A stretch of DNA of 64,000 bases, taken from Saccharospirillum mangrovi (GTDB taxonomy: Bacteria; Pseudomonadota; Gammaproteobacteria; Pseudomonadales; Natronospirillaceae). The DNA is taken from the NCBI RefSeq assembly GCF_003367315.1, contig NZ_CP031415.1, forward strand, positions 2,540,001 through 2,604,000, in the 5' to 3' direction. Every line of letters begins with the position of its first letter. Position 1 is the first letter of the stretch. The position numbers and the translations under genes are program-made. The notes under the pieces were generated by a model. That model worked only from the letters and a program-made list of their open reading frames with translations. It was not told where the DNA came from and searched no databases. This document shows, one piece after another, positions 1-64,000 of this stretch.

Positions 1-1
1 G

Positions 2-289
2 GAAAGCCGCCGTGGTCCGATCGTCGCCGCCAGCGATTACATGAAGAACTACGCCAACCAGATCCGCCAGTGGGTTCCGCAGCCGTATTACGTGCTCGGC
101 ACCGACGGCTTCGGCCGCAGTGATTCACGCGCCCAGCTGCGTCACTTCTTCGAAGTGAACCGCTACTGGATCGTCGTCGCCGCGCTGAAGGCGCTGGCCG
201 ATGAAGGCAGCATTGAAGCCGGCGAAGTCACCAAGGCGATCAAGCAGTTCAAGCTGGACCCGAACAAACCCAATCCGGTAACCGCCTGA
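2..289 (+). CDS. aceE: Pyruvate dehydrogenase E1 component, C-terminal fragment
   Basis: This is the last 95 codons of the homodimeric pyruvate dehydrogenase E1 subunit. It decarboxylates pyruvate with thiamine diphosphate and hands the acetyl group to the lipoyl arms of E2. The reading frame is open from the window edge. It contains the characteristic C-terminal stretch GPIVAASDYMKNYANQIRQW and then a 'YYVLGTDGFGRSDSR' type segment, both typical of AceE. The gene is cut by the window boundary, so no start is visible. It lies 26 bp upstream of aceF in the same direction, the usual aceEF operon arrangement. Identification rests on family knowledge plus the aceF neighbour. Confidence 0.93.
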   Translation, partial: ESRRGPIVAASDYMKNYANQIRQWVPQPYYVLGTDGFGRSDSRAQLRHFFEVNRYWIVVAALKALADEGSIEAGEVTKAIKQFKLDPNKPNPVTA

Positions 290-315
290 GTCGGTTGAGG
301 CGTTGAGGAGTCATC

Positions 316-2205
316 ATGGCAACTGAAATTATCAAGGTACCCGATCTGGGTATGGACGCGGCGACCATCATTGAGATCAGCGTCAAACCCGGCGATGTGA
401 TCGCCGAAGACGACACGCTGATCGTGCTGGAGTCGGACAAGGCGTCCATGGACGTACCCGCCTCCAAAGGCGGCACCGTCAAAGAAATTAAGGTCAAAGA
501 AGGCGATTCCGTTTCCGAAGGCGACGAAATCCTTTATCTGGACGTCGAAGGCAGCAGCGACAGCGCTGCCCCTGCGCCCGCCGCCGCTCCGGAAGCCAAG
601 GCTGAAGCCGCCCCAGCACCGGCCAGTGCAGCCAGCAGCGAAGTCCGCGCGGTCAAAGTACCGGACATCGGCATGGATAAAGCCAGCATCATCGAGATTC
701 ACGTCAAAGTCGGCGACACCATCGCCGAAGAAGACACCCTGGTGACGCTGGAATCCGACAAGGCCAGCATGGACGTACCGACCGACACCGCTGGTGAAGT
801 GGTCTCAGTCCAGGTCAAAGAAGGCGACGACGTCTCCGAAGGCACCGTGCTGATCGAAGTCAAAACCGCCGGCGGCGCTGCAGCGCCCGCTACGGCTGCC
901 AGTGCTCCGGCTCCGGCCGCCGCACCAGCCAGCAGCGGTGGCGAAACGCGTCAGGTCAAAGTGCCGGACATCGGCATGGACAAAGCCAGCATCATCGAGA
1001 TTCACGTCAAGCCCGGCGACACCATCGCCGAGGAAGACACCCTGGTGACGCTGGAATCCGACAAGGCCAGCATGGACGTACCGTCCGACACCGCCGGTGA
1101 AGTATTGGCGGTCAAGGTCAACGTCGGTGACGACGTGTCCGAAGGCACCGTGCTGATCGACATCAAAACCAGTGGCGACGCCAGTGCTCCGGCACCGGCC
1201 GCAGCGGCTCCTGCTGAATCCAAGCCGGCACCGAAAGCGGCTGCCGAACCACAGGCACCGACACTCGCCAGCGCCCACGAAGCCGAACTGACACGGCCGT
1301 CGAAAGACATTCACGCCGGCCCGTCAGTGCGCAAACTGGCGCGCGAATTTGGTGTCGATCTGGCGCTGGTTCCGGGTTCCGGTCCGAAAGGCCGCATCGT
1401 CAAAGACGACGTCGCTGCCTGGGTCAAGAAGCGCCTGGCCGAACCGGCTGCGGGTGCTACCGGCGGTTCCGGCATTCCGCCGATTCCGGATCAGGACTAC
1501 AGCAAATTCGGCGAAGTCGAAATCAAGGAACTCAGCCGGATTCAGCAGATCACTGCGGCCAACATGTGGCGCAACTGGGTCAACATTCCGCACGTGACCC
1601 AATTCGACGAAGCCGATGTCACCGACACCGAAGCCTTCCGCAACTCGCTGAAACCGGAAATGGAAAAACGCGGCGTCAAGATCAGCCCGCTGGCCTTTAT
1701 CGTCAAAGCCTGTGCTGCGGCGTTGGTCGAATTCCCGAACTTCAACGTCTCGCTGATGGCCGATGGCAAACGCTACGTGCAGAAGCACTACGTCAACATC
1801 GGTGTCGCCGTCGACACGCCGAACGGCCTGATCGTTCCGGTGATCAAAGACGCCGACAAGAAGTCGATCTGGCAGATTGCCGAAGAAATCATCGACTACG
1901 CCAAACGCGGCCGCGATGGCAAAGTAAAAGCCGACGAGATGAAAGGCGGCTGCTTCAGCGTCTCCAGCCTCGGCGGCCTGGGCGGTACCGCCTTCACGCC
2001 AATCGTCAACGCGCCGGAAGTGGCCATCCTGGGTGTTTCCAAAAACCAGGTGAAACCGTTCTGGACCGGCAAAGAGTTCGTGCCGCGCACCTTCACACCG
2101 CTGTCGTTGTCGTACGACCACAAAGCGGTCAATGGTGCCGACGCCGCCAAGTTCACCACCTACCTGACTCAGGTATTGGCGGACGTGCGTCGTCTGGTGC
2201 TCTGA
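316..2205 (+). CDS. aceF: Dihydrolipoamide acetyltransferase (pyruvate dehydrogenase E2) with three lipoyl domains
   Basis: E2 core of the pyruvate dehydrogenase complex, transferring acetyl groups from lipoyl-lysine to CoA. The 629-residue protein has three lipoyl domains, each with the ESDKASMDVP lipoylation motif (lysines near residues 42, 149 and 250). They are joined by Ala/Pro-rich linkers. A peripheral subunit-binding domain (PSVRKLAREFGV, about 335-370) and a catalytic domain follow. The catalytic domain ends with SYDHKAVNGADAAKF, holding the active-site His; the usual Asp is Asn here, a variant also known in Pseudomonas/Azotobacter-type E2. Start ATG has a GAGGAG ribosome-binding site. 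Lipoyl domains 2 and 3 are nearly identical at DNA level (about 653-785 and 953-1085), pointing to recent duplication or gene conversion. A strong terminator follows. Confidence 0.97.
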   Translation: MATEIIKVPDLGMDAATIIEISVKPGDVIAEDDTLIVLESDKASMDVPASKGGTVKEIKVKEGDSVSEGDEILYLDVEGSSDSAAPAPAAAPEAKAEAAPAPASAASSEVRAVKVPDIGMDKASIIEIHVKVGDTIAEEDTLVTLESDKASMDVPTDTAGEVVSVQVKEGDDVSEGTVLIEVKTAGGAAAPATAASAPAPAAAPASSGGETRQVKVPDIGMDKASIIEIHVKPGDTIAEEDTLVTLESDKASMDVPSDTAGEVLAVKVNVGDDVSEGTVLIDIKTSGDASAPAPAAAAPAESKPAPKAAAEPQAPTLASAHEAELTRPSKDIHAGPSVRKLAREFGVDLALVPGSGPKGRIVKDDVAAWVKKRLAEPAAGATGGSGIPPIPDQDYSKFGEVEIKELSRIQQITAANMWRNWVNIPHVTQFDEADVTDTEAFRNSLKPEMEKRGVKISPLAFIVKACAAALVEFPNFNVSLMADGKRYVQKHYVNIGVAVDTPNGLIVPVIKDADKKSIWQIAEEIIDYAKRGRDGKVKADEMKGGCFSVSSLGGLGGTAFTPIVNAPEVAILGVSKNQVKPFWTGKEFVPRTFTPLSLSYDHKAVNGADAAKFTTYLTQVLADVRRLVL

Positions 2206-2229
2206 TCAACCTGACGTTGATCCAACAAA

Positions 2230-2256
2230 AACCGGCCTATGGGCCGGTTTTTTTAT
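2230..2256 (+). terminator. Rho-independent terminator after aceF
   Basis: Inverted repeat AACCGGCC-TATG-GGCCGGTT followed by a run of T. An A-run on the other side means it can also serve the converging AraC gene, whose stop codon lies within the T-run. Confidence 0.9.
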
Positions 2257-3152
2257 GCCTGCATTCGCGCAAACCGCCCAGGCGGCTGACCCACGTGTCG
2301 GCTGAACGCCGTGCTGAAGGTGCTGGCCGAGCCGTAGCCGACTTGTTGCGCAACGGTGGCGATGGCCATGTCCGAGCGGCGCAATAAATCTTTAGCCAGC
2401 GACATGCGCCAGGCCAGCAAATACTCCATTGGCGGTACGCCGACTTCCCGGCTGAAACGTTCGAAGAAGGCCGACCGCGACAACGCGGCTTTGGCCGCCA
2501 ACGCTTCTACCGTCCAGGCACGTGCCGGTTCGGCGTGCAGTGCGCGCATGGCCGCGGCCAGTTTGCTGTCGGCCAGGCCGCGCAACAACCCAACCGGGGC
2601 GTCGTCCGCCGTATTGGCGCGCAAGGCTTCAACCAACAAGACTTCGACCAGTCGCGCCAACACCAGCTCACGCCCAGGTCGCTGCGCTAACGATTCGTCG
2701 CGCACCAACTGCACCAAGACCGGCAACCGATCGATGGCCCGTACGTGCAGCAACAGCGGCAACAGAGACACCAACAAGGCCGAGTCCGGCGAGCCGAACA
2801 CAAAGCTGCCGCCGAGCATGCGCACGTCCGGCGGGCCATCCTGGCGGCCATGACGCACTTCTCCAGGTGGCGCCGGCGCCAGCTTGGGGTCGATAAATTC
2901 AGCCTGCGTTGGCTCAAACCCCGACATCACAAAGCCCGGAGTGGAAGGCATCAGCACAAAGTCGCCTGCTTCCAGAGTAATGGGTGGCTGATCAGCCACC
3001 TGCAACCGACAGCGGCCTTCCAACACCGCGCTGAAACTGGGCTGGTCATAGGCGGCGTAACGCACCGCCCAGACGCCAGCGCCACTGATGATCTTGCTGA
3101 ACACGGCCCGCGGTTGCAGCAGGCTAATAACTTCCGATAAAGGATCGACCAT
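2253..3152 (-). CDS. AraC family transcriptional regulator with cupin sensor domain
   Basis: A 299-residue regulator. The N-terminal half (about 1-170) reads as an AraC-type cupin (LEAGDFVLMPSTPGF, then LLVSLLPLLLHVRA). The C-terminal 100 residues form the double helix-turn-helix DNA-binding domain, with SRSAFFERFSREVGVPPMEY and the second HTH VAQQVGYGSASTFSTAFSRH. It belongs to the cupin_6 AraC group that often controls a divergent dehydrogenase or reductase. It is transcribed away from the short-chain dehydrogenase, with a 98-bp shared promoter region, so that gene is the likely target. The inducer cannot be read from the sequence. Confidence 0.88.
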   Translation of the reverse strand: MVDPLSEVISLLQPRAVFSKIISGAGVWAVRYAAYDQPSFSAVLEGRCRLQVADQPPITLEAGDFVLMPSTPGFVMSGFEPTQAEFIDPKLAPAPPGEVRHGRQDGPPDVRMLGGSFVFGSPDSALLVSLLPLLLHVRAIDRLPVLVQLVRDESLAQRPGRELVLARLVEVLLVEALRANTADDAPVGLLRGLADSKLAAAMRALHAEPARAWTVEALAAKAALSRSAFFERFSREVGVPPMEYLLAWRMSLAKDLLRRSDMAIATVAQQVGYGSASTFSTAFSRHVGQPPGRFARMQA

Positions 3153-3250
3153 AATCGGACTCTCGCAAATTAATAACGGACTTTGAATCGTAGCAAGTCC
3201 TGTTTCGGCTGGCTATCGTAACGTCACCCCAACCCAAGAGGAGACTCGCT

Positions 3251-3994
3251 ATGAAAACCGTTCTGATCACCGGCTGCTCATCAGGCTACGGCCTGGAAAC
3301 CGCCCGTTATTTCCACGACCAAGGCTGGAATGTCATTGCCACCATGCGCACACCGCGCCCCGAGTTGCTGCCCGAATCGCCCCGGATGCGAGTGATTGCA
3401 CTGGATGTCACCCGCGCCGACAGCATCGCTGCCGCATTGGAACAAGCCGGCCCGATTGATGTGCTGGTCAACAACGCCGGCGTCGGTTTGTTCGGTGCCT
3501 TTGAAGCCACGCCCATGACGACCATTGCGGACGTGTTCGCTACCAATACCTTCGGCGTCATGGCAATGAACCAGGCGGTGATTCCGCAGTTCCGGGAGCG
3601 CCGCTCGGGCGTGATCGTCAACGTCACTTCAAGCGCAACCTTGGCGCCCTTCCCGCTGGTCGCCGTCTACACCGCGAGCAAAACCGCTATCGAAGGCTTC
3701 ACCGAATCGCTGGCGCTGGAACTGGCCGGCTTTAATGTGCAAGCCAAACTGGTTGAACCCGGCTACGGCCCGTCTACCCAGTTCGCCGCCAACGGCGCTG
3801 AGCGTATGGCCGGTCTGGTCACCGAACCCTACGCACCCTTCGCCGAGCAGATCTTTGCCAGCCTGGGGCAATCCATGGCGGTGACCGAAGCCATCGACGT
3901 CGCCCAAGGCGTCTTCCGCGCCGCGACCGACACCACCGGCCAGCTTCGCTTTCCCGCCGGGGCTGATGCGGTGGCGTTAGCTCAGGCGAGCTGA
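3251..3994 (+). CDS. Short-chain dehydrogenase/reductase (SDR family)
   Basis: A 247-residue classical SDR oxidoreductase using NAD(P)H. Seen: the cofactor-binding TGCSSGYG motif at residues 7-14, the LVNNAGVG structural motif near 73-80, the catalytic Ser in VTSSATLA and the YTASK catalytic Tyr/Lys pair. The start is supported by an AGAGGAG ribosome-binding site 8 bp upstream. It is divergent from the AraC regulator and closed by a strong hairpin terminator, so it is probably a single-gene unit controlled by that regulator. Substrate is not inferable; related proteins are annotated only as SDR oxidoreductases. Confidence 0.9.
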   Translation: MKTVLITGCSSGYGLETARYFHDQGWNVIATMRTPRPELLPESPRMRVIALDVTRADSIAAALEQAGPIDVLVNNAGVGLFGAFEATPMTTIADVFATNTFGVMAMNQAVIPQFRERRSGVIVNVTSSATLAPFPLVAVYTASKTAIEGFTESLALELAGFNVQAKLVEPGYGPSTQFAANGAERMAGLVTEPYAPFAEQIFASLGQSMAVTEAIDVAQGVFRAATDTTGQLRFPAGADAVALAQAS

Positions 3995-4002
3995 CTCAGC
4001 TC

Positions 4003-4037
4003 AAAAAAAAACGGTGGCCTGAGCCACCGTTTTTTTA
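4003..4037 (+). terminator. Bidirectional rho-independent terminator between SDR gene and rlmA
   Basis: Stem ACGGTGGC-CTGA-GCCACCGT flanked by eight A on one side and seven T on the other. It can terminate both converging genes. Confidence 0.9.
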
Positions 4038-4048
4038 TCCCCGCCGCT

Positions 4049-4897
4049 TTATCCCACCAACGGCTCATACACCCGCACAAACACTTCCGCCGTCAATTCC
4101 AGTTCCGACAACTGCGCCACCCGAGCCCTGCCTTCGGCTGAGGCGCGATGGCCGTGCGGCGTCATCATCAGTAAGTCCTGAATGTCATCGGCGCGGGTCA
4201 GATGGAAGCGGTAACTCACTTCATCTTCTTCGACTAATCGGAAGCCGTCCAAGTCTGGTGCTTTGGGTTCCAGTTCGGTTTCAACTTGCTGGTACAACAG
4301 TGTGCGCAGTTCGTGCAGATGCATCGGGCCTGGATCGACCTGAATCAGCCGGCCTTCCGGTTTCAACACTCGTGCAAATTCCGAAGCGACCGGGAAGCCA
4401 AAGATGCACAGCAGCCGGTCCAGGCTGGCGTCCTGCACTGGCAGGTGTGCGTTGCTGGCAACCAGCCAGGTGGGACGTTTGTCTTGTTTGGCGGCGGCCA
4501 GGGTTGCGGGTTTGGAGATGTCCAGACCGGCCATGGCGACGCGCATCGACTCCGGCACCAGCAGTGAAAATTCGCGCAGGTAATAACCCTCACCGCAGCC
4601 GGCATCGAGGATGTTGAAAGTCGTTTCTGGCAAGGGGTTCGGGCAACACAGTCGTGCGATCAGCTCCACCACCGGCTGGTAGTGACCGGCCGCCAGAAAG
4701 CGCTGGCGCGCCTCGACCATGGCTTTGGAATCGCCCGGCTCTTTGGAGCGTTTGTGCTGCACCGGCAGCAGATGGGTGTAGCCCTGACGCGCCTGGTCGT
4801 AACTGTGGCCTTGCGGACAAACCCAGGCGTTGTCGTGCCGGTGCAGGGCTTCGCCATCCAGCGGACAGGCCAGGGCGTCAAAGGCATCAATGGGCAT
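4049..4897 (-). CDS. rlmA: 23S rRNA (guanine-745-N1)-methyltransferase
   Basis: Methylates G745 in helix 35 of 23S rRNA using SAM. The N-terminal zinc-finger segment (ACPLDGEAL...VCPQGHSYD) and the following LLPVQHKRSKEPGDSKAMVE region are diagnostic of RlmA. The SAM-binding motif NILDAGCGEGYY comes next. One zinc ligand looks altered: E. coli has CPLC, here it reads CPLD, so only C-x15-C-x3-H is left of the usual four ligands. The start at 4897 is chosen for the AGGAAG ribosome-binding site 7 bp upstream; an in-frame ATG 36 bp earlier would add a non-conserved tail. Stands alone, converging on the SDR gene. Confidence 0.92.
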   Translation of the reverse strand: MPIDAFDALACPLDGEALHRHDNAWVCPQGHSYDQARQGYTHLLPVQHKRSKEPGDSKAMVEARQRFLAAGHYQPVVELIARLCCPNPLPETTFNILDAGCGEGYYLREFSLLVPESMRVAMAGLDISKPATLAAAKQDKRPTWLVASNAHLPVQDASLDRLLCIFGFPVASEFARVLKPEGRLIQVDPGPMHLHELRTLLYQQVETELEPKAPDLDGFRLVEEDEVSYRFHLTRADDIQDLLMMTPHGHRASAEGRARVAQLSELELTAEVFVRVYEPLVG

Positions 4898-5000
4898 AGG
4901 GTGATCTTCCTGTTTTTGTTGCGCTCGCCTCATCAGTGTCGCTGGCTTGCGTTACCATGGCGGCCCCGTTTGAGTTCAGTGCCGCCCGGAGGCGTCGTTC

Positions 5001-5543
5001 ATGCATATTACGGTATTTTGCGGATCCAAACCCGGTTCAGACCCGGCCTTTGTGCAATCGGCTCAGCAGTTGGGTGAACGCTTGGCGCAACGCGGCCATC
5101 ATCTGGTGTACGGCGGTGCCAAGGTAGGCTTGATGGGTGCGGTCGCCAATGCCGTTCTGGCCGGCGGCGGTGAGGTGATTGGCGCCATTCCCAAGGCGTT
5201 GGTGTCGAAGGAAGTTGCGCACGACGGCCTGACGCACTTGCACATCGTCGACACCATGCACGAACGCAAAGCCATTCTCTCCGGCGAAGCCGACGCCTTT
5301 GTCGCCCTGCCCGGCGGCCCCGGCACGATGGAGGAACTGTTCGAAGTCTGGACCTGGCGCATGCTCGGCTACCACAACAAGCCGGTCGCGCTGTTCAACC
5401 TCAACGGCTATTACGACCCGCTGCTGGCGATGATTGAACGCATGATTCAGCAAGAATTCGCCTGGTCCGATTTAACCGCCAGTTTGATTGTGACCGATAA
5501 CGTCGACGACCTGCTCGACCGTTTGGAGGCGTATCCGGCATGA
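5001..5543 (+). CDS. LOG family protein (TIGR00730, cytokinin riboside 5'-monophosphate phosphoribohydrolase type)
   Basis: A 180-residue Rossmann-fold protein of the LOG/YgdH family, long mis-annotated as lysine decarboxylase. Members hydrolyse nucleoside 5'-monophosphates (AMP or cytokinin nucleotides) to free base and ribose phosphate. Seen: the diagnostic PGGPGTMEELFEVWTW motif with catalytic Glu, and the N-terminal FCGSKPGSDPAF segment. Its stop overlaps the start of the next gene in an ATGA junction, indicating translational coupling. The physiological substrate in this organism is unknown. Confidence 0.9.
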   Translation: MHITVFCGSKPGSDPAFVQSAQQLGERLAQRGHHLVYGGAKVGLMGAVANAVLAGGGEVIGAIPKALVSKEVAHDGLTHLHIVDTMHERKAILSGEADAFVALPGGPGTMEELFEVWTWRMLGYHNKPVALFNLNGYYDPLLAMIERMIQQEFAWSDLTASLIVTDNVDDLLDRLEAYPA

Positions 5544-5893
5544 CGAACTTCGTGCGCGGCTATCAAGCCTTAATCGCCGTATCGCTGCTGCTGGCGCTGT
5601 TGGAAATTCTGCTGAACGACGCCAATCGTCCGTGGTGGGGTTTGTTGCTGGCAGCACTGCCAATGGCGTTGCACTTCACCGTCCGGCTGTCGTTCAAGCC
5701 ACGGCCTCGCACCCGCTGGTTGATGCCGCAACAGGTGATCACTCTTGGCGGTTTGGGGATGACGGTGAACCCGGAAGTGGTCGCCGAGCCGTCGTGGCTG
5801 GCGACGGTGTTGGCCGCAGCCTTGGTGATCGCGCTTTACGTCTATCTGTTTAAAGTCTGGAAAGCCGACGACGATGCCGGCTCCAATCCTTAG
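5540..5893 (+). CDS. Small hypothetical membrane protein
   Basis: 117 residues with three likely transmembrane segments (about 10-25, 32-50 and 86-105) separated by a basic loop (FKPRPRTRW). I do not recognise a named family. Its start overlaps the stop of the LOG-family gene (ATGA), so the two are almost certainly co-translated. No catalytic motif is visible. Confidence 0.75.
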   Translation: MTNFVRGYQALIAVSLLLALLEILLNDANRPWWGLLLAALPMALHFTVRLSFKPRPRTRWLMPQQVITLGGLGMTVNPEVVAEPSWLATVLAAALVIALYVYLFKVWKADDDAGSNP

Positions 5894-5901
5894 CCCAACC
5901 G

Positions 5902-6783
5902 TTATCTCAACAACAACAGCGGCTTATTCGCACGCAACAGCATTTTCACCGTCAGGCTGCCCAATACCAGATCGCGCAAGCGGGTGTGGCTGAACGCGCC
6001 CATCAAGGTCAGGTCGATGTCGTGATCGGCCTGATAGCGCACTAGTTCTTCGCTGGGTTTGCCGCCTAAAGTGACAGCGGTAACGTTGTGACCGGCGTCG
6101 CGCAGTTTCAGCGTTGCCGCCTGTTGCAGCGATTGCGCCGTGCCCGGATCTTCGCCCACCGTGACCAGATGAATTTCCAGACCGTTGAACAGTGGCCGCG
6201 TAGCGAGCATGTCGAGCGCTTTGCCTGAGGCGTCGCTGCCGTCGTAGGCCAGCATGACGCGCTTGGGCTCGGTGAATTCGCTGTTCACCACCAGCACCGG
6301 CTTGTGCAGCGAGCGCAGAATACTTTCCAGATGGCCGCCCAGATGGCGGTCGTCGTCACCGCGTTCTTCGCCGCGAATGCCGAGCACCAGCACGCGAATG
6401 TCGTCTTCCAGTTCGATCAGCGATTCGGTTAAGCCGCCGTGGCGTTGTTTCAGTTGCGGCTCGGCGACACCGGCCTGTTGCAGGCGGTCACGCGCGGCGC
6501 TGAGCATCAACTTGCCCTGCTCCAGCAATAAGCGACTGCGCTCGGCTTCAATGTCGGTTAATTCCTGCATCAAGGTTTCGCGGCTGCCTAAGCCGATGGT
6601 GCCGCTGTAATCGTTGGGCACGATCATCGGGCCTTGTTCCAGGTTGTGCAGCAACAGCACCGGCGCGCCGATGCGTTGGTGCATCCAGACGGCGTAATCA
6701 CACACCGCGCCGCTGAATTTTGAAGCGTCAATGCAGGTCAGAATGTTGCCGGTCAGGTTCTTATTATTGTTGTCATTAGCCAT
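5902..6783 (-). CDS. Universal stress protein with two UspA domains
   Basis: A 293-residue tandem-domain universal stress protein. The first UspA domain covers about 10-150, the second about 155-293. The second ends with the ATP-binding pattern G-x2-...-G-S/T (MGAFSHTRLRDLVLGSLT). The first has a comparable but weaker motif around GIRGEERGDDDRHLGGHLES. Its ATG overlaps the stop codon of the upstream SulP gene (TAATG), so the pair is translationally coupled. Usp domains next to anion transporters are a known arrangement and suggest that the Usp adjusts transport, but that role is inference. Confidence 0.92.
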   Translation of the reverse strand: MANDNNNKNLTGNILTCIDASKFSGAVCDYAVWMHQRIGAPVLLLHNLEQGPMIVPNDYSGTIGLGSRETLMQELTDIEAERSRLLLEQGKLMLSAARDRLQQAGVAEPQLKQRHGGLTESLIELEDDIRVLVLGIRGEERGDDDRHLGGHLESILRSLHKPVLVVNSEFTEPKRVMLAYDGSDASGKALDMLATRPLFNGLEIHLVTVGEDPGTAQSLQQAATLKLRDAGHNVTAVTLGGKPSEELVRYQADHDIDLTLMGAFSHTRLRDLVLGSLTVKMLLRANKPLLLLR

Positions 6784-8267
6784 TAATGGGCTCCCAGAAC
6801 TTTGTCGATTTCATCGGGTTTGTCGTGCACGCCGAAGCGGTCGACGATGGTTTCGCTGGCGTCGTTCAGGCCGATTACATCCACCGTCGCGCCTTCGCGG
6901 CGGAATTTGATGACCACTTTATCGAGCGCGCCGACGGCGGTGACGTCCCAAAAATGCGCTCGGCTCAAATCGATCACCACCCGCTCAACCGCCTCTTTGA
7001 AATCAAAGGCGGCGATGAATTTTTCCGCCGAAGTGAAAAACACCTGGCCGACCACCTGATACGTTCGGGTGTCGCTGGCGTCATCGTACTCCGAACGGAC
7101 GTACATAAAGTGGCCGACCTTGTTGGCGAAAAGCAGGCTCGCCAACAACACGCCGGCCAGTACACCAAAGGCCAGATTGTGCGTCCAGACCACCACGACC
7201 ACGGTGGTGATCATCACCAGATTGGTCGATAACGGCAGTTTTTTCAGATCGCGCACCGAGCCCCAGTTAAAGGTGCCGATCGACACCATGATCATCACCG
7301 CCACCAGCGCGGCCATTGGAATCATCGACACCCAGTCTTTCAGGAAGACGACCAGCAGCAGTAAAACAATGCCCGCCGTCAGCGTCGATAAGCGACCACG
7401 GCCACCGGATTTCACGTTGATCACCGACTGGCCGATCATGGCGCAACCGGCCATACCGCCGAGCACTCCGGCACCCAGATTCGCCAGGCCCTGGGCTTTG
7501 CATTCGCGGTTTTTGTCACTGCTGGTATCGGTCAGATCGTCGACGATGGTCGCCGTCATCAGCGATTCCAGCAAACCCACCACGGCCAGACTCGCCGAAT
7601 ACGGGAAGATAATCGCCAGCGTTTCGAAGTTCAGCGGCACCTGCGGCCACAGGAACACCGGCAAGGCGTCGGGCAACTGACCCAGATCGCCAACGGTGCG
7701 AATGTCCAGATCGAGCCAAACCACCACGCCCGTCAAAAACAGAATGGTAACCAGCGGCGAAGGAATGGTTTTGTTCAGATAAGGAAAGCCGTAAATGATC
7801 GCCAGGCCAGCGGCGGTGACCGCGTACACATGCCAGGTGACGCCAGTCAGTTCCGGCAACTGCGCCATAAAAATCAAAATCGCAAGCGCGTTGACGAATC
7901 CTGTGACCACCGAGCGCGACACAAACCGCATCAACGAGCCCAGCCGCAAGTAGCCGGCGATAATCTGCAACACGCCGGTCAGCAAGGTCGCCGCCAGCAA
8001 ATATTGCAGGCCGTGTTCTTTCACCAGCGTGACCATCAACAACGCCATGGCGCCAGTGGCGGCAGAAATCATGCCGGGGCGACCGCCAGTGACGGCGGTG
8101 ATGACCGCGATGCAAAACGACGCATACAGGCCGACTTTGGGATCAACGCCAGCAATGGTGGAGAAAGCGATGGCTTCGGGGATCAGCGCCAGAGCGACGA
8201 CGATGCCGGCGAGCAAGTCGCCGCGCAGATTGCCAAACCAGTCCTGACGGCGGGATAAAAACAGCAT
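6783..8267 (-). CDS. SulP family anion transporter with STAS domain (first of three)
   Basis: About 494 residues. The N-terminal half has the SulP core of 10-14 membrane helices, starting with [20 protein letters not shown] and containing [22 protein letters not shown]-terminal cytoplasmic STAS domain follows ([21 protein letters not shown]). SulP proteins carry sulfate, bicarbonate, chloride or other anions; the [10 protein letters not shown] signature is common in the proteins annotated as SulP/BicA-like. I place the start at Met 8267 ([13 protein letters not shown]), since the 22 residues before it look non-conserved. Translationally coupled to the tandem Usp gene. The substrate could be bicarbonate or sulfate. 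Confidence 0.88.
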
Positions 8268-8390
8268 GCGAACCTCGGTTATGTCGGTGAGCGCACTGCT
8301 GAGTGTTGCAGAAAATGACCGGCAGGCGCGCAAGGAGGCCGCATCATAGCGGCTGTGACCGCTATGACAAGGCCGCGCGCCCGCTTCGTT

Positions 8391-8711
8391 TCAGCCCAGC
8401 CGCACGGCGGTGCCGCTGACACTGACCATCATCATGCTGCCGCGATCACCGACCACTTCGTAATCGATGTCGATGCCGACAATGGCGTTGGCACCCAAGG
8501 CATGAGCGCGCTCTTCCATATCGGCAAAGGCGGTTTCGCGCGCCTTGCCCATTTCGCGTTCGTACGCCGCCGAACGACCGCCAACGATGTCGCGAATGGC
8601 GCCGAAAACGTCTTTGAAAATATTGGCACCGAGAATGGCTTCACCGACTACGATGTCCAGATACTCAACAATCGGTCGGCCTTCAACGGTGTTGGTGGTG
8701 GTTTTCAGCAT
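8391..8711 (-). CDS. YbjQ/UPF0145 family protein
   Basis: 106 residues, the normal length for the YbjQ family (putative heavy-metal-binding domain). Conserved features seen are the [20 protein letters not shown] start, the [16 protein letters not shown] middle and the [16 protein letters not shown] motif. The start at 8711 is chosen for its AGGACG ribosome-binding site; an upstream in-frame Met would add a non-conserved 12 residues. The family assembles as pentameric rings; no enzymatic role is established. No operon partner. Confidence 0.85.
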
Positions 8712-8998
8712 GGCAAAACGTCCTGTTTGGAAAGAGGCTGCCAGCATAGCAAAGCGGGCCCAACCGGCATCGGTCAGAAGTCAGCAACACAGCCAATCCG
8801 GCGATACCCAAACCGACATCAAGAAGTTATTGCCCTGTCACGAAAAATCGCTAGGGTGAAGTCTGGTCGCAAAAGCTGACCAGTCGTTCAACACACTGAA
8901 ACCAGTTGTCGATGTTCGGCGGTTCCGTTTGGGTCAGGCCAAAACGGAGGAACGTCAGGGATTCAACCGTTCAACGCACCACAACCCGAGGGAACCCC

Positions 8999-11545
8999 AT
9001 GAAGACCCAACTGCCGATACTGGCGCTGACAACGGTGCTGGTCAGCACCGCCGCTCAGGCCGATCTGATTTTCAGCGAGTACATCGAAGGCTCGTCGAAC
9101 AACAAAGCACTGGAATTGACCAACACCGGCGCCAGCGCCGTCGATCTGTCCGAATACCGCATCGAACTCTATTCCAACGGCAATCTGAACGTGCAATCCG
9201 GGCTCAACCTGAGCGGCACTCTGGCCGCCAGCGACGACTATGTGATTGCCAACAGCAATGCCGTCAGCGCCATTCTGGATGTCGCCGACATCACCAGCGC
9301 GGTGACCAATTTCAACGGCAACGACGCCCTGGTGCTCAAACACAATGGCGTGGTCGTGGATCGCATCGGTCAGGTCGGTAACGCCGACTACTACGGCGGT
9401 GAAGTCACGCTGGTGCGCAAAGCCGGCATCACCCAGGGCGATCCGCAATACGACACCGCCTTTGACCCGGCCGAACAATGGGACAGCTACCCGCAAAACA
9501 CCTTCGCCTATCTGGGCGACGCTGGCACCGACAACGGTGACGGCGGCGACCCGACACTGGCGCAATGCGGCGACGCCATGACGTTGATTTCCGCCATTCA
9601 GGGCAGCGGTTCAAGCTCGCCGTTAATCGGTCAGAGCGTCGCCATCGAAGCCATCGTCGTCGCCGAACTGCAGGGCAGTAACGAGATGAGCGGCTTCTTT
9701 GTGCAGGAAGAAAACGCCGATGCCGACGGCGACGCCAGCACCTCAGAAGGCCTGTTTATTTACGCCAGCACACCAATGGTGTCGGTCGGCGACAAGGTCG
9801 TCGTCAACGGCCAGGTCGACGAATACTTCGGGCTGACGCAATTGAACCAGATTGCCGGTATCGAGATTTGCGCCAGCGGCCAGACGCTGCCCAGCGCGGC
9901 CGGTCTGAGCCTGCCACTGGCCGAGCTGAACGATCTGGAAGCGGTGGAAGGCATGCGCGTCAGCTTCAACCAGATTCTGACCGTGAACGAGGTCTACCAA
10001 CTCGGCCGCTACGGCGAATTCATGATCGGCAACGGCCGTCGCTATATCCCGACTGAAGTCGCCGCGCCGGGTGCACCAGCCATCGCCGTTGCCGAGGCCA
10101 ATGCCTTGAATGCGCTGCTGGTCGAAGACGGCATCAGCAGTCAGAACCCCGATCCGCTGATTTTCCCGGCGCCGGGTCTGTCGGCGTACAACAGCCTGCG
10201 CATCGGCGACACCCTGCCCGGCCTGACCGGCGTGCTGAACTACGGCTTCGGCGCTTACAAAGTGATTCCGACGGTCACGCCGACCTTCCTCGGCACCAAC
10301 CCGCGCACGCTGGAACCGACCGCCACCGTCGGCGCCAACCTGCGTCTGGCCAGCTTCAACGTGCTCAATTATTTCAACGGTGACGGCCTCGGCGGCGGCT
10401 TCCCGACCGACCGTGGCGCCGAAACGCCGCTGGAACTGGAACGCCAGCAGGCCAAGCTGATTGCCGCGCTGGAAGCCTTGGATGCCGACGTCATCGGCCT
10501 GATGGAAATTGAAAACGACGGCTTCGGCGCCACCAGCGCCATCGCCCAGTTGACCGAAGCGCTGAACGCCACCCAGATTCCCGGCGAGGAATACGATTTC
10601 GTCGCCCCGGGCGTCAGCCAGATTGGCACCGATGCCATTGCCGTTGGCCTGCTGTATCGGCCGGAAGTGGTTTCGCCGGTTAACATGGCGCGCATTCTCG
10701 ACAGCAGCAATTCACCGCTGGACGACGAAGGCGAGCCGCTGTTCATCGACGATCTGAACCGGCCGGCGCTGGCGCAAAGTTTCGAACACGCCGCCAGTGG
10801 CGACCGCTTCACCGTGGTGGTCAACCACTTCAAGTCGAAGGGCAACGGCAACTGCGCCGACTTCGACGACTGTGAGTCCAGTGACCTGCAAGGCGCCTAC
10901 AACGGTGCCCGCACCGCCGCAGCCCAAGCCATGGTCGCCTGGCTCGCCGGCAACCCGACCGGCGTTGCCGATGCCGACGTACTGATCATGGGCGACCTGA
11001 ACGCCTATTCCATGGAAGACCCGGTGCAGACATTGGCCGACGGCGGTTACCACTCACTGAAAGCCAACGGCGAATACTCCTACGTCTTTGACGGCGCCAG
11101 CGGCAACCTCGACCACGCTCTGGCAAGCGCCAGCCTGGCCGCCAAAGTGCTGGATGTGCAGGACTGGCACATCAACACCGACGAACCGCTGGCGCTGGAT
11201 TACAACACCAACTTCAAGTCCGCCGGCCAGATTGAAAGCTTCTACGCGCCGACGCCCTATCGCTCGTCCGACCACGACCCGGTGGTGATCGATCTGGCGA
11301 TGAACGCGCCGCCCGTGGCGCACTTCAAGGTGTACAAGATTCTGTTCTGGTACCTGTTCATCAGCGACAGCCACGACCCGGACGGTTACCTCACCGCCCA
11401 GGATTGGCGGATTGGCAACCTGACCTTCAGTGGCGATTGGAAACTGCTGTCCGTCAGCCAGGTGAAACGCCAGCACAGCCGTGACGTCACCCTGACCGTC
11501 ACCGATAACGACGGCGCGACCGACAGCCGCACCAAACGGCTGTAA
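8999..11545 (+). CDS. ExeM/NucH-type extracellular endonuclease with lamin-tail domain
   Basis: An 848-residue secreted nuclease. A signal peptide (MKTQLPILALTTVLVSTAAQA) leads directly into a lamin-tail domain (LIFSEYIEGSSNNKALELTN). A middle OB-fold-like region follows. Then comes an endonuclease/exonuclease/phosphatase domain with ASFNVLNYFNGDG, IGLMEIENDG, VVNHFKSKGNG, IMGDLNAYSMEDP and SSDHDPVV, which supply the metal and catalytic residues. The C-terminal about 90 residues look like a PKD/Ig-type module (DSHDPDGYLTAQDWR). ExeM in Shewanella degrades extracellular DNA for nutrition and biofilm remodelling. Start chosen for the GAGGGAA site and the signal peptide. A 250-bp upstream gap contains one isolated CTGTCAC half-site but no convincing Pho box. 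Confidence 0.93.
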   Translation: MKTQLPILALTTVLVSTAAQADLIFSEYIEGSSNNKALELTNTGASAVDLSEYRIELYSNGNLNVQSGLNLSGTLAASDDYVIANSNAVSAILDVADITSAVTNFNGNDALVLKHNGVVVDRIGQVGNADYYGGEVTLVRKAGITQGDPQYDTAFDPAEQWDSYPQNTFAYLGDAGTDNGDGGDPTLAQCGDAMTLISAIQGSGSSSPLIGQSVAIEAIVVAELQGSNEMSGFFVQEENADADGDASTSEGLFIYASTPMVSVGDKVVVNGQVDEYFGLTQLNQIAGIEICASGQTLPSAAGLSLPLAELNDLEAVEGMRVSFNQILTVNEVYQLGRYGEFMIGNGRRYIPTEVAAPGAPAIAVAEANALNALLVEDGISSQNPDPLIFPAPGLSAYNSLRIGDTLPGLTGVLNYGFGAYKVIPTVTPTFLGTNPRTLEPTATVGANLRLASFNVLNYFNGDGLGGGFPTDRGAETPLELERQQAKLIAALEALDADVIGLMEIENDGFGATSAIAQLTEALNATQIPGEEYDFVAPGVSQIGTDAIAVGLLYRPEVVSPVNMARILDSSNSPLDDEGEPLFIDDLNRPALAQSFEHAASGDRFTVVVNHFKSKGNGNCADFDDCESSDLQGAYNGARTAAAQAMVAWLAGNPTGVADADVLIMGDLNAYSMEDPVQTLADGGYHSLKANGEYSYVFDGASGNLDHALASASLAAKVLDVQDWHINTDEPLALDYNTNFKSAGQIESFYAPTPYRSSDHDPVVIDLAMNAPPVAHFKVYKILFWYLFISDSHDPDGYLTAQDWRIGNLTFSGDWKLLSVSQVKRQHSRDVTLTVTDNDGATDSRTKRL

Positions 11546-11567
11546 CACCGCCGCGTCGAAACAAACC

Positions 11568-11594
11568 AAGGGCTGCCACTGGCAGCCCTTTTTT
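11568..11594 (+). terminator. Rho-independent terminator after the ExeM-type gene
   Basis: Stem AAGGGCTGCC-ACT-GGCAGCCCTT followed by four more T. Confidence 0.92.
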
Positions 11595-11603
11595 ATGACG
11601 AAA

Positions 11604-11643
11604 TTGTCACCAAAGCGTCACGTCATTGTCGTCCTGCTGTCAC
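11604..11643 (+). promoter_or_regulatory. PhoB box array, left copy
   Basis: Four 7-mers lie at exact 11-bp spacing: TTGTCAC-caaa-GCGTCAC-gtca-TTGTCGT-cctg-CTGTCAC. This matches the known PhoB box design (CTGTCAT repeats, 4-bp spacers). It lies upstream of a truncated copy of the plcP start and, further on, of the chemotaxis transducer gene. Confidence 0.78.
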
Positions 11644-11650
11644 CCAGCCT

Positions 11651-11752
11651 GCCTTGCCCTGACTCTGCCATGGGAGACTGAGCCATGACCCAACGTCGCG
11701 TACGCGCTGTGTTCATTTCCGATATTCACCTCGCCAACCCCAACAGCCAGGT
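11651..11752 (+). repeat. 102-bp direct repeat, left copy (plcP ribosome-binding site and first codons)
   Basis: Base-for-base identical to 14229-14330. It contains the GGGAGACTGAGCC leader, the ATG and codons 1-22 of the downstream metallophosphoesterase gene, plus the first two bases of the next codon. Upstream of the identical block the copies remain recognisably related but diverged. Downstream the left copy runs into unrelated AT-rich DNA. Confidence 0.95.
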
Positions 11753-11759
11753 CGAATGA
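11685..11759 (+). pseudogene. Truncated 5' copy of the plcP-like gene
   Basis: Reads MTQRRVRAVFISDIHLANPNSQVE and then stop. The first 23 residues equal the N-terminus of the intact gene at 14263. After the repeat ends, the frame runs into TGA. It is a remnant created by insertion of the following segment and still carries a Pho box and ribosome-binding site. Confidence 0.9.
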
Positions 11760-12093
11760 TTGCCGAACTCATAATTGAGTCTTACCTACATACTGGCAGC
11801 GATAAGCGGACCGTCGCTCAGGAAGCCAGCAAGATGAATACGCCTTGAATGCCCGCAAAAACGTGCTTCACTTTTAAATCAGACGATAGACCCTCTGCCA
11901 TTAGCCTGATGAGGGTAAAAGTTATTCTTGGTGACGAATTAGCCACCACAAAAGCTCGCACATCAATTTATGTGAACGCAAGTTAGGTTACCGAGTGTTA
12001 TTAAGAACGACCCGAAGGCGCATAAAGACACACCTCTTTGCAGCTGATCTTGATGACTTAAAAGTAAACAAGCCCCACATAAAGGTTACTAAC
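11760..12093. other. Non-coding AT-rich stretch before the chemotaxis gene
   Basis: No convincing ORF. A weak hairpin ACCCTC...GAGGGT occurs at 11890-11916 without a T-tail. A GTTAGGT heptamer lies at 11982. No clear promoter was found, so transcription could come from the left Pho-box promoter or from an unrecognised internal one. Confidence 0.5.
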
Positions 12094-13938
12094 ATGTTAA
12101 AAAACCTGTTAGCAAAAATATCAGGTGGTAAGCAAATCACTATCGCCAAAGATGATTGGGTCAATGCTCAAGGTCAACTCGACGCATTAACTCGTTCACA
12201 AGCCATCATTGAGTTTGACTTACATGGCAATATTTTAATGGCCAATGACAACTTCTTGAACGCCTTAGGTTATTCGTTAGAAGAAGTTAAAGGCCAACAC
12301 CACAGCATTTTTGTCGATAACGCCTACCGTAATAGCCAAGCATACAAGGATTTTTGGGCCAGACTACGCAATGGTGAATTTCAAAGTGGTGAGTACTGTC
12401 GCTACTCGAAAAACGGTCAGGCAGTTTGGATTGAGGCTAGCTACAATCCTATTTTTGATGCCAACAAAAAACCCTACAAAATCGTAAAATTTGCCAGTGA
12501 TATCACCGCGAAGAAACTGCAAAATAGCGATTATGAAAGTCAACTAGAAGCCATATCCAAATCTCAAGCGGTCATCTCATTTAAACTGGATGGCACCATA
12601 CTTTCGGCAAATGACAATTTCTTAAACGCGCTTGGCTATACGCTCAATGAAGTGCAAGGTAAGCATCATCGTTTGTTTGTCGATTCCGAATACCAAAAAT
12701 CTGACGAGTATCGCAACTTCTGGGATAGACTGGCTAAGGGCGAACATTTTGTTGGTCGTTTTCCACGCGTTCATAAAAGCGGTAAAGTCATTTGGATACA
12801 AGCCAACTATAGCCCTATTTGTGACCCAACCGGTACGCCTTATAAAGTAGTGAAATTCGCCACGGATATTACGGCTGAAGTCGAAGCCGAACAACAGCTT
12901 CAACTGACCGTTAGCCAGGTGAACTCGGCCATTGATGCCGCGGTTAATAATGACCTTACCCAACGAGTGGCAACGGCAGACAAATCCGACATGATGCTCA
13001 GTATCTCAGAAGGCGTAAACTCCCTGCTTGATACCATGACAGAGATCATCATCAATATTAAAAATGCATCCGATGCTGTGTATAACGGTGCTCGTGAAAT
13101 CTCCAAAGGCAACACAGACCTTTCTAACCGCACTGAGCAACAAGCTTCTAGTCTGGAAGAAACAGCGTCTAGTTTGGAGGAGCTAACCACTACTGTTCGC
13201 CAAAATGCAGACAATGCCAAAGAGGCTAACAACTTGGCATCCAATGCAGTAGCAATCGCCTTGGATGGAGGTCACTTAATAGAAAACGTGGTGAAAACCA
13301 TGGACTCCATCAATGAATCCTCACAAAAAATTGCGGATATCATTGGCATGATTGATGGAATTGCTTTTCAAACCAATATCCTAGCACTTAACGCTGCGGT
13401 TGAGGCTGCTCGAGCGGGCGAACAAGGGCGAGGCTTTGCGGTTGTTGCATCGGAGGTAAGAACCTTAGCGCAACGCTCAGCGAATGCGGCAAAAAACATT
13501 AAAGATCTCATCTCCGAGTCAGCGGAGAAAATCAACAATGGTAATGAGCTGGTCAATAAATCCGGTGATACCATGCGAGAGGTCGTGACTGCGATCAAGC
13601 AGGTCAATGATATTATGACTGAGATCGCCAGCGCGTCTGCAGAACAATCAACCGGGTTGGATGAAATAGATAAGGCCGTCAGCCAAATGGATGAAATGAC
13701 TCAACAAAACGCCGCGCTTGTTGAAGAAGCTGCAGCGGCCTCTGAAAATCTATTAAGCCAAGCAGATCTATTAACCAATAATGTAAACCAATTTGCACTG
13801 ACCGAGAGCAATCATACTTCTCACAGCATTAAACCCATAGCGCATACAAACGCCAAAAAATCATCACCTAAACATGCTTCTGTGCACCCATTAACGTCCA
13901 ACGCTATCGCGATTAACAGGCCAAAACCGTCACTGTAA
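12094..13938 (+). CDS. Cytoplasmic methyl-accepting chemotaxis protein with two PAS domains (BdlA-like)
   Basis: A 614-residue chemotaxis transducer without membrane segments. Two tandem PAS/PAC modules (about 30-145 and 150-265) each contain the repeated pattern [11 protein letters not shown]...EV.G.HH..FVD and end in [10 protein letters not shown] or [15 protein letters not shown]-like linker ([17 protein letters not shown]) follows. Then comes a signalling domain with the conserved hairpin tip [20 protein letters not shown] and [20 protein letters not shown], which binds CheA/CheW. The layout equals BdlA of Pseudomonas aeruginosa, a biofilm-dispersal sensor, and related redox/energy sensors. 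No CheB/CheR pentapeptide tail is obvious. Start 12094 is preferred over an upstream in-frame GTG at 11995 because of AAAGG before it. Codon use is foreign to the neighbourhood. Confidence 0.92.
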
Positions 13939-14176
13939 CCTCAGCTCGATAATGACGAGGATAGTTGGGTGAATTTTTAAATAGCATGAAATCGATTTTT
14001 GGGCAGAGGCGATGGCCTACAACACTGACTACAAGTCCGCGCCTCAAGTGACGTGTTTTTATGCCCTTACACTTGCCTGTCCGCAGACCAAAATCGCGTC
14101 AATCTACAACTAAGCATGCCGCCCCGCACCTACCTCACGGACATAAGCCCGGCGAATACTGGCATAGATGTCACCG
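13939..14176. other. Non-coding region after the chemotaxis gene
   Basis: About 240 bp without a supported gene, repeat or terminator. Base composition drifts from AT-rich toward that of the chromosome in its right half. Confidence 0.5.
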
Positions 14177-14216
14177 TATTCATCAAAGCGTCATGATGTT
14201 GTCACCCTAGCTTCAT
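14177..14216 (+). promoter_or_regulatory. PhoB box array, right copy (plcP promoter)
   Basis: Four 7-mers at exact 11-bp period: TATTCAT-caaa-GCGTCAT-gatg-TTGTCAC-ccta-GCTTCAT. They lie about 45 bp before the plcP start. They are homologous to the left array at 11604-11643 but diverged, while the spacing is kept. Confidence 0.75.
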
Positions 14217-14228
14217 CCGCCCTGCCTA

Positions 14229-14330
14229 GCCTTGCCCTGACTCTGCCATGGGAGACTGAGCCATGACCCAACGTCGCGTACGCGCTGTGTTCATTTCCGA
14301 TATTCACCTCGCCAACCCCAACAGCCAGGT
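14229..14330 (+). repeat. 102-bp direct repeat, right copy
   Basis: Identical to 11651-11752. It provides the functional ribosome-binding site and first 22 codons of the intact metallophosphoesterase gene. Confidence 0.95.
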
Positions 14331-15063
14331 GGATTTGCTGGCCGACTTTCTGAACAACACCGACACCGACTACCTCTACTTGCTCGGCGACATCGTCGAC
14401 CTGTGGAAGCTCAGCACCCGCAAAGGCCGCTGGCACAAACACCACGAATCGATCCTCAAACTGATTCTGGCGAAAGCCAAAGCCGGCACCGAAGTGGTGT
14501 ACGTGCCTGGCAACCACGATCCGTTTTTCCGCCACTTTGCCGACACCCATCTCGGCCCGGTGCGCGTTGAACACGAAGCCATTCACACCGCTGCCAGCGG
14601 CGAGCGTTACTTGCTGCTGCACGGCGACCGCTTCGATGACGACATCTACTGCGGCCATTTCTGGTGGCACATTGGCGAATGGCTGTACGAAACCGTGGTC
14701 ACGCTGAACCGCCATTTGAACCGACTGCGTTCGTGGTTGGGCAAATCGTACTGGTCGCTGCCTGGCGCGTTGAAAATGCGCTCGAAAAAAGCCCGCGCTT
14801 ACATCGAAAGCTTTGAAGACAAGGTGATCAGCTACGCCCGCGAACAAGGCGTTCAAGGCGTGGTGTGCGGTCACATTCATCAAAGCAAACTGCGCATCGA
14901 CGACGGCTTCGTTTACGCCAACGACGGTGACTGGGTAGAAAGCTGCTCAGCGCTGCTGGAGCATCAGGACGGCAGCTTGGAATTGCTCGAAGTCCCGCAC
15001 GCTCAGACCGGCACGCATCTGCATCCGTCGCCGAGCTGGCGCGCACCGGCGGCTCACAGCTGA
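14263..15063 (+). CDS. plcP: PlcP-like metallophosphoesterase (LpxH superfamily), phosphate-starvation lipid remodelling
   Basis: A 266-residue calcineurin-fold hydrolase of the LpxH/COG2908 superfamily. Metal-binding motifs are SDIHL (13-17), LLGDIVDLWKL, VPGNHDPFF, LLHGDRFDDD and GHIHQ. The WSLPGALKMRSKKARAYIESFE and YANDGDWVESCSALLEH segments resemble what I recall of PlcP. PlcP is the phospholipase C that removes phospholipid head groups under phosphate limitation so diacylglycerol can feed phosphorus-free lipids. The Pho-box array upstream supports this over a housekeeping LpxH role. A glycosyltransferase partner (Agt) is not adjacent. The 5' end is duplicated at 11685. Symbol is inferred by family and regulation. 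Confidence 0.75.
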   Translation: MTQRRVRAVFISDIHLANPNSQVDLLADFLNNTDTDYLYLLGDIVDLWKLSTRKGRWHKHHESILKLILAKAKAGTEVVYVPGNHDPFFRHFADTHLGPVRVEHEAIHTAASGERYLLLHGDRFDDDIYCGHFWWHIGEWLYETVVTLNRHLNRLRSWLGKSYWSLPGALKMRSKKARAYIESFEDKVISYAREQGVQGVVCGHIHQSKLRIDDGFVYANDGDWVESCSALLEHQDGSLELLEVPHAQTGTHLHPSPSWRAPAAHS

Positions 15064-15079
15064 TTGCGACCGCAAACAA

Positions 15080-15106
15080 AAAACGCGCCCAAAGGCGCGT
15101 TTTTTG
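15080..15106 (+). terminator. Bidirectional terminator between plcP and cysE
   Basis: Stem ACGCGCC-CAAA-GGCGCGT embedded between A- and T-runs, suited to both converging genes. Confidence 0.9.
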
Positions 15107-15122
15107 TGGCTCGAAAATCCGT

Positions 15123-15917
15123 TCAGCCACCGCTGTTGGCGGAGCGATCCGAATCTTCGATTGGCGCAAAATCGGCATCGCTCAGTTTCGGCACTTCCAG
15201 CGCTTTGTAACTGGCGTCGAGGCGTTTCATCGACTTGCACATCTGATCGATGCGTTCGTCCTGAGCGTGAATGTGATCAAGCAGCGCCTTGATGGCGTGT
15301 GCGGTCGGGTCGGGCATTGACGACACACCGTAGGCATCAAAACCCATCTTGTCGGCCAGCGCTTGCTGTTCTTCGCTGAACGGCAGCACTTTCTCACCGT
15401 TCTGTTTAACGATGCGACCGGGCACGCCGACCACCGTCGCCGATTCCGGCACTTCTTTGGTCACCACCGCATTGGAACCGATGCGCGCGTTGCGACCGAC
15501 GGTAAACGGGCCGAGCACTTTGGCACCGGCACCAACGATGACGCCATTTTCCAGCGTCGGGTGGCGCTTGCCTTTTTGCCAACTGGTGCCGCCCAGCGTC
15601 ACGCCTTGATAAATGGTCACGTCGTCGCCGATTTCGGCGGTCTCACCAATCACCACACCCATGCCGTGGTCGATGAAAAAACGCCGGCCGATTTTGGCGC
15701 CAGGGTGAATTTCAATGCCGGTCATCCAGCGCGACACCAGCGACAACCAACGCGCCAGCGTTTTCAGATTCCAACGCCACAGGCGGTGATTCAATCGATG
15801 AAACAGCACCGCGTGCAGACCGGGGTAATTCAGCAGCACTTCAAACCAGTTACGGGCTGCCGGGTCCCGGTCAAAGACACTGCTGATGTCTTCCTTCACA
15901 CCTTTAAACATATTCAA
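15123..15917 (-). CDS. cysE: Serine O-acetyltransferase
   Basis: Makes O-acetylserine from serine and acetyl-CoA, the entry to cysteine synthesis. The 264-residue protein has the helical N-terminus ([19 protein letters not shown]) and then the left-handed beta-helix of hexapeptide repeats. The active-site segment is [20 protein letters not shown], with catalytic His-Asp, and it ends at GVPGRIVK. The C-terminal tail of about 75 residues after the helix is longer than in minimal forms. It overlaps the stop of trmJ by an ATGA junction and so is translationally coupled. A second possible Met lies two codons in. Confidence 0.95.
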
Positions 15918-16696
15918 CGCTTCCTCAGCGATTTGTCGACCTGGGTCAGAAAGCCACGCAAAATATTGGCTTCCACCTCGTCGGGCTGGGCTCGCAAAAT
16001 GAGCCGACGCACTTTATTCATCAAGGTCCGGGGGTTAGTGGGGTCGAGGAAATCGACTTCAACCAGGGTTTTCTCCCACGCCTGGAACAGGCCTTCTAAT
16101 TGGTCGGCGCGCGCCGGCGGCTGATCCCAGTCAACGCCCCAAGGCCCGGCCGGACGCGGCTCGTTCACCAGCGCACGCATGCGCAGTTCGTACGCCAGCA
16201 CTTGCACCGCCTGCGCCAGATTCAACGACGAATAATCCGGGTTGGCCGGGATGTTCACGTGATAGTGACAACGCGCCAGTTCTTCGTTGGTCAGGCCCGA
16301 TTTTTCACGGCCAAACAGCAGCGCGATTTTGGAACCGGCCGGATGATCGGCTACCCGGTCGGCCAGCTGGCGCGGATCGAGCATCGGCCAGGGCAAAGAG
16401 CGTGATCGCGCGGAAGCGCCAACCACCAAGCCGCACTCGGCAATGGCGTCGTCCAGCGATTCGACAATCTGGGCGTTATCGAGCACATCCTGCGCGCCGG
16501 ATGAACGGGCGTAGGCTTCGTCGGACGGAAAATCGTTGGGCGACACCAGCGCCAGATCGCTCAAACCCATGGTTTTCATCGCCCGGGCGGCAGCGCCGAT
16601 GTTGCCGGAATGGGAAGTGTGCACCAGCACCACGCGGATGGCGCTGAGATCAAGCTCGGAATGGGCAGAGACAGTGGCCGGTTGCGGCTCGGACAT
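15914..16696 (-). CDS. trmJ: tRNA (cytidine-32/uridine-32 2'-O)-methyltransferase
   Basis: SPOUT-class methyltransferase acting on position 32 of the tRNA anticodon loop. In the 260-residue protein, motif 1 is [22 protein letters not shown]. The SAM-binding trefoil-knot segments are [20 protein letters not shown] and [22 protein letters not shown]. It is divergent from suhB and followed by cysE, the same order seen in many gammaproteobacteria (suhB / trmJ-cysE-iscR). iscR is not present after cysE here. Confidence 0.95.
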
Positions 16697-16926
16697 GAAA
16701 AAACTTCCTGCTGAGTTCGAAGAAACTGCTTAAAGAACGCGCTGATTCCCGCTATTATACGCGCCCTTTTTCCGGAAGGCTGCCCTGCGGTTTTCCGACG
16801 CGCTGTTTAACAACCCCGTTTTGCGGAATGTCCTGACCGTCCGCCGGCCTTTGAGTTCCCGATTCAGGGATCCGGGCCGGTCCGTGTACGGTCGGGTCGT
16901 CATTGAGTGGAAGTGAGAAGACAAGC

Positions 16927-17676
16927 ATGCAACCGATTCTGACCATTGCCTTACGCGCGGCCCGCGCTGCGGCCGACAAACTGAGTTACACCCTGGCAAA
17001 CATCGACTCCCTGACGGCGGAAGGCGACAGCCGCGAGACGGTGTTCGACAAAGCCATCGAAGACGCCGCCTGGCGCGCTCGCAAAGCCATCCGCAAAGCC
17101 CACCAACGCCATCACATCGACTGCCTGCAAATTGGCCGCGACGAAAGCCGCGATTACGACGGCGAATCAGTCTGGCAAATCAACATTATCAGTGGCGAAG
17201 CCAACTACCGCACCGGCTATCCCGGTTATCTGATCAACATCAGCTATTACCGTTCCGACCGCATCGAAGCCGTCGCCCTGCTCGACCCGGCAAGCGGTGA
17301 CGAATTCGGCGCGATGCGTGGCCGTGGTGCTCAGTTGAACGAGCGTCGCCTGCGTGTTGCCAACGTCAGTCTGGACTCGGCGCTGGCGGCCATCGAAGCG
17401 ACCGACATGACCGAAACCGCGCGTTGGTCTGAACGCGTGGCCGGTGTTCGCGTGACCGGCTGTGGCTTGCTGAGCCTGGCGAATCTGGTCGCCGGTCGGG
17501 TGCAACTGGCTTACGCCGACAATCTGAACGCCATCGATTTTGCCGCTGCCAGCCTGCTGTTGCAGGAAGCCGGCGCACTGTCTGGCGACCGCAACGGCGG
17601 CCCGGCCAGCGCCAAAAAAGGCGAACTGCTGGCGGCCGCGCCGAAAACCTTCAAGCAGTGGCTGGCAGCGCACTGA
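16927..17676 (+). CDS. suhB: SuhB orthologue with degenerate inositol-monophosphatase active site
   Basis: A 249-residue protein aligning end to end with SuhB: QPILTIALRAARAAADKL at the start, GAQLNERRLRV in the middle and DFAAASLLLQEAG near the end. It lies divergent to trmJ exactly as in E. coli. The catalytic metal site is largely gone. The EESG motif reads RDES, and IDPLDGTTNF reads INIISGEANY, so the two Asp ligands become Asn and Ser. Only the Asp of the later WD-x-AA motif survives (IDFAA). SuhB is also a part of the NusA/B/E/G antitermination complex on rRNA operons, independent of phosphatase activity. A structural-only role is therefore the likely function. Confidence 0.85.
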   Translation: MQPILTIALRAARAAADKLSYTLANIDSLTAEGDSRETVFDKAIEDAAWRARKAIRKAHQRHHIDCLQIGRDESRDYDGESVWQINIISGEANYRTGYPGYLINISYYRSDRIEAVALLDPASGDEFGAMRGRGAQLNERRLRVANVSLDSALAAIEATDMTETARWSERVAGVRVTGCGLLSLANLVAGRVQLAYADNLNAIDFAAASLLLQEAGALSGDRNGGPASAKKGELLAAAPKTFKQWLAAH

Positions 17677-17797
17677 TTGCGCGTTCGGCCGACATACGTC
17701 ACTGCCCAACAGACATAAGTCACGTCGAGCCGGTTGCGTCACAGAACCGTCTCGACGCCATGCTATAGTGCCCCGCTCATTCAGCGGGGACTGACCC

Positions 17798-18865
17798 TTG
17801 AGCGATCTGCACCTCTACGCCGGCCGGCACGCCTTCCAACACATTCAGCAACAGGGTCTCAAACCCAACGACATTCGCGTAATCCTCGGCGCCTCGGGCG
17901 GACCGAAGTGTTTTGTGCTGACGCATCTGGATCGCTATCTGGTGCGTGAATGGCTACCAAAAATCGCGCACCCGCTGCAATTGGTTGGCTCATCCATCGG
18001 CGCCTTGCGCATGACCGCTTACGCCAACACCGACCCCTTCGCCGCCATCGAACGCCTCGAAACCGGCTACCTGAATCAACGCTACAGCGAACACGCCGAC
18101 GCCGATGAAATCACCGACAAGACACTTGAATTCATCGACGCGTTAATCGGCGACGGCGGTTTTGCCGCGCTGCACCCGCAACGCCAGTTGCACATCGTTT
18201 CGGCCCTGTGCAAAGGCCCGGCCGCAGCGTCGGGAAAACACCGGCAGGCCATCGTTTTTGGCGCGGTGGCGCTGGCGAATGCGCTGTCGCGTCGTTCACT
18301 GCCGCGCTATTTTGAGCGCGTTGTGTTTCGCAGCCACGATGTCGATTTGCCGCTGTCGCAGTGGGACGATTTTCACACCCATCAGGTGCCATTAAGCGCC
18401 GCCAACTACCGCGCCGCCCTGCACGCCACCGCCGCCATTCCGGTGGTGATTCACGGCGTCGATAACCCGCCCGGTGCGCCGCTCGGGCTTTATCGCGATG
18501 GCGGCATGGTGGATTACCACTTCGATCTGCCGTTCAAACCGGATAACGGCATCGTGCTCTACCCGCATTTTTCGCCGGTGATGAAACCCGGCTGGTTCGA
18601 CAAACCATTGCCCTGGCGCAAGATCAGCGCCGAGCGTTACAGCCATACGCTGGTCGTCACGCCAAGCCCGGAATTCATCGCCCGTCTGCCCTACGGCAAG
18701 ATTCCCGACCGCAAGGATTTCGAACGCCTCAGCGACAGAACGCGCCTGAAATACTGGCTCACCGTGGTTGATGAAAATCAGCGACTGGCCGACGCGTTCG
18801 ATGCATTGGTCAACAGCGGTGAGCTGGCAGCGGCGCTGCGGCCGATTGAGCAGATTGCCCGCTAG
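17798..18865 (+). CDS. Patatin-like phospholipase family protein
   Basis: A 355-residue protein with the patatin layout: a glycine-rich oxyanion segment ILGASGGPK near residue 30, the nucleophile elbow GSSIG near 67, and the catalytic Asp in YRDGGMVDYHFD near 236. Patatins hydrolyse acyl esters of membrane lipids. I see no signal peptide or membrane anchor, so it is probably cytoplasmic. The start appears to be TTG with GGGGA about nine bases upstream; no ATG fits. Single-gene unit. Lipid substrate unknown. Confidence 0.82.
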   Translation: MSDLHLYAGRHAFQHIQQQGLKPNDIRVILGASGGPKCFVLTHLDRYLVREWLPKIAHPLQLVGSSIGALRMTAYANTDPFAAIERLETGYLNQRYSEHADADEITDKTLEFIDALIGDGGFAALHPQRQLHIVSALCKGPAAASGKHRQAIVFGAVALANALSRRSLPRYFERVVFRSHDVDLPLSQWDDFHTHQVPLSAANYRAALHATAAIPVVIHGVDNPPGAPLGLYRDGGMVDYHFDLPFKPDNGIVLYPHFSPVMKPGWFDKPLPWRKISAERYSHTLVVTPSPEFIARLPYGKIPDRKDFERLSDRTRLKYWLTVVDENQRLADAFDALVNSGELAAALRPIEQIAR

Positions 18866-18932
18866 AGCGCATTGAATCTGCGTTATCTACCCTAATCTGG
18901 GGCTGCAAAGCCTCAGGTAAGGAACCCGCAAA

Positions 18933-19865
18933 ATGAGCACCATGAAAGCCATCACTTACGATCAGTACGGCGACAATTCCGTGTTACAACTGACCGACCA
19001 ACCCATCCCCAAAGTCGGCCCGGACGATGTGCTGATCAAAGTCAAAAGCGCCTCAGTCAACCCGGTGGACTGGAAAATCATGATGGGTTATCTCGATCCG
19101 ATCATGCACGCCTGGTTCCCGATCACGCCGGGTTGGGATGTTGCCGGCGTGGTTGAGCGCGTCGGTATGGATGCGCCGGAATTTCAGGTCGGTGATGAAG
19201 TCTTCGCGTATGCCCGCCGCGATATGGTCAACGACGGCACTTACGCCGAATACACTTCGGTTCCCGTGCGTGCCCTGGCACACAAACCCAAAGCGTTGAG
19301 TTGGGACGAAGCCGCGGCCTTACCGCTGGCCGGCTTGACCGCCTACCAGGTGTTAACACGACTGGGTCTGCAAGACGGCGAAACCGTGTTGATTCATAAC
19401 GCCGCAGGCGGCGTAGGCATTCTGGGTGTGCAAATTGCCAAAGCATTGGGTGCCCGCGTCATCGCGACTGCTTCTGAGAAAAACCACGATTTTCTGCGTG
19501 AACTGGGCGCCGAGCCGGTCGCTTACGGCGACGGCTTGACCGATCGCATCAAAGCGCTGGCGCCTGAGGGAGTGGATCTGGTGGCCGATTTTGTCGGCGG
19601 TGTCTTGGACGTCACGCAGGCAGTGCTCAAAAGCGGCGGCCGCCATGCGTCCATTGCCGATGGCGGCGTGACCGACGCTGGCGGTCAGATGATTTGGGTA
19701 CGGCCGAGCGACACCGATCTGCAAGCCCTGGCCGATATGGCCGATGCCGGCGACCTCACCGTGCCACTGGCGGCGACCTTCCCGCTGGCCGACACCGCCA
19801 AAGCGTTTGAACTCAGCCAGAGCGGCCACGCCCGCGGCAAGATCGCCATTCGCGTCAGCGACTGA
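18933..19865 (+). CDS. Zinc-type MDR quinone oxidoreductase (NADP-dependent)
   Basis: A 310-residue medium-chain dehydrogenase/reductase of the quinone oxidoreductase type. The N-terminal GroES-like fold contains KVKSASVNPVDWKIMMGY. The cofactor domain has HNAAGGVGILGVQIAKALGA, the glycine-rich NADPH site. No structural zinc Cys cluster is present, which fits the zinc-independent QOR subgroup. The ATG has an AAGGAA ribosome-binding site. Its 3' end overlaps the converging asparaginase gene by 11 bp. Confidence 0.88.
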   Translation: MSTMKAITYDQYGDNSVLQLTDQPIPKVGPDDVLIKVKSASVNPVDWKIMMGYLDPIMHAWFPITPGWDVAGVVERVGMDAPEFQVGDEVFAYARRDMVNDGTYAEYTSVPVRALAHKPKALSWDEAAALPLAGLTAYQVLTRLGLQDGETVLIHNAAGGVGILGVQIAKALGARVIATASEKNHDFLRELGAEPVAYGDGLTDRIKALAPEGVDLVADFVGGVLDVTQAVLKSGGRHASIADGGVTDAGGQMIWVRPSDTDLQALADMADAGDLTVPLAATFPLADTAKAFELSQSGHARGKIAIRVSD

Positions 19866-20871
19866 GATTCAGCCCGATAAACGCCTCAGTGACCGGCTGC
19901 CGCTGGCCGGTCACCAGGCCATTGCGGTTGAGAATAGGCGGCCGCTGCCAGCGCTCGGGCAACACCAGACCGAGTTGATTCAGAATCGCCGCCACCGCGA
20001 CTTCGGCGGCGTCCGACGAGCCAGAATCCATCTTCAGCGCGACACCCAACTGCAAGCCCGACAACGCCGCAATAAACACCCCTTCCGCGCCAATCTTCAA
20101 AAATGCCGCCCCTTTGAGTGCCCGCATCGCCTCGGTGCAGAAACGGTCGCTGCCTTCGACCAGAAAAGGGTGCGTCGTGGCGGCGCGATACAACCGTCGC
20201 GCGCCGGCGCGGTATTCCGCAGGCAGAGTGTCCGGCGCTGCAAAACGAGCGAAACCCAACGCCAGTCGATGCAACGGCATGGCCCAGGTCGGCGCAGTGC
20301 AACCATCGGGCGACAGCGGCACGCCACTCAGTTCGGTGTCGCAACTGGTTTCGATGCAATGGCGAATGGCCTGTTGCACTGGATGGTCGGGCGAGACATA
20401 GCCTTCGGTCGGCCAGCCTTGATGCCGTGCCAGCGCCAACATGCCCAAATGCTTGCCGGAACAATTATTGTGGCGGGCATCGGCCATGCGCTGCTGACGC
20501 GCGATATCGAGCATTGCCTGCTGGTCGTACGGCCATTGCACGCCGCATTCAAAATCGGCGGTGTGCAAACTGAGCTTGCCGAGAAACCGATCCGCCACGG
20601 CCACGTGTTCCGGCTCGCCATTGTGCGAGGCACAGCACAGCGCCAGCTCTTCATCGTCCAGGCCAAAGGCCTCGTGCGCACCGGCGGCCAACATCGGCAG
20701 CGCCTGAAAGGCTTTGATCGCCGAGCGCGGATAGGTCAGTGCATTCACATCGCCTACCGACCAGAGCGTGTCGCCGTCCGGCGTCATCACCAGCGCCCGG
20801 CCACGGTGTTCGCTTTCCACCGCGCCACCGCGAATGACCTGAACCAGAACGGGGTTGTTTGACTGCGTCAT
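19855..20871 (-). CDS. Asparaginase (PF06089, asparaginase II family)
   Basis: A 338-residue protein of the rhizobial-type asparaginase II family, unrelated to the classical AnsA/AnsB fold, hydrolysing asparagine to aspartate and ammonia. Conserved segments seen are ALTYPRSAIKAFQALP, ALCCASHNGEPEHV, the HNNCSGKHLGMLALARH motif and DGCTAPTWAMPL. No signal peptide, hence cytoplasmic. It converges with the MDR gene (11-bp overlap) and has a short AT-rich upstream region without a recognised operator. Confidence 0.9.
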   Translation of the reverse strand: MTQSNNPVLVQVIRGGAVESEHRGRALVMTPDGDTLWSVGDVNALTYPRSAIKAFQALPMLAAGAHEAFGLDDEELALCCASHNGEPEHVAVADRFLGKLSLHTADFECGVQWPYDQQAMLDIARQQRMADARHNNCSGKHLGMLALARHQGWPTEGYVSPDHPVQQAIRHCIETSCDTELSGVPLSPDGCTAPTWAMPLHRLALGFARFAAPDTLPAEYRAGARRLYRAATTHPFLVEGSDRFCTEAMRALKGAAFLKIGAEGVFIAALSGLQLGVALKMDSGSSDAAEVAVAAILNQLGLVLPERWQRPPILNRNGLVTGQRQPVTEAFIGLNLSR

Positions 20872-21021
20872 CGTTACATTCCTGAAAAATCGGGCTGCGT
20901 TCAGTTTATCAGACTGAATTCAAGCTGAACGCCGCCGTCAGCCACCCAGCGCAGTTCAGACAGCATTCAGTGACTTCCGCCCAGAGTGTCGGCATCTCGA
21001 ATCGCACTCAGGAAAGTTGCC

Positions 21022-21837
21022 ATGTTTCGCTCGCTGCTGACCACACTCGCCACAACGCTGCTGTTAACCGGCTGTTACGTCGAACTCGAACCCTATCCCA
21101 GTTACGGCTCAACCTCGGTCACCGAATTCAGCAGCGTCTTTTTAACGCGCACCGCTTTAATGCCGTATGCCCTCGGTGCCAACAGCATCGACATGCTGGC
21201 CAACCCGGACGACTATCTGACACCCTCCGCCCGCGCCCTGACCCGGGCAGTGCCGATTGAAACCACCTCCACCTATCTGTTCGACAGCGACACCTGCAGC
21301 TTCGGCGGCTACACCGCAACCGAAGCCTTCGGCGACACCGAAACCTACGCCAGCGGCATGACCTGGGTCGAACTGGGGCTGACCGCCACCGCCACCCAAT
21401 GCGGCACCAGCAGTTGGCTGGGGCTGAGCACGCTGAACAGCCGGCTGGTGTACGACGTGCGCGGCTGGTACGACGACGCCTTCGATGAAATCGTCAGTCT
21501 GGACGCCACCCTGAATGGCTACCTGCGCCTGGACAGCGCCCATCAAAGCGTCAAATTGAGCGGCTTAGACGTGCGCGTCGAAGAGCTCGACGCCACCGAT
21601 TTCCGCGTGCTGGCCAACGCCAGTGTGTGGATGGATGACGGTCGCTATTTTGGCAACGCCAGCCTGCGCACCCTGGAAGGCGTGCACTGGTATCGCGGCG
21701 CCACTTACCCACACGCCGGACGGGTGCGCATCGAAAGCGGCTATCAATGGGTGGAATTGCGCTTTTTCAGCGATGGCGTCAGCCGCCGCGACAGCGATGG
21801 CTACTACACCTATTTGCCTTGGTGGGAATTCAGTTGA
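21022..21837 (+). CDS. Hypothetical outer-membrane-type lipoprotein
   Basis: 271 residues with a clear lipoprotein signal (MFRSLLTTLATTLLLTGC, lipobox LTGC). The mature part is rich in Thr, Ser, Asp and aromatic residues and looks beta-rich. I do not recognise a family. The residue after Cys is Tyr, not Asp, which favours sorting to the outer membrane. The start is chosen at the signal peptide; an in-frame ATG 36 bp earlier would spoil it. Converges on the Yip1 gene with a hairpin between them. Confidence 0.75.
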   Translation: MFRSLLTTLATTLLLTGCYVELEPYPSYGSTSVTEFSSVFLTRTALMPYALGANSIDMLANPDDYLTPSARALTRAVPIETTSTYLFDSDTCSFGGYTATEAFGDTETYASGMTWVELGLTATATQCGTSSWLGLSTLNSRLVYDVRGWYDDAFDEIVSLDATLNGYLRLDSAHQSVKLSGLDVRVEELDATDFRVLANASVWMDDGRYFGNASLRTLEGVHWYRGATYPHAGRVRIESGYQWVELRFFSDGVSRRDSDGYYTYLPWWEFS

Positions 21838-21884
21838 GCGGGAAAACAGCTGAGAAGGAAAGCAACAGAGAGGGAAAAGCAGAG

Positions 21885-21909
21885 ACCGCCCGCCAGAACA
21901 GCGGGCGGT
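21885..21909. terminator. GC-rich hairpin between converging lipoprotein and Yip1 genes
   Basis: Perfect stem ACCGCCCGC / GCGGGCGGT with a 7-nt loop. T-tails are weak on both strands, so this is a probable, not certain, terminator. Confidence 0.55.
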
Positions 21910-21918
21910 TAAGACAGA

Positions 21919-22530
21919 TCAACCGTGAACGACGTACTCCGGACCAAAGCCCGCCGACCAGACAATCACCGTGCCGACGCGCATAGTCACCAACAACACC
22001 AAAGCGACGGTGATCACCGATGTCGCGTACATAAACGCACGCTCTTTGGGAATGTTCATGATGATCGGCATACCTTCGTAGATCAGATACACCGAATAAG
22101 CCGCCGCCAACACAAAGACGATCACGTTCAACCACAGCACCGGCCAGATGCCGACGATGCTGGCCAGGAAAATCGGCGCCGTGGTGTACACCGCCAACGC
22201 CATGCCGTGGTGTTGATCGGTGGCTTCATCGGAATAGGTGCGCGACATCCAGTTAATGAATTCCGCAAACACCCAAACCCCAACCAAGGCTGCCAGGTAA
22301 CTGAGCACGCACAACACCAGACCGCTTTCCGGCGTCAGCGTGGTTTTCGGACTGCCGGCGATGGTCCAGCCGACGTGAACCACACCGAAGTAGAAACAGA
22401 CCGCAGGAATCAAAGCGAGAATCGGAACGTGGGTGAGATACTCCATCAGCTTGGAACGGCGCTGTTGGCGAATGAGTGACCACTCACTATCCGGGTGCGT
22501 AAAAATACCAAGAGTATGGTCGAGAATCAT
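21919..22530 (-). CDS. Yip1 domain-containing membrane protein
   Basis: 203 residues with five probable membrane helices and the Yip1-type start LDHTLGIFTHPDSEWSLIR, seen in bacterial proteins of this family. The start at Met 22530 is supported by GAGGAG seven bases upstream. The upstream in-frame Met at 22617 would add an unlikely basic tail. The function of bacterial Yip1 proteins is not established. Single gene. Confidence 0.82.
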   Translation of the reverse strand: MILDHTLGIFTHPDSEWSLIRQQRRSKLMEYLTHVPILALIPAVCFYFGVVHVGWTIAGSPKTTLTPESGLVLCVLSYLAALVGVWVFAEFINWMSRTYSDEATDQHHGMALAVYTTAPIFLASIVGIWPVLWLNVIVFVLAAAYSVYLIYEGMPIIMNIPKERAFMYATSVITVALVLLVTMRVGTVIVWSAGFGPEYVVHG

Positions 22531-22750
22531 GGACTTCTCCTCGTTGTCGGGGTCGGTTTTATTGTTGTTGTAGTAGGCGGAAATCCGCCGTGTGAAGGTT
22601 ATTCGAACGCTTGTCAAACACGTGCAGGCTTACGAAAACAACCGACCTATGGCCATTAACATAGAGCTTTTAGCAAAGACTGCAAGCACTCAACCGAGCC
22701 AGCCCGCCGCCGTTTCAGCCGCGCCTTGAATCGCTTCGACTCGCCTATAC

Positions 22751-22773
22751 ATTAGTTTTTGCTAATATTTAGC
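22751..22773. promoter_or_regulatory. Sulfur-regulon palindrome, site 1 (upstream of the DUF442 gene)
   Basis: ATTAG-TTTTTG-CTAAT followed by ATTTAGC. It shares the pattern ATTAG-N2-TTTGCTAATATT with sites at 43154, 44176 and 50336. It lies 100 bp before the DUF442 gene. The layout resembles operators of ArsR-family persulfide sensors (BigR/SqrR/YgaV type); that assignment is inference. Confidence 0.68.
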
Positions 22774-22872
22774 GGCAGCGTTCACAGAGGTGTCGCTGTC
22801 AGACAGTCGCACGCCCAACACCCTGTGTTAGCATGCACCCCCATCATGGTTTTCAGCCAAGAGGAATTTCCG

Positions 22873-23205
22873 ATGAACGCCACGCAACTGGCCGCCAATT
22901 ATTGGGTTGCCCCCCAGATCAGTATCGACGATGTGGCCGAAGCCAAAGCCGCTGGCTTTGAGGTGATTGTCTGCAACCGACCGGACGGCGAATCCGCCGA
23001 TCAGACCCCGGCTGCCGACATCAAAAGCGCCGTCGAAGCCGCCGGCCTGACGTTTTATCACCTGCCGATGAACGGCCCGATGTTCACGCCGCAGCAAGCG
23101 GAAATTCTGCGTTCGGTGCTGGATCAGCACGACAAGGTGCTGGGCTACTGCCGCAGCGGCAATCGCAGCAGCATCCTGTACCGCGCCGCCATCGGCGAGG
23201 CTTGA
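22873..23205 (+). CDS. TIGR01244/DUF442 family protein (Blh N-terminal domain type, rhodanese/phosphatase-like)
   Basis: A 110-residue protein of the family that forms the N-terminal domain of Blh and is also found alone. It has the Cys-based active-site loop YCRSGNRSS near the C-terminus, as in dual-specificity phosphatases and rhodaneses, and the opening YWVAPQISIDDV. Blh proteins fuse this domain to a persulfide-dioxygenase metallohydrolase; here that second half is a separate gene at 43217. AGAGGA ribosome-binding site. It is followed immediately by a SulP transporter and a sigma-54 activator, probably one operon. A role in sulfane-sulfur handling is inferred from context. Confidence 0.85.
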   Translation: MNATQLAANYWVAPQISIDDVAEAKAAGFEVIVCNRPDGESADQTPAADIKSAVEAAGLTFYHLPMNGPMFTPQQAEILRSVLDQHDKVLGYCRSGNRSSILYRAAIGEA

Positions 23206-23216
23206 TTCTGGCGCGG

Positions 23217-24842
23217 ATGAAGTCGTTTTCTTTACCCTCAGCCGGCGATCTCAACGCCGGCTTTTTGGTGGCACTGGTCGGCATTCCGCAATGCCTGGCC
23301 TATGCCATGCTGTCGGGCCTGCCGCCGATGTATGGCCTGGTTACGGCCATCGTGCCGGGCATGATTGCCGCCGTTGCCGGCCGCAGCGCTCACGTCACTG
23401 TCGGGCCGACCAACACAACAGGCCTGATCATTCTCACCAGCCTGTCGCCCTGGGCCGCTGATCCGGAATTGTTGCTGACCGCTATGGTCACACTCAGCGT
23501 GCTGGCGGGTTTGTCGCGCTTGTTGATCGTTGCTCTGCGCGCTGAGCGCGTGTTCGATTTTGTACCCGAAGCCGTCTTGCTCGGGTTTTCCACCGGCGCG
23601 GCCATCATCATCGCGCTGATGCAGTTGGACGAATTTCTCGGTACGCCATTCAACGGCGTGCGCACCGTGGTCGATGAACTGATTCGACTGACCCAACTGA
23701 ACCTGACGACGTTGGAACCGGCGGCCATGTTACTGGCGGTGGCCGCCTTGCTGTCGGTCATTCTCGGCCGGCGCTTTTTGCCGCGCTGGCCGATTCCATT
23801 GCTGGCACTGATCGCCAGTATCGCTCTGGTGATGTTTGCGCCCTGGCCTTTGGTAGACCGCTGGATCACGCTCGAACAAAGCACAGTGATCAGCGACGGC
23901 TGGCCGCAACTGGCAACCCAATTGCCCGACTGGGCGATGATTCAAGCGTTGATCGTGCCCGGTTTCGCCGTCGCCTTTATCGGCTCGCTGGAATTGATCG
24001 TCACGCTGCGCAACCGCCAGGAACAACGTTATTTGCGTGCCGAATTGCGCAGCCAGGGTGTGGCGAATCTGGCTGGCAGTCTGGTCGGTGCGTTTCCCGC
24101 CAGCACGTCGCTGACGCGTTCGGTATTGCTCGACATCGGCGGTGCGACCAGCCGCTGGGCGCCCTTTATCGCCGCAGCGGTGTTGCTGCCCATTCTGCTG
24201 TTCGGTGCCGATTTGATTCGCGCCATTCCGCAAGCGGTGATCGCCGGTTTGCTGGTGGCGACAGCGCTGTCGATGCTCAAACCGGAACAGATTGCCTCGG
24301 TGCTGCGCGCCAACCGCCAAACCCGGACGCTGTTTCTGGTCACCGTTGGCAGCACGCTGGTATTGGCGTTCCACGAAGCGATTCTGCTCGGCGCCGGCCT
24401 CGGTCTGGTGATCTTCCTGTTGCAATCCAGCCTGCCGCAATTGCGTCGTTACGCAGTCGATGACGATGGCTGGCTGATCAACCAAGAGCACAGCACCAAC
24501 GGCCACTACGCCATCCAGATTTCCGGCAGTTTGTATTTCGCCGCCGCGCGCCAGTTACCAGAACGGCTCGACCCGCTGATTCCGGACGACGCCCAACGCC
24601 TGACGCTCGACCTGAACCACGCCCACCAACCGCGCATCGCCGCCACTCAGGCGTTGTTGCGCATCTGTGAAAGCTGCCAGCATCGCGGCATAACCGTCGA
24701 TATTTGCGGCTATCCTGCGGAGTTGAAACGCATCGCCGATACGCTCGGGGTGCGCCTGCCCTGGTGTGAATTCAAAATCGAGCAACGCCTGGACGGCATG
24801 GCCCGCGCCCGGCTCACCGCCACCGACGAGGAACCGGCATGA
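23217..24842 (+). CDS. SulP family anion transporter (second of three)
   Basis: About 541 residues: SulP membrane core (GDLNAGFLVALVGIPQCLAY, SAHVTVGPTNTTGLI, FPASTSLTRSVLLDIGGATS) and a C-terminal STAS-like domain that is degenerate (YAIQISGSLYFAAARQLPER, LDLNHAHQPRIAATQALL). It is probably a sulfate/sulfite or other oxyanion carrier. The exact start is uncertain: ATG 23217 is chosen, though an in-frame TTG at 23202 overlaps the stop of the preceding gene. It overlaps the downstream activator start (ATGA). Its place between DUF442 and the activator ties it to the sulfur regulon. Confidence 0.85.
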   Translation: MKSFSLPSAGDLNAGFLVALVGIPQCLAYAMLSGLPPMYGLVTAIVPGMIAAVAGRSAHVTVGPTNTTGLIILTSLSPWAADPELLLTAMVTLSVLAGLSRLLIVALRAERVFDFVPEAVLLGFSTGAAIIIALMQLDEFLGTPFNGVRTVVDELIRLTQLNLTTLEPAAMLLAVAALLSVILGRRFLPRWPIPLLALIASIALVMFAPWPLVDRWITLEQSTVISDGWPQLATQLPDWAMIQALIVPGFAVAFIGSLELIVTLRNRQEQRYLRAELRSQGVANLAGSLVGAFPASTSLTRSVLLDIGGATSRWAPFIAAAVLLPILLFGADLIRAIPQAVIAGLLVATALSMLKPEQIASVLRANRQTRTLFLVTVGSTLVLAFHEAILLGAGLGLVIFLLQSSLPQLRRYAVDDDGWLINQEHSTNGHYAIQISGSLYFAAARQLPERLDPLIPDDAQRLTLDLNHAHQPRIAATQALLRICESCQHRGITVDICGYPAELKRIADTLGVRLPWCEFKIEQRLDGMARARLTATDEEPA

Positions 24843-25795
24843 GCGACCAAACCGCGCCCGCATTCAAGCCGCACAACTTCGGCGGCCTGCTGACCGTCGC
24901 ACCGCAAATGCTCGACTTTATGGCGCAGGCTGAACGCGTCGCGCGCACCGACGCCTCCATTCTGGTGCGCGGCCAGACCGGCAGCGGCAAGGAATTGGTG
25001 GCGCGTTACATTCATCAGACGTCACGCCGCGCCGACGCTCATTTCAGCGCCATCAACTGCGCGGCGTTGTCGCGCGAACTGATGGCGTCGGAATTGTTTG
25101 GTCACAAACGCGGCGCTTTCACCGGTGCCACCGCCGACCGCACCGGCCTGTTTCAACTGACCGACGGCGGCACGCTGTTTCTCGATGAAATCGCCGAAAT
25201 GCCGCTGGATATCCAAGCCGGTTTATTGCGCGTGCTGCAGGATCACTGCTTCACGCCGCTCGGTTCCAGCGAGGTGATTCACACCAATATCCGGCTGATT
25301 TCCGCGACGCACACCTCGCTGCGCCGACAAGTGGCCGAGCGGCAATTTCGTGAAGACTTGATGTATCGGGTACGCGTGGTGCCGCTGTATTTGCCGCCGC
25401 TGATGGCCCGACTCGGCGACGTCGAAATGCTGACCTGGCATTTCATTAACGAACTGAACCAACGCAACGAACGCCAGGTCGAACGCATCAGCCAAGACAC
25501 CTACGACGCCCTGCTCGCCTACCGCTGGCCGGGTAACATTCGCGAACTCAGCAACGTCATCACCTACGCTCACGCCATCGGCACCGGGCCGCGCATCGAC
25601 ATCGCCGACCTGCCACCGGAACTGCGCGGCGAAGCCCCACCGGACGAAGCACCGCTGCCGCCGGAACAACGCGAGCGCGACCGCATTCTGGAATTACTGC
25701 AACGCCACAAAGGCCACAAACAAGCCGTTGCCGACGCACTCGGCATTTCCCGCGCGACCTTGTGGCGGAAAATGAAAACGCTGCAACTCAGTTAA
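24839..25795 (+). CDS. Sigma-54-dependent transcriptional activator lacking a sensor domain
   Basis: A 318-residue enhancer-binding protein made of little more than the AAA+ domain and a Fis-type HTH. Seen: Walker A GQTGSGKE, the sigma-54 contact motif GAFTGA, Walker B GGTLFLDEIAEMP, the sensor segment RFREDLMYR-like FREDLMYRVRV, WPGNIRELSN, and the C-terminal HTH AVADALGISRATLWRKMKTL. The first about 30 residues hold no receiver, GAF or PAS domain, so control must come from its level or from a partner, as for PspF. It overlaps the SulP stop by ATGA. Two sigma-54-like promoters at 41242 and 43139 are plausible targets. Confidence 0.9.
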   Translation: MSDQTAPAFKPHNFGGLLTVAPQMLDFMAQAERVARTDASILVRGQTGSGKELVARYIHQTSRRADAHFSAINCAALSRELMASELFGHKRGAFTGATADRTGLFQLTDGGTLFLDEIAEMPLDIQAGLLRVLQDHCFTPLGSSEVIHTNIRLISATHTSLRRQVAERQFREDLMYRVRVVPLYLPPLMARLGDVEMLTWHFINELNQRNERQVERISQDTYDALLAYRWPGNIRELSNVITYAHAIGTGPRIDIADLPPELRGEAPPDEAPLPPEQRERDRILELLQRHKGHKQAVADALGISRATLWRKMKTLQLS

Positions 25796-25835
25796 AGACA
25801 ATCCGGCTTAGCTGAGCAAAAACCCGGTCGACGCC

Positions 25836-26495
25836 TCAGTGCTTAGCGCGGTAATGCTCGCCACTGACCGCCAATCCCGCCATCGCAAAACGATACAAAT
25901 GATCGACAAGATCCTGACTCGGCATCGCCGACAACCGTTGCGCCGGCGCCAGTTCAAACTGACTCACCACATGCAGCATGGCGCAGGGCGCGATGACATT
26001 GAGCATGCAGCGCAGCAACGCCGGATCGTTCGCCGGAATGCCGGTGATGTCGCTGACGATCGACTGAATCATGCCGATCTTGGGATAAATCTGATTCTCG
26101 CCCAGCGTTAATAAATGCGACGACGGCGACATGACTTCCCGGTACAGCACGCGAATGGGCCACTGCCCTTTCTGTCGGGTATCGCGGTTCACCAGATAGT
26201 CAAACAACTGCCGCAGTTTTTCCTCGACCGGATCATCGCTGTGCGCGATGCGTTCCAGATCGACCAAATTAATCAGCCGCCGGTGCGCCTCGCCTAACAC
26301 GGCCTGATACAAACCGTTGCGATTACCAAAGTGATAATTGATCGACGCCAGATCGACCTCAGCGCGCTGCGCGACCATCTTGTTGGTGGTCTCCGCCAGT
26401 CCGTGCTCGGCGTACAGCTCTCCAGCGGCGGTCAGAATGCGCTTGCGCGTGGCTTCGCCATCGGTCCGGGGGGCGCGTTTATCCGTTGTTTTCAT
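25836..26495 (-). CDS. cecR: TetR family regulator (CecR/YbiH-like)
   Basis: A 219-residue TetR-type repressor. The N-terminal HTH spans about 15-60 (ILTAAGELYAEHGLAETTNKMVAQRAEVDLASINYHF in two parts). The C-terminal domain has the DUF1956-like run YREVMSPSSHLLTL. Gene context decides: it is divergent from HlyD-ABC-permease genes in the order of E. coli cecR-ybhGFSR. CecR represses that operon and responds to toxic compounds in E. coli. A perfect AT-rich palindrome lies in the shared promoter region. Confidence 0.82.
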   Translation of the reverse strand: MKTTDKRAPRTDGEATRKRILTAAGELYAEHGLAETTNKMVAQRAEVDLASINYHFGNRNGLYQAVLGEAHRRLINLVDLERIAHSDDPVEEKLRQLFDYLVNRDTRQKGQWPIRVLYREVMSPSSHLLTLGENQIYPKIGMIQSIVSDITGIPANDPALLRCMLNVIAPCAMLHVVSQFELAPAQRLSAMPSQDLVDHLYRFAMAGLAVSGEHYRAKH

Positions 26496-26583
26496 CGATG
26501 AACTCTGTCATTGAGCCGGGCATTGGCTAAGGTCATGGAGTGTGACCGAAACAGTTCGTGCTCGACACTCGGTTTGCGATAGA

Positions 26584-26603
26584 TTAAATTAAATTTAATT
26601 TAA
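26584..26603. promoter_or_regulatory. 20-bp perfect palindrome, likely TetR/CecR operator
   Basis: TTAAATTAAATTTAATTTAA sits midway between the divergent tetR-type gene and the ybhG-like gene, in otherwise GC-rich DNA. Size and place suit a TetR dimer-pair operator. Confidence 0.72.
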
Positions 26604-26662
26604 ACTTAAAGCGGCCAGCAGAGCAACTGCGCGCCCATCACCAACCTGTCACGGAGCCAGCC

Positions 26663-27658
26663 ATGCCGAAAAGACCCTTAATCATCATGATTGTCATCGT
26701 CGCTGTGGTCGGCCTGAGTGTGTGGTGGACGCAAAGCCCCAATGCCGCCAGCAGCGGTCTTACGCTGCACGGCAACGTCGATATCCGTCAGGTATCGCTC
26801 GCTTTCGATGGCAGCGGCCGCATCGCCGAATTGCGCGTCGAAGAAGGCGACCATGTTCAGCAGGGCGACCTGATGGGCGTGCTCGACACCAGCACGCTGG
26901 CGCTGCAAGCCGATCAGGCCCGGGCCGAAGTGGAAGTGCGTCGCCAAAGCCTGCTGCAATTGCAGCGCGGCACCCGGCCGGAAGAAATCGCCCGTGCCCG
27001 GGCGCAACTGGCGTCGGCCGAAGCCTCGGCGGCTCAGGCCGAACGGGAACTGTCGCGCTCGGTTCGCCTGCAAGCGTCCGACAGCGGCGCGGCCAGCGCC
27101 CAGAATGTCGATCTGGCTCGCGCCAATGCCCAAATCGCCAACGCCAAAGTCGACGAATTACGCGCCGTGCTGGCCCAGGCCGAAGCCGGCCCGCGAGCCG
27201 AGGAAGTGGCCGCCGCCCAAGCCGCACTGAGCGCCGCCGAAGCCCAACTGGCGCTGCTGCAACACCAGATCGACCAAGGCCAACTGCGCGCCCCGGTAGA
27301 CGCCGTAGTGCGTTCGCGCCTGCACGAACCGGGCGACATTGTGACGCCGCAATCGGCCGTCTTCGCACTGGCGCTGACCGAACCCAAATGGATACGGGTG
27401 TACATCGACGAACCGAATCTCAGCCTTATTCAACCGGGCATGCCCGCCGACGTTCTGACCGACGATGCGTTGCCGGCACTGTCTGGCCGGGTTGGGTACA
27501 TCTCTTCAGTCGCCGAATTCACACCGAAGCCGGTGCAGACCACCGAACTGCGCACCAGCCTGGTGTACGAAGTGCGGGTGGTGGTGGACGACCCGGATGA
27601 CCGCCTGCGCCTGGGTCAACCGGCCAGCGTGCAATTGCAGGCCCGGACTGAATCATGA
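26663..27658 (+). CDS. ybhG: HlyD/EmrA-type periplasmic adaptor protein (YbhG-like)
   Basis: A 331-residue membrane fusion protein: N-terminal membrane anchor (LIIMIVIVAVVGLSVWW), the lipoyl half-motifs VSLAFDGSGRIAELRVEEGD and RAPVDAVVRSRLHEPGDIV, and a long Ala/Glu-rich coiled-coil hairpin between (about 75-210). It would link the inner-membrane ABC exporter to an outer-membrane channel. It overlaps the next gene by ATGA and begins a four-gene operon controlled by the divergent TetR regulator. Confidence 0.88.
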   Translation: MPKRPLIIMIVIVAVVGLSVWWTQSPNAASSGLTLHGNVDIRQVSLAFDGSGRIAELRVEEGDHVQQGDLMGVLDTSTLALQADQARAEVEVRRQSLLQLQRGTRPEEIARARAQLASAEASAAQAERELSRSVRLQASDSGAASAQNVDLARANAQIANAKVDELRAVLAQAEAGPRAEEVAAAQAALSAAEAQLALLQHQIDQGQLRAPVDAVVRSRLHEPGDIVTPQSAVFALALTEPKWIRVYIDEPNLSLIQPGMPADVLTDDALPALSGRVGYISSVAEFTPKPVQTTELRTSLVYEVRVVVDDPDDRLRLGQPASVQLQARTES

Positions 27659-29433
27659 ATCACGCCGGCGTGCTGGTGGCCGCCGATCACCTGGGCAAAA
27701 CCTTCGCCAATAAAAACGGCGACGACACCATTGCGGTCCAGGACATTTCGCTGACGGTTCACGCCGGCGAACTGACCGCGCTGGTCGGCCCGGACGGCGC
27801 CGGTAAAACCACCTTGATGCGCATGATGGCCGGCTTGCTGAAACCGGATCGCGGCCAATTGACGATGTTTGATCTCGACATCACCACCCAGACACAAGCC
27901 ATTCAAAACCGCATCAGCTACATGCCGCAGCGGTTTGGCCTGTATGAAGATTTGAGCGTCCAGGAAAACCTCGACCTCTACGCCGACCTGCACGGCGTGC
28001 CCGCCGAGGTACGCGAAGAACGCTTCGCGCGCATGCTCGCCATGACCGACATGGCACGCTTCACCGACCGCACCGCCGGCAACCTCTCCGGCGGCATGAA
28101 ACAAAAACTGGGCCTCGCCTGCACCTTAGTGCGCTCACCCGATCTGCTGCTGTTGGACGAGCCCAGCGTAGGTGTGGACCCGCTGTCGCGCCGCGATCTG
28201 TGGAAAATCATCCTGCAATTGGTCGAGAGCGAACAATTGAGCGTCGTGGTCAGCACCGCCTACATGGACGAAGCCGAACGCTGCGCCAACGTCATGGTGA
28301 TGAACCAGGGCCAACTGCTGGCATCCGGCTCGCCCGATTCGCTGCGGCACCGGGCCAAAGGCCTGACTTACACCGTCACGCCCGCCGCCGGCACGCCCGC
28401 GCGCGAACTGCAAGCCCAACTGATTCGCGCCACCGATCACATCATCGACGCTGTACCCCAAGGCGGCGACGTTCGCTTTATCCGCCGCGCCGACGTCAAT
28501 CTTGCGCAATTGAAACCCTTGCTTGGAAACCTGGCTGTAGAGCCGCGCCCGGAAGAACTCGAAGACGCCTTTATGATGCTGCTGCGCCAGCACGAAACCG
28601 AGGAAAGCCGCGCCGCCGAACTGGATTTCCAAGCCACAACAGCGGCAGAACAAATACCTGCAACCGACGCCGAGCGCCCCATCATTGAAGTGCGCGATCT
28701 GGTGCGGAAATTTGGCGATTTCACCGCCGTCGCCAGCACTTCATTCAGCGTCCGTCGCGGCGAAATTTTCGGTTTACTCGGCCCCAACGGCGCCGGCAAA
28801 ACCACCACCTTTCGCATGCTGTGCGGTCTGCTGCCGGCGACCAGCGGGCATTTGGAAGTCGCCGGCCAAAACCTGCGCACAGCGCGCGCCAAGGCGCGTG
28901 GTCACATCGGTTATGTGGCGCAAAAATTTTCTTTGTACGGCAATTTATCGGTGCGCGAAAACCTGACATTTTTCGGTGGCAGTTACGGTTTGGCGGGCAA
29001 ACATTTGCGGCGGCGCGTCACCGAATCGCTGCAACAATTTGAACTCGACGCCAAGGTTCGCAGCGGCCTGATGCCGGCGGGTTTTAAACAGCGCCTGGCG
29101 ATGGCGGCAGCGTTGATTCACCAACCCGACATTCTGTTTCTGGACGAACCGACCAGCGGCATCGATCCGCTGGCGCGGCGCAGTTTTTGGCGCACCATCA
29201 CGCAATTGGCGAACAGCGGCGTCACCATCATCGTCACCACGCACTTTATGGAAGAAGCCGAATACTGCGACCGCATCGCCATTCAGGACGCCGGCAAAGT
29301 GCTGGCGCTGGGCACGCCACGCGAGGTGCGTCAGCAAGGCGGTGATGCCGGCTCGAGCGACATGAACAGCGCCTTCATCGCCATTGTTGAAAACAGCCGC
29401 GCTCAACTCGCGCACGCCGAGGTGGACGCATGA
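27655..29433 (+). CDS. ybhF: Fused double ABC transporter ATPase (YbhF-like)
   Basis: 592 residues with two ABC ATPase domains. The first has Walker A GPDGAGKTT, signature LSGGMKQKL and Walker B LLLLDEPSVGVDP. The second has GPNGAGKTT, a degenerate signature (MPAGFKQRLAMA) and LFLDEPTSGIDP. This double-ATPase layout is that of YbhF. It energises export through the two permeases that follow. The junctions on both sides are ATGA overlaps, so the four genes are translationally coupled. Confidence 0.92.
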   Translation: MNHAGVLVAADHLGKTFANKNGDDTIAVQDISLTVHAGELTALVGPDGAGKTTLMRMMAGLLKPDRGQLTMFDLDITTQTQAIQNRISYMPQRFGLYEDLSVQENLDLYADLHGVPAEVREERFARMLAMTDMARFTDRTAGNLSGGMKQKLGLACTLVRSPDLLLLDEPSVGVDPLSRRDLWKIILQLVESEQLSVVVSTAYMDEAERCANVMVMNQGQLLASGSPDSLRHRAKGLTYTVTPAAGTPARELQAQLIRATDHIIDAVPQGGDVRFIRRADVNLAQLKPLLGNLAVEPRPEELEDAFMMLLRQHETEESRAAELDFQATTAAEQIPATDAERPIIEVRDLVRKFGDFTAVASTSFSVRRGEIFGLLGPNGAGKTTTFRMLCGLLPATSGHLEVAGQNLRTARAKARGHIGYVAQKFSLYGNLSVRENLTFFGGSYGLAGKHLRRRVTESLQQFELDAKVRSGLMPAGFKQRLAMAAALIHQPDILFLDEPTSGIDPLARRSFWRTITQLANSGVTIIVTTHFMEEAEYCDRIAIQDAGKVLALGTPREVRQQGGDAGSSDMNSAFIAIVENSRAQLAHAEVDA

Positions 29434-30557
29434 ACGCCGGTTTCGTCACACGTCTGCAAGCCTTGGTGCGCAAAGAAAGCCGCCAGATGTTGCGCGACCG
29501 CAGCAATCTGTTCGTCGGCTTGCTGTTGCCGGTGGTGTTGATTCTGTTGTTCGGCTACGGCCTGTCATTCGATGTCACCGACGCCCGCGTCACCCTGGTG
29601 CTCGACGACACCTCGCCCACCGCACGCAACGCCGTTGCCGGCTTAACCGGCTCGGCCTATATCAGCCCCAGTTGGGCGGCCAGCATGCCCGAAGCGGAAG
29701 CGACGATGATCGCCGGCGACACCGACGCCATTCTGCGGGTGCCGAGCGATTTTTCAGCGCGCCTGGCGCAAGGCGACGCCCAACTGCAACTGATCCTCAA
29801 CGGCGTCGATTCCAACATGGCGACCGCCATTGAAGGCTATGTCGCCGGCGCGTTGAACGTCAGCACGCAGCACCAATTGGATCGGCTCGGCAACCCCGTG
29901 CAACCCATCGCCCGCGTAGATATCGTGCAGCGCACCTGGTTCAACGAATCGGGCATCAGCACCTGGTATCTGGTGCCGGGTTTGATCGTGCTGGTGATGA
30001 CCTTGATCGGCGCGTTTCTAACGTCCTTGTTAGTCGCACGCGAATGGGAGCGCGGCACGCTGGAATCGCTGTTCGTCACGCCGGTGCGGCCGCTGGAACT
30101 GGTGCTGGCCAAGCTGGCGCCGTACATCGTCATCGGCGCCATCGACCTCAGCCTGTGTCTGCTCGCCAGCAAATTTCTGTTTCACGTGCCGATGCGCGGT
30201 TCGCTGGGCATCATTATTTTTGCGTCACTGCTGTATCTGATTGTGTCGTTGCTGATGGGGCTGCTGATTTCCGCCGTCACCAAAAATCAGTTCGCCGCCA
30301 GCCAGTTGGCGTTGCTGGTGAGTTTTATGCCGGCGCTGATGTTGTCGGGTTTCGTGTTCGACCTGCGCAACGTGCCCTGGGTGATTCAATTGATCAGCAA
30401 GCTGTTGCCGGCGTCGCATTTTATGGGTCTGATCAAAACCCTGTTTATGGCCGGCAATGTCTGGCACGACATCCTGCGCGACTGCGGCATCCTGACGCTC
30501 TACGCCCTGGTGCTGATCGCCGCCACCCGACGCGCCCTGCGCAAGACTTTGGATTGA
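29430..30557 (+). CDS. ybhS: ABC-2 type permease (YbhS-like)
   Basis: 375 residues. An N-terminal membrane helix (LFVGLLLPVVLILLFGYGLS) is followed by a large periplasmic domain (about 45-175). A cluster of five helices then includes LLVAREWERGTLESLFVTPV, the ABC-2 permease signature. It overlaps the ATPase gene and is followed three bases later by the second permease. Confidence 0.9.
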   Translation: MNAGFVTRLQALVRKESRQMLRDRSNLFVGLLLPVVLILLFGYGLSFDVTDARVTLVLDDTSPTARNAVAGLTGSAYISPSWAASMPEAEATMIAGDTDAILRVPSDFSARLAQGDAQLQLILNGVDSNMATAIEGYVAGALNVSTQHQLDRLGNPVQPIARVDIVQRTWFNESGISTWYLVPGLIVLVMTLIGAFLTSLLVAREWERGTLESLFVTPVRPLELVLAKLAPYIVIGAIDLSLCLLASKFLFHVPMRGSLGIIIFASLLYLIVSLLMGLLISAVTKNQFAASQLALLVSFMPALMLSGFVFDLRNVPWVIQLISKLLPASHFMGLIKTLFMAGNVWHDILRDCGILTLYALVLIAATRRALRKTLD

Positions 30558-30559
30558 CC

Positions 30560-31672
30560 ATGCCCAGTTGGATTCAAACCGTCGTGCAAACCCTCGCCCT
30601 GTTCCGCAAAGAATTGCTGACCCTGGTGAAAGATCCGTCCAGTCGGGCGCTGCTGGTGATGCCGGCCATTTTGCAATCGCTGCTGTTCGGCTACGGCGCA
30701 ACGTACGATCTCACCAACGTGCCGTACGCCGTGCTCGACCAAAGCCACGGCGAAGCCTCGACCGAATTGCTGGCAAGCCTCGACGGCACTGGCGTGTTTC
30801 ACCGCATCGCAACGCTGACCTCAAGCGACCAGATTGCCGGCGTCATCGACAGCGGCGACGCCTTGCTGGCGTTGTCCATTCCAGCCAATTTCGATGCGCT
30901 GTTGGCGTCGCATCAGAGCGCGCCGTTGCAGGTCATATTGGACGGCCGCAATTCGTCCACGGCGGCTCTGGCGTCGGCTTACGTCACTGCGCTGGTGTCG
31001 GAATACAACGCCGGTCTGGGCCAGACATCGCCGCTGACCATTGAACGCCGCGCCTGGTTCAACCCCAATCTGGCGTCGCGCTGGAACATCATGCCGGCGC
31101 TGATTGCCTCGTTAAGCATGATCCAAACCTTACTACTGGCGGCGCTGTCGGTAGCGCGCGAACGCGAACAGGGCACCTTCGATCAACTCCTGGTCACGCC
31201 GTTAACGCCGCTGCAAATTCTGATCGGCAAAGCGCTGCCATCGATTTTGGCGGGCATGGTGCAATCGACCGTCATTCTGCTGATCATCCTGTTCTGGTTT
31301 CAGATTCCGATGAACGGCTCGTTCTGGTTGCTGTATCTGGGTTTGCTCAGCTTCACCACAGCGGCAGTGGGCATCGGCCTATCGATCTCGGCGCTGTCGC
31401 TGACCATGCAACAAGCCATGCTCTACACCTTCATGCTGGTGATGCCGCTGACGTTGCTCTCGGGATTGCTGACGCCGATCCGCAACATGCCCGAGGTGTT
31501 GCAGATTGCCACCTACGTCAACCCATTGCGTTTTGGTATCGATCTGGTGCGGCGCGTCTACCTTGAAGGCGCGACCTTCAGCGAGGTGGCGTTCAACTTT
31601 GTGCCCTTGCTCAGCATCGCGGCGGTCACCCTGCCGATGGCCGCCTGGCTGTTCCGGCACCGGTTATCCTGA
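30560..31672 (+). CDS. ybhR: ABC-2 type permease (YbhR-like)
   Basis: 370 residues with the same layout as its upstream neighbour: helix, periplasmic domain, then five helices with SVAREREQGTFDQLLVTPLT. The start at ATG 30560 (MPSWIQTVVQTLALFRKELL) is chosen because it begins at the first conserved segment; the frame is open far upstream but runs antisense-like through ybhS. The two permeases probably form the heterodimeric channel. Last gene of the operon. Confidence 0.9.
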   Translation: MPSWIQTVVQTLALFRKELLTLVKDPSSRALLVMPAILQSLLFGYGATYDLTNVPYAVLDQSHGEASTELLASLDGTGVFHRIATLTSSDQIAGVIDSGDALLALSIPANFDALLASHQSAPLQVILDGRNSSTAALASAYVTALVSEYNAGLGQTSPLTIERRAWFNPNLASRWNIMPALIASLSMIQTLLLAALSVAREREQGTFDQLLVTPLTPLQILIGKALPSILAGMVQSTVILLIILFWFQIPMNGSFWLLYLGLLSFTTAAVGIGLSISALSLTMQQAMLYTFMLVMPLTLLSGLLTPIRNMPEVLQIATYVNPLRFGIDLVRRVYLEGATFSEVAFNFVPLLSIAAVTLPMAAWLFRHRLS

Positions 31673-31751
31673 GCTGGGCGGCAATGTCCCAGCCTCACAA
31701 TGCGCGCTGTTACCCGCTACACTATCGCCGCACTCTCAAATTCAGTGATGT

Positions 31752-33128
31752 ATGACGCCTGACAGTCAAGATTTCTGGTTCCTGCCACTCGGCGGCAGCG
31801 GTGAAATCGGCATGAACCTGAACCTCTATGGACACGACGACGCCTGGCTGATGGTCGATTGCGGCGTCACCTTCGCCGATTGGAACAACACCACCGACCC
31901 GCACGTACAAATGCCCGACCCGGCCTTCATCGCCGAACGCGCCGAACACCTCGCCGGCATCGTCATCACCCACGCCCACGAAGACCACATTGGCGCCATT
32001 CCGTACTTGTGGCGCCGTTTGCGCGCACCGATTTACACCACCGCCTTCACCGCTCAAATCCTGCAACGCAAATTGATGGAGGTGAACCTGGCCGGCAAGG
32101 TGCCGGTGCACGTGGTCAAACCCGGCGAGCGCCGGCAGATCGGCCCGTTCAACGTTGAATGGCTGAGCATCACCCACTCCATTCCCGAACCGCAGGCGCT
32201 GATGATTCGCACCCCCGTCGGCAGCGTGTTTCACACCGCCGACTGGAAACTCGACCCGGCCCCAGTGGTCGGCCCAGCCTTCAACGCCGAACCCTATCAA
32301 CGCCTGGCATTGGAAGAACCCGACGCCATGGTGTGCGATTCCACCAACGCCTTGGTCGATGGTCATTCCACCTCGGAAGCAGCGTTGTACGAAGGTTTGA
32401 AGCAGATCGTCGACAACGCCCAGGGCCGCGTCGTCGTCAGTTGTTTTGCCAGCAATGTGGCGCGCTTGAAAACACTGATGAAGATCGCCGACGACAGCGG
32501 CCGGCAAGTTGGGTTACTGGGCCGATCGCTGCACAACATGGTGTCGGCAGCGCGCGCCAGCGGTTACTGGTCGAACATGCCCAAGTTCATCGACAGTTTC
32601 GATCTGGGCTATTTCCCCCGCCAGAATTTTCTTGCCATCGCCACCGGCAGCCAGGGCGAACCGCGCGCGGCCTTGCACAAACTGGCGCGCGATAACCACC
32701 CGGAACTCACGCTCGATGCCGGCGACACGGTGGTGTTCAGTTCACGCATCATTCCCGGCAATGAAAAGCCGGTCGAAGCCTTAATCGCTTTATTGAAACA
32801 GCGCGATATTCAGGTCATCACCGCCGACGAATTCGCCCTGCCCATTCACGCCTCCGGCCACCCGGCGCGCGACGAACTGGCGCAGATGTACCGCTGGGTG
32901 CAACCCAAACTGGCAATACCCGTACACGGCGAAACCGAGCACATGGTGGCCAACGCCCGCATCGCACGCGACGCGGGTGTGAAGCAACAACTGACCGGAG
33001 AAAACGGCGATCTGTTTTTCATCGCCCCGGTCAAAGGCGTGCGCCGCCAGGCCGTCGCCACCGGGCGTCTGGGTTGGGACCGAGACGCCCTGATTCCGGT
33101 CAAACCAACGGTGGCCGAAACCGACTGA
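31752..33128 (+). CDS. RNase J-like beta-lactamase/beta-CASP hydrolase
   Basis: A 458-residue metallo-beta-lactamase/beta-CASP protein: LPLGGSGEIGMNLNLYGHDD at the start, the metal-binding ITHAHEDHIGAIPYL motif, HTADWKLDP, CDSTNAL, and the C-terminal IHASGHPARDELAQMYRW and PVHGE motifs of RNase J. It is shorter than Bacillus RNase J (about 555 residues), lacking most of the C-terminal domain. RNase J is mainly known from Gram-positives and alphaproteobacteria, so the role here, RNA turnover or other, is open. No coupling to neighbours. Confidence 0.87.
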   Translation: MTPDSQDFWFLPLGGSGEIGMNLNLYGHDDAWLMVDCGVTFADWNNTTDPHVQMPDPAFIAERAEHLAGIVITHAHEDHIGAIPYLWRRLRAPIYTTAFTAQILQRKLMEVNLAGKVPVHVVKPGERRQIGPFNVEWLSITHSIPEPQALMIRTPVGSVFHTADWKLDPAPVVGPAFNAEPYQRLALEEPDAMVCDSTNALVDGHSTSEAALYEGLKQIVDNAQGRVVVSCFASNVARLKTLMKIADDSGRQVGLLGRSLHNMVSAARASGYWSNMPKFIDSFDLGYFPRQNFLAIATGSQGEPRAALHKLARDNHPELTLDAGDTVVFSSRIIPGNEKPVEALIALLKQRDIQVITADEFALPIHASGHPARDELAQMYRWVQPKLAIPVHGETEHMVANARIARDAGVKQQLTGENGDLFFIAPVKGVRRQAVATGRLGWDRDALIPVKPTVAETD

Positions 33129-33143
33129 TCGCATCGTCCGCCG

Positions 33144-34028
33144 TCAAGCCACCGGCTTAGCCCGCAACATCGCCCAACGGATATTCATCTGGCTGATCAG
33201 AATGCCGCCCAGAATCAACACCGTGGCGACCACATGCGGCCATTCGATAACTTCGCCCCAGAACAGCACGCCGCCCAGAATGCCAAACACCACCACCAGC
33301 AAATTGATCGGCGCCAGCAGACTGATCGAGTAACGCACGATCATCTTGTTCCAGAACCAATAGCCCAGCAGCGTGGTCGGGTAAGCCTGAAACAGTGCTG
33401 AAAACCAGGCACCGGCCGTCATCTGTTGCGGCAGGTGCAGCACGACCTCGGGGCCATAAATCACCACCGCCAAGACCAGCAGCGGCACCGGCGCAAACAA
33501 CATCGACCAGACATTGAACGCAAACACCGAACGCGTGCCCGACAACTTGACGATGAGGTTGTTCACCGTCCAGAACGTCGAGGCCGCCAACACCAGCACC
33601 AGGCCCAATGGCGTCACCATGCCGTCGTCGAAATAGATGATCACCGCCAAGCCCAGCAGCGCCGTGGCACTGCCAATCAACTTGGCCGCCGTGATGGTCT
33701 CTTTCAGCACCAGCCAACCGAGCAGCAAGGCGCTGACCACGCTCATATCGAGCAGCAAAGACGTCATGCCCAGGCTGTTGCCGGCGTGCACCGCCAGCGT
33801 GGTCAACCCCCAAACACCGACACCGAACGACAGCCCGTACATCACCAGATAGCGCCATTGCACTGCCGGGCGCGGAATGAAAAAAATCACCGGGAACACC
33901 GCAAAGCTGAAGCGCAACGCCGTCAACACCAAGGGGTTCACGCTGTTCACCCCCAGTTTGATGATGCTGAAATTAAAGCCCCACAGTGCCATCAACAGCA
34001 CCAACAACACCGCATCCAAACGTTTCAT
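33144..34028 (-). CDS. EamA/DMT family transporter
   Basis: 294 residues with ten predicted helices in two EamA repeats (LLVLLMALWGFNFSIIKLG at the start, LVLVLAASTFWTVNNLIVKL at the second repeat). It probably exports an amino acid or related metabolite. The start is Met 34028, where the EamA homology begins. It is divergent from the MocR regulator, which likely controls it. Confidence 0.85.
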   Translation of the reverse strand: MKRLDAVLLVLLMALWGFNFSIIKLGVNSVNPLVLTALRFSFAVFPVIFFIPRPAVQWRYLVMYGLSFGVGVWGLTTLAVHAGNSLGMTSLLLDMSVVSALLLGWLVLKETITAAKLIGSATALLGLAVIIYFDDGMVTPLGLVLVLAASTFWTVNNLIVKLSGTRSVFAFNVWSMLFAPVPLLVLAVVIYGPEVVLHLPQQMTAGAWFSALFQAYPTTLLGYWFWNKMIVRYSISLLAPINLLVVVFGILGGVLFWGEVIEWPHVVATVLILGGILISQMNIRWAMLRAKPVA

Positions 34029-34105
34029 TTGAATTGATCTCGACCGTGAATGAAGACAGACGCAGTGTCGTTGTGAGCCAAAAAAGAATACAGATTCAAT
34101 TATCG

Positions 34106-34129
34106 ACAAAAATGTGAGTACAATTTTGT
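34106..34129. promoter_or_regulatory. Candidate MocR operator between EamA and MocR genes
   Basis: ACAAAAATGT-GAGT-ACAATTTTGT. The two 10-mers are inverted repeats with one mismatch and also near-direct repeats at 14-bp spacing, a geometry seen for MocR-type regulators. It lies just before the regulator start. Confidence 0.55.
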
Positions 34130-34144
34130 GCAAGCTAACCGCTG

Positions 34145-35593
34145 ATGGAGTTCCGCATGGCGCTGTATCTGAACCTGGCGCAGCGATTGATCGACGACAT
34201 TCAGGCCCAACGCCTGCCAGAAGGTTCGCGCCTGCCCGCCTTGCGCACGCTCGCCAAACAGCAAGCGGTGAGCATGACCACCGCCACCAAGGCCTACGAC
34301 TATTTGCAGGAAAGCGGCTGGATTTATTCCCGCCCGCAGTCGGGCTACTTCGTCTCCAACCGGGCGCAGATTGTTGAATTCCCGACGCTCTCGAACCAGA
34401 CGCTGGAACGTCGCGACCCGCGCCGCAACGCGCCACAACTGGGCTACAACCGACCCAGCGAAGGCTTTGCGCCGCTGGGCATAGCGGTGTTGTCGCCCGA
34501 GTTGCTACCAGCGGTGCCATTGCAACGCACACTAAAACGCGTCACCCAACGCAACGCCCAAAGCCTGTTGCAGTATTCCGATTTCAGCGGCACGACTTCC
34601 GTTCGCAACGCCATCGCCCAGCACTTTCGCGACCAACACTTTCCGGTTCACGCCTACGACTTGATTGTCACCCACTGCTGCATGAGCGCAGTCCGGCTGG
34701 CGGTGGAAACTCTCACCCAACCCGGCGACACCCTGGCGGTCAGTTCGCCCTGCTTTAACGGCTTACTGGATTTGCTCAGCACGCTGTCGCGCAACATCAT
34801 CGAAATCCCGCTCACGCACCAGGGCCTGGATCTGGACGCGCTGGAAACCTGCATGAAAGAAGGCCGCATCCGCGCTGCGTTATTGAGCACCAACCACATC
34901 AACCCGCTTGGCATTACGCTGCCCAACGAACAAAAACAGGCACTGGCGGAGCTGGCAAACCAGTATCAAATTCCGATCATCGAAGACGACATTTATCAGG
35001 ATCTAGGTTTTCAAAAACACAACCCGATGCCGGCGAAATATTGGGATAAACACGGCTGGATTTTATGGTGCAGTTCGATCTCGAAAACGCTGTCGCCGGG
35101 GATGCGATTGGGCTGGTGCTTACCCGGTCGCTTTTACCAGCAATGCGCCGAATTTCACGGCCGTACCAACCTGGGCACCAGCACGCTTATTCAGGCCTGT
35201 GTGGCAGAGTTTTTTGCCACCGGCGACTACCGCCAGCACTTACAAACGCTGCGACCAAAACTGCAACAACAACTCGGCCAGTACCAACAGTTTCTGCAAC
35301 AGCAGCTACCGAGCGAAGCCCGTTGCAGCCAGCCCGGCGGTGGCCTGGTGCTGTGGTTGCACGTACCAGGATTGGACACCGATGCGTTGCAGCGCGAAGC
35401 GTTAAAAGACGGTATCGATATCCGCAGCGGCCGTTGCTTCACCACCCACAACAGCTACCAGGATTGCCTGCGCATCAACGCCGGTTGGGCGCTGTTCGAC
35501 GCCGACCAACAACCGACGCAAACACACCAACAACTGACTCAACTGTGTGAATTAATTCGGCATAAAGTTGCACCAAAAACAGACACGGGTTGA
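34145..35593 (+). CDS. MocR family (GntR-aminotransferase) transcriptional regulator, first copy
   Basis: 482 residues: an N-terminal GntR winged helix (LPALRTLAKQQAVSMTTATKAYDYLQ), then a fold-type I aminotransferase-like domain. The PLP-lysine motif is SSISKTLSPGMRLGW, with IIEDDIYQDLG upstream. These regulators sense PLP plus an amino compound. It is divergent from an EamA transporter, suggesting a regulator-exporter pair. A start at 34157 (four codons later) is also possible. Related to but distinct from the copy at 45552. Confidence 0.9.
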   Translation: MEFRMALYLNLAQRLIDDIQAQRLPEGSRLPALRTLAKQQAVSMTTATKAYDYLQESGWIYSRPQSGYFVSNRAQIVEFPTLSNQTLERRDPRRNAPQLGYNRPSEGFAPLGIAVLSPELLPAVPLQRTLKRVTQRNAQSLLQYSDFSGTTSVRNAIAQHFRDQHFPVHAYDLIVTHCCMSAVRLAVETLTQPGDTLAVSSPCFNGLLDLLSTLSRNIIEIPLTHQGLDLDALETCMKEGRIRAALLSTNHINPLGITLPNEQKQALAELANQYQIPIIEDDIYQDLGFQKHNPMPAKYWDKHGWILWCSSISKTLSPGMRLGWCLPGRFYQQCAEFHGRTNLGTSTLIQACVAEFFATGDYRQHLQTLRPKLQQQLGQYQQFLQQQLPSEARCSQPGGGLVLWLHVPGLDTDALQREALKDGIDIRSGRCFTTHNSYQDCLRINAGWALFDADQQPTQTHQQLTQLCELIRHKVAPKTDTG

Positions 35594-35622
35594 ATAAAAA
35601 CCCGCGATCAATACCGGCCGTA

Positions 35623-36090
35623 TTATTCCTCGTCCGACAACGCCCGGCCTTCCAGTTTTACCAAAAATGCACGAATCGAATCGCTGACGTTTTCTTTCTG
35701 ATTGCTGCGACCGTTAAACAACACAATGCGCGCTTTACCATCGGTCGTAATCGTCTGCTGCCGCTCACTGAACACCGCGTATTCGTGCACAAAACCATGT
35801 TCCTGAATACTCAACGTACGGGCACCAACAAAGATGCGATCCGGATACGTCAGCGGCCGCCGGTAACGACACTCCGTGTGCCCAACCACCGGCCCGACGC
35901 CATTCGTTTTCATCTCATCAAACACCGGCGTGCGTTCGAAATACGCAATGCGGGCGTTTTCGAAGTAGCGGAAATAAACGACGTTGTTGACGTGGTTAAA
36001 AGCGTCCATATCACCCCATTGAACGGGTAGTTCGATGATGACGGGGTAGGTGTTTTTGAAGTCTTCCAGCATTTTGGCGTCCATTTGCAA
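35623..36090 (-). CDS. Acyl-CoA thioesterase (4HBT, YbgC-like hot-dog fold)
   Basis: 155 residues of the 4-hydroxybenzoyl-CoA thioesterase family. The catalytic Asp lies in the WGDMDAFNHVNNVVYFRYFE segment near residue 27, followed by ARIAYFE and VVGHTECRYRRPLTY. It hydrolyses acyl-CoA thioesters; chain length cannot be read. Monocistronic, converging on the first MocR gene. Confidence 0.87.
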   Translation of the reverse strand: MQMDAKMLEDFKNTYPVIIELPVQWGDMDAFNHVNNVVYFRYFENARIAYFERTPVFDEMKTNGVGPVVGHTECRYRRPLTYPDRIFVGARTLSIQEHGFVHEYAVFSERQQTITTDGKARIVLFNGRSNQKENVSDSIRAFLVKLEGRALSDEE

Positions 36091-36185
36091 CCGTTAATCC
36101 GAAGCTTACCGAAACCGGCTCGCACCCTACATATTTAAAGAAAAACCCTCTTCCGCCCAAAATCAGACGCCATTCACTCTTTAAG

Positions 36186-36214
36186 GTGTCAATTTTTTGG
36201 CGTTTTCATATAAT
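36186..36214 (+). promoter_or_regulatory. Sigma-70-like promoter before the large lipoprotein gene
   Basis: A perfect -10 TATAAT lies 17 bp after a GTGTCA element (4 of 6 matches to TTGACA). The predicted start of RNA is about 110 nt before the gene, leaving a GC-rich leader. Confidence 0.6.
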
Positions 36215-36228
36215 CCGCTCACGCCAAC

Positions 36229-36298
36229 CTGTGGGACGACCAGGGAATAGCGGCCCATACCCACAGCCGGCGAATACCGGGAGTTCGACCTCAACCCG
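36229..36298 (+). other. Structured 5' leader of the lipoprotein mRNA
   Basis: Contains the long-range pair CTGTGGG (36229-36235) / CCCACAG (36260-36266) and a following CCGGG / CCCGG pair (36277-36298). No known riboswitch consensus was recognised. Confidence 0.4.
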
Positions 36299-36332
36299 GC
36301 CTGAACATCATACGGATTGTGAAGAGGATCTT

Positions 36333-38321
36333 ATGAAGCACCTTACCTTACCCCTTACCTTACCTTTAGCGGCATTACTGATGACGGCCGGGTGCACACC
36401 CGGCGACAGTGGCGGGTCCAACCCTGAAACCGGAGCCAAAATGACGCTCGAAGGACGCGTCGCCGATGGCTACCTGGTGGGCGCACTGGTTTGTCTGGAC
36501 CTGAACAACAACGCCAATTGTGACGACAACGAACCCGATACAATCACCCTCGCCGGCGGGCATTACCGCCTGGAAGACATCACCAGACAGCAATATGAAC
36601 AAGGCCAATTGCTGGTTGAAGTTTCCGTCAACGCTCAGGATGAAGACGACAACAGCTTCGTAACCCGGCCCTATAAATTAACCACACCCAAAGGCCATGA
36701 AGCCTTTGTATCCCCCATCACAACGCTGATTGCCCGAACCCTGCAACTCGACCCGAACCTGAGTGAGGCAGCGGCGCTTGAACGATACGCGCTGGCATTT
36801 GGTCAGGAAAACCCGGAAAACCTGCTCGAGGATTTTGTATCCAACAGCGAACAAGGTGACCCATCCGCCGAAAAACTGCACCGCATCGCCCAACTGGTTG
36901 CCGACGTAATGGGCGAAACCAAATTCAATCTGGAAGGTAATCTTCAAGCCGCCGGGGGAGATGCAGTACAGCAGGCAAACGCTGTTGAGTTAACGCTCAC
37001 ACGGGCCATCACCAGAAATACGGAAGAGAGCAATAACTTACGAAAACTGGTGCTGGCAGCATTAGAAAATGACGCCACTCAGCAACAGCTTTTGATCAAT
37101 GATCTCCGCTCAACACTGGAGGCCGATGCGTCTGTTGAACAGACCCAAATACAACTGAACCAACTGGCCTCCGATAACCTGACACCCGCTGAGATCACCA
37201 CACTGTTCCGACAGGGTTTTGGTGAACTGACGATCTTCCCAGCCAGCTGGTGCGAAGCTAACTCCAGCGTAGTGTGCTTTGAAACCTGGGAAGTCAGCAC
37301 ACCCGACAACAGCAATGCGCTCAGCGTATTGGAAACTTTTTATGAATTTGATCAAAACGGTAATCTCACCACTACTGAGGACGATGACGACTACGTGGAT
37401 GACTATGAAGATGTCATCTGGTTGCTGGATAACAACGACCAATTTGAGCGAGTGGAATACAGTGGCATCTGGCGCAAAAGCACCATCAATGAAGACGGCT
37501 CCTACAGCAGCCATACCGTTTACCTGAAGGAAATTCCGTCGACAGATCCAGCCAGCTGGACCCTGGCTAACATCCAACCCTTTGCCGAAAAAATCGATAC
37601 GTTAACGATACCCGTATCAATTCGGGAGAAGAGTGTTGCCGGCGAAACACTGGTTGATATTCTGGACCGAATGTCAGCCGATGAAAGCGGAATACTGGAA
37701 TCGGCAGCCACACCGTTCAACGCCAACCTGACCTTTCCTGACGATTCCGTTGGCTACTGGGTTCAGTTCACACAGACCGACAGTCAAACTCTGATAAGCC
37801 CTTACGATGATGTCATGGTACTCCCTGACAATAACGAATGTGATGACGTCACCTGCGATGTCACGTTTTCAGCGTTGGATGATCTGTTTACCCTGAACAA
37901 TACCAATCTTGGTATTGAAGGCTGGGGTTACTTAAACAATGCAGACGACCTTTACATTTATCAGATCAAGTTCAATCCGTCTGAGGCGGGTCAATCCAGT
38001 GGAACCGCTGCGTTAATTCGGTGGTATTACGAAGACTATGAGCCGGTAAAAGACGTCAATTTCGCAGGCCAACTCAAATGGCAGCGCCATGCCGATTGGC
38101 ATGGCAAAGAAGCGATTGTCATTGATCGCTTGCAGGCCTACGAGTACGGAATGGATGCGATTGCATTGGTCGATGTCGGCGATGCCGTTGACGAGCCGGT
38201 ATTGTGGGCTGTAATCGACGAAGCGACCGACTATGACAATGACTACCTGCTCAATGGCGTCGCTCTGAAAACATTGACTGAGCAGCTGACATCCTACTTC
38301 AGCACAGAACCGGCTAACTAA
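36333..38321 (+). CDS. Large hypothetical lipoprotein
   Basis: 662 residues with a lipoprotein signal (MKHLTLPLTLPLAALLMTAGC). After the Cys comes a Gly/Ser linker and a segment typical of secreted proteins that hold a carboxypeptidase-like or Ca-binding repeat (VADGYLVGALVCLDLNNNAN, then CDDNEPD). The remainder is acidic and hydrophilic, without a recognised family; the stretch near 395-420 is very rich in Asp. Start by GAAGAGGA and the signal peptide. Base composition is less GC-rich than the surrounding core genes. Confidence 0.75.
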   Translation: MKHLTLPLTLPLAALLMTAGCTPGDSGGSNPETGAKMTLEGRVADGYLVGALVCLDLNNNANCDDNEPDTITLAGGHYRLEDITRQQYEQGQLLVEVSVNAQDEDDNSFVTRPYKLTTPKGHEAFVSPITTLIARTLQLDPNLSEAAALERYALAFGQENPENLLEDFVSNSEQGDPSAEKLHRIAQLVADVMGETKFNLEGNLQAAGGDAVQQANAVELTLTRAITRNTEESNNLRKLVLAALENDATQQQLLINDLRSTLEADASVEQTQIQLNQLASDNLTPAEITTLFRQGFGELTIFPASWCEANSSVVCFETWEVSTPDNSNALSVLETFYEFDQNGNLTTTEDDDDYVDDYEDVIWLLDNNDQFERVEYSGIWRKSTINEDGSYSSHTVYLKEIPSTDPASWTLANIQPFAEKIDTLTIPVSIREKSVAGETLVDILDRMSADESGILESAATPFNANLTFPDDSVGYWVQFTQTDSQTLISPYDDVMVLPDNNECDDVTCDVTFSALDDLFTLNNTNLGIEGWGYLNNADDLYIYQIKFNPSEAGQSSGTAALIRWYYEDYEPVKDVNFAGQLKWQRHADWHGKEAIVIDRLQAYEYGMDAIALVDVGDAVDEPVLWAVIDEATDYDNDYLLNGVALKTLTEQLTSYFSTEPAN

Positions 38322-38340
38322 ACGCTCATTAACCAGGGGC

Positions 38341-38387
38341 AGGATCGGAGTTATCAATGCGCCTCGTGCTCATTTGACTCCGATCCT
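38341..38387. repeat. Long-loop inverted repeat
   Basis: AGGATCGGAGT and ACTCCGATCCT form a perfect 11-bp pair around 25 bases, between the lipoprotein and GST genes. There is no T-run, so it is not a classical terminator; it may slow transcription or be a remnant of an element. Confidence 0.55.
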
Positions 38388-38486
38388 CCATTGTATTGCT
38401 CACCCTGCTCTGATTGATCGGCCACACTGAATCGCTGTTGCCGATCTGCAAGGCCAAAGCGGTAATCGGACGCCAGCCAGGCGGCA

Positions 38487-39089
38487 TCAAGCCACGCCGT
38501 TGGCCACCCAGTCAGTAAAACCTTTTTGTGCCGCGCAGCGACGAAAATAAGCGTCGATATGGGCGAACCGGCCAATTTGACCGATGGACTCGTACCAGCG
38601 ATTCACCGACAGTGCCAATGCGATGTCGCAGACCCGAAATTGCGCGCCAGTCACAAAGTCTTTATCAGCCAATTGATCATTCAGCAGCGCTACCTTGTCA
38701 TTCCAGTTACGGACCGATTGTTCAATCAAATCAGCGTTCTGAAAATCGGGGTTATTTCGAACCCTGGCCTGGAACGCATACACCCAAGCGCTGTTAAATT
38801 CCGCGAGCTGCCAATCCAACCATTGATCAATCAGCGATCGCACAGTCGGTGTTGATGGGTACAGATCACTGTCTGGAAACCGTCTCGCCAGATACCGCAG
38901 AATGGCGTTCGATTCCCACAGGCTAAAATCACCATCCGTTAATACGGGCACCAGGCGGTTAGGGTTCAATGTCGCCAATGTTTGTACATCTGGCTGTTCG
39001 ATGTGCTGAAACGGACACTCCAGGATGTCCAGACACCAGAGAATTTTCCGGACATTAATGGACGTGCTTCTTCCCAATAGAGTCATCAT
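38487..39089 (-). CDS. Glutathione S-transferase family protein
   Basis: 200 residues: an N-terminal thioredoxin-like domain (LLGRSTSINVRKILWCLDIL) with the glutathione-binding LVPVLTDGDFSLWESNAILRYLAR segment, and an all-helical C-terminal domain. The catalytic residue is probably Ser in GRSTS. Substrate unknown. Monocistronic and divergent from the calcineurin-like lipoprotein gene. Confidence 0.87.
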   Translation of the reverse strand: MMTLLGRSTSINVRKILWCLDILECPFQHIEQPDVQTLATLNPNRLVPVLTDGDFSLWESNAILRYLARRFPDSDLYPSTPTVRSLIDQWLDWQLAEFNSAWVYAFQARVRNNPDFQNADLIEQSVRNWNDKVALLNDQLADKDFVTGAQFRVCDIALALSVNRWYESIGQIGRFAHIDAYFRRCAAQKGFTDWVANGVA

Positions 39090-39265
39090 ATCGAGGCCTC
39101 GCTGAAGAGTTTTATAAACGCCAGTGTTCGTATCAATCCCGGCCCATGGTTTCAGTTAATTGTGACAACACCGTTCAACGTGGAATCCACGCTCCAATAG
39201 CGATACGCTGCGATTTAGCTACATTCAAATTGAATATTCACTCATACGTCGTCGCAGGTCTGTCA

Positions 39266-40147
39266 TTGAAACCTATTGTTGTGTCTCTTTTATTCGTTAT
39301 GAGTGCCCTCAGTGCCTGTACCAGCAGCACGACCGAATGGGCAGAAAATACACCCGGCAATCTCCCTGACCAGTATCGAATCTGCGTCCTCGGTGACGCA
39401 GGCACTGGCAAAGCCGAGCAATATCAAGTCAAAGATGCGTTGTTGCACGAAGGTTGCGACGAACTGCGCATGGTGGGTGACGTGATTTACGAGAATGGCA
39501 TTACCTCAGCCGACGACCCACAACTGTACGATAAGTTTCTAACTCCCTATGCAGACCTGCTCAGTGATCGGCCGTTCTATATTGCAATGGGAAATCACGA
39601 TCACAAAGCCGACGATACTGCCTGGATCGACGTCGCTCAAACCCACGAAAATGTAATTTTCCCCAGCCAATATTATGCGACACGTCGCGGCGACCTGTGC
39701 TTTATCACCCTAGATACAGAAGCCAGCTACCTCGCTCAAGTCCGATGGGTGCACAACTTGGAACCCGCCATGTCTGACTGTGCATTGCGCATTGCTTTTG
39801 GTCACCACCCCTATTTCAGCTCCGGTCATCACGGGGACGCCAATCCGGGCATGAAGCTCTTCCTGCGCACCACAGTAATGGGGGATACGGACCTCTATAT
39901 TGCCGGTCACGATCATCAACTCAGCGACGAAGGCCAACTGGAAAATACCCGCTTATTAATCAGTGGCGCCGCGGGGAAACTCAGAAACCTGAAAGAAGTG
40001 CCCCGGGTTTGGGGTGTATCGCAACTGGGCTATTTGGTGCTGATTGTGCACCGCGATCCGGACTTACTGGAGTATCAGTTCAAGACGGTAGAGGAAGATG
40101 GACTGGCATCCATAGCCTTCCACGACACGATGGATTTCCAACGCTGA
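39266..40147 (+). CDS. Calcineurin-like metallophosphoesterase lipoprotein
   Basis: A secreted phosphoesterase. Motifs VLGDAGTGK, VGDVIYENG, MGNHDHK, FGHHPYFSSG and AGHDHQLS give the five metal-binding blocks of the purple acid phosphatase-like group. A lipobox (LSAC) follows KPIVVSLLFVMSA. I place the start at TTG 39266 so that the signal peptide is N-terminal. An ATG at 39146 in the same frame would add 40 residues that would block lipidation, and it has no ribosome-binding site. Substrate unknown; no Pho box seen nearby. Confidence 0.78.
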   Translation: MKPIVVSLLFVMSALSACTSSTTEWAENTPGNLPDQYRICVLGDAGTGKAEQYQVKDALLHEGCDELRMVGDVIYENGITSADDPQLYDKFLTPYADLLSDRPFYIAMGNHDHKADDTAWIDVAQTHENVIFPSQYYATRRGDLCFITLDTEASYLAQVRWVHNLEPAMSDCALRIAFGHHPYFSSGHHGDANPGMKLFLRTTVMGDTDLYIAGHDHQLSDEGQLENTRLLISGAAGKLRNLKEVPRVWGVSQLGYLVLIVHRDPDLLEYQFKTVEEDGLASIAFHDTMDFQR

Positions 40148-40157
40148 TTCCCAGGCA

Positions 40158-41183
40158 TCAACGACGTGGGGACACAGAAGCACCACAGCGTTCCAGCAGG
40201 TGTTCCCACGCTCTTACCTGCTGCCTGATGGTTGCCCGATACTGTTGATGAAATTCTTCAAGCAGAAATATGTACGACGCCATTGGATCACTATTCAGCG
40301 CCGATACCGACTGCATCATTGCCAAACTGTCATACCCCGCCAAAAACCGCCGATCCACCTCCCCCAGCCAGGGCTGCACCTCGCCGACAAAGACATTCAC
40401 CATCACATTTCGGGCGTAATCGAATTCCTTCATTGCCGGTCCCATCGGGCACAGGCGTTGGTCGGCGGCGGCGTCCTGCAACATTGTTTCGGCTTGCTGC
40501 AAATACTGAACGGCCAGACGCATTGATTGCAGACTGTGGCCGCCCATCGGGTATTGGGTGGTGAGCTGCATGGTGGTCAGCCAGTCGTCGAGTTCACTGT
40601 CGTGCGGGTTCGCCACCAGTGCGGCCAACGCCTGTTGGTTGGCGGCGTAGCCGTTGGCGTCGATGTTGTCGTGCGGGGCGATGGCTGTGCTGCCGTTGGT
40701 CCAATAGCCGGTGTAGTCGGGGTTGGCGAGGGTGGCGTTCCATAAATGTTGGTTGAAAGTGGCGCGTTTTTGCGCGAGGGCGGCTTCCAGTTCGGTGCGC
40801 AATTCAGCGTCGAGTTCGATGTCGGAATTCAGACAGGTCGGTAAAAAGTCGAGCAGGCGGCGTTCGTAATCGAGGCGAATCAACGGGTCGGCCAGTTTGC
40901 CGAGAATGGAGTTGCGCTCACCGATCAGTACGAAGACTTCGCAACCGCGCAGAGCCCAGGCGTCGAGCAAATCGAGTCGGATGTCCGGCGGGTATTGCAG
41001 TATCGCTCGCGGCTGGGGGTAAGCCGGCAGGCTGAGCGGCTGCAACGGTGGGCGTTCGGCGTCCAGTACGCGGGCGACCCGGCTGACGTAGTCATCCAGC
41101 AGCGATTCGGCACTGCGCTCACAGCCGACCAATGCCATCGTCAGTATCAACACTGTTGCAATACGAAACAGACGTTGCAACAT
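40158..41183 (-). CDS. DUF3080 family lipoprotein
   Basis: 341 residues with a lipoprotein signal (MLQRLFRIATVLILTMALVGC). The mature part, with PPDIRLDLLDAWALRGCEVF and GGHSLQSMRLAVQYLQQ, matches the DUF3080 family of uncharacterised gammaproteobacterial proteins. The start at 41183 is chosen for the signal peptide. It converges on the calcineurin gene and is divergent from SulP number 3. Confidence 0.83.
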   Translation of the reverse strand: MLQRLFRIATVLILTMALVGCERSAESLLDDYVSRVARVLDAERPPLQPLSLPAYPQPRAILQYPPDIRLDLLDAWALRGCEVFVLIGERNSILGKLADPLIRLDYERRLLDFLPTCLNSDIELDAELRTELEAALAQKRATFNQHLWNATLANPDYTGYWTNGSTAIAPHDNIDANGYAANQQALAALVANPHDSELDDWLTTMQLTTQYPMGGHSLQSMRLAVQYLQQAETMLQDAAADQRLCPMGPAMKEFDYARNVMVNVFVGEVQPWLGEVDRRFLAGYDSLAMMQSVSALNSDPMASYIFLLEEFHQQYRATIRQQVRAWEHLLERCGASVSPRR

Positions 41184-41241
41184 CGCTAAACGTTCCTGCC
41201 AGATTGCCAAATAAACTTCTTATATTTCAGTCGGTTAACGA

Positions 41242-41258
41242 TTGGCACGCTCCTTGTT
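41242..41258 (+). promoter_or_regulatory. Sigma-54 (-24/-12) promoter of SulP number 3
   Basis: TTGGCACGCTCCTTGTT matches the consensus TTGGCACG-N4-TTGCT except C to T at -12; the two G blocks are 12 bp apart as required. It is preceded by GGTTAA and the whole 16-mer before the core resembles that of the second site at 43139. Confidence 0.78.
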
Positions 41259-41356
41259 ATAGCGCTCACCAACTGAGACCTGCGGTTGCCCGCGGCTCGC
41301 CTATGCTAACCAAGGCGAACCGATGCGACGACTGCAACACAACCGAGGCGTTGTCC

Positions 41357-43135
41357 ATGACATCGACATCCTTAACCGCCCGTCTGCGCCCTTACATTCC
41401 GGCGCTGGACTGGATTCCCAATTACCAACGAAGTTGGCTGCGCGGCGACATTGTGGCCGGCATCACCACCGCCACCTTGCTGGTGCCGCAGGCGATGTCG
41501 TATGCCCTGCTCGGCGGTTTGCCGCCGTACATCGGCCTTTATGCTTCGGTGCTGCCGATGATCGTTTACGCCTTTTTCGGCACCTCGCGGCAGTTGGCCG
41601 TCGGGCCGGTGGCGTTGGTCGCCTTGCTGGTTGCCAGCGGCATTGGGCTGATGGCGCCGATGGGTTCCGAACGCTATGTCGAGCTGACCATTTTGCTGTC
41701 GCTGCTGGTCGGTCTGGTGTATCTGGGCATGGGCGTGTTCCGGTTGGGTTTTCTGACCAACTTTTTGTCGCATCCAGTGATTTCCGGTTTCACCAGCGCG
41801 GCGGCGTTGATTATTGCCGTCAGCCAGCTGTCGAATCTGTTCGGCTTGTCGTTGCCGCGCAGTGAAAACATCGCTGAGATTCTGCTCGAAGCGTCGCAGC
41901 AGTGGACGCACACGCACCTGCCAACGCTGGCCATTGGCGCGCTCAGCCTGGTGTTGTTGATCGGGCTGAAGCGGCTGAACCGGGCCTTACCGGCGGCAAT
42001 GATCACCGTAGCGGTGACCACTGTAGCGGTCTGGGCGCTGAAGCTGGACCAGGCCGGTGTGGCGGTTGTCGGCAATGTGCCGGCGGGTCTTCCGGCTTTC
42101 GGTGCCCCGACCTTCAGCATTGGCGATGCGCTGGAATTGTTGCCGATGGCGATTGCCATCGCCCTGATCGGCTTTATGGAAAGCATCGCCGTGGCGCGTA
42201 AATACGCCGCCGAGCGCCGCTATGAGATCAACCCGAACCAGGAGCTGATTGGCCTGGGCCTGGCGAATCTGGTCGGTTCGTTTTCCCGCGCTATGCCGGT
42301 TGCCGGCGGCTTTGGTCGCACGGCGGTCAACGCCAATGCGGGCGCCAACACCGGGCTGGCGCCGTTGATCACCGCCAGCCTGATCGCGCTGTCGCTCGCC
42401 TTTTTGACGCCGTTGTTTTACTTCCTGCCTAAGGCAGCACTCGCGGCGGTAATCATGGTGGCCGTGGCCGGCCTGATTGATCTGCACGAGGTCAAACATC
42501 TGTGGAAGGTCAAACGCAGCGACCTGGGTTTGTTGCTGTTCACCTTTGCCGCCACGCTTGCTCTGGGCGCCAAAGATGGCCTGTTCCTGGCGGTCGGCGC
42601 GTCCATGCTGTGGTTTGTGATCAAAACAACCCGGCCGCATTACGCCGTGCTCGGCAAACTGCCGGGCACTCAGTCGTACCGCAACATTGAGCGCCACCCG
42701 GACGCCCAAACCGAACCCGGCGTGCTGGCGATTCGCTTTGACGCCCAGTTCTACTACGGCAACGTCAGCTTCCTGAAAGACACCATCCGCCGCGCCGAGC
42801 AGCGTCTGAACTGGCCGTTGCAAGCCGTGGTGCTGGACGCCTGTTCGATCAACCAACTCGACAGTTCGGCCGACACGGCGCTGCACGATTTATTGCACGA
42901 TTATCGCCAGCGCGGCATCGATCTGTTCATCGCCCACATCAAAGGCCCGGTTAAGGATGTGATGGACCGTTCCGGCTTCAGCGCCGCCCTGGGTGAGGAT
43001 CACTTTTTCCTCGACACCGAACCGGCCATGGCCGCCGCCCGCGCCTGGGTGCATCGCGATGAAACGGGCGTTGCAACACCTTGCAACATGATCATCGATT
43101 CCGAACCGAAAACGCCCGAAAAATCAGCTGGTTAA
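41357..43135 (+). CDS. SulP family anion transporter with STAS domain (third of three)
   Basis: 592 residues with the best-preserved SulP layout in the window: RGDIVAGITTATLLVPQAMS, GLPPYIGLYASVLP, SRAMPVAGGFGRTAVNANAG and a full STAS domain (VVLDACSINQLDSSADTALH). Probably sulfate or a related oxyanion. Start by GAGG about ten bases upstream; an earlier ATG at 41303 is possible. It lies behind a sigma-54 promoter and directly before the persulfide dioxygenase gene. Confidence 0.9.
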   Translation: MTSTSLTARLRPYIPALDWIPNYQRSWLRGDIVAGITTATLLVPQAMSYALLGGLPPYIGLYASVLPMIVYAFFGTSRQLAVGPVALVALLVASGIGLMAPMGSERYVELTILLSLLVGLVYLGMGVFRLGFLTNFLSHPVISGFTSAAALIIAVSQLSNLFGLSLPRSENIAEILLEASQQWTHTHLPTLAIGALSLVLLIGLKRLNRALPAAMITVAVTTVAVWALKLDQAGVAVVGNVPAGLPAFGAPTFSIGDALELLPMAIAIALIGFMESIAVARKYAAERRYEINPNQELIGLGLANLVGSFSRAMPVAGGFGRTAVNANAGANTGLAPLITASLIALSLAFLTPLFYFLPKAALAAVIMVAVAGLIDLHEVKHLWKVKRSDLGLLLFTFAATLALGAKDGLFLAVGASMLWFVIKTTRPHYAVLGKLPGTQSYRNIERHPDAQTEPGVLAIRFDAQFYYGNVSFLKDTIRRAEQRLNWPLQAVVLDACSINQLDSSADTALHDLLHDYRQRGIDLFIAHIKGPVKDVMDRSGFSAALGEDHFFLDTEPAMAAARAWVHRDETGVATPCNMIIDSEPKTPEKSAG

Positions 43136-43138
43136 TCG

Positions 43139-43155
43139 TTGGCACAACATTTGAT
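43139..43155 (+). promoter_or_regulatory. Sigma-54-like promoter of the persulfide dioxygenase gene
   Basis: TTGGCACAACATTTGAT: perfect -24 block, correct 12-bp step, and TTGA in place of TTGC at -12. It is preceded by GGTTAATCG, similar to the element before the 41242 promoter. Its downstream edge touches the palindrome at 43154. Confidence 0.62.
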
Positions 43156-43170
43156 TAGAGTTTGCTAATA
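43154..43170. promoter_or_regulatory. Sulfur-regulon palindrome, site 2
   Basis: ATTAGAGTTTGCTAATA, overlapping the expected transcription start of the sigma-54-like promoter, as a repressor site would. Same consensus as sites at 22751, 44176 and 50336. Confidence 0.7.
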
Positions 43171-43216
43171 TTGGCTGAGGCCAGACCAGCAACGACTTGC
43201 CCACGTGGAGGCAACC

Positions 43217-44098
43217 ATGAGCATCCAAATCGAAACCTTTTACGACGAGGCCACCAACACCCTCACTTATGTGGTGTTCGACCCGGCCTCGAAAGACGCC
43301 GTCGTCATCGACCCGGTGCTGGACTACAACCCAATCGGCAGCATCGTCTCCGACCGGAGTTACCAGCAGGTCGTCGATTTCGGTAAACAGAACAACCTGA
43401 CCTTTCACTTTGTGCTGGAAACGCACGCCCACGCCGACCACCTGAGCGCCAGCCAGTTGTTCCGCGATGAATTCCCCGATCTGCAAGTGGCGATCAGCGA
43501 ACGCATCCGTCAGGTGCAACAGGTGTTCAAAGGCGTCTATAACCTGCCGGACGCTTTTGTCACCGACGGCCAGCAATTCGACCGTTTGCTGAAAGATTTC
43601 GAAACCTTCTCGGCCGGTACGCTGACCATCAAAGCCCTGCCGACACCGGGACACACACCGGCGTGCCTGAGCTATTTGATTGAAGACGCCGTCTTCACCG
43701 GCGATGCGCTGTTTATGCCCGACTACGGTACTGGCCGTTGCGATTTCCCGGCTGGCGATGCGCGCACGCTGTATCAAGGCATCCAGGAAAATCTGTACAG
43801 CCTGCCGGATGAGACGCGCGTTTTTACCGGCCACGACTATCAGCCGAACGGCCGTGCGGTGCGCTGGGAATCAACCATTGGCGAGGAAAAAGCCAGCAAC
43901 ATTCAGTTGAAAGGCAACACCAGCGCCGACGAGTTCGTTAAATTCCGCGAGGAACGCGACGCCAAACTGGCCGCGCCGAAGCTGATTTATCAGAGCATTC
44001 TGGTGAACATCGAAGCCGGCCATTTGCCGCAACAGGAAAGCAACGGCAAGCGGTATCTGAAAATCCCGCTGAACATTCGCGCCGACCGCGTGCATTGA
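43217..44098 (+). CDS. Persulfide dioxygenase / Blh-type metallo-beta-lactamase hydrolase
   Basis: 293 residues of the ETHE1/Blh branch of the MBL fold: metal-binding LETHAHADHLSASQLF, PTPGHTPACLSYLIED, AVFTGDALFMPDYGTGRCDF and FTGHDYQPNGR. Enzymes of this branch oxidise glutathione persulfide to sulfite, removing the product of sulfide oxidation. In Xylella and Agrobacterium the homologue is Blh in the bigR operon. Start by GGAGG at 43205. Sits between SulP number 3 and a YeeE/YedE pair, with both a sigma-54-like promoter and a palindromic operator in front. Confidence 0.9.
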   Translation: MSIQIETFYDEATNTLTYVVFDPASKDAVVIDPVLDYNPIGSIVSDRSYQQVVDFGKQNNLTFHFVLETHAHADHLSASQLFRDEFPDLQVAISERIRQVQQVFKGVYNLPDAFVTDGQQFDRLLKDFETFSAGTLTIKALPTPGHTPACLSYLIEDAVFTGDALFMPDYGTGRCDFPAGDARTLYQGIQENLYSLPDETRVFTGHDYQPNGRAVRWESTIGEEKASNIQLKGNTSADEFVKFREERDAKLAAPKLIYQSILVNIEAGHLPQQESNGKRYLKIPLNIRADRVH

Positions 44099-44105
44099 TC
44101 AGCCA

Positions 44106-44127
44106 GGCGACCGAGCAATCGGTCGCC
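44106..44127 (+). terminator. Hairpin after the persulfide dioxygenase gene
   Basis: Perfect stem GGCGACCGA-GCAA-TCGGTCGCC eight bases after the stop, without a T-run. A second GC hairpin (44145-44159) is followed by ATTATTTT and may complete termination. Confidence 0.6.
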
Positions 44128-44175
44128 ACACCCCACTTGAAGAGGCGGCCATTGGCCGCATTATTTTGCGCAATT

Positions 44176-44195
44176 AATTTAGCAAATGCTAAATT
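44176..44195. promoter_or_regulatory. Sulfur-regulon palindrome, site 3
   Basis: AATTTAGC-AAAT-GCTAAATT is a perfect palindrome with 8-bp arms, 28 bp before the YeeE/YedE gene pair. Read on the other strand it gives TTTAGCATTTGCTAAATT, matching the pattern of the other three sites. Confidence 0.72.
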
Positions 44196-44223
44196 AGGGT
44201 TTATTAACTTAGGTTTGGAATCG

Positions 44224-44667
44224 ATGGAAATCATTAACTTCACGCCCCTGTCCGCTCTGGCGGGCGGCGCCCTGATCGGCCTGTCGGCCGCTTTTTTGAT
44301 GTGGTCGCAAGGCCGAGTGGCTGGCATTTCCGGCATCGTCGGTGGCCTGGTGCAACCGGTGCGTGGCGATCTTGATTGGCGCTGGCTGTTTGTGATCGGT
44401 CTTGTACTCGGCGGCGTACTGTACCGGGTGCTCGGCATTGGCCCCGGCGTTGAGCACATTCAGCCGGTGGTCAGTCAGGGCGTTCTGGTTTTGGCCGGTT
44501 TGTTGGTCGGCATTGGTGCCACCATCGGCGCCGGTTGCACCAGCGGCCACGGCATTTGCGGGTTGGCGCGGCGCAGCCCGCGTTCGCTGGTTGCCACGCT
44601 CAGCTTTATGGGCACGGCCTTTGTCACTGTCTTTGTAGTGCGTCACCTGATGGGAGTAGCCGCATGA
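44224..44667 (+). CDS. YeeE/YedE family transporter, N-terminal half
   Basis: 147 residues with four membrane helices and the Cys-containing signature GAGCTSGHGICGLARRSPRS. YeeE/YedE (TsuA-like) proteins carry thiosulfate or other sulfur species. Split two-gene forms with one Cys motif each are typical of the BigR operon. ATG 44224 lies 28 bp after the palindromic site. The stop overlaps the next start (ATGA). Confidence 0.9.
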   Translation: MEIINFTPLSALAGGALIGLSAAFLMWSQGRVAGISGIVGGLVQPVRGDLDWRWLFVIGLVLGGVLYRVLGIGPGVEHIQPVVSQGVLVLAGLLVGIGATIGAGCTSGHGICGLARRSPRSLVATLSFMGTAFVTVFVVRHLMGVAA

Positions 44668-45119
44668 TTCAGACCTTGCGTTTAGCGGCGGCGTTGGCGG
44701 CCGGCATGGTGTTCGGCCTGGGCCTGTCGGTGGCTCAGATGATCGACCCGGCCAAGATCATCAACTTTCTCAATGTGTTCGGTCAGTGGGATCCGTCGCT
44801 GGCGTTCGTGATGGGCGGCGGCCTGGTGGTTAACGCCATTCTGACGCCGTTGATCTTCAAACGGGCGCATCCGCTGTGGGCCGACTATTTCCGCCTGCCG
44901 GCCAAAACCGAGATCGACCGCCGCATTGTGTTGGGCGGCATCATTTTCGGCATCGGCTGGGGTCTGGCGGGGTACTGCCCCGGCCCGATGATCACCTCGC
45001 TCAGCTTCGCCGACAGCAGCATTGTGACCATCATCGTCGCTTATCTGATCGGTACCTGGCTCACCAAGCAGGCGCTGGCGCGCATCGACCGGCGCACGAC
45101 GCAACTCGCCCGCGCCTGA
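44664..45119 (+). CDS. YeeE/YedE family transporter, second half (DUF6691)
   Basis: 151 residues with four helices and the matching Cys motif GLAGYCPGPMITSLSF. It opens with AAALAAGMVFGLGLSVAQMI. Partner of the upstream gene, translationally coupled by ATGA. Together the two would form the pseudo-symmetric sulfur-compound channel. A strong terminator follows. Confidence 0.9.
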   Translation: MIQTLRLAAALAAGMVFGLGLSVAQMIDPAKIINFLNVFGQWDPSLAFVMGGGLVVNAILTPLIFKRAHPLWADYFRLPAKTEIDRRIVLGGIIFGIGWGLAGYCPGPMITSLSFADSSIVTIIVAYLIGTWLTKQALARIDRRTTQLARA

Positions 45120-45143
45120 TCCACACCGGCTTTGCTCCGATTG

Positions 45144-45168
45144 ACCCGGCCTCGGCCGGGTTCTTTTT
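45144..45168 (+). terminator. Rho-independent terminator after the YeeE/YedE pair
   Basis: ACCCGGCC-TC-GGCCGGGT followed by TCTTTTTT. Confidence 0.92.
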
Positions 45169-45177
45169 TATCGGCGA

Positions 45178-45405
45178 TTAATGCCAGAGGCCGCGATTGA
45201 TTTCGCGCTGCACTTCGTCCGGACGCAACCCCAGGTCGCGGTACATATAGGCCGGTAATTGCGACAGGCGGCGGCGCGTCTTCAAGGTTCGCCGGCGGAT
45301 GCGCCACGCGTCGGCCAGTTCGGCCATGCCTTGTTTGAGGTGCCCGATGGCCGCGTCGATAAACCGGCTCAGCCCGGTGCTGTTGGCGTTGAGTTGGGTG
45401 CTCAT
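45178..45405 (-). CDS. DUF1127 (YjiS-like) small protein
   Basis: 75 residues. The C-terminal arginine-rich motif RRRLSQLPAYMYRDLGLRPDEV is the DUF1127 signature. Members bind RNA or modulate phosphate and carbon metabolism in some proteobacteria; the role here is unknown. It has an AGGAG ribosome-binding site and lies divergent from the second MocR gene. Confidence 0.88.
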   Translation of the reverse strand: MSTQLNANSTGLSRFIDAAIGHLKQGMAELADAWRIRRRTLKTRRRLSQLPAYMYRDLGLRPDEVQREINRGLWH

Positions 45406-45463
45406 GATGTCCTCCTGTACAACTCGATGTCACCGGGACTATGCTAGCCGCACCATCTGAACC

Positions 45464-45508
45464 GATACAGATTCAGAATTCATGTATCTCAATAGATACA
45501 GATTGAGA
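45464..45508. promoter_or_regulatory. Direct-repeat operator of the second MocR regulator
   Basis: GATACAGATTCAGA (45464-45477) and GATACAGATTGAGA (45495-45508) are direct repeats with a 31-bp step. Between them lies the inverted repeat GTATCT-CAAT-AGATAC (45484-45499), and the first copy is also flanked by TCTGAA. Typical of MocR autoregulatory sites. Confidence 0.68.
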
Positions 45509-45551
45509 AGAGCGCCAACTGTTATGGTGCTTTTTCCATTCAACTGTTCTG

Positions 45552-47006
45552 GTGCTTAGCGTGGAAAACCATCTTTATGAGCAATTGGCGGCGCAGTTAG
45601 CCGACCAGATTCGCAACGGTGCCATCGCCATTGGCGAGCGTCTGCCGTCCATTCGTCAGCTTGCCAAACGCGAAGGTGTGAGCATTGCGACGGTGATGTC
45701 GGCGCTGAGTCAGCTGGAACAACAAGGCTGGGTGGAAGCGCGGCCCAAGTCGGGTTATTACGCCATTCGCCAGGCGCAGCCAACGTTGGATATGCCGACC
45801 ATCATGCGTTCGGCGTCGCGTCCGGTTGTCGCTACCACCTCGCAGTTGGTGATGGATGTCCAGCGCAATGGTTTTCGCTCCGACGCCATCAATTTCAGCC
45901 GCGCCACCCCGGCCTTTGATTTTCCCATCGCCAAGCATTTGCAGCAGACCTACAGCCGGCTGGCGCGCACCGGCAAACACCTGGGCGTTGGCTATTCCGA
46001 ACCGGAAGGCGCGTTCGAGCTGCGCCAGCAAATTGCCCGACATGCGGTCGATGCCGGCGTGGCTGCCTCGCCCGACAGCATCGTCACCACCATCGGCAGC
46101 CTCAACGCCATGGGTCTGTGTTTGCAGGCGTTAACTCAGCCGGGCGATTTGGTGGCCGTGGAATCGCCTTGTTATTACGGCATTTTGCAGTTGATTGAAT
46201 CGTGTGGGCTGCGCGCCATCGAAATCCCGGTGCACCCGGAAACCGGCATGAGTCTGGAAGCGTTGAAGCTGGCGATGGAGCAATGGCCGATTGCCGCCGT
46301 TCTGTCGGTATCGAGTTTCTCCAATCCGCTCGGTTGCAGCATTCCCGACGACCGCAAACGCGCGCTGGTGGCGTTGCTCGAACAATACGAAGTGCCGTTG
46401 ATCGAAGACGACATCTACGGCGATCTGTATTTCGGCGAACGCCGCACGCACGCAATCAAAGCCTTCGACACTCAAGGCTGGGTGCTGCTGTGTTCGTCGC
46501 TGTCGAAAACCATCGATCCGCAATTGCGGGTGGGCTGGGTGTTGGCGGGGCGTTATTTCGAAGAGGTGTTGTATCGCAAGTTCGTCAATCTGGTGGCGGC
46601 GCCGTTGTTACCGCAACTGGTCTGCGCCGACATTCTCGGCCACGGCATTTACGAGCGACACTTACGGTTGGCGCGCGAAACCTATCGGCAACGCTGTGAA
46701 CGTCTGGTCGATCTGGCAACGGAATCCTTCCCGTCGGTGACCAAAATCTCCCGGCCGCAAGGCGGCATTGGCGCCTGGTTTGAACTGCCCAAGGCGATCA
46801 ACACCACCGAGTTGTATCACTACGCCAAAGACCGCGATGTGCTGATTGCGCCGGGCGAAATGTTTTCCATCAACAAACAGTTTCGCCACTGTTTCCGCAT
46901 CAGCTACGCCCACCGTTGGACGCCGGAACGCGAAGACGCCATCCGCCGCCTGGGCGGTTGGGTGTCTGACCGCGTTAACGCCAACAGCCCGGCGACGGCG
47001 CTGTAA
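45552..47006 (+). CDS. MocR family (GntR-aminotransferase) transcriptional regulator, second copy
   Basis: 484 residues. The N-terminal GntR HTH is LPSIRQLAKREGVSIATVMSALSQLE. The aminotransferase-like domain has LIEDDIYGDLYF and the PLP-lysine motif SSLSKTIDPQLRVGW. A GTG could serve as start instead of the TTG/CTG-like codon at 45552; the conserved region begins with VENHLYEQLAAQLADQI. It converges with a LysE-type exporter and faces the DUF1127 gene. An amino-acid-like effector is inferred from the family. Confidence 0.88.
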   Translation: MLSVENHLYEQLAAQLADQIRNGAIAIGERLPSIRQLAKREGVSIATVMSALSQLEQQGWVEARPKSGYYAIRQAQPTLDMPTIMRSASRPVVATTSQLVMDVQRNGFRSDAINFSRATPAFDFPIAKHLQQTYSRLARTGKHLGVGYSEPEGAFELRQQIARHAVDAGVAASPDSIVTTIGSLNAMGLCLQALTQPGDLVAVESPCYYGILQLIESCGLRAIEIPVHPETGMSLEALKLAMEQWPIAAVLSVSSFSNPLGCSIPDDRKRALVALLEQYEVPLIEDDIYGDLYFGERRTHAIKAFDTQGWVLLCSSLSKTIDPQLRVGWVLAGRYFEEVLYRKFVNLVAAPLLPQLVCADILGHGIYERHLRLARETYRQRCERLVDLATESFPSVTKISRPQGGIGAWFELPKAINTTELYHYAKDRDVLIAPGEMFSINKQFRHCFRISYAHRWTPEREDAIRRLGGWVSDRVNANSPATAL

Positions 47007-47022
47007 GCCGGTTGAAATATCG

Positions 47023-47643
47023 CTATTTGCTGACCGCCAGATACGTGCCGGCGGCCATCATGATGCCGCCCGCCGACCGGTTCAGCCGACGAATGGCCTT
47101 GGGCGTTTTCAACACCCGGGCAGCGCGGGCGGCGCTGACGGCAATCAGCATCAAACCCAGCGACAACGCCAGCGCTGTCAACACACAGACCAATACCAGA
47201 TCCGCCGACGACAGCGCACTGAGGTCCACAAAGGTCGGCAAAAAGGCGATGTAAAACAGAATCACCTTGGGGTTGGACGCCGAAATCAAAAAGCCCTGTA
47301 AAAAGCCGGACCAGGCGCCGCCGGCGGCTTGATCGACCGCCAGCGGATCGGTCTCACTGACGGTAGCGCGGAACATTTTTACGCCCAGATAAATCAAATA
47401 CGCCGCGCCCAGATAACGAATCAGCGTGAACAGGCCAGCCCAGTTTTCGGCAATCGCCGCCAGGCCGTAGGTCGCCAACATCAAATACACCAAATCGCTC
47501 ACCACCATGCCCAGCGCCAGCAGCACGCATGCCTTAGCGCCTCGGGTCAGCGCCCGCGCCAGAATGGCAAACACACCCGGGCCGGGCGTAATGCTGAATA
47601 AAAACAGGGCCAGAAAAAACGTAAACGCGCTGTGCAGACTCAT
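47023..47643 (-). CDS. LysE/RhtB family exporter
   Basis: 206 residues with six membrane helices and the family signature SITPGPGVFAILARALTRGAKA. It exports amino acids or similar metabolites. GGAGG seven bases before the ATG. It converges with the second MocR gene, so regulation by that protein is not obvious, although the pairing is suggestive. Confidence 0.9.
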   Translation of the reverse strand: MSLHSAFTFFLALFLFSITPGPGVFAILARALTRGAKACVLLALGMVVSDLVYLMLATYGLAAIAENWAGLFTLIRYLGAAYLIYLGVKMFRATVSETDPLAVDQAAGGAWSGFLQGFLISASNPKVILFYIAFLPTFVDLSALSSADLVLVCVLTALALSLGLMLIAVSAARAARVLKTPKAIRRLNRSAGGIMMAAGTYLAVSK

Positions 47644-47809
47644 GGCGGCACCTCCGAAAAAGGACGCGCCATTGTAGCGTCGCGAAGCGCCCGGTGCCGA
47701 GCGTGGCGGTGCAAATAATCCATAACCATCAATGACTTTCAGGCGACTGCGCCCGGTCGGTCGGCTGTGTTTTAATGCCCTAGATGTCTCGGCCAACAAG
47801 GATGCCCGA

Positions 47810-48838
47810 ATGCCCTCCAGACTCCGCCCCGATCCTTCCGACGCCCCCATGGCCCGTTCGCTGCTGACGGTCGCCGCCGTCATCATCATTCTGGCCGGCA
47901 TGCGAGTCGCCCAGCCGATTCTGGTGCCCTGCCTGCTCGCATTATTTCTGGCCGTGGTCACCGCCCCGGCCGTGCGCTGGCTGGTGAACTGGAAGGTGCC
48001 CGTATCGGTTGCCATCGGCCTGGTGGTGGCCTTGGTGTTTGGCGCGCTCTATGTGATTGGCAGCCTGGTGGCGACCTCGGCGGACGATTTTTTCCAACGC
48101 CTGCCGGAGTATGAAGAAAGCCTCGAAGACGGCCTGGACTACATGCGCGAACGCCTGCCCTGGCTGGCTGGCGATCTGCGTTCCAGCTTGCAGTCGCTGG
48201 CGCCGCCGGACAGCTTTATCGGCTTTGCCGGTCGTTTGTTTTCCGGCGTCGGCAGCATTCTGCTGGCGTTGGCACTGACCGTCTTTATCCTGATTTTCAT
48301 GCTCAACGAAGCGCAAAGCCTGCCGGAAAAAGTCCGCCGCGCTTTGGGCGACAGTTTCGATATGGCGTTCGCCCGTCGCTTCAGCCGGTCGGTACAACGC
48401 TATCTGGTGATCAAGTGCCTGGTCAGCGCCATCACCGGCTTGGCGGTCTGGGCATTGATCAAACTGATGGGCGTCGATTACCCCATTCTCTGGGGCACCT
48501 TCGCCTTTGTGATGAACTTCATTCCCAACATCGGTTCGTTGATTGCAGCGGTGCCGCCCATGTTTCTGGCGACCGTGCAACTTGGCCTGCCCGGCTTGCT
48601 GATCAGCGGCCTGGGCTTTGGTGCCATCAACGCAGTGATTGGTAATTTGCTGGAGCCGAGGCTGATGGGGCGTTCGCTCGATCTGTCGACGCTGGTGGTG
48701 TTTATCTCGCTGGTGTTCTGGGGCTGGTTGCTCGGTCCGGTCGGCGCTTTGCTCGCCGTACCGCTGACCGTGGTGGTTAAAATCGGCCTGGAAATTTACC
48801 CGAAAAGCCGCTGGCTGGCCGTCTTGCTGAGCCAGTAG
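47810..48838 (+). CDS. AI-2E family transporter (PerM/TqsA type)
   Basis: 342 residues with about eight membrane helices. It contains the family core WGTFAFVMNFIPNIGSLIAA and the C-terminal GNLLEPRLMGRSLDLSTLVV block. Family members are exporters or Na/H-type carriers; a role in AI-2 transport is shown only for a few. ATG 47810 follows AAGGA. Single-gene unit. Confidence 0.88.
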   Translation: MPSRLRPDPSDAPMARSLLTVAAVIIILAGMRVAQPILVPCLLALFLAVVTAPAVRWLVNWKVPVSVAIGLVVALVFGALYVIGSLVATSADDFFQRLPEYEESLEDGLDYMRERLPWLAGDLRSSLQSLAPPDSFIGFAGRLFSGVGSILLALALTVFILIFMLNEAQSLPEKVRRALGDSFDMAFARRFSRSVQRYLVIKCLVSAITGLAVWALIKLMGVDYPILWGTFAFVMNFIPNIGSLIAAVPPMFLATVQLGLPGLLISGLGFGAINAVIGNLLEPRLMGRSLDLSTLVVFISLVFWGWLLGPVGALLAVPLTVVVKIGLEIYPKSRWLAVLLSQ

Positions 48839-48856
48839 CGGCGAATTTCAGCGGCG

Positions 48857-49087
48857 TCAGTCGTCGAGTGAACACAGCCGGGCAGACAGCTGCGCTACCC
48901 GGCGGCCAAACAGCAAAATGATGACAAAAGCGATAGGCCAGGCGACCACAAACGACGCCAGCCAGCGCTGCCCAAAAGCCCCGGCAAAGCCGGTGTTCAC
49001 GGCGGTTACCACCGCCGTCATCAAAGTCACCATCAACACCGACATCAGCAACGCCTGTACCCAGTGCTGATACTTCCGTTTCAACAT
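48857..49087 (-). CDS. DUF2798 small membrane protein
   Basis: 76 residues with two membrane helices separated by NTGFAGAFGQRW, the DUF2798 pattern. GAGGAG ribosome-binding site. It begins 11 bp after the sulfide:quinone oxidoreductase gene and is probably its operon partner. Function unknown. Confidence 0.82.
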   Translation of the reverse strand: MLKRKYQHWVQALLMSVLMVTLMTAVVTAVNTGFAGAFGQRWLASFVVAWPIAFVIILLFGRRVAQLSARLCSLDD

Positions 49088-49098
49088 GGTTTTACTCC

Positions 49099-50316
49099 TC
49101 AGTCGCCACTCGGGCGCTCGTGTTTCAGCCACCATTCGCGGCCTTTAAGCATCAGATTCCAATACACCCAGGGAAACAGCGTGGTTTTCATCCACCAGTA
49201 AAACCGACGCGGGCGGCGCGGGTTCAGCGGAAAACTGGGCTGCAACACCCCGCCGTAACCGAATTCGGCCAGCACGACCTTGCCGGCTTCGACCGTCAAC
49301 GGGCAGGCACCGTAACCGCTGTAACCGGAATTGATCGCCTGCCCCTGGCGCACCGCCAACAGATTGCGCGCCACCACCGGCGCCTGTTTGCGAATGGCCG
49401 CCGCGGTTTTGGCGTTGGGCGCCGAGGCCACATCGCCCAGCGCAAAAACGTTCGCAAACCGGGGGTGTTGCAAGGTGTTCTGATTCACTTCCAGCCAGCC
49501 GGCTTCGTTCGCCAGCACGCTGTCGCGCACCACCTGTGGCGCGCGTTGCGGCGGTGTGACGTGCAGCAGATCGAATTCCACTTCCAGTTCGCCGCCTTCG
49601 CTTTGGGCAAACCAGGCTTTGTGATTCGGGCCATCGACCCGCACCAGCGTGCTGCTAAACATCAGCCGCGCGCCGTAATCGCGGACGTAACTTTCCAGCA
49701 CTGGCACAAAGTCGGCGACACCAAACAACACTGCGCCCGCGTTATGGAATTCGACCCGGATGTCGTTCAGGCAGCCCTGCTTTTTCCAGTAATCGCAACT
49801 GAGGTACATGGCTTTTTGCGGCGCGCCGGCGCATTTGATCGGCATCGGTGGCTGGGTAAAGATCGCCTTGCCTGAGCCCAGGCGTTGCACCTGCTGCCAG
49901 GTGTATTCGGCCAGTTCGGTGACGTAATTTGAGGTCACGCCGTTTTGTCCGAGCGTTTCGGCAAGCCCCTCAATGGCCTCAATGTTCAGTTCCAAACCCA
50001 GGGCCACGACCAACTGGTCGTATTCCAGCCGTTCCTGATTATCGAGCCGGACGGCGTTGTGTTCCGGCTCGAACGCCGCGATACGGTGCTCCAGCCAATC
50101 CACGCCCTTGGGCAGAAGTTTGGCGGTCGGCCGCTGCAATTGCGGCAGCGTCATCACGCCGCGCCCGACCAGCGTTTGGCCCGGCTGATAAATGTGTGTC
50201 TGACGCGGTTCCACGATGGCAATGCGCAGATCCGCCTGGCGCTGTTTCAGCGATGCCGCCACGGCGATACCCGCTGCACCACCCCCGGCAATTACAACCT
50301 GATATTTGCGTGTCAT
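49099..50316 (-). CDS. sqr: Sulfide:quinone oxidoreductase (type II-like)
   Basis: A 405-residue FAD protein: N-terminal dinucleotide fold VVIAGGGAAGIAVAASL, middle segment PIKCAGAPQKAMYLSCDYW with an active-site Cys, the FAD-binding FALGDVASAPNAKTAAAIRK, and YGACPLTV with the second Cys. These match mitochondrial/type II SQR, which oxidises sulfide to a persulfide and passes electrons to quinone. The C-terminal hydrophobic segment (TTLFPWVYWNLMLKGREWW) is the membrane-binding part. A palindromic site lies about 20 bp before the start. DUF2798 gene downstream. Confidence 0.9.
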   Translation of the reverse strand: MTRKYQVVIAGGGAAGIAVAASLKQRQADLRIAIVEPRQTHIYQPGQTLVGRGVMTLPQLQRPTAKLLPKGVDWLEHRIAAFEPEHNAVRLDNQERLEYDQLVVALGLELNIEAIEGLAETLGQNGVTSNYVTELAEYTWQQVQRLGSGKAIFTQPPMPIKCAGAPQKAMYLSCDYWKKQGCLNDIRVEFHNAGAVLFGVADFVPVLESYVRDYGARLMFSSTLVRVDGPNHKAWFAQSEGGELEVEFDLLHVTPPQRAPQVVRDSVLANEAGWLEVNQNTLQHPRFANVFALGDVASAPNAKTAAAIRKQAPVVARNLLAVRQGQAINSGYSGYGACPLTVEAGKVVLAEFGYGGVLQPSFPLNPRRPRRFYWWMKTTLFPWVYWNLMLKGREWWLKHERPSGD

Positions 50317-50335
50317 TTGAGCGTCTCTTCTATTT

Positions 50336-50356
50336 ATTAGAGTTTTCTAATATTAG
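50336..50356. promoter_or_regulatory. Sulfur-regulon palindrome, site 4 (sqr promoter)
   Basis: ATTAGAGTTTTCTAATATTAG directly upstream of the sqr ribosome-binding site. It shares 17 of 19 positions with site 2 at 43154. Confidence 0.72.
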
Positions 50357-50431
50357 ACACAAAATAAAAACTGGCAACCAAAACCTAAGTCGAATGGGTC
50401 ATAACGTGGAACGGTGTGTGGGTGGGAAACG

Positions 50432-51400
50432 TCAGTCTTTGGCGGCGGCGACGTAGCAACCACGGCCTTGTTGCTTGGCGCGATACAGCGCTTTGTCGGC
50501 CTTTTCAAAAAACTGCCACAGCGTCTCGCCCGCCGAAGGCCGGGCGCTGTAGCCGCCGATGGAAATGGCAAGCTCGGTGCCGTGTTGGGCGCTCGACAAC
50601 GTACGCACCGACGCCAGAATGCGCTCAGCGACTTGCGCCGCCTGGTCACCATCGGTGGCGCCCAGTAACACGACGAATTCATCACCACCAAAGCGGGCGA
50701 TAACGTCGGTATCGCGCAGGCAATCGCCAATCTTGCCGACCACCTGCATCAGAATGCCGTCGGCGACCGAATGGCCCAGGGTGTCGTTCAGCGTTTTGAA
50801 GTTATCGAGATCGCAGACCAGAACGGTCAGCGCCGATTGCTCAGCGTATGCATCATCGAGCATACGCGGCGCTTGTTCGTCCAGATAACGGCGGTTGGGA
50901 ATGCCCAATTGCGGGTCGCGCATCAGGCTGTCGCGCAGCTCGTTCTGCTGTTCGATCAAACGGCGCTGGGTGAGTTTGAGTTCTTCGATGTCGGTGTCGG
51001 CACCCACATAAACCCAGGGATAGCCGTCGGCGGTGCGATGCACAACAGTGCCTTTGTTGAGCAACCAGCGGTATTCGCCGTCGGACTGCTGATAGCGGTA
51101 TTCGGCACAGAACAGGTCGGTTTCACCGCGAATCACCGCATTCCAGGCTTCTTCGACCCGGGGCCGGTCGCTCGGATGGATGTATTGCAGCCAGTCCCAG
51201 GCGTCGGCAAAAGGCACCTGACCGTCGAAATGCATCGGCGTGGTCAGCGGGTATTGGGCGTAATCGCGGTGATTGACGACAAAGACGCCCAACCGATCCA
51301 TCGCCGCCTTAACCTTGGCGTCCCGATGCAGCACATCGAGCAGTTGAGCAACGGCCGAATCATCAGCCGGGGTTTGAATGGATGGCTTTGATGACTCCAC
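50432..51400 (-). CDS. Diguanylate cyclase with PAS sensor domain
   Basis: 322 residues. A PAS_3-like domain (about 25-150: YPLTTPMHFDG, FCAEYRYQQSDGEYRWLLNK, WVYVGADTDIEELK) precedes a GGDEF domain. The active site is intact (RFGGDEFVVLLG) and an inhibitory I-site RDTD sits five residues before it. It makes cyclic di-GMP in the cytoplasm; no membrane segment. Monocistronic. Confidence 0.92.
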   Translation of the reverse strand: MESSKPSIQTPADDSAVAQLLDVLHRDAKVKAAMDRLGVFVVNHRDYAQYPLTTPMHFDGQVPFADAWDWLQYIHPSDRPRVEEAWNAVIRGETDLFCAEYRYQQSDGEYRWLLNKGTVVHRTADGYPWVYVGADTDIEELKLTQRRLIEQQNELRDSLMRDPQLGIPNRRYLDEQAPRMLDDAYAEQSALTVLVCDLDNFKTLNDTLGHSVADGILMQVVGKIGDCLRDTDVIARFGGDEFVVLLGATDGDQAAQVAERILASVRTLSSAQHGTELAISIGGYSARPSAGETLWQFFEKADKALYRAKQQGRGCYVAAAKD

Positions 51401-51477
51401 GCTGACCTACGACCTCCCTGTCGTCGTTGGGTATTTTTATGAGAACCCGGTCACAATAACGCTATTTTTGCTCGGCG

Positions 51478-52044
51478 TCAGGCCCGCGACATGAATTTGC
51501 GCGACTCGGTGTTCACCCGAATGCGCTCACCCACTTCGATGTACTCCGGCACCTGAACGCTCAGGCCACGGCCCAGGTCGGCCGGTTTGTTGCGCGCCGA
51601 CGCCGAAGCGCCTTTGATCGCCGGGGCGGTATCCAGAATCGTGCGGACCACCGATTGCGGCAGTTCGATCGCCACCAGCACCTCGTTCACGACCACGCCG
51701 GTCAAGCCTTCCATGCCGTCTTCGAGCCAGGGCAGCAGATCGTCTAAATCGTCACTGGAGAGCATGTGCTGAGCGTAATCCTCGACATCCATAAAGGTGT
51801 GCATATCGCCATCGGCAAACAGGTATTGAACGGTGCGCAACTGGGCATCGGCCAATGTCAGCAACTCGTCGCCTTTGAACGACTCTTCGCGCTTGCGTTT
51901 GGTGACCAGATCGTTGAACACCATCTTGTACAGCGTCGAAGCGCCACGGGCGCTGGGGCTGTGCACGTCGACTTTACGCACGATGTAAGGCTGACCGTCG
52001 AGTTCGACGACGTGGCCGGGTTTGATCTCAGGGGCTTTAGGCAT
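51478..52044 (-). CDS. efpL: Elongation factor P-like protein
   Basis: 188 residues in three beta-barrel domains: an N-terminal KOW-like domain (IKPGHVVELDGQPYIVRKVD), an OB domain and the C-terminal domain ending RIRVNTESRKFMSRA. It is the YeiP/EfpL paralogue, not EF-P itself: the tip reads HSPSARGAST, with an Arg where EF-P has the modified Lys. It eases ribosome stalling at difficult motifs in E. coli. Confidence 0.93.
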   Translation of the reverse strand: MPKAPEIKPGHVVELDGQPYIVRKVDVHSPSARGASTLYKMVFNDLVTKRKREESFKGDELLTLADAQLRTVQYLFADGDMHTFMDVEDYAQHMLSSDDLDDLLPWLEDGMEGLTGVVVNEVLVAIELPQSVVRTILDTAPAIKGASASARNKPADLGRGLSVQVPEYIEVGERIRVNTESRKFMSRA

Positions 52045-52111
52045 AGGAAACTCGAGGTGAGGCTCAGTTAAAAAAGGTGGCGCAGTTTAGCACAGGGCCC
52101 GGCCGGAACCG

Positions 52112-53146
52112 CTACTGCTCAATGGCGTTTTGCGCACTGAACTGGCGCCGGTAATGCTCCATCGTCATGCCCAGTTCGCGCTTGAACAACCGACGGAAAT
52201 TGCTTTCGTCCTGGTAACCGACTTCGCCGGCGATGCGTGCCGATGGCAGCCGGCTGTTTTCCAGCAATTGGCAGGCGCGTTTGAGGCGTTCTTTCTGCAA
52301 ATACTTGAGCGGCGACAGGCCCGTGGCCTGAGCAAAGCGGCGCTTCAACTGACGGTCGCTGATCGCCAGTTCAGCAGCCAGTTGTTCGATGCTGACGCTC
52401 AGGTGCAAACGTTCACGCATCCGCGCCTGCGCCATTCGCACTTTGTCGTCGTTGTGCGGCGCATCGGCGCGGGTGGCGGCGTAGGCAACCGGCGCGGTGG
52501 ATTGCCGATCAATCTGCATCATCTTGGCAACCTCCAGCGCCAGCGCTTCGCTGTGCAGGCGCGCGACCAGATGCAACACCAGATGTGCCGCGCTTTGCAT
52601 GCCGCCACTGGTGCAGAGAATGCGGCCGTAATCGGCCAGCGCGGTATGGGTATCGGTGCGTATGCCAGGGAAAAGCCGCTGAAAACTGGCTTCGCTGCGC
52701 CAGTGCATCAAGGCCGGATACGGGCCCAGTAAACCGGCTTCGGCCAGCGCGAACGCGCCGGTACAGGCGCTGGCGACCCGGCCGCCGCGTTGGTAATGCT
52801 GCTGCACGGCGGCGATAACCGGCTGCATGCGATCCAGCGCCGCGCGAATGCGTTCGGGCCGCGACACCGCTTCAATGATGGACGGCACCAGCCAGAGTTG
52901 CTGACCAATCGGATACCGTCGATCAGCCAACGCCTGAGCTAACGATTGGTCCGCCGCCACCGGCAGACCGTTGAACGGCAACACCGGCTGACCATCGCTC
53001 GAGACCAGCGACCATTCGAACAATGGCGCCTCGCCGCCGGCTTTGTGATGGCAGTAATTGACCATCATCAACGCATCGACAAAACCGACCACCTGCGAGC
53101 CCATGCAGCGCTCGGTCAAAATAATCATCACTTGCATGGCATTCAC
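52112..53146 (-). CDS. GlxA-type AraC transcriptional regulator with DJ-1/PfpI domain
   Basis: 344 residues: an N-terminal DJ-1/PfpI-like domain (about 1-180, with the nucleophile-elbow-like SACTGAFALAEAGLL) and a C-terminal AraC double HTH (LAISDRQLKRRFAQATGLSP, IAGEVGYQDESNFRRLFKRE). The sensor half is probably catalytically inactive. It is divergent from the alpha/beta hydrolase gene over a short region holding TGTCA-AATA-TGACA (53195-53208), a candidate operator. Confidence 0.88.
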   Translation of the reverse strand: MNAMQVMIILTERCMGSQVVGFVDALMMVNYCHHKAGGEAPLFEWSLVSSDGQPVLPFNGLPVAADQSLAQALADRRYPIGQQLWLVPSIIEAVSRPERIRAALDRMQPVIAAVQQHYQRGGRVASACTGAFALAEAGLLGPYPALMHWRSEASFQRLFPGIRTDTHTALADYGRILCTSGGMQSAAHLVLHLVARLHSEALALEVAKMMQIDRQSTAPVAYAATRADAPHNDDKVRMAQARMRERLHLSVSIEQLAAELAISDRQLKRRFAQATGLSPLKYLQKERLKRACQLLENSRLPSARIAGEVGYQDESNFRRLFKRELGMTMEHYRRQFSAQNAIEQ

Positions 53147-53194
53147 CTGCGTAACAGTTGCCTCAGCTCAGAATGTCTATTTTAGACCCTAAGA

Positions 53195-53208
53195 TGTCAA
53201 ATATGACA
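53195..53208. promoter_or_regulatory. Candidate operator between GlxA-type regulator and hydrolase
   Basis: Inverted repeat TGTCA-AATA-TGACA in the 120-bp divergent region. Confidence 0.4.
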
Positions 53209-53266
53209 CTGCGCAATGGTTTAACTCCCGCGCAGACTGATGCTTCATTCGCATTGGTAGATCGCC

Positions 53267-54205
53267 ATGACCCTGCGCAGCACCTTAACCAGCCAAGACA
53301 CCTCGCCGGCCGCCCGAACCGAAGCCGGGCCCATGCCCGACAGTTTTAGACGGCTGGGGCGCGGCCTGAACGCGCTGGCCTGGGTATCGCCAGCCCTGGC
53401 CGGACAAGTATTGACCCGGCTCTGGTTCACGCCGCTGCACGGCGAACCGGGCCAACGCACTCGCGCCTTCTGGGCCAGCGCCGACCGGCGGCAACCGCTC
53501 TATCTCGACCCCAACGGTCTCGATCTGCACCTGTGGGGCAACCCCAAAGCACCGCTGATTCTGGGTGTGCACGGCTGGCGCGGCAGCGGCAGTCAATTCC
53601 GCGAATGGGTGACGCCTTTGGTCAACGCCGGTTATCAGGTCTGTTTGTTCGATCTGCCCGGTCACGGTCTGAACAAAAGCCGCCGTACTCACGTGTATGA
53701 ATTCGCCCGGGTATTGCTGACCATCCAGACACAACTCGGCCAGCCAGCGGCGGTGATAGCGCACTCGCTCGGCGCTCAGTCGGTGATCCAGGCCATGGCG
53801 CAAGGGTTTCAACCGGGCCAGTTGGCCCTGGTGGCACCGGGGCTGGATGTGAACGCGCTGTTCGAAAGTTTTAACGGCGCTTTGGGCTTGAACAACCGCA
53901 CCCGCGCTGCGTTCGAGCGTAGCCTGACGACCGAAACCCGAGCGTTATCACGCCGTTATCTGAACGAAGACACCAGCATCTGGCAGCGCATCAGCCTCGA
54001 TTTCGCCGCGCCTTTTCTAACCCTGCCGGGGGTATTGGTTATGGATGCCGACGACCGCGAAGTGCCCATCGCCGACTTGCATCGCGCCGCTGCAGCCTGG
54101 CCTGCGGCCGAGTCGATTCAGACTCGCGGCCTCGGCCACAGCGGTGCGCTCAAAGATGCCGCCGTTATACGACAGCTGGTGAGCTATTTTCAGCGCCAGC
54201 TTTAG
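53267..54205 (+). CDS. Alpha/beta hydrolase
   Basis: 312 residues. The alpha/beta hydrolase core has the oxyanion motif [15 protein letters not shown], the nucleophile elbow AHSLGAQS, and the late catalytic elements [10 protein letters not shown] and LGHSGALKD with the His. Substrate unknown; no signal peptide. Its last 41 bases overlap the converging glcB gene. Likely regulated by the divergent GlxA-type protein. Confidence 0.87.
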
Positions 54206-56378
54206 CCTGGGCCGCCTTGGCCTGCTGGCGGTAAGCGTGCAACAGCGGCTCGGTGTAGCCGTTCGGCTGTTGCTTGCCTTTCAACACCAGCGCCAGAGCC
54301 GCCTGAAAAGCGATGCTGGCATTGAAGTTTGGCGCCATTGGCCGGTACGCCGCATCGTGCGTGTTTTGCCGATCGACCACCGCCGCCATGCGCTGCATCG
54401 TCTCGATGATCTGCGCTTCGCTGCACAGCCCATGCAACAGCCAGTTCGCCATGTGCTGACTGGAAATGCGCAGCGTGGCGCGGTCTTCCATCAGGCCGAC
54501 GTCGTTGATGTCCGGCACTTTGGAACAGCCGACGCCCTGATCAATCCAGCGCACCACGTAGCCGAGAATGCCCTGGGCGTTGTTGTCGAGTTCCTGCTGG
54601 ATCGACTCGGCGCTGAGCCGGTTTGGATCGTCGAGCACCGGAATCGACAATAAATCGTCCAGCGACGCCCGCGCCCGTTCACGCAACTGCGCCTGGCGCT
54701 CGCGCACCTCGACCTGGTGATAATGCAGCGCATGCAAGGTCGCGCCATTCGGCGACGGCACCCAGGCGGTGTTGGCGCCGGCGTTTGGATGGCTGATTTT
54801 CAGCGACAGCATCGCCGCCATCTCATCCGGCATCGGCCACATGCCTTTGCCGATTTGCGCCCGACCGGGCAAGCCACAAGCCAGACCGACATCGACGTTG
54901 TTGTTCTCGTAAGCGGCAATCCAGGCGGTCTGTTTCATTTCCGCCTTCGGCACCATCGGCCCTGCCAGCATGGAGCTGTGAATTTCATCGCCGGTGCGGT
55001 CCAAAAAGCCGGTGTTGATGAACACCACCCGCTCGCGCGCGGCGCGAATGCAGGCTTTCAGGTTCAACGTAGTGCGGCGCTCTTCGTCCATGATGCCGAT
55101 TTTCAGCGTGTTGCCCGGCAACCCCAGCGCCTGCTCGACACGCTCGAACAGCTCGACAGCGAACGCCACTTCGTCCGGGCCGTGCATCTTGGGTTTGACG
55201 ATATAGACGCTGCCGGTGCGCGAATTGCGTTTGTCGCCCAGGCGTTTCAAATCGTGCAGCGCGGCCAGCGCCGTCATCATCGCATCGAGCACACCTTCGT
55301 AAATTTCCCGGCCGTGGCGGTCGAGCACCGCCGGCGTGGTCATCAGATGGCCGACGTTGCGCACGAACATCAGACTGCGGCCGGGCAAGGTCAGTGGCCG
55401 GCCGTCGAGCCCTTGGTATTCCCGATCGTCCGCCAGCGTGCGGGTGACGCTCTGGCCGTCTTTCTGGAAAGTGTCGCTGAGCGTGCCACGCATCAGGCCG
55501 AGCCAGTTGCGGTAGACCTCAACTTTGTCGTCGGCATCGACGGCGGCCACCGAGTCTTCGCAATCCATGATGGTGGTCAGCGCCGCTTCGATGCACAGGT
55601 CTTTAACGCCCGCGGCATCGGTGCTGCCAACGCGGGATTTGTGATCGATCTGAATCTCGATGTGCAGACCGTTGTTGCGCAGCAAAATCGCACTCGGGTT
55701 TTCCGGGTCGCCCTGAAAGCCGACGCACTGCTGCGGATTCGCCAGACTGGTTTCGCGGCCATCGACCAATTCCACCACCAGATCGCCACCCAGCACGCGG
55801 TAAGCACTGACCCGCGAATGGCTGCACTCGGCCAACGGCGCAGCCTGATCGAGCAATTGCCGACCGTAGGCGATCACGCGCGCGCCGCGCACCAGATTGT
55901 ATTGGTCGGTCAGTTCCGCACCGTCGCTGAATGCGATGGCATCGGTGCCGTACAGCGCATCGTAGAGGCTGCCCCAGCGGGCGTTGGCCGCGTTCAGCGC
56001 GAAACGCGCGTTCTTCACCGGCACCACCAATTGCGGCCCGGCCTGGTCAGCGATTTCCCGATCCACCTGTTCGGTGCCGATCTGAAAATCCTCGCCTTCC
56101 GGCAGCAGGTAGCCAATGTCGGTGAGAAAGTCGCGGTAAGCATCGCGGTCGAAGGGTTCGCGGCTGCGTTCGGCGTGCCATTGGTCCAATTGCGCCTGCA
56201 AGCGATCCCGCTCGCGCAGCAAGGCATCGTTACGCGGGGTCAGGTCTTCGACAATGGCTTCCAGTTGTTGCCAGAGTTGTGCCGGCTCAATGCCGGTGCC
56301 TGGCGTCATTTCCTCGGCGACCAGGCGGTGCAGCGCAGTTGCGATCTGCAAGCCGCCCTCGGTAGTGCGGTCTGTCAT
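54165..56378 (-). CDS. glcB: Malate synthase G
   Basis: 737 residues, the normal size of the monomeric G isoform. It condenses glyoxylate and acetyl-CoA to malate, the second glyoxylate-shunt step. Conserved segments: [78 protein letters not shown] and ANWLLHGL. It ends with about 10 extra residues. Upstream lies an AAACGATCGTTT palindrome shared in part with the aceA promoter. Overlaps the hydrolase gene tail-to-tail. Confidence 0.96.
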
Positions 56379-56532
56379 GCTCGGTGCCTCTTGTTTTGTT
56401 GTTGGCGCTGGCGCGCCTTTTTCTGGGCGTTTTTTAGGTCGTTCTGGTGTCGTGCACTTCCTGAGCCTAGGGACGGAAAAATAATTCGACTAATTTATTG
56501 TTGTTATTTTCACTATTCAGCTGATGAATGTT

Positions 56533-56544
56533 AAACGATCGTTT
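56533..56544. promoter_or_regulatory. Palindrome in the glcB upstream region
   Basis: AAACGATCGTTT, a perfect 12-bp palindrome 155 bp before glcB and just beyond the LysR stop codon. The half-site AAACGATC recurs in the aceA promoter (57651-57673). Confidence 0.6.
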
Positions 56545-56558
56545 GACCGAAACGCTGT

Positions 56559-57527
56559 TCAAAATTCCGGCGCTACCACTTCTTCGGCCACTTCGTTGAT
56601 CAAACGACGCATCCAACGGTGCGCCGGGTCGTGGTGCAGCAGTGGGCTCCACACCAGTTTGAGCTGGATCGGCGGAATCTCGAACGGCGGCGCTTTCACT
56701 ACCAAGCGCGGGTTCTCGGCCTGCAACAGCGCCGCACGCGACGGCACCGTCAGCACCAGATCGTTCTGCTCCGACAGCAACATGGCCGCCTGATAATGGC
56801 GCGTGAACACCGTGATGCGGCGCTTCTTGCCCAACTGGCGCAGCACTTCATCGACCCAACCGAGGCGCTGCACATCGCCTGGATCGACGCCAACGCTGAC
56901 GCCAAAGCCCGTCTTCGACACCCAGACGTGCTGGGCTTCGAGGTAATTCTTCAGACTGAAATTATCGAGGATGGGGTTATCGCGGCTGACCATGCAGCAA
57001 AAGTCGTCCTTCCATACCGTGGTCTGATGAAACGACTGCGGAATGGAGTTAAAGCGGTTGATCACCAGATCGACCTTGCCCTGCTCAACATCGAAAAAGC
57101 TGACATCGCTGGGTGTCATCAGATCGAGAATCACGCTCGGTGCGATTTCGCGCAAACGCCGCAGCAGCGGTGGAATCAGCGTCGATTCGGCGTAGTCGCT
57201 GACCATGATGCGAAACACCCGGCCGCTGGCGGCGGCGTCGAATTCACTGCGCGGGCGGATGGCGCGCTCGATGTCTTGCAACACGGTGCGCAGCGTCGGC
57301 TCCAGTTGGCGCGCGCGCTCGGTCGGCGTCATGCCTTCGCTGGTGCGGATCAGCAGCGGGTCGTCAAACAATGTACGCAACCGGCGCAGGCCGTTGCTCA
57401 TGGCCGGCTGGCTGATGCCCAGCTGGTCGGCGGCTTTGGTTACGCTGCGCTCGCGCAATAAAACGTCGAGGTAAACCAGCAGATTCATGTCGATGCGATT
57501 CAGTTGCATGGTGATTTCCGTCGGCAA
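56559..57527 (-). CDS. LysR family transcriptional regulator
   Basis: 322 residues: an N-terminal winged HTH (DVLLRERSVTKAADQLGISQ, then PAMSNGLRRLRTLF) and a periplasmic-binding-like effector domain (about 95-322). The NodD/LinR-like start MNLLVYLDVLLRERSVTKAA places it in that branch. A start at Met 57509 (MQLNRIDMNL) is equally plausible. It lies between glcB and aceA, divergent from aceA, and may control the glyoxylate shunt. Confidence 0.88.
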   Translation of the reverse strand: MPTEITMQLNRIDMNLLVYLDVLLRERSVTKAADQLGISQPAMSNGLRRLRTLFDDPLLIRTSEGMTPTERARQLEPTLRTVLQDIERAIRPRSEFDAAASGRVFRIMVSDYAESTLIPPLLRRLREIAPSVILDLMTPSDVSFFDVEQGKVDLVINRFNSIPQSFHQTTVWKDDFCCMVSRDNPILDNFSLKNYLEAQHVWVSKTGFGVSVGVDPGDVQRLGWVDEVLRQLGKKRRITVFTRHYQAAMLLSEQNDLVLTVPSRAALLQAENPRLVVKAPPFEIPPIQLKLVWSPLLHHDPAHRWMRRLINEVAEEVVAPEF

Positions 57528-57642
57528 AGTGACCGCATCCTAACCCAAGCACCTCTCCATTCACCACAGGAATAGCGAAAATAACGATTATAAATTAGCC
57601 AAATTTTTCAGCCGTCCCTAAGGTGAATTTATCGACGCCTAC

Positions 57643-57673
57643 CGATCAAAAAACGATCAACCTAAACGATCAA
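57643..57673 (+). promoter_or_regulatory. Repeated CGATCAA elements in the aceA promoter
   Basis: CGATCAA occurs at 57643, 57654 and 57667 on the same strand; the last two are within AAACGATCAA. The AAACGATC core is shared with the glcB-side palindrome. Confidence 0.58.
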
Positions 57674-57751
57674 TCTAAATACAGGGCGCCGAAACACAGC
57701 AGTCCCCACAACAACAAGCCCGAGCGGCAGCACAACCAAGAGGACGTTCCG

Positions 57752-59095
57752 ATGACGACTCCGACTACCGGAAACTACGATCGACAGCAGGAAATCGACG
57801 CCATCGCCCGCGACTGGGCAACCAACCCGCGCTGGCAAGGCATCCGCCGCAACTACAGCGCCGACGACGTGGTACGACTGCGCGGCTCGCTGAAACGCGA
57901 CAACACCATCGCCACCCGTGGCGCGGAAAAACTCTGGCAACTGGTCAACGAAGGCGGCCGGCCAGATTTTCGCCCCGACAAAGACTTCGTTAACGCCATG
58001 GGCGCGCTGACCGGCGGCCAGGCGGTTCAGCAAGTCAAAGCCGGGGTGCAGGCGATTTATCTGTCCGGCTGGCAGGTCGCGGCCGACGCCAACACCAGTG
58101 AAACCATGTACCCGGACCAATCGCTGTACGCGGTTGATTCCGTGCCCACCGTCGTGCGTCGCATCAACAACGCCTTTGAGCGCGCCGACCAGATTCAGTG
58201 GCAGGCCGGCAAACAACCGGGCGATGCCGATTACGTGGATTACTTCGCGCCCATCGTTGCCGACGCCGAAGCCGGCTTTGGCGGCGTATTGAACGCCTAT
58301 GAGCTGATGAAAAACATGATCCGCGCCGGCGCGTCCGGTGTGCATTTTGAAGACCAGCTCGCGGCGGTGAAAAAGTGCGGCCACATGGGCGGTAAAGTCT
58401 TGGTGCCGACGCAGGAAGCGGTACAGAAACTGACGGCTGCACGCTTAGCAGCCGACGTTGAAGGCGTGCCGTCGATCATCCTGGCGCGCACCGACGCCAA
58501 CGCCGCCGACCTGTTAACGTCCGACTGCGACCCCTGGGACGCCGAATTCCTGACCGGCGAGCGCACCTCCGAAGGTTTCTACCGGGTGCGCAACGGCATC
58601 GACCAGGCGATTTCCCGTGGCCTGGCCTACGCGCCGTACGCCGATCTGCTGTGGTGCGAAACCGCCACGCCGAATCTCGACGAAGCGAAAAAATTCGCCG
58701 AAGCGGTGCGCAAGGAATTCCCGGACCAGCTGCTGGCGTACAACTGCTCGCCGTCGTTCAACTGGAAGAAGAATCTGGACGACGCCACCATCGCCAGGTT
58801 CCAGACTGAGCTGTCGGCCATGGGCTACAAATTCCAGTTCATCACGCTGGCGGGCATTCACAACATGTGGCACGGCATGTTCAACCTGGCGTACCACTAC
58901 GCGCGCAAAGACATGTCGGCTTACGTCGAATTGCAGGAACAGGAATTCCGCGACGCCGACAAGGGCTACACCTTTGTGGCGCATCAGAAGGAAGTCGGCA
59001 CCGGCTACTTCGACGACATGACCACGGTGATTCAGGGCGGCAGTTCGTCCGTCACGGCGCTGACCGGCTCGACCGAAGAAGCGCAGTTCGCCTGA
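57752..59095 (+). CDS. aceA: Isocitrate lyase
   Basis: 447 residues. Cleaves isocitrate to glyoxylate and succinate, first step of the glyoxylate shunt. The active-site signature KKCGHMGGK is intact, with [18 protein letters not shown] upstream, [12 protein letters not shown] for metal binding, and [15 protein letters not shown]. Start at ATG 57752 by AGAGGA; an open frame to 57623 would add a non-conserved 43 residues. Divergent from the LysR gene. Confidence 0.96.
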
Positions 59096-59116
59096 GTGAT
59101 TCAAACCATTAAGACC

Positions 59117-59136
59117 GGGGCCGACGGGTTGGCCCC
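59117..59136 (+). terminator. Weak hairpin terminator after aceA
   Basis: GGGGCC-GACGGGTT-GGCCCC followed by TTCCCCTTT; the stem is strong but the T-run is broken. Confidence 0.55.
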
Positions 59137-59206
59137 TTCCCCTTTGGCGTCGCGTGCGGCGCCTTTTTCGTTGACCGTTGTATTTTCGTTGCCCGTTGTT
59201 TTTTCA

Positions 59207-59234
59207 TTGACAGTTCTGGGGTGCCACTTAGACT
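59207..59234 (+). promoter_or_regulatory. Sigma-70 promoter of the PheRS-like gene
   Basis: Perfect TTGACA at 59207-59212, 16-bp spacer, TAGACT at 59229-59234 (4 of 6). RNA would start near 59241 and leave a leader of about 190 nt. Confidence 0.68.
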
Positions 59235-59240
59235 GGCGCG

Positions 59241-59428
59241 CATGAACAACTGGATTCGCACTCTCCGATTTACTGACCTCCGAGCCTTGCAAGTGGGCGC
59301 GGCGGTCTGACTTTTCCTGTCTGAAAAGCCATCTCCGAGCCCCGGTTCGGAGGATTCCAAAACCAACGCATTGGAATGAATTTGATTCAAGCGTCCTCGC
59401 TTGAGTCCTGGCTTTTTGGAGATCAAAG
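59241..59428 (+). ncRNA. Structured mRNA leader with four consecutive hairpins
   Basis: Predicted stems by eye: CTTTTC/GAAAAG (59311-59328); CTCCGA/TCGGAG (59333-59352); ATTCCAA/TTGGAAT (59354-59377); TCAAGCG/CGCTTGA (59387-59404). CCTCCGA at 59277-59283 can instead pair with TCGGAGG at 59347-59353, so two mutually exclusive folds exist. Two short frames are in the leader: 22 codons from 59242 (MNNWIRTLRF...) and 18 codons from 59376 (MNLIQASSLESWLFGDQR). The second frame's TGA overlaps the ATG of the gene. No T-box consensus is present. Confidence 0.6.
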
Positions 59429-59432
59429 ATGA
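59376..59432 (+). CDS. Possible 18-codon leader peptide coupled to the PheRS-like gene
   Basis: ATG at 59376, reading MNLIQASSLESWLFGDQR, stop TGA overlapping the ATG of the next gene. It has only GGA close upstream, and its start codon lies in the third hairpin. May be chance; kept for its coupling to the gene. Confidence 0.3.
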   Translation: MNLIQASSLESWLFGDQR

Positions 59433-60556
59433 ATACCCAGCTCACCGCCGAGCAATTGGTCGCGGCCTTGTCACTGCGCGATTTAAGCAACCCGGCGCAA
59501 GGCCCGCACGCCATCCAGTTATTGCTCGACGCCATTCAAACCCACCTGACCGACACCTATCAGGCACCGCTGCAACGCCTGCCCGCCTCGCCTTTGGTGC
59601 CGGTGACGCAGAACTACGACGCGCTCGGTTATCCGCCCGACGGCCCGGCACGCGAGGCGCGTTACAGCCGTTATCTGTCCGACGACTGGATGTTACGCAC
59701 CCAAACTTCGGCGCTGGTGCCCACCTGGCTGCAATCCTGGCCGGACAAAACGCCGCGTCGCTTAATGCTGCTGACGCATGGCCTGGTGTACCGACGCGAC
59801 AGCATCGACCGGCTGCATTGCGCCGAACCGCACCAGGCGGATATCTGGATTCTGCTGCCTCGCTCGGAACTGATCGATGAACAGCGAATGGTGCGCACCG
59901 CCATTGGCGAGCTGTGTCAGGCGATTCTGCCCGACCAGGCCATCAGCCTCAGCCGCTCGCCCCACCCTTACACCCAGGACGGTCTGCAACTCGACGCGCT
60001 GACCGCCAAAGGCGAACTGGTGGAAATTGGCGAGTGCGGTCGCATCGACCCCGGCTTGCTGGCACGCACCGGCTGGAACCCGAACGACGTGACCGGCATC
60101 GCCATCGGGCTCGGCCTGGATCGACTGTTAATGGTGCGCAAGCAACTGCCCGACATCCGCCTGCTGCGCAACGCCGACCCGCGTGTCGCCGAGCAAATGC
60201 TGGATCTGGAACCGTGGCGGCCGGTGTCGTGGCAGCCAGCCATTGAGCGCGATCTGTCGATTGCCACCGACAACGCCACGGACGCCGAACTGCTCGGCGA
60301 TCAAGTGCGGCAAGCGCTCACCGATCAGGCCGACTGGCTCGAAATGGTGCAAGTGCTCAGCGAAACGCCAGCGCACGCACTGCCACCGCAGGCGGTCGAA
60401 CGATTGGGCCTGAAATCCGGGCAAAAAAACCTGCTGTTGCGGCTGGTGATCCGGCACCCGACCCGCAGCATCACTCAGGCCGAAGCCAATGCGTTGCGTA
60501 ACCGCGTCTATCAGTCGGTGCACCGTGGCGAGGTGATGCACTGGGCTAACGACTGA
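59429..60556 (+). CDS. Single-chain phenylalanyl-tRNA synthetase-like protein (mitochondrial type: PheS core plus FDX-ACB domain)
   Basis: 375 residues. A class II aminoacyl-tRNA synthetase core related to PheS carries motif 2 (GLVYRRDSIDRLHCAEPHQADI) and motif 3 (AIGLGLDRLLMVRKQLPDIR). It is followed by a C-terminal FDX-ACB anticodon-binding domain (about 280-375: QPAIERDLSIATDNA and LLLRLVIRHPTRSITQAEAN). This is the domain order of monomeric mitochondrial PheRS, not of the bacterial alpha2-beta2 enzyme. The insert GECGRIDPGLL aligns with the mitochondrial ELG/CG element. The PHQ in motif 2 replaces the usual FHQ. Function could be tRNA charging, an analogue-resistant paralogue, or amino-acid activation for another purpose. 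Single gene behind a structured leader. Confidence 0.8.
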   Translation: MNTQLTAEQLVAALSLRDLSNPAQGPHAIQLLLDAIQTHLTDTYQAPLQRLPASPLVPVTQNYDALGYPPDGPAREARYSRYLSDDWMLRTQTSALVPTWLQSWPDKTPRRLMLLTHGLVYRRDSIDRLHCAEPHQADIWILLPRSELIDEQRMVRTAIGELCQAILPDQAISLSRSPHPYTQDGLQLDALTAKGELVEIGECGRIDPGLLARTGWNPNDVTGIAIGLGLDRLLMVRKQLPDIRLLRNADPRVAEQMLDLEPWRPVSWQPAIERDLSIATDNATDAELLGDQVRQALTDQADWLEMVQVLSETPAHALPPQAVERLGLKSGQKNLLLRLVIRHPTRSITQAEANALRNRVYQSVHRGEVMHWAND

Positions 60557-60600
60557 CCAAACGACAGACCATAGGGCGTAAAACCTTCGGCCACTGATCC

Positions 60601-60638
60601 AGCCCAACGCACAAGCCTGGTGCGTTGGGCTTTCTTTT
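60601..60638 (+). terminator. Strong terminator after the PheRS-like gene
   Basis: AGCCCAACGCAC-AAGCCTG-GTGCGTTGGGCT followed by TTCTTTT. Confidence 0.93.
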
Positions 60639-60787
60639 AAGCCCACTCACAGCAAACCATTTTCGCTCATCGCCACCGCAGCCCGGCAATCCTCGGGTTA
60701 ATCGGACGCTGGCGCACTCCTTGCTGAGCGATGTCGCCTATTCAACTAACAATTGACTCACTAACGACCCCTGAAACAGGAAGAACG

Positions 60788-61582
60788 ATGTCCATTAAAC
60801 GCACCCTCAGCCGAATTCTTTTTGTCGCCGCCACCTTGGTCGGTGCCGTATCCGTCAGCCACGCCGACGTGCTGGAAGACATCCAACAGCGCCAGGTATT
60901 GCGCGTTGCCGTACCGCAGGATTTTCCGCCCTTTGGTTCCGTCGGTACCGACTTGCAACCCCAAGGTTTTGATATCGACATGGCGCAGTACGTGGCCGAT
61001 CAACTGGGCGTCGAACTGGAACTGATTCCGGTCACCAGCGCCAACCGCATTCCCTATCTGCAAACCCGAAAAGCCGATCTGGTAATTTCCAGCCTGGGCA
61101 AAAACCCCGAGCGTGAACGCGCCATCGATTTCACCGCGCCCTACGCACCGTTCTTTTTAGGCGTCTTCGGCGCCAGCGATCTGAGCGTTGCCTCAGCTGA
61201 CGATCTGGCCGGCATGACCGTCGGCGTTACGCGCGGCGCCGTCGAAGATCTGGAACTGGAAAAAATCGCGCCGTCGAGCACCACCATTCAGCGTTTTGAA
61301 GACAACAACACCACCTTGTCAGCCTATCTGTCCGGTCAGGTGGATTTGATTGCCACCGGCAATCTGGTCGCCACCGAAATTGCCACGCGCAATCCGAACC
61401 GCGCCCCGGAAGCCAAATTCATGCTGAAAAACTCACCCTGCTACATCGGCTTGATGAAAGGCGAAACCGCGTTGCAGGCGCGCGTTAATGAAATCATCGC
61501 CGGCGCCCTCGCCGACGGAACTCTGAACGAGATCTCCATGAAATGGTTGCGCGCACCGCTGCCTGCAGACCTGGGTGCCTAA
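60788..61582 (+). CDS. Polar amino acid ABC transporter, periplasmic binding protein
   Basis: 264 residues. Signal peptide (SRILFVAATLVGAVSVSHA) and a family 3 solute-binding fold: LRVAVPQDFPPFGSVG, GFDIDMAQYVADQLGVELEL, TRKADLVISSLGKNPERERA. First gene of a four-gene operon; binds a polar amino acid, identity unknown. ATG by an AGGAAG site. About 150 bp separate it from the previous terminator. Confidence 0.92.
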   Translation: MSIKRTLSRILFVAATLVGAVSVSHADVLEDIQQRQVLRVAVPQDFPPFGSVGTDLQPQGFDIDMAQYVADQLGVELELIPVTSANRIPYLQTRKADLVISSLGKNPERERAIDFTAPYAPFFLGVFGASDLSVASADDLAGMTVGVTRGAVEDLELEKIAPSSTTIQRFEDNNTTLSAYLSGQVDLIATGNLVATEIATRNPNRAPEAKFMLKNSPCYIGLMKGETALQARVNEIIAGALADGTLNEISMKWLRAPLPADLGA

Positions 61583-61591
61583 GCCATCGCC

Positions 61592-62254
61592 ATGCTGAAC
61601 TTCCATGACCTGCTGCCCTACACCGGGCAATTCGTGATGGGGTTGCTGACCACGGTGGAACTGACGTTGTTGTCCACCGTGATCGGCTTGATGTTCGGGG
61701 CGGCGCTGGCCGCCTCGCGTCAATACGGACCTGGCTGGCTGGTCGCCTTTGTCGCGATTTACGTTGAGCTGATTCGCAACACCCCTTTTATCGTGCAACT
61801 GTTTTTTGTCTTCTTCGGGCTGCCCGCGTTCGGCATTAAATTAAGCGCCTGGGAAGCCGGTTTGCTGGCGCTGATTTTGAACCTGGCCGCCTACAGCACC
61901 GAAATTATTCGCTCTGGTTTAGCAGCGACGCCTATCGGCCAATGGGAAGCCGGAAAAGTGCTGGGTCTGAGTTTTTCGCAGACCTTTTTCCGCGTCGTAC
62001 TGACGCCAGCCATCGAGAAAATTTATCCGGCACTGACCAGCCAATGCATCATCGTTATGCTCGGCTCGGCCGTGTTGTCGCAGATTTCCGTGCAGGATTT
62101 AACCTACGCCGCCAATCTGGTGCAGTCGCGAAATTTCCGCAGTTTTGAAAGTTATCTGGTTACCGCAGCACTCTATTTATTGCTGGCGATTGCGATGCGC
62201 AAAGTGTTCGATTTGATCGGCCAGCGCCTGTTCTCTTACCGGTCTTCCACATGA
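61592..62254 (+). CDS. Amino acid ABC transporter permease (1)
   Basis: 220 residues with five helices and the HisM/GlnP-type EAA loop region (LAATPIGQWEAGKVLGLSFSQ). N-terminal signature FVMGLLTTVELTLLSTVIG. Overlaps the next permease by ATGA; they form a heterodimer. Confidence 0.92.
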   Translation: MLNFHDLLPYTGQFVMGLLTTVELTLLSTVIGLMFGAALAASRQYGPGWLVAFVAIYVELIRNTPFIVQLFFVFFGLPAFGIKLSAWEAGLLALILNLAAYSTEIIRSGLAATPIGQWEAGKVLGLSFSQTFFRVVLTPAIEKIYPALTSQCIIVMLGSAVLSQISVQDLTYAANLVQSRNFRSFESYLVTAALYLLLAIAMRKVFDLIGQRLFSYRSST

Positions 62255-62907
62255 TTGAGTTCACCACTTACGACATCGTTCGCAACCTGTTGTTATCAAC
62301 ACGCTGGACGATACTGCTGTCGTTAATCGCCTTCGCCGGCGGCATCAGCGTGGCGCTGTTATTAACCGCCGCGCGGCTGACCCGCAACCCGGTTTTAAGT
62401 CGTTTAATTCGCGCTTACGTGCAACTGTTTCAGGGCACGCCGCTGCTGATGCAGATGTTTTTGTGTTTCTTCGGGCTATCGATGATCGGCATCGAAATTT
62501 CCGCCTGGAACGCAGCGGCACTGGCGCTAACGTTATTCACCAGTGCCTTTCTGGTTGAGATCTGGCGCGGCTGCATCGACACCCTGCCGAAAGGCCAGTG
62601 GGAAGCCTCACGCTGCCTCGGCTTAAGCTTCGTGCAAACGCTGTGGCACATCATTTTGCCGCAGGCGATCAAGGTCGCGCTGGCGCCATCCATTGGTTTT
62701 TCCGTGCAGGTGATTAAAGGCACCGCGCTGGCCTCAGTCATCGGTTTTGTCGAACTGACCAAGGCCGGCACCATGCTCAACAACGCCACCTTCGAGCCGT
62801 TCAAAGTGTTCGCTTTTGTCGCGCTGATTTATTTCGCCCTGTGCTATCCGCTGTCGTGGTACAGCAAGACGTTGGAGAAGAAGTTTTATGTCGCTCGTAA
62901 GCATTGA
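62251..62907 (+). CDS. Amino acid ABC transporter permease (2)
   Basis: 218 residues with five helices and the EAA loop IDTLPKGQWEASRCLGLSFV. Paralogous to its upstream neighbour. Its 3' end overlaps the ATPase start by 20 bp. Confidence 0.92.
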   Translation: MIEFTTYDIVRNLLLSTRWTILLSLIAFAGGISVALLLTAARLTRNPVLSRLIRAYVQLFQGTPLLMQMFLCFFGLSMIGIEISAWNAAALALTLFTSAFLVEIWRGCIDTLPKGQWEASRCLGLSFVQTLWHIILPQAIKVALAPSIGFSVQVIKGTALASVIGFVELTKAGTMLNNATFEPFKVFAFVALIYFALCYPLSWYSKTLEKKFYVARKH

Positions 62908-63616
62908 TGATGTCCATAAATACTATGGCGATCTGCACGTTCTGAAGGGCATCGATTTAAAAATTGAAGCGGGCGAAGTCATTTCCATCATTGGCCGCAG
63001 CGGCTCTGGAAAAAGCACACTGCTGCGCTGCATGAACGGTTTGGAACCCTACCAGCAAGGCGCCATTTCAGTGGACGGCAAAGAAGTGACCACCGAAGAA
63101 ATTCAGGTGCGTCGCCTCGCCAAAAGCGTCGGCATGATTTTCCAGAATTTCAATTTATTCCCGCATTTAACGGTGGGCAAAAACATCATGCTGGCACCAA
63201 CCATCGTGCTGAAAAAAAGCCGCGATGAAGCCGAAACCATCGCCCGCGCCATGTTGGAAAAAGTCGGTCTGGCGGAAAAATTCGACGCCTATCCGGAAAA
63301 ACTCTCCGGCGGCCAACAGCAGCGCGTCGCCATTGCCCGCGCGTTAGCGATGTCGCCCAAGGTATTGCTGTGCGATGAAATCACCTCAGCGCTCGACCCC
63401 GAATTGGTCGGCGACGTACTCAAAGTTTTGGAGCAACTCGCCGACGAAGGCATGACGCTGGCACTGGTCACGCACGAAATGAATTTCGCGCGCGATGTTG
63501 GCAACCGCATCATCTTTATGCACGAAGGCAAAGTCTGGGAACAAGGGCCAGCCAAAGCCTTGCTCGCCAACCCGCAAACCGAAGAACTGCGTAACTTCGT
63601 CAGCGCCGTGCTGTAA
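62888..63616 (+). CDS. Amino acid ABC transporter ATPase (GlnQ-like)
   Basis: 242 residues. Walker [10 protein letters not shown], signature [15 protein letters not shown], Walker [15 protein letters not shown], then the switch His in [10 protein letters not shown]. Energises the two permeases; GlnQ/HisP type. Overlaps the preceding permease by 20 bp. Confidence 0.95.
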
Positions 63617-63621
63617 CAAAA

Positions 63622-63654
63622 AACCCCGGCGACGCCAGTTAGCGGGCCGGGGTT
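63622..63654. terminator. Hairpin terminator at the end of the amino acid ABC operon
   Basis: AACCCCGGC ... GCCGGGGTT, with the better T-run on the minus strand; it probably serves mainly the converging gene at 63697. Confidence 0.75.
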
Positions 63655-63696
63655 AATCGTCCAGCGGGAATCCCGTTCCCGCTTTATCAAACCGTC

Positions 63697-63999
63697 TTAT
63701 TCACTCACCTTCATAAAATCACGTGCCCAGACGCGGTTTTCTTCCAGCGTGGAATAACGCACCGCCAGTTCTGAGGCATCGAGCGTGCCTTCGGCAATGC
63801 CGCGTTGTTCGCGCAGGCAATCGTAGGTGGCTTTGATGGCGGCGAAGTAGGCGGCGTGGCCGTTGACGACGACGCGCACGCCGTTGCGTGCCAGGCGTTC
63901 GCGGTCGCGCAGTTCGGGGTTGTCGTAGGCGACCAGCATCAACGGTACCGACAAATGCTGGCTGATTTCTTCCAGATGGTCGAAGTCTTTGATGCCGAC
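63697..63999 (-). CDS. Isocitrate lyase/PEP mutase family protein (oxaloacetate decarboxylase-like), C-terminal fragment
   Basis: The last 100 codons of a gene truncated by the window edge. [20 protein letters not shown] with DCLREQRG, and [20 protein letters not shown] with [17 protein letters not shown], match the PEP mutase/isocitrate lyase superfamily, closest to the oxaloacetate decarboxylase group (PA4872 type). Only the C-terminal part is visible, so catalytic residues cannot be checked. It faces the amino-acid ABC operon. Confidence 0.82.
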
Positions 64000-64000
64000 C

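Follow-up and report, generated by a model that had tools for sequence, protein, structure and literature searches.

Organization of the plcP locus

We analyzed a window of 64,000 nucleotides of the Saccharospirillum mangrovi genome, in which the start region of a predicted phosphoesterase gene, plcP, occurs twice (Table 1). The assignment to plcP is putative and draws on the Metallophos domain of the product, the Pho-box-like promoter and the name given in an earlier sequence-only reading; likeness to the PlcP of lipid remodelling under phosphate limitation consists, at this locus, in a Metallophos protein encoded behind a Pho-box-like promoter. Upstream lies nucH, for which the frame tested starts at 8993 and the longest open reading frame (ORF) at 8906. 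The gene is the native upstream neighbor of plcP in three congeners (G001, G003 and G005) and is present in a fourth (G004) as a second nucH-like copy. The terminator-like hairpin 3′ of nucH is statistically weak, since the scan of the region returned three such sites versus 3.0 in shuffled sequences.

The plcP leader and first codons form a direct repeat with identity at 102 of 102 positions, as the sequence-only reading had noticed. A repeat search returned a 105-nt pair (11651-11755 and 14229-14333, 99% identical) of which the first 102 bases are perfect; in the whole genome (3.69 Mb), the repeat exists in two copies only, both at the plcP locus. Just upstream, positions 11607-11661 and 14180-14234 form an adjoining pair with 71% identity. 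A Pho-box-like pattern matched twice in the 64 kb versus 0.03 matches expected, once upstream of each repeat copy, and TGTCA-type repeats with an 11-bp period are present in both arrays; the sequence-only reading had described these stretches as homologous but diverged. The plcP promoters of congeners contain a Pho-box-like array in the same register. The right copy leads into a complete plcP and the left one into a short truncated frame, so the target gene is indeed intact and restored by the right end, as had been proposed.

Between the copies, GC content falls to 0.41-0.47 (44% GC DNA) versus ~0.60 outside. The interval had been described as an AT-rich insert with a single double-PAS gene and no recombinase: the low GC content, the PAS and MCPsignal domains and the lack of any recombinase ORF were all borne out, but a cheW pseudogene and a 3′ remnant of nucH are present as well. 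An Rfam scan of the interval gave no credible structured RNA.

Table 1 Features of the plcP locus, in positions of the window
Feature	Position	Strand	Description
nucH	8993..11545	+	Secreted LTD-domain/exo-endonuclease-phosphatase protein; Pfam LTD 3.7e-15, Exo_endo_phos 3.4e-10
Terminator-like hairpin 3′ of nucH	11568..11590	+	Consensus scan; 10-pair stem and T run
Left Pho-box-like array (apparently native)	11606..11648	+	11-bp repeats of GTCRY; pattern match
Left repeat copy	11651..11752	+	102-bp perfect direct repeat
Truncated left plcP start	11685..11759	+	24 residues, then TGA
Window-specific spacer	11753..11826		Against plcP no better than shuffles
cheW pseudogene remnant	11827..11974	+	CheW residues 5-53; frameshift-tolerant comparison
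Receptor gene	12094..13938	+	Intact, horizontally acquired gene for a 614-aa soluble methyl-accepting chemotaxis protein with two PAS stretches; Pfam
nucH 3′ remnant	14009..14138	+	Decayed 3′ end of another nucH; alignment covers residues 734-777 (in G002, 723-777)
Right Pho-box-like array	14179..14221	+	Precedes intact plcP; pattern match, congener register
Right repeat copy	14229..14330	+	102-bp perfect direct repeat
Intact plcP (putative)	14263..15063	+	Pfam Metallophos phosphoesterase
Tract exchanged (window species/G002)	11837..14410	+	Left limit between 11651 and 11837; right limit around plcP codon 50

The receptor gene

Pfam identified two PAS stretches and an MCPsignal domain in the receptor, and no membrane segment was found in it. 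GC3 of the gene is 0.44 versus ~0.73 in the surrounding genes, a composition check that the sequence-only reading had suggested. Outside the sister species G002, its nearest relatives are receptors of Marinomonas che operons, with 67-70% amino acid identity. The composition of the receptor gene is foreign, and the gene was acquired horizontally. Two sources were considered and rejected: the genome's own che cluster, the receptor of which matches the C-terminal half only (59%) and the CheW of which scores lower than Marinomonas CheW against the remnant described below, and plasmids, which gave only partial signalling-domain matches, none covering 80% of the query.

Relatives of solved structure include a tandem-PAS sensor protein, MCP I and the aerotaxis receptor, and the receptor may accordingly sense redox state or oxygen. 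The architecture is likewise that of the BdlA-like soluble PAS-PAS chemoreceptors; the likeness lies in the domains only, the nearest relatives being che-operon receptors, and membership of the biofilm-dispersal group would be conjectural. A scan for a sigma-70 type promoter of the receptor gave none above chance. The receptor probably works with a host kinase; the window species and G002 each have a cheA-cheW-MCP-cheR-cheD cluster as well. A search of six genomes of the genus detected CheD in this pair of species but in none of the remaining four. On G000:C1, two CheD-bearing chemotaxis clusters (L166 and L167) lie near 131979 and 179841.

Gene remnants on either side of the receptor

Spacer DNA was identified by frameshift-tolerant protein-DNA comparison, with significance estimated from dinucleotide shuffles. 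In G002, the spacer that precedes the receptor gene proved to be a cheW pseudogene spanning CheW residues 3-144 (score 145, z = 28). In the window species, the remnant is shorter (score 58, z = 8.1), the rest having been deleted, and Pfam gave no match for it alone. The G002 score of 145 was obtained against Marinomonas CheW; against the host's own CheW, the same remnant scores 87. Gene order in Marinomonas is cheA-cheW-MCP-cheR-cheD, with cheW ending 98 bp upstream of the receptor gene. The insert shares with this type of operon (cheA-cheW-MCP-cheR-cheD-cheB) a cheW located directly 5′ of the receptor but differs from it in that, beside the one intact gene, that of the receptor, cheW remains only as a pseudogene, with cheA, cheR, cheD and cheB missing.

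To the right of the receptor, the nucH 3′ remnant (z = 11.4 in the window, 8.5 in G002) occupies the position expected from gene order upstream of plcP. With this remnant ahead of the right Pho array and plcP, the second copy is a nucH′-Pho-plcP segment of congeneric DNA, which accords with the earlier suggestion of DNA from a related strain. Remnant and repeat together indicate that a segment extending from around nucH codon 723 to plcP codon 24 lies on both sides of the cheW-receptor DNA. Two further identifications were rejected: the left spacer as decayed plcP, which scored no better than shuffles at the DNA level (protein level, z = -0.6), and cheR or other che DNA to the right of the receptor, for which there was no signal.

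Comparison with congeners

As the sequence-only reading had proposed, relatives were compared for an empty site. G001, G003, G004 and G005 have nucH and plcP without the receptor, separated by spacers of 156-603 bp. Besides the window species, only G002 contains the receptor at the plcP locus, in the same place and arrangement. Synonymous divergence (dS) of the receptor between these two is 0.225, while flanking genes mostly range from 0.7 to 1.5 (~0.95); plcP as a whole has a dS of 0.61. As fractions of synonymous differences, the corresponding values are 0.125 for the receptor, 0.40 for nucH and 0.43 for cysE, and nucleotide identity to G002 is 83-98% inside the tract and 75-81% outside. Within plcP, divergence changes abruptly: synonymous differences number 4 across the 48 comparable codons of codons 1-50 and 65 across the 192 of codons 51-260 (p = 2.9e-4), with low divergence also for codons 25-50 (p = 0.0098). 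No such step at codon 50 was seen against the four genomes used as controls (G004, G016, G003 and G001).

The low receptor dS and the plcP step near codon 50 indicate that the block was exchanged after the species split. By this comparison, the exchanged tract begins with the cheW remnant and ends around plcP codon 50; nucH, the left promoter and the larger part of plcP are native to each genome. The promoters agree with this division: between the window species and G002, the right-hand ones are 96% alike and the left-hand ones 81%. The sequence-only reading had favored a recent insertion and had named the identical arrangement, with the same divergence, in distant relatives as the mark of an old, fixed duplication. 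Half of that mark was found, as the arrangement is shared with a relative, but at a different divergence from that of its flanks; what is recent is an exchange after the split.

Further variation was recorded nearby. The plcP-cysE gap contains a 536-aa gene without a Pfam match in G002 (L033, 2757-4367), a transglutaminase-like gene in G001, G004 and G005, and nothing in the window species or G003. Window positions 26663-31672 encode an HlyD-like protein, a double-ATPase ABC protein and two permeases, and these 5 kb are missing at the syntenic place in G002. Positions 36000-40000, where GC content is lower (0.48-0.54), contain a second metallophosphatase-like ORF and a large ORF resembling lipoproteins and are largely unmatched in G002. 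A gene with internal repeats at positions 1-2256 has a dS of 0.43 to G002, below that of its neighbors.

In G004 (L151, 8110-13123), a complete nucH is followed by 4.7 kb of 35-43% GC DNA carrying three minus-strand genes without a Pfam match. A repeat brackets this insert: on its far side, 144 bp match the 3′ end of nucH at 75%, and the second nucH-like gene and plcP follow. Taken with the window insert, it means that the nucH-plcP locus has received additive insertions at least twice.

Origin of the arrangement

We consider it probable that a Marinomonas-type cargo entered by additive RecA-type integration on nucH-plcP homology and was then transferred between species through the plcP arm. 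A piece carrying Marinomonas-type cheW and the PAS-PAS receptor gene would first have been joined to nucH-3′-Pho-plcP DNA of a congener. It would then have integrated additively into a resident nucH-Pho-plcP locus by homologous (RecA-type) recombination without a recombinase, giving the order nucH, Pho, truncated plcP start, cheW, receptor, nucH 3′ remnant, Pho and complete plcP. The duplicated stretch from nucH to the plcP start would be the mark of a one-sided event, either a single crossover of a circularized fragment or homology-facilitated illegitimate recombination (HFIR). Subsequently, cheW and the extra nucH piece would have decayed, with the receptor gene and plcP remaining intact. 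Finally, the whole tract would have moved between the sister species by homologous recombination. This step requires a linear tract that extends to codon 50; its right-hand exchange would lie within plcP close to that codon and its left-hand one at the duplicated plcP start, where a crossover or conversion would have left the 102-bp identity. Neither a recombinase nor an attachment site is needed. The layout of the locus, the gene remnants, the empty sites in congeners, the tract exchanged between species and its right breakpoint are seen in the sequences. We infer, rather than observe, the nature of the first step (single crossover or HFIR), the direction of transfer and the conversion behind the 102-bp identity.

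Three points weigh against this course of events. The 102-bp identity requires an extra step, conversion or crossover at the repeat. Over the 102 bp, 4 differences separate the right copy of the window species from that of G002. Within G002, where the left copy is shorter, the two copies are 87% alike over their shared part, and over that part the identity of the window copies to the functional G002 copy is 97%. Because of these last two values, we read the 102-bp tract as the place of the crossover or conversion. Second, a donor in which the cheW-receptor-nucH′ junction is still intact was not found. Third, the left junctions differ, which leaves room for independent integrations from a common source.

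Two separate acquisitions, in which each species obtained the cargo from an unsampled third congener, would explain why the left junction falls at plcP codon 24 in the window species and around codon 10 in G002, with different spacers, and why each left promoter looks native. We nevertheless regard this as unlikely: the cheW remnant is collinear in the two species, with stretches shared at 83%, and where it differs, deletions that arose later in a pseudogene would account for this. Less probable again is a single old insertion in the common ancestor, inherited vertically, with the block kept similar through constraint alone. Gene order, the truncated left start and the decayed pieces of cheW and nucH are common to both species, as such descent would predict; however, synonymous sites of the receptor are around fourfold less diverged than those of its neighbors, identity to G002 is 83-89% in non-coding parts of the block versus 75% in the adjacent nucH coding DNA, and constraint does not explain a plcP step that other species pairs do not have.

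Integration by homology followed by interspecies transfer is a known kind of gene gain, here clear and dissectable, and not a new mobile element. The locus is an unusually readable natural case of a foreign gene added without a mobile element, in which the old neighbor cheW, the homologous anchor nucH′-plcP and the boundary of the later interspecies exchange are still visible.

Expression and excision

The left Pho array is oriented toward the receptor gene, which starts ~465 bp downstream. A consensus scan found no terminator-like site on the same strand between the two; several stop codons lie in this interval, and the spacer is longer in G002, where the left array is kept with one mismatch. 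From this promoter geometry, Pho control of the receptor is possible, and the locus offers a simple test of whether a nutrient-stress promoter can capture a sensory gene through such an event.

That the receptor forms a reversible, recombinase-free cassette conferring Pho-driven, phosphate-dependent chemotaxis seems to us highly doubtful. If it did, RecA recombination between the 102-bp repeats would free a 2,578-bp circle with the receptor gene, a Pho promoter and the plcP start, leaving a clean, functional plcP behind. Such a circle could re-enter the plcP start of any congener, and the integrated receptor gene, read from the left Pho promoter, would make chemotaxis phosphate dependent.

Comparison with known modes of gene acquisition

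A site-specific integrative element using the plcP start as its attachment site, as the sequence-only reading had offered, would yield perfect direct repeats around the cargo and a target that regains promoter and start on integration, but is very improbable: neither the insert nor the G002 locus has an integrase or recombinase ORF, the interspecies low-divergence tract runs past the repeat to plcP codon 50, the diverged and unequal G002 copies are not an att repeat conserved in all carriers, the flanking material consists of decayed host-type nucH and foreign cheW rather than element ends, and no other gene or cargo bounded by exactly this repeat was seen among 22 family genomes.

HFIR, proposed for one-sided module insertion at Vibrio T6SS loci (PMC5361080), likewise joins one end through a homologous arm and the other without homology and requires no recombinase. 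Here, plcP, Pho and nucH′ form the right arm, and for cheW at the left end no homology to the target was detected. HFIR typically removes a comparable length of recipient DNA (PMC3240628), whereas nucH and plcP are both complete and an extra nucH′-plcP segment is present; recipient DNA is duplicated, not lost. As no recipient deletion is seen, a single crossover is the better model of the first step than classical HFIR.

Single-crossover (Campbell-type) integration of a circularized fragment likewise duplicates part of the homologous locus around the cargo, and E. coli integrants of this kind have duplications of 109-950 bp (PMC3240628). At the plcP locus, the duplicated length before decay would be ~600 bp, the stretch from the nucH 3′ end to the plcP start flanks the cargo on each side in the same order, and the target has been restored. 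If the circle ended at plcP codon 24, this by itself would leave the low divergence of codons 25-50 unexplained, since native-level divergence sets in from codon ~50 rather than codon 24; the later exchange may have overwritten these codons.

Follow-up and report, generated by a model that had tools for sequence, protein, structure and literature searches.

SrmL, a protein of Saccharospirillum mangrovi, appears to be an auxiliary single-chain phenylalanyl-tRNA synthetase (PheRS) that would be induced when Phe-tRNAPhe runs short, a reading to which we assign a probability of about two in three. The parts of this reading differ in strength: ribosome-mediated attenuation by Phe-tRNA in the leader of srmL is very probable on the evidence of its sequence, PheRS activity of the protein is likely on the same kind of evidence, and a role in resistance or as a backup is an even proposition. 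Because the RNA switch reads a Phe codon, production of the spare enzyme is probably confined to times of failure of the normal one. The window analyzed is a stretch of 64,000 nucleotides (contig NZ_CP031415.1, positions 2,540,001 to 2,604,000), and all coordinates without further label are those of the window. (Its GC content, about 0.60 elsewhere, drops to 0.44 at 12001-14000 and to about 0.51 at 36001-40000; these segments are possibly foreign DNA.)

The srmL reading frame is intact from ATG to TGA and encodes 375 amino acids. The protein belongs to NCBIfam family NF051887 (480.9 bits over residues 16-367, cut-off 300), which carries the name 'PheS-related mystery ligase SrmL' and no function, and it falls below the cut-off of the bacterial PheS model (77 vs 237 bits). 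Pfam places tRNA-synt_2d at residues 59-257 (E 2e-27) and a sub-threshold FDX-ACB match at residues 269-365 (E 1.3e-5). The AlphaFold2 model (pLDDT 90.4, pTM 0.85) has an intact fold, and Foldseek aligns the whole of it with human mitochondrial PheRS (E 2.7e-25, TMq 0.78); the mitochondrial PheRS-tRNAPhe complex 3tup is also among its structural matches. Pfam, alignment and structural prediction thus uphold what the initial annotation had described, a PheS-type core with motifs 2 and 3 followed by a C-terminal FDX-ACB domain; the motif Arg residues, whose absence it had named as an argument against a synthetase, are present. The pheS/pheT search that it proposed finds both genes: the genome also has a normal PheS (340 aa) and PheT (793 aa), about 0.5 Mb from srmL. 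A single chain combining PheS core and FDX-ACB domain in a pheST-bearing bacterium makes SrmL a second PheRS-like enzyme. Comparison of srmL with an 80%-identical orthologue gives dN 0.148 and dS about 1.46, and the gene is therefore under purifying selection.

Table 1. Position of srmL, its leader and its RNA elements in the window
Feature	Position	Strand	Remarks
Sigma-70 promoter TTGACA-16-TAGACT	59207-59234	+	10/12 consensus
Leader peptide ORF MNNWIRTLRFTDLRALQVGAAV, then stop	59242-59310	+	Arg-Phe core upstream of srmL in 12/12 distinct cellular loci
Control codons CGA-UUU (Arg-Phe), proposed stall site	59266-59271	+	Identical in 12/12 cellular leaders
Leader hairpin, 5' arm GACC-CCG-GCC	59275-59307	+	Ribosome stalled at UUU would mask the hairpin
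CUUUUC/GAAAAG hairpin directly after leader stop	59311-59328	+	Invariant in 6 relatives; excludes the closing stem
Closing stem, 5' arm CUGAAAAGCCA	59321-59331	+	Pairs with 59409-59419
Three internal hairpins within closing stem	59333-59352, 59354-59377, 59384-59407	+	
Closing stem, 3' arm UGGCUUUUUGG	59409-59419	+	U-run; extends into the first two bases of the srmL Shine-Dalgarno
srmL, single-chain PheRS-like protein	59429-60556	+	NF051887, Pfam, AlphaFold2/Foldseek
Catalytic core, residues 27-258	59507-60202	+	Sequence motifs, alignment
Core motifs VYRRD (120-124), PHQxDxW (134-140), HPYT (179-182), GECG (201-204), GLGLDR (227-232)			
FDX-ACB (anticodon-binding type) domain, residues 269-365	60233-60523	+	Pfam, model, Foldseek
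Intrinsic terminator of srmL, 12 pairs	60601-60631	+	

SrmL has class II motifs 1-3 with the motif 2 and motif 3 Arg residues of a PheRS. Among 13 aligned family members, Pro55 of motif 1 is kept in at least 90%, Arg122/Arg123 of motif 2 and Arg232 of motif 3 are invariant, and all ATP-binding class II motif residues persist across highly divergent members. Alignment with PheS and human mitochondrial PheRS shows these residues to be kept and the amino acid site to be changed in a fixed way. (What this means in detail is that YFPFT becomes xHxYT, with H179 and Y181 replacing the two FPF Phe residues; G-C/A-G becomes E-C-G, with E202 in place of Gly; FHQxEG becomes PHQxDxW, with D138 and W140; and AFG becomes A-I/M/L-G, with Ala225 unchanged.) The FPF...(A)FG signature of the PheRS phenylalanine pocket is accordingly not found in SrmL, and the altered pocket is common to every SrmL member and unlike every PheRS compared. 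In the PheRS family the changed positions are known to contact the Phe ring, the two FPF Phe residues stacking on the substrate. Since the pocket differs so consistently, Phe is the presumed substrate of SrmL and the true one may not be Phe; as read from the alignment, the change could shut out an inhibitor or point to another substrate.

The regulatory unit in front of srmL (59207-59428) was absent from the initial annotation. Search for sigma-70 promoters upstream of srmL yields one (0.3 expected), and its -10 box ends 8 nt 5' of the leader ATG, a spacing that recurs at loci L044, L040 and L045. With the -10 box this close, leaderless translation of the leader ORF, from the very 5' end of the mRNA, is probable. 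This promoter and the terminator downstream of the gene make the srmL unit self-contained, and the unit is monocistronic. Rfam detects nothing significant (riboswitch, T-box) in 59000-60800.

Phe-codon leader ORFs lie 5' of all 14 solitary srmL genes checked (12 cellular, 2 viral). The cellular leaders, from 12 distinct genes, comprise 22-26 codons, each with CGA-TTT, and have a single Phe codon except for L039, which has a second. CGA TTT is fixed as codons, not merely as residues, and the flanking leader residues vary freely; in neighboring genes CGA accounts for 6-21% of Arg codons and TTT for 15-67% of Phe codons. Among 57 genomes of relatives searched, the leader motif of the window's clade stands directly 5' of srmL in 6, and elsewhere in those 57 it has just two matches, each with 2 mismatches. 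Between the window and its close relative Saccharospirillum sp. MSK14-1 (loci L033/L044), a leader core of ~95 nt is nearly identical; the synonymous sites of srmL differ by 64% between the window and L044. No Phe-codon leader of the srmL type was found upstream of the genome's own pheS. CGA is a slowly read codon, and its place next to the single UUU may sensitize the cellular leader. (A single Phe codon is unusual and speaks somewhat against attenuation, since attenuators usually have two or more control codons; PMC1183508.) The viral leaders look like classical phe leaders: MNTNTTFNFFFSHKMV, in a 635-kb phage record, has 4 Phe codons, and MNMLNKNNFSFFMFDFFGTQARG..., on a 181-kb contig, has 6, both with no CGA. 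The constant element of the leaders is thus Phe.

RNA structure capable of terminating transcription or of sequestering the Shine-Dalgarno sequence separates the leader from srmL. A terminator scan places a canonical terminator in this interval at 6 loci, and at each of these the 3' half of the leader pairs with the 5' arm of the terminator more strongly than the mean of mononucleotide shuffles (fractions of shuffles as strong: 0.006, 0.042, 0.15, 0.03, 0.006 and 0.016). Antiterminator and terminator pairing are mutually exclusive at these 6 loci; the window's clade uses a different OFF state, a closed multi-hairpin structure in place of a canonical terminator. In the window, this OFF fold hides the U-run together with the two leading bases of the srmL Shine-Dalgarno (GGAG, 59418-59421). 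The leader folds with a z of -3.93 (0/200 shuffles fold as well), and in the closed structure 6 pairs have changes on both sides that keep the pair among five relatives. The CUUUUC/GAAAAG hairpin, to which its position and pairing would assign the switching role, is conserved in 6 relatives without covariation, and the first leader hairpin varies too little within the window's clade for covariation to be counted.

The proposed course of events is as follows. A strong promoter would transcribe the leader, whose short ORF contains the CGA-UUU codon pair. As long as Phe-tRNAPhe is plentiful, translation would proceed to the leader stop codon and the downstream RNA would fold into its OFF state, a terminator in most clades and, in the window's clade, the closed multi-hairpin structure burying the U-run and the start of the Shine-Dalgarno. 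In the latter case CUUUUC would be covered by a ribosome at the leader stop (OFF) and would stay available for the ON state when the ribosome stalls at UUU. When Phe-tRNAPhe is scarce, stalling at UUU would mask the first leader hairpin and allow the antiterminating fold; SrmL would then be made and Phe-tRNAPhe restored. The likeliest benefit to the bacterium would be survival when PheST is inhibited by an antibiotic, a toxin or an amino acid analogue that the altered pocket of SrmL would not bind. (Family membership, fold, motifs, conservation of the leader, its RNA structure, the mutually exclusive pairings and the viral context are observed; we infer Phe as substrate, charging of tRNAPhe, induction and the role in resistance.)

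SrmL is sporadically distributed: it is found above cut-off in 9 of 57 genomes of relatives (S. mangrovi included), in 3 of 369 genomes sampled from the class and in 1 of 398 sampled from the phylum. It also occurs on a plasmid of Azotobacter chroococcum and, among the actinobacterial copies, which are those found on plasmids, on a Glutamicibacter nicotianae plasmid, where a chloramphenicol exporter gene, cmx, is its neighbor and tet(33) lies 8 kb away. Two Corynebacterium plasmids hold 5'-truncated remnants of SrmL between erm(X) and tet(65) (L038, 8740-9645; L065, 4824-5249), which suggests an older intact copy on these resistance plasmids. Besides srmL itself, no gene recurs near it in more than 3 of 15 loci, and this lack of a conserved neighborhood argues against a pathway or carrier-protein partner. 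A PylRS-like pair of synthetase and dedicated tRNA was considered and rejected, since there is no such tRNA nearby at the bacterial srmL loci. The srmL unit is gained and lost on its own. Both the scattered occurrence and the location of plasmid copies close to cmx, tet(33), erm(X) and tet(65) are in keeping with a gene for resistance or backup; the case for resistance is circumstantial.

Five viral records contain SrmL: the 635-kb phage record (LR745206.1) and IMG/VR contigs of 517, 508, 181 and 578 kb. The IMG/VR contigs were found with an alignment and viral members as queries; a viral scan with the SrmL protein of the window alone gave no match. The leader region of LR745206.1 (L049, 14860-15000, unannotated) has, in addition to its leader peptide, an antiterminator (GUCUGAG/CUCAGAC) and a terminator before SrmL, and is by its sequence a textbook Phe attenuator. 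No leader was found at the three other viral SrmL genes in which one was sought (L050, L051 and L071); each of the three lies a short distance 3' of another gene or a tRNA. On the 578-kb contig SrmL lies directly 3' of tRNA-Phe(GAA) and tRNA-Val (17 tRNA genes are predicted within the 4 kb directly upstream; L071, 1-3956). On the 508-kb contig it lies in an island with synthetases of Lys, Trp, Ser, His, Gly, Ala and Tyr type and with tRNAs for the same seven amino acids plus two tRNA-Phe. Each recognized synthetase there has its matching tRNA, no PheRS other than SrmL was found on the contig, and SrmL fits tRNA-Phe. (The region, IMGVR_UViG_3300049793_000366, 395001-434800, L053/L054, holds 8 synthetase-type genes and 29 predicted tRNAs, and some of the synthetases are unusually short: HisRS-like 211 aa, TrpRS-like 240, AlaRS-like 240 and GlyRS-like 266 aa.) Giant-phage-like elements would also use SrmL, within their own tRNA and synthetase sets. 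Near SrmL, the 181-kb contig (L052) encodes repeat proteins and a protein resembling diguanylate cyclases (GGEEF), and this contig may be bacterial rather than viral.

The initial annotation called SrmL mitochondrial-type, a term that holds for the architecture (single chain, PheS core plus FDX-ACB) and finds no support for descent in the core tree. A shared lineage, with SrmL derived from organellar PheRS or the organellar enzyme from SrmL, would account for the same domain order, a similar junction between core and FDX-ACB, the mitochondrial enzymes as best structural matches, and the motif 2 sequence VYRRDxID common to SrmL and human mitochondrial PheRS. Against this, the catalytic-core tree unites all 16 SrmL rows in one clade (100/100) and places human mitochondrial PheRS on the bacterial PheS side, in a tree with one mitochondrial sequence on a long branch and no outgroup. 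The phylogeny that was called for thus sets the SrmL clade apart from human mitochondrial PheRS and leaves an organellar origin unsupported, as far as a single long-branched mitochondrial sequence allows, which makes the result on descent weak. SrmL also scores 110.3 bits with the mitochondrial PheRS model TIGR00469, below its cut-off of 258.35. Organellar kinship is, on balance, quite improbable.

The remaining alternatives turn on what SrmL loads and onto what. It might charge tRNAPhe with a different Phe-like amino acid (hydroxylated or amino-substituted, for example) or screen out a toxic analogue, a shortage of Phe-tRNA then permitting substitution at Phe codons. The HxYT/ExCG signature, which bacterial and viral members share without exception and which none of the PheRS compared shows, implies a pocket that is selected rather than drifting, and A225 stays in place at its bottom. 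On the other hand, no biosynthetic neighbor accompanies srmL, and the viral islands otherwise hold just canonical synthetases matched to canonical tRNAs, which leaves this explanation unlikely. The altered residues could alternatively mark a catalytically damaged paralogue retained for regulation, through tRNAPhe binding or trans-editing; conservation of the ATP-binding class II residues across highly divergent members, strong purifying selection and the lack of an editing (B3/B4-type) domain in SrmL make that very improbable. A non-translational ligase acting on a protein, an antibiotic or a metabolite, whose leader senses a ribosome-stalling drug at Arg-Phe in the manner of erm/cat leaders, would suit the mystery ligase name given by NCBI, the copies adjoining cmx and erm(X)/tet(65) on resistance plasmids, and the fixation of the CGA-UUU dipeptide, as in drug-arrest motifs. 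However, the viral leaders with runs of Phe codons and no CGA point to tRNAPhe, and attenuator pairings form downstream of the stall codon; conservation of the FDX-ACB domain and the placement of SrmL within tRNA/synthetase islands also count against such a ligase, which is rather unlikely.

An auxiliary PheRS under Phe-tRNA control is the reading that we prefer. Of the three options raised by the initial annotation, a functional second PheRS and a resistance copy fit best, given the Phe-codon leader, the viral tRNA-Phe/synthetase islands and the actinobacterial copies on resistance plasmids; a dedicated amino acid activator fits poorly, because there are no conserved neighbors and the FDX-ACB domain is well conserved. 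A bolder version is possible, though we would sooner bet against it: bacteria and giant-phage-like elements would share an unrecognized family of single-chain PheRS that stand alone, equipped with a Phe-tRNA attenuator and conferring inducible resistance to a natural PheRS inhibitor, its rebuilt pocket perhaps loading a non-standard aromatic amino acid.

Several related systems are known. Mitochondrial PheRS (FARS2; TIGR00469, PDB 3cmq/3tup) is likewise a single chain of PheS core and FDX-ACB with no editing domain, but has FPF in the pocket where SrmL has HxY, and is not its sister in the core tree. The E. coli pheM-pheST attenuator also couples a Phe-codon leader peptide to mutually exclusive RNA folds before a PheRS gene; srmL differs in being an auxiliary one-gene PheRS, and its cellular leaders in having one invariant CGA-UUU. 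The auxiliary, indolmycin-resistant TrpRS1 of Streptomyces coelicolor (Vecchione & Sello 2010, reference 57 in PMC4787780) is likewise described as a second synthetase from a separate lineage, whose gene is attenuated through the ribosome in response to the enzyme's own amino acid; srmL differs in the amino acid (Phe, not Trp), the synthetase class (II, not I) and the Arg-Phe control codons. SrmL is, moreover, spread over Pseudomonadota, Actinomycetota and viral contigs, and its part in resistance is presumed. The plasmid-borne mupirocin-resistant IleRS2 (mupA) is, like SrmL, a divergent second synthetase carried on plasmids; its inhibitor is mupirocin, whereas for SrmL linkage to plasmids is what is seen and an inhibitor is hypothetical. 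Among the duplicated synthetases listed in one review (PMC9437257) there is no PheRS. PheRS is the target of ochratoxin A, an analogue of Phe (PMC7916415).

No paper on SrmL was found in the openly accessible literature, and the family name is known; what is offered here is therefore a new functional assignment, a variant of the attenuated spare synthetase, and what is known of NF051887 is extended by the leader, the viral contigs and the tRNA-Phe context. The named 'mystery ligase' family thereby acquires a testable function, that of a self-sufficient bacterial PheRS encoded by one gene, as is familiar from mitochondria, and the cognate tRNA is spelled out in the srmL leader. On a viral contig, a Phe attenuator would be an uncommon type of regulator, and genetic-code engineering could profit from so small a single-chain PheRS whose pocket is altered. 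Should SrmL confer resistance, this would predict a natural inhibitor of PheRS that is yet to be discovered, as well as plasmid-borne resistance to the PheRS drugs now in development.
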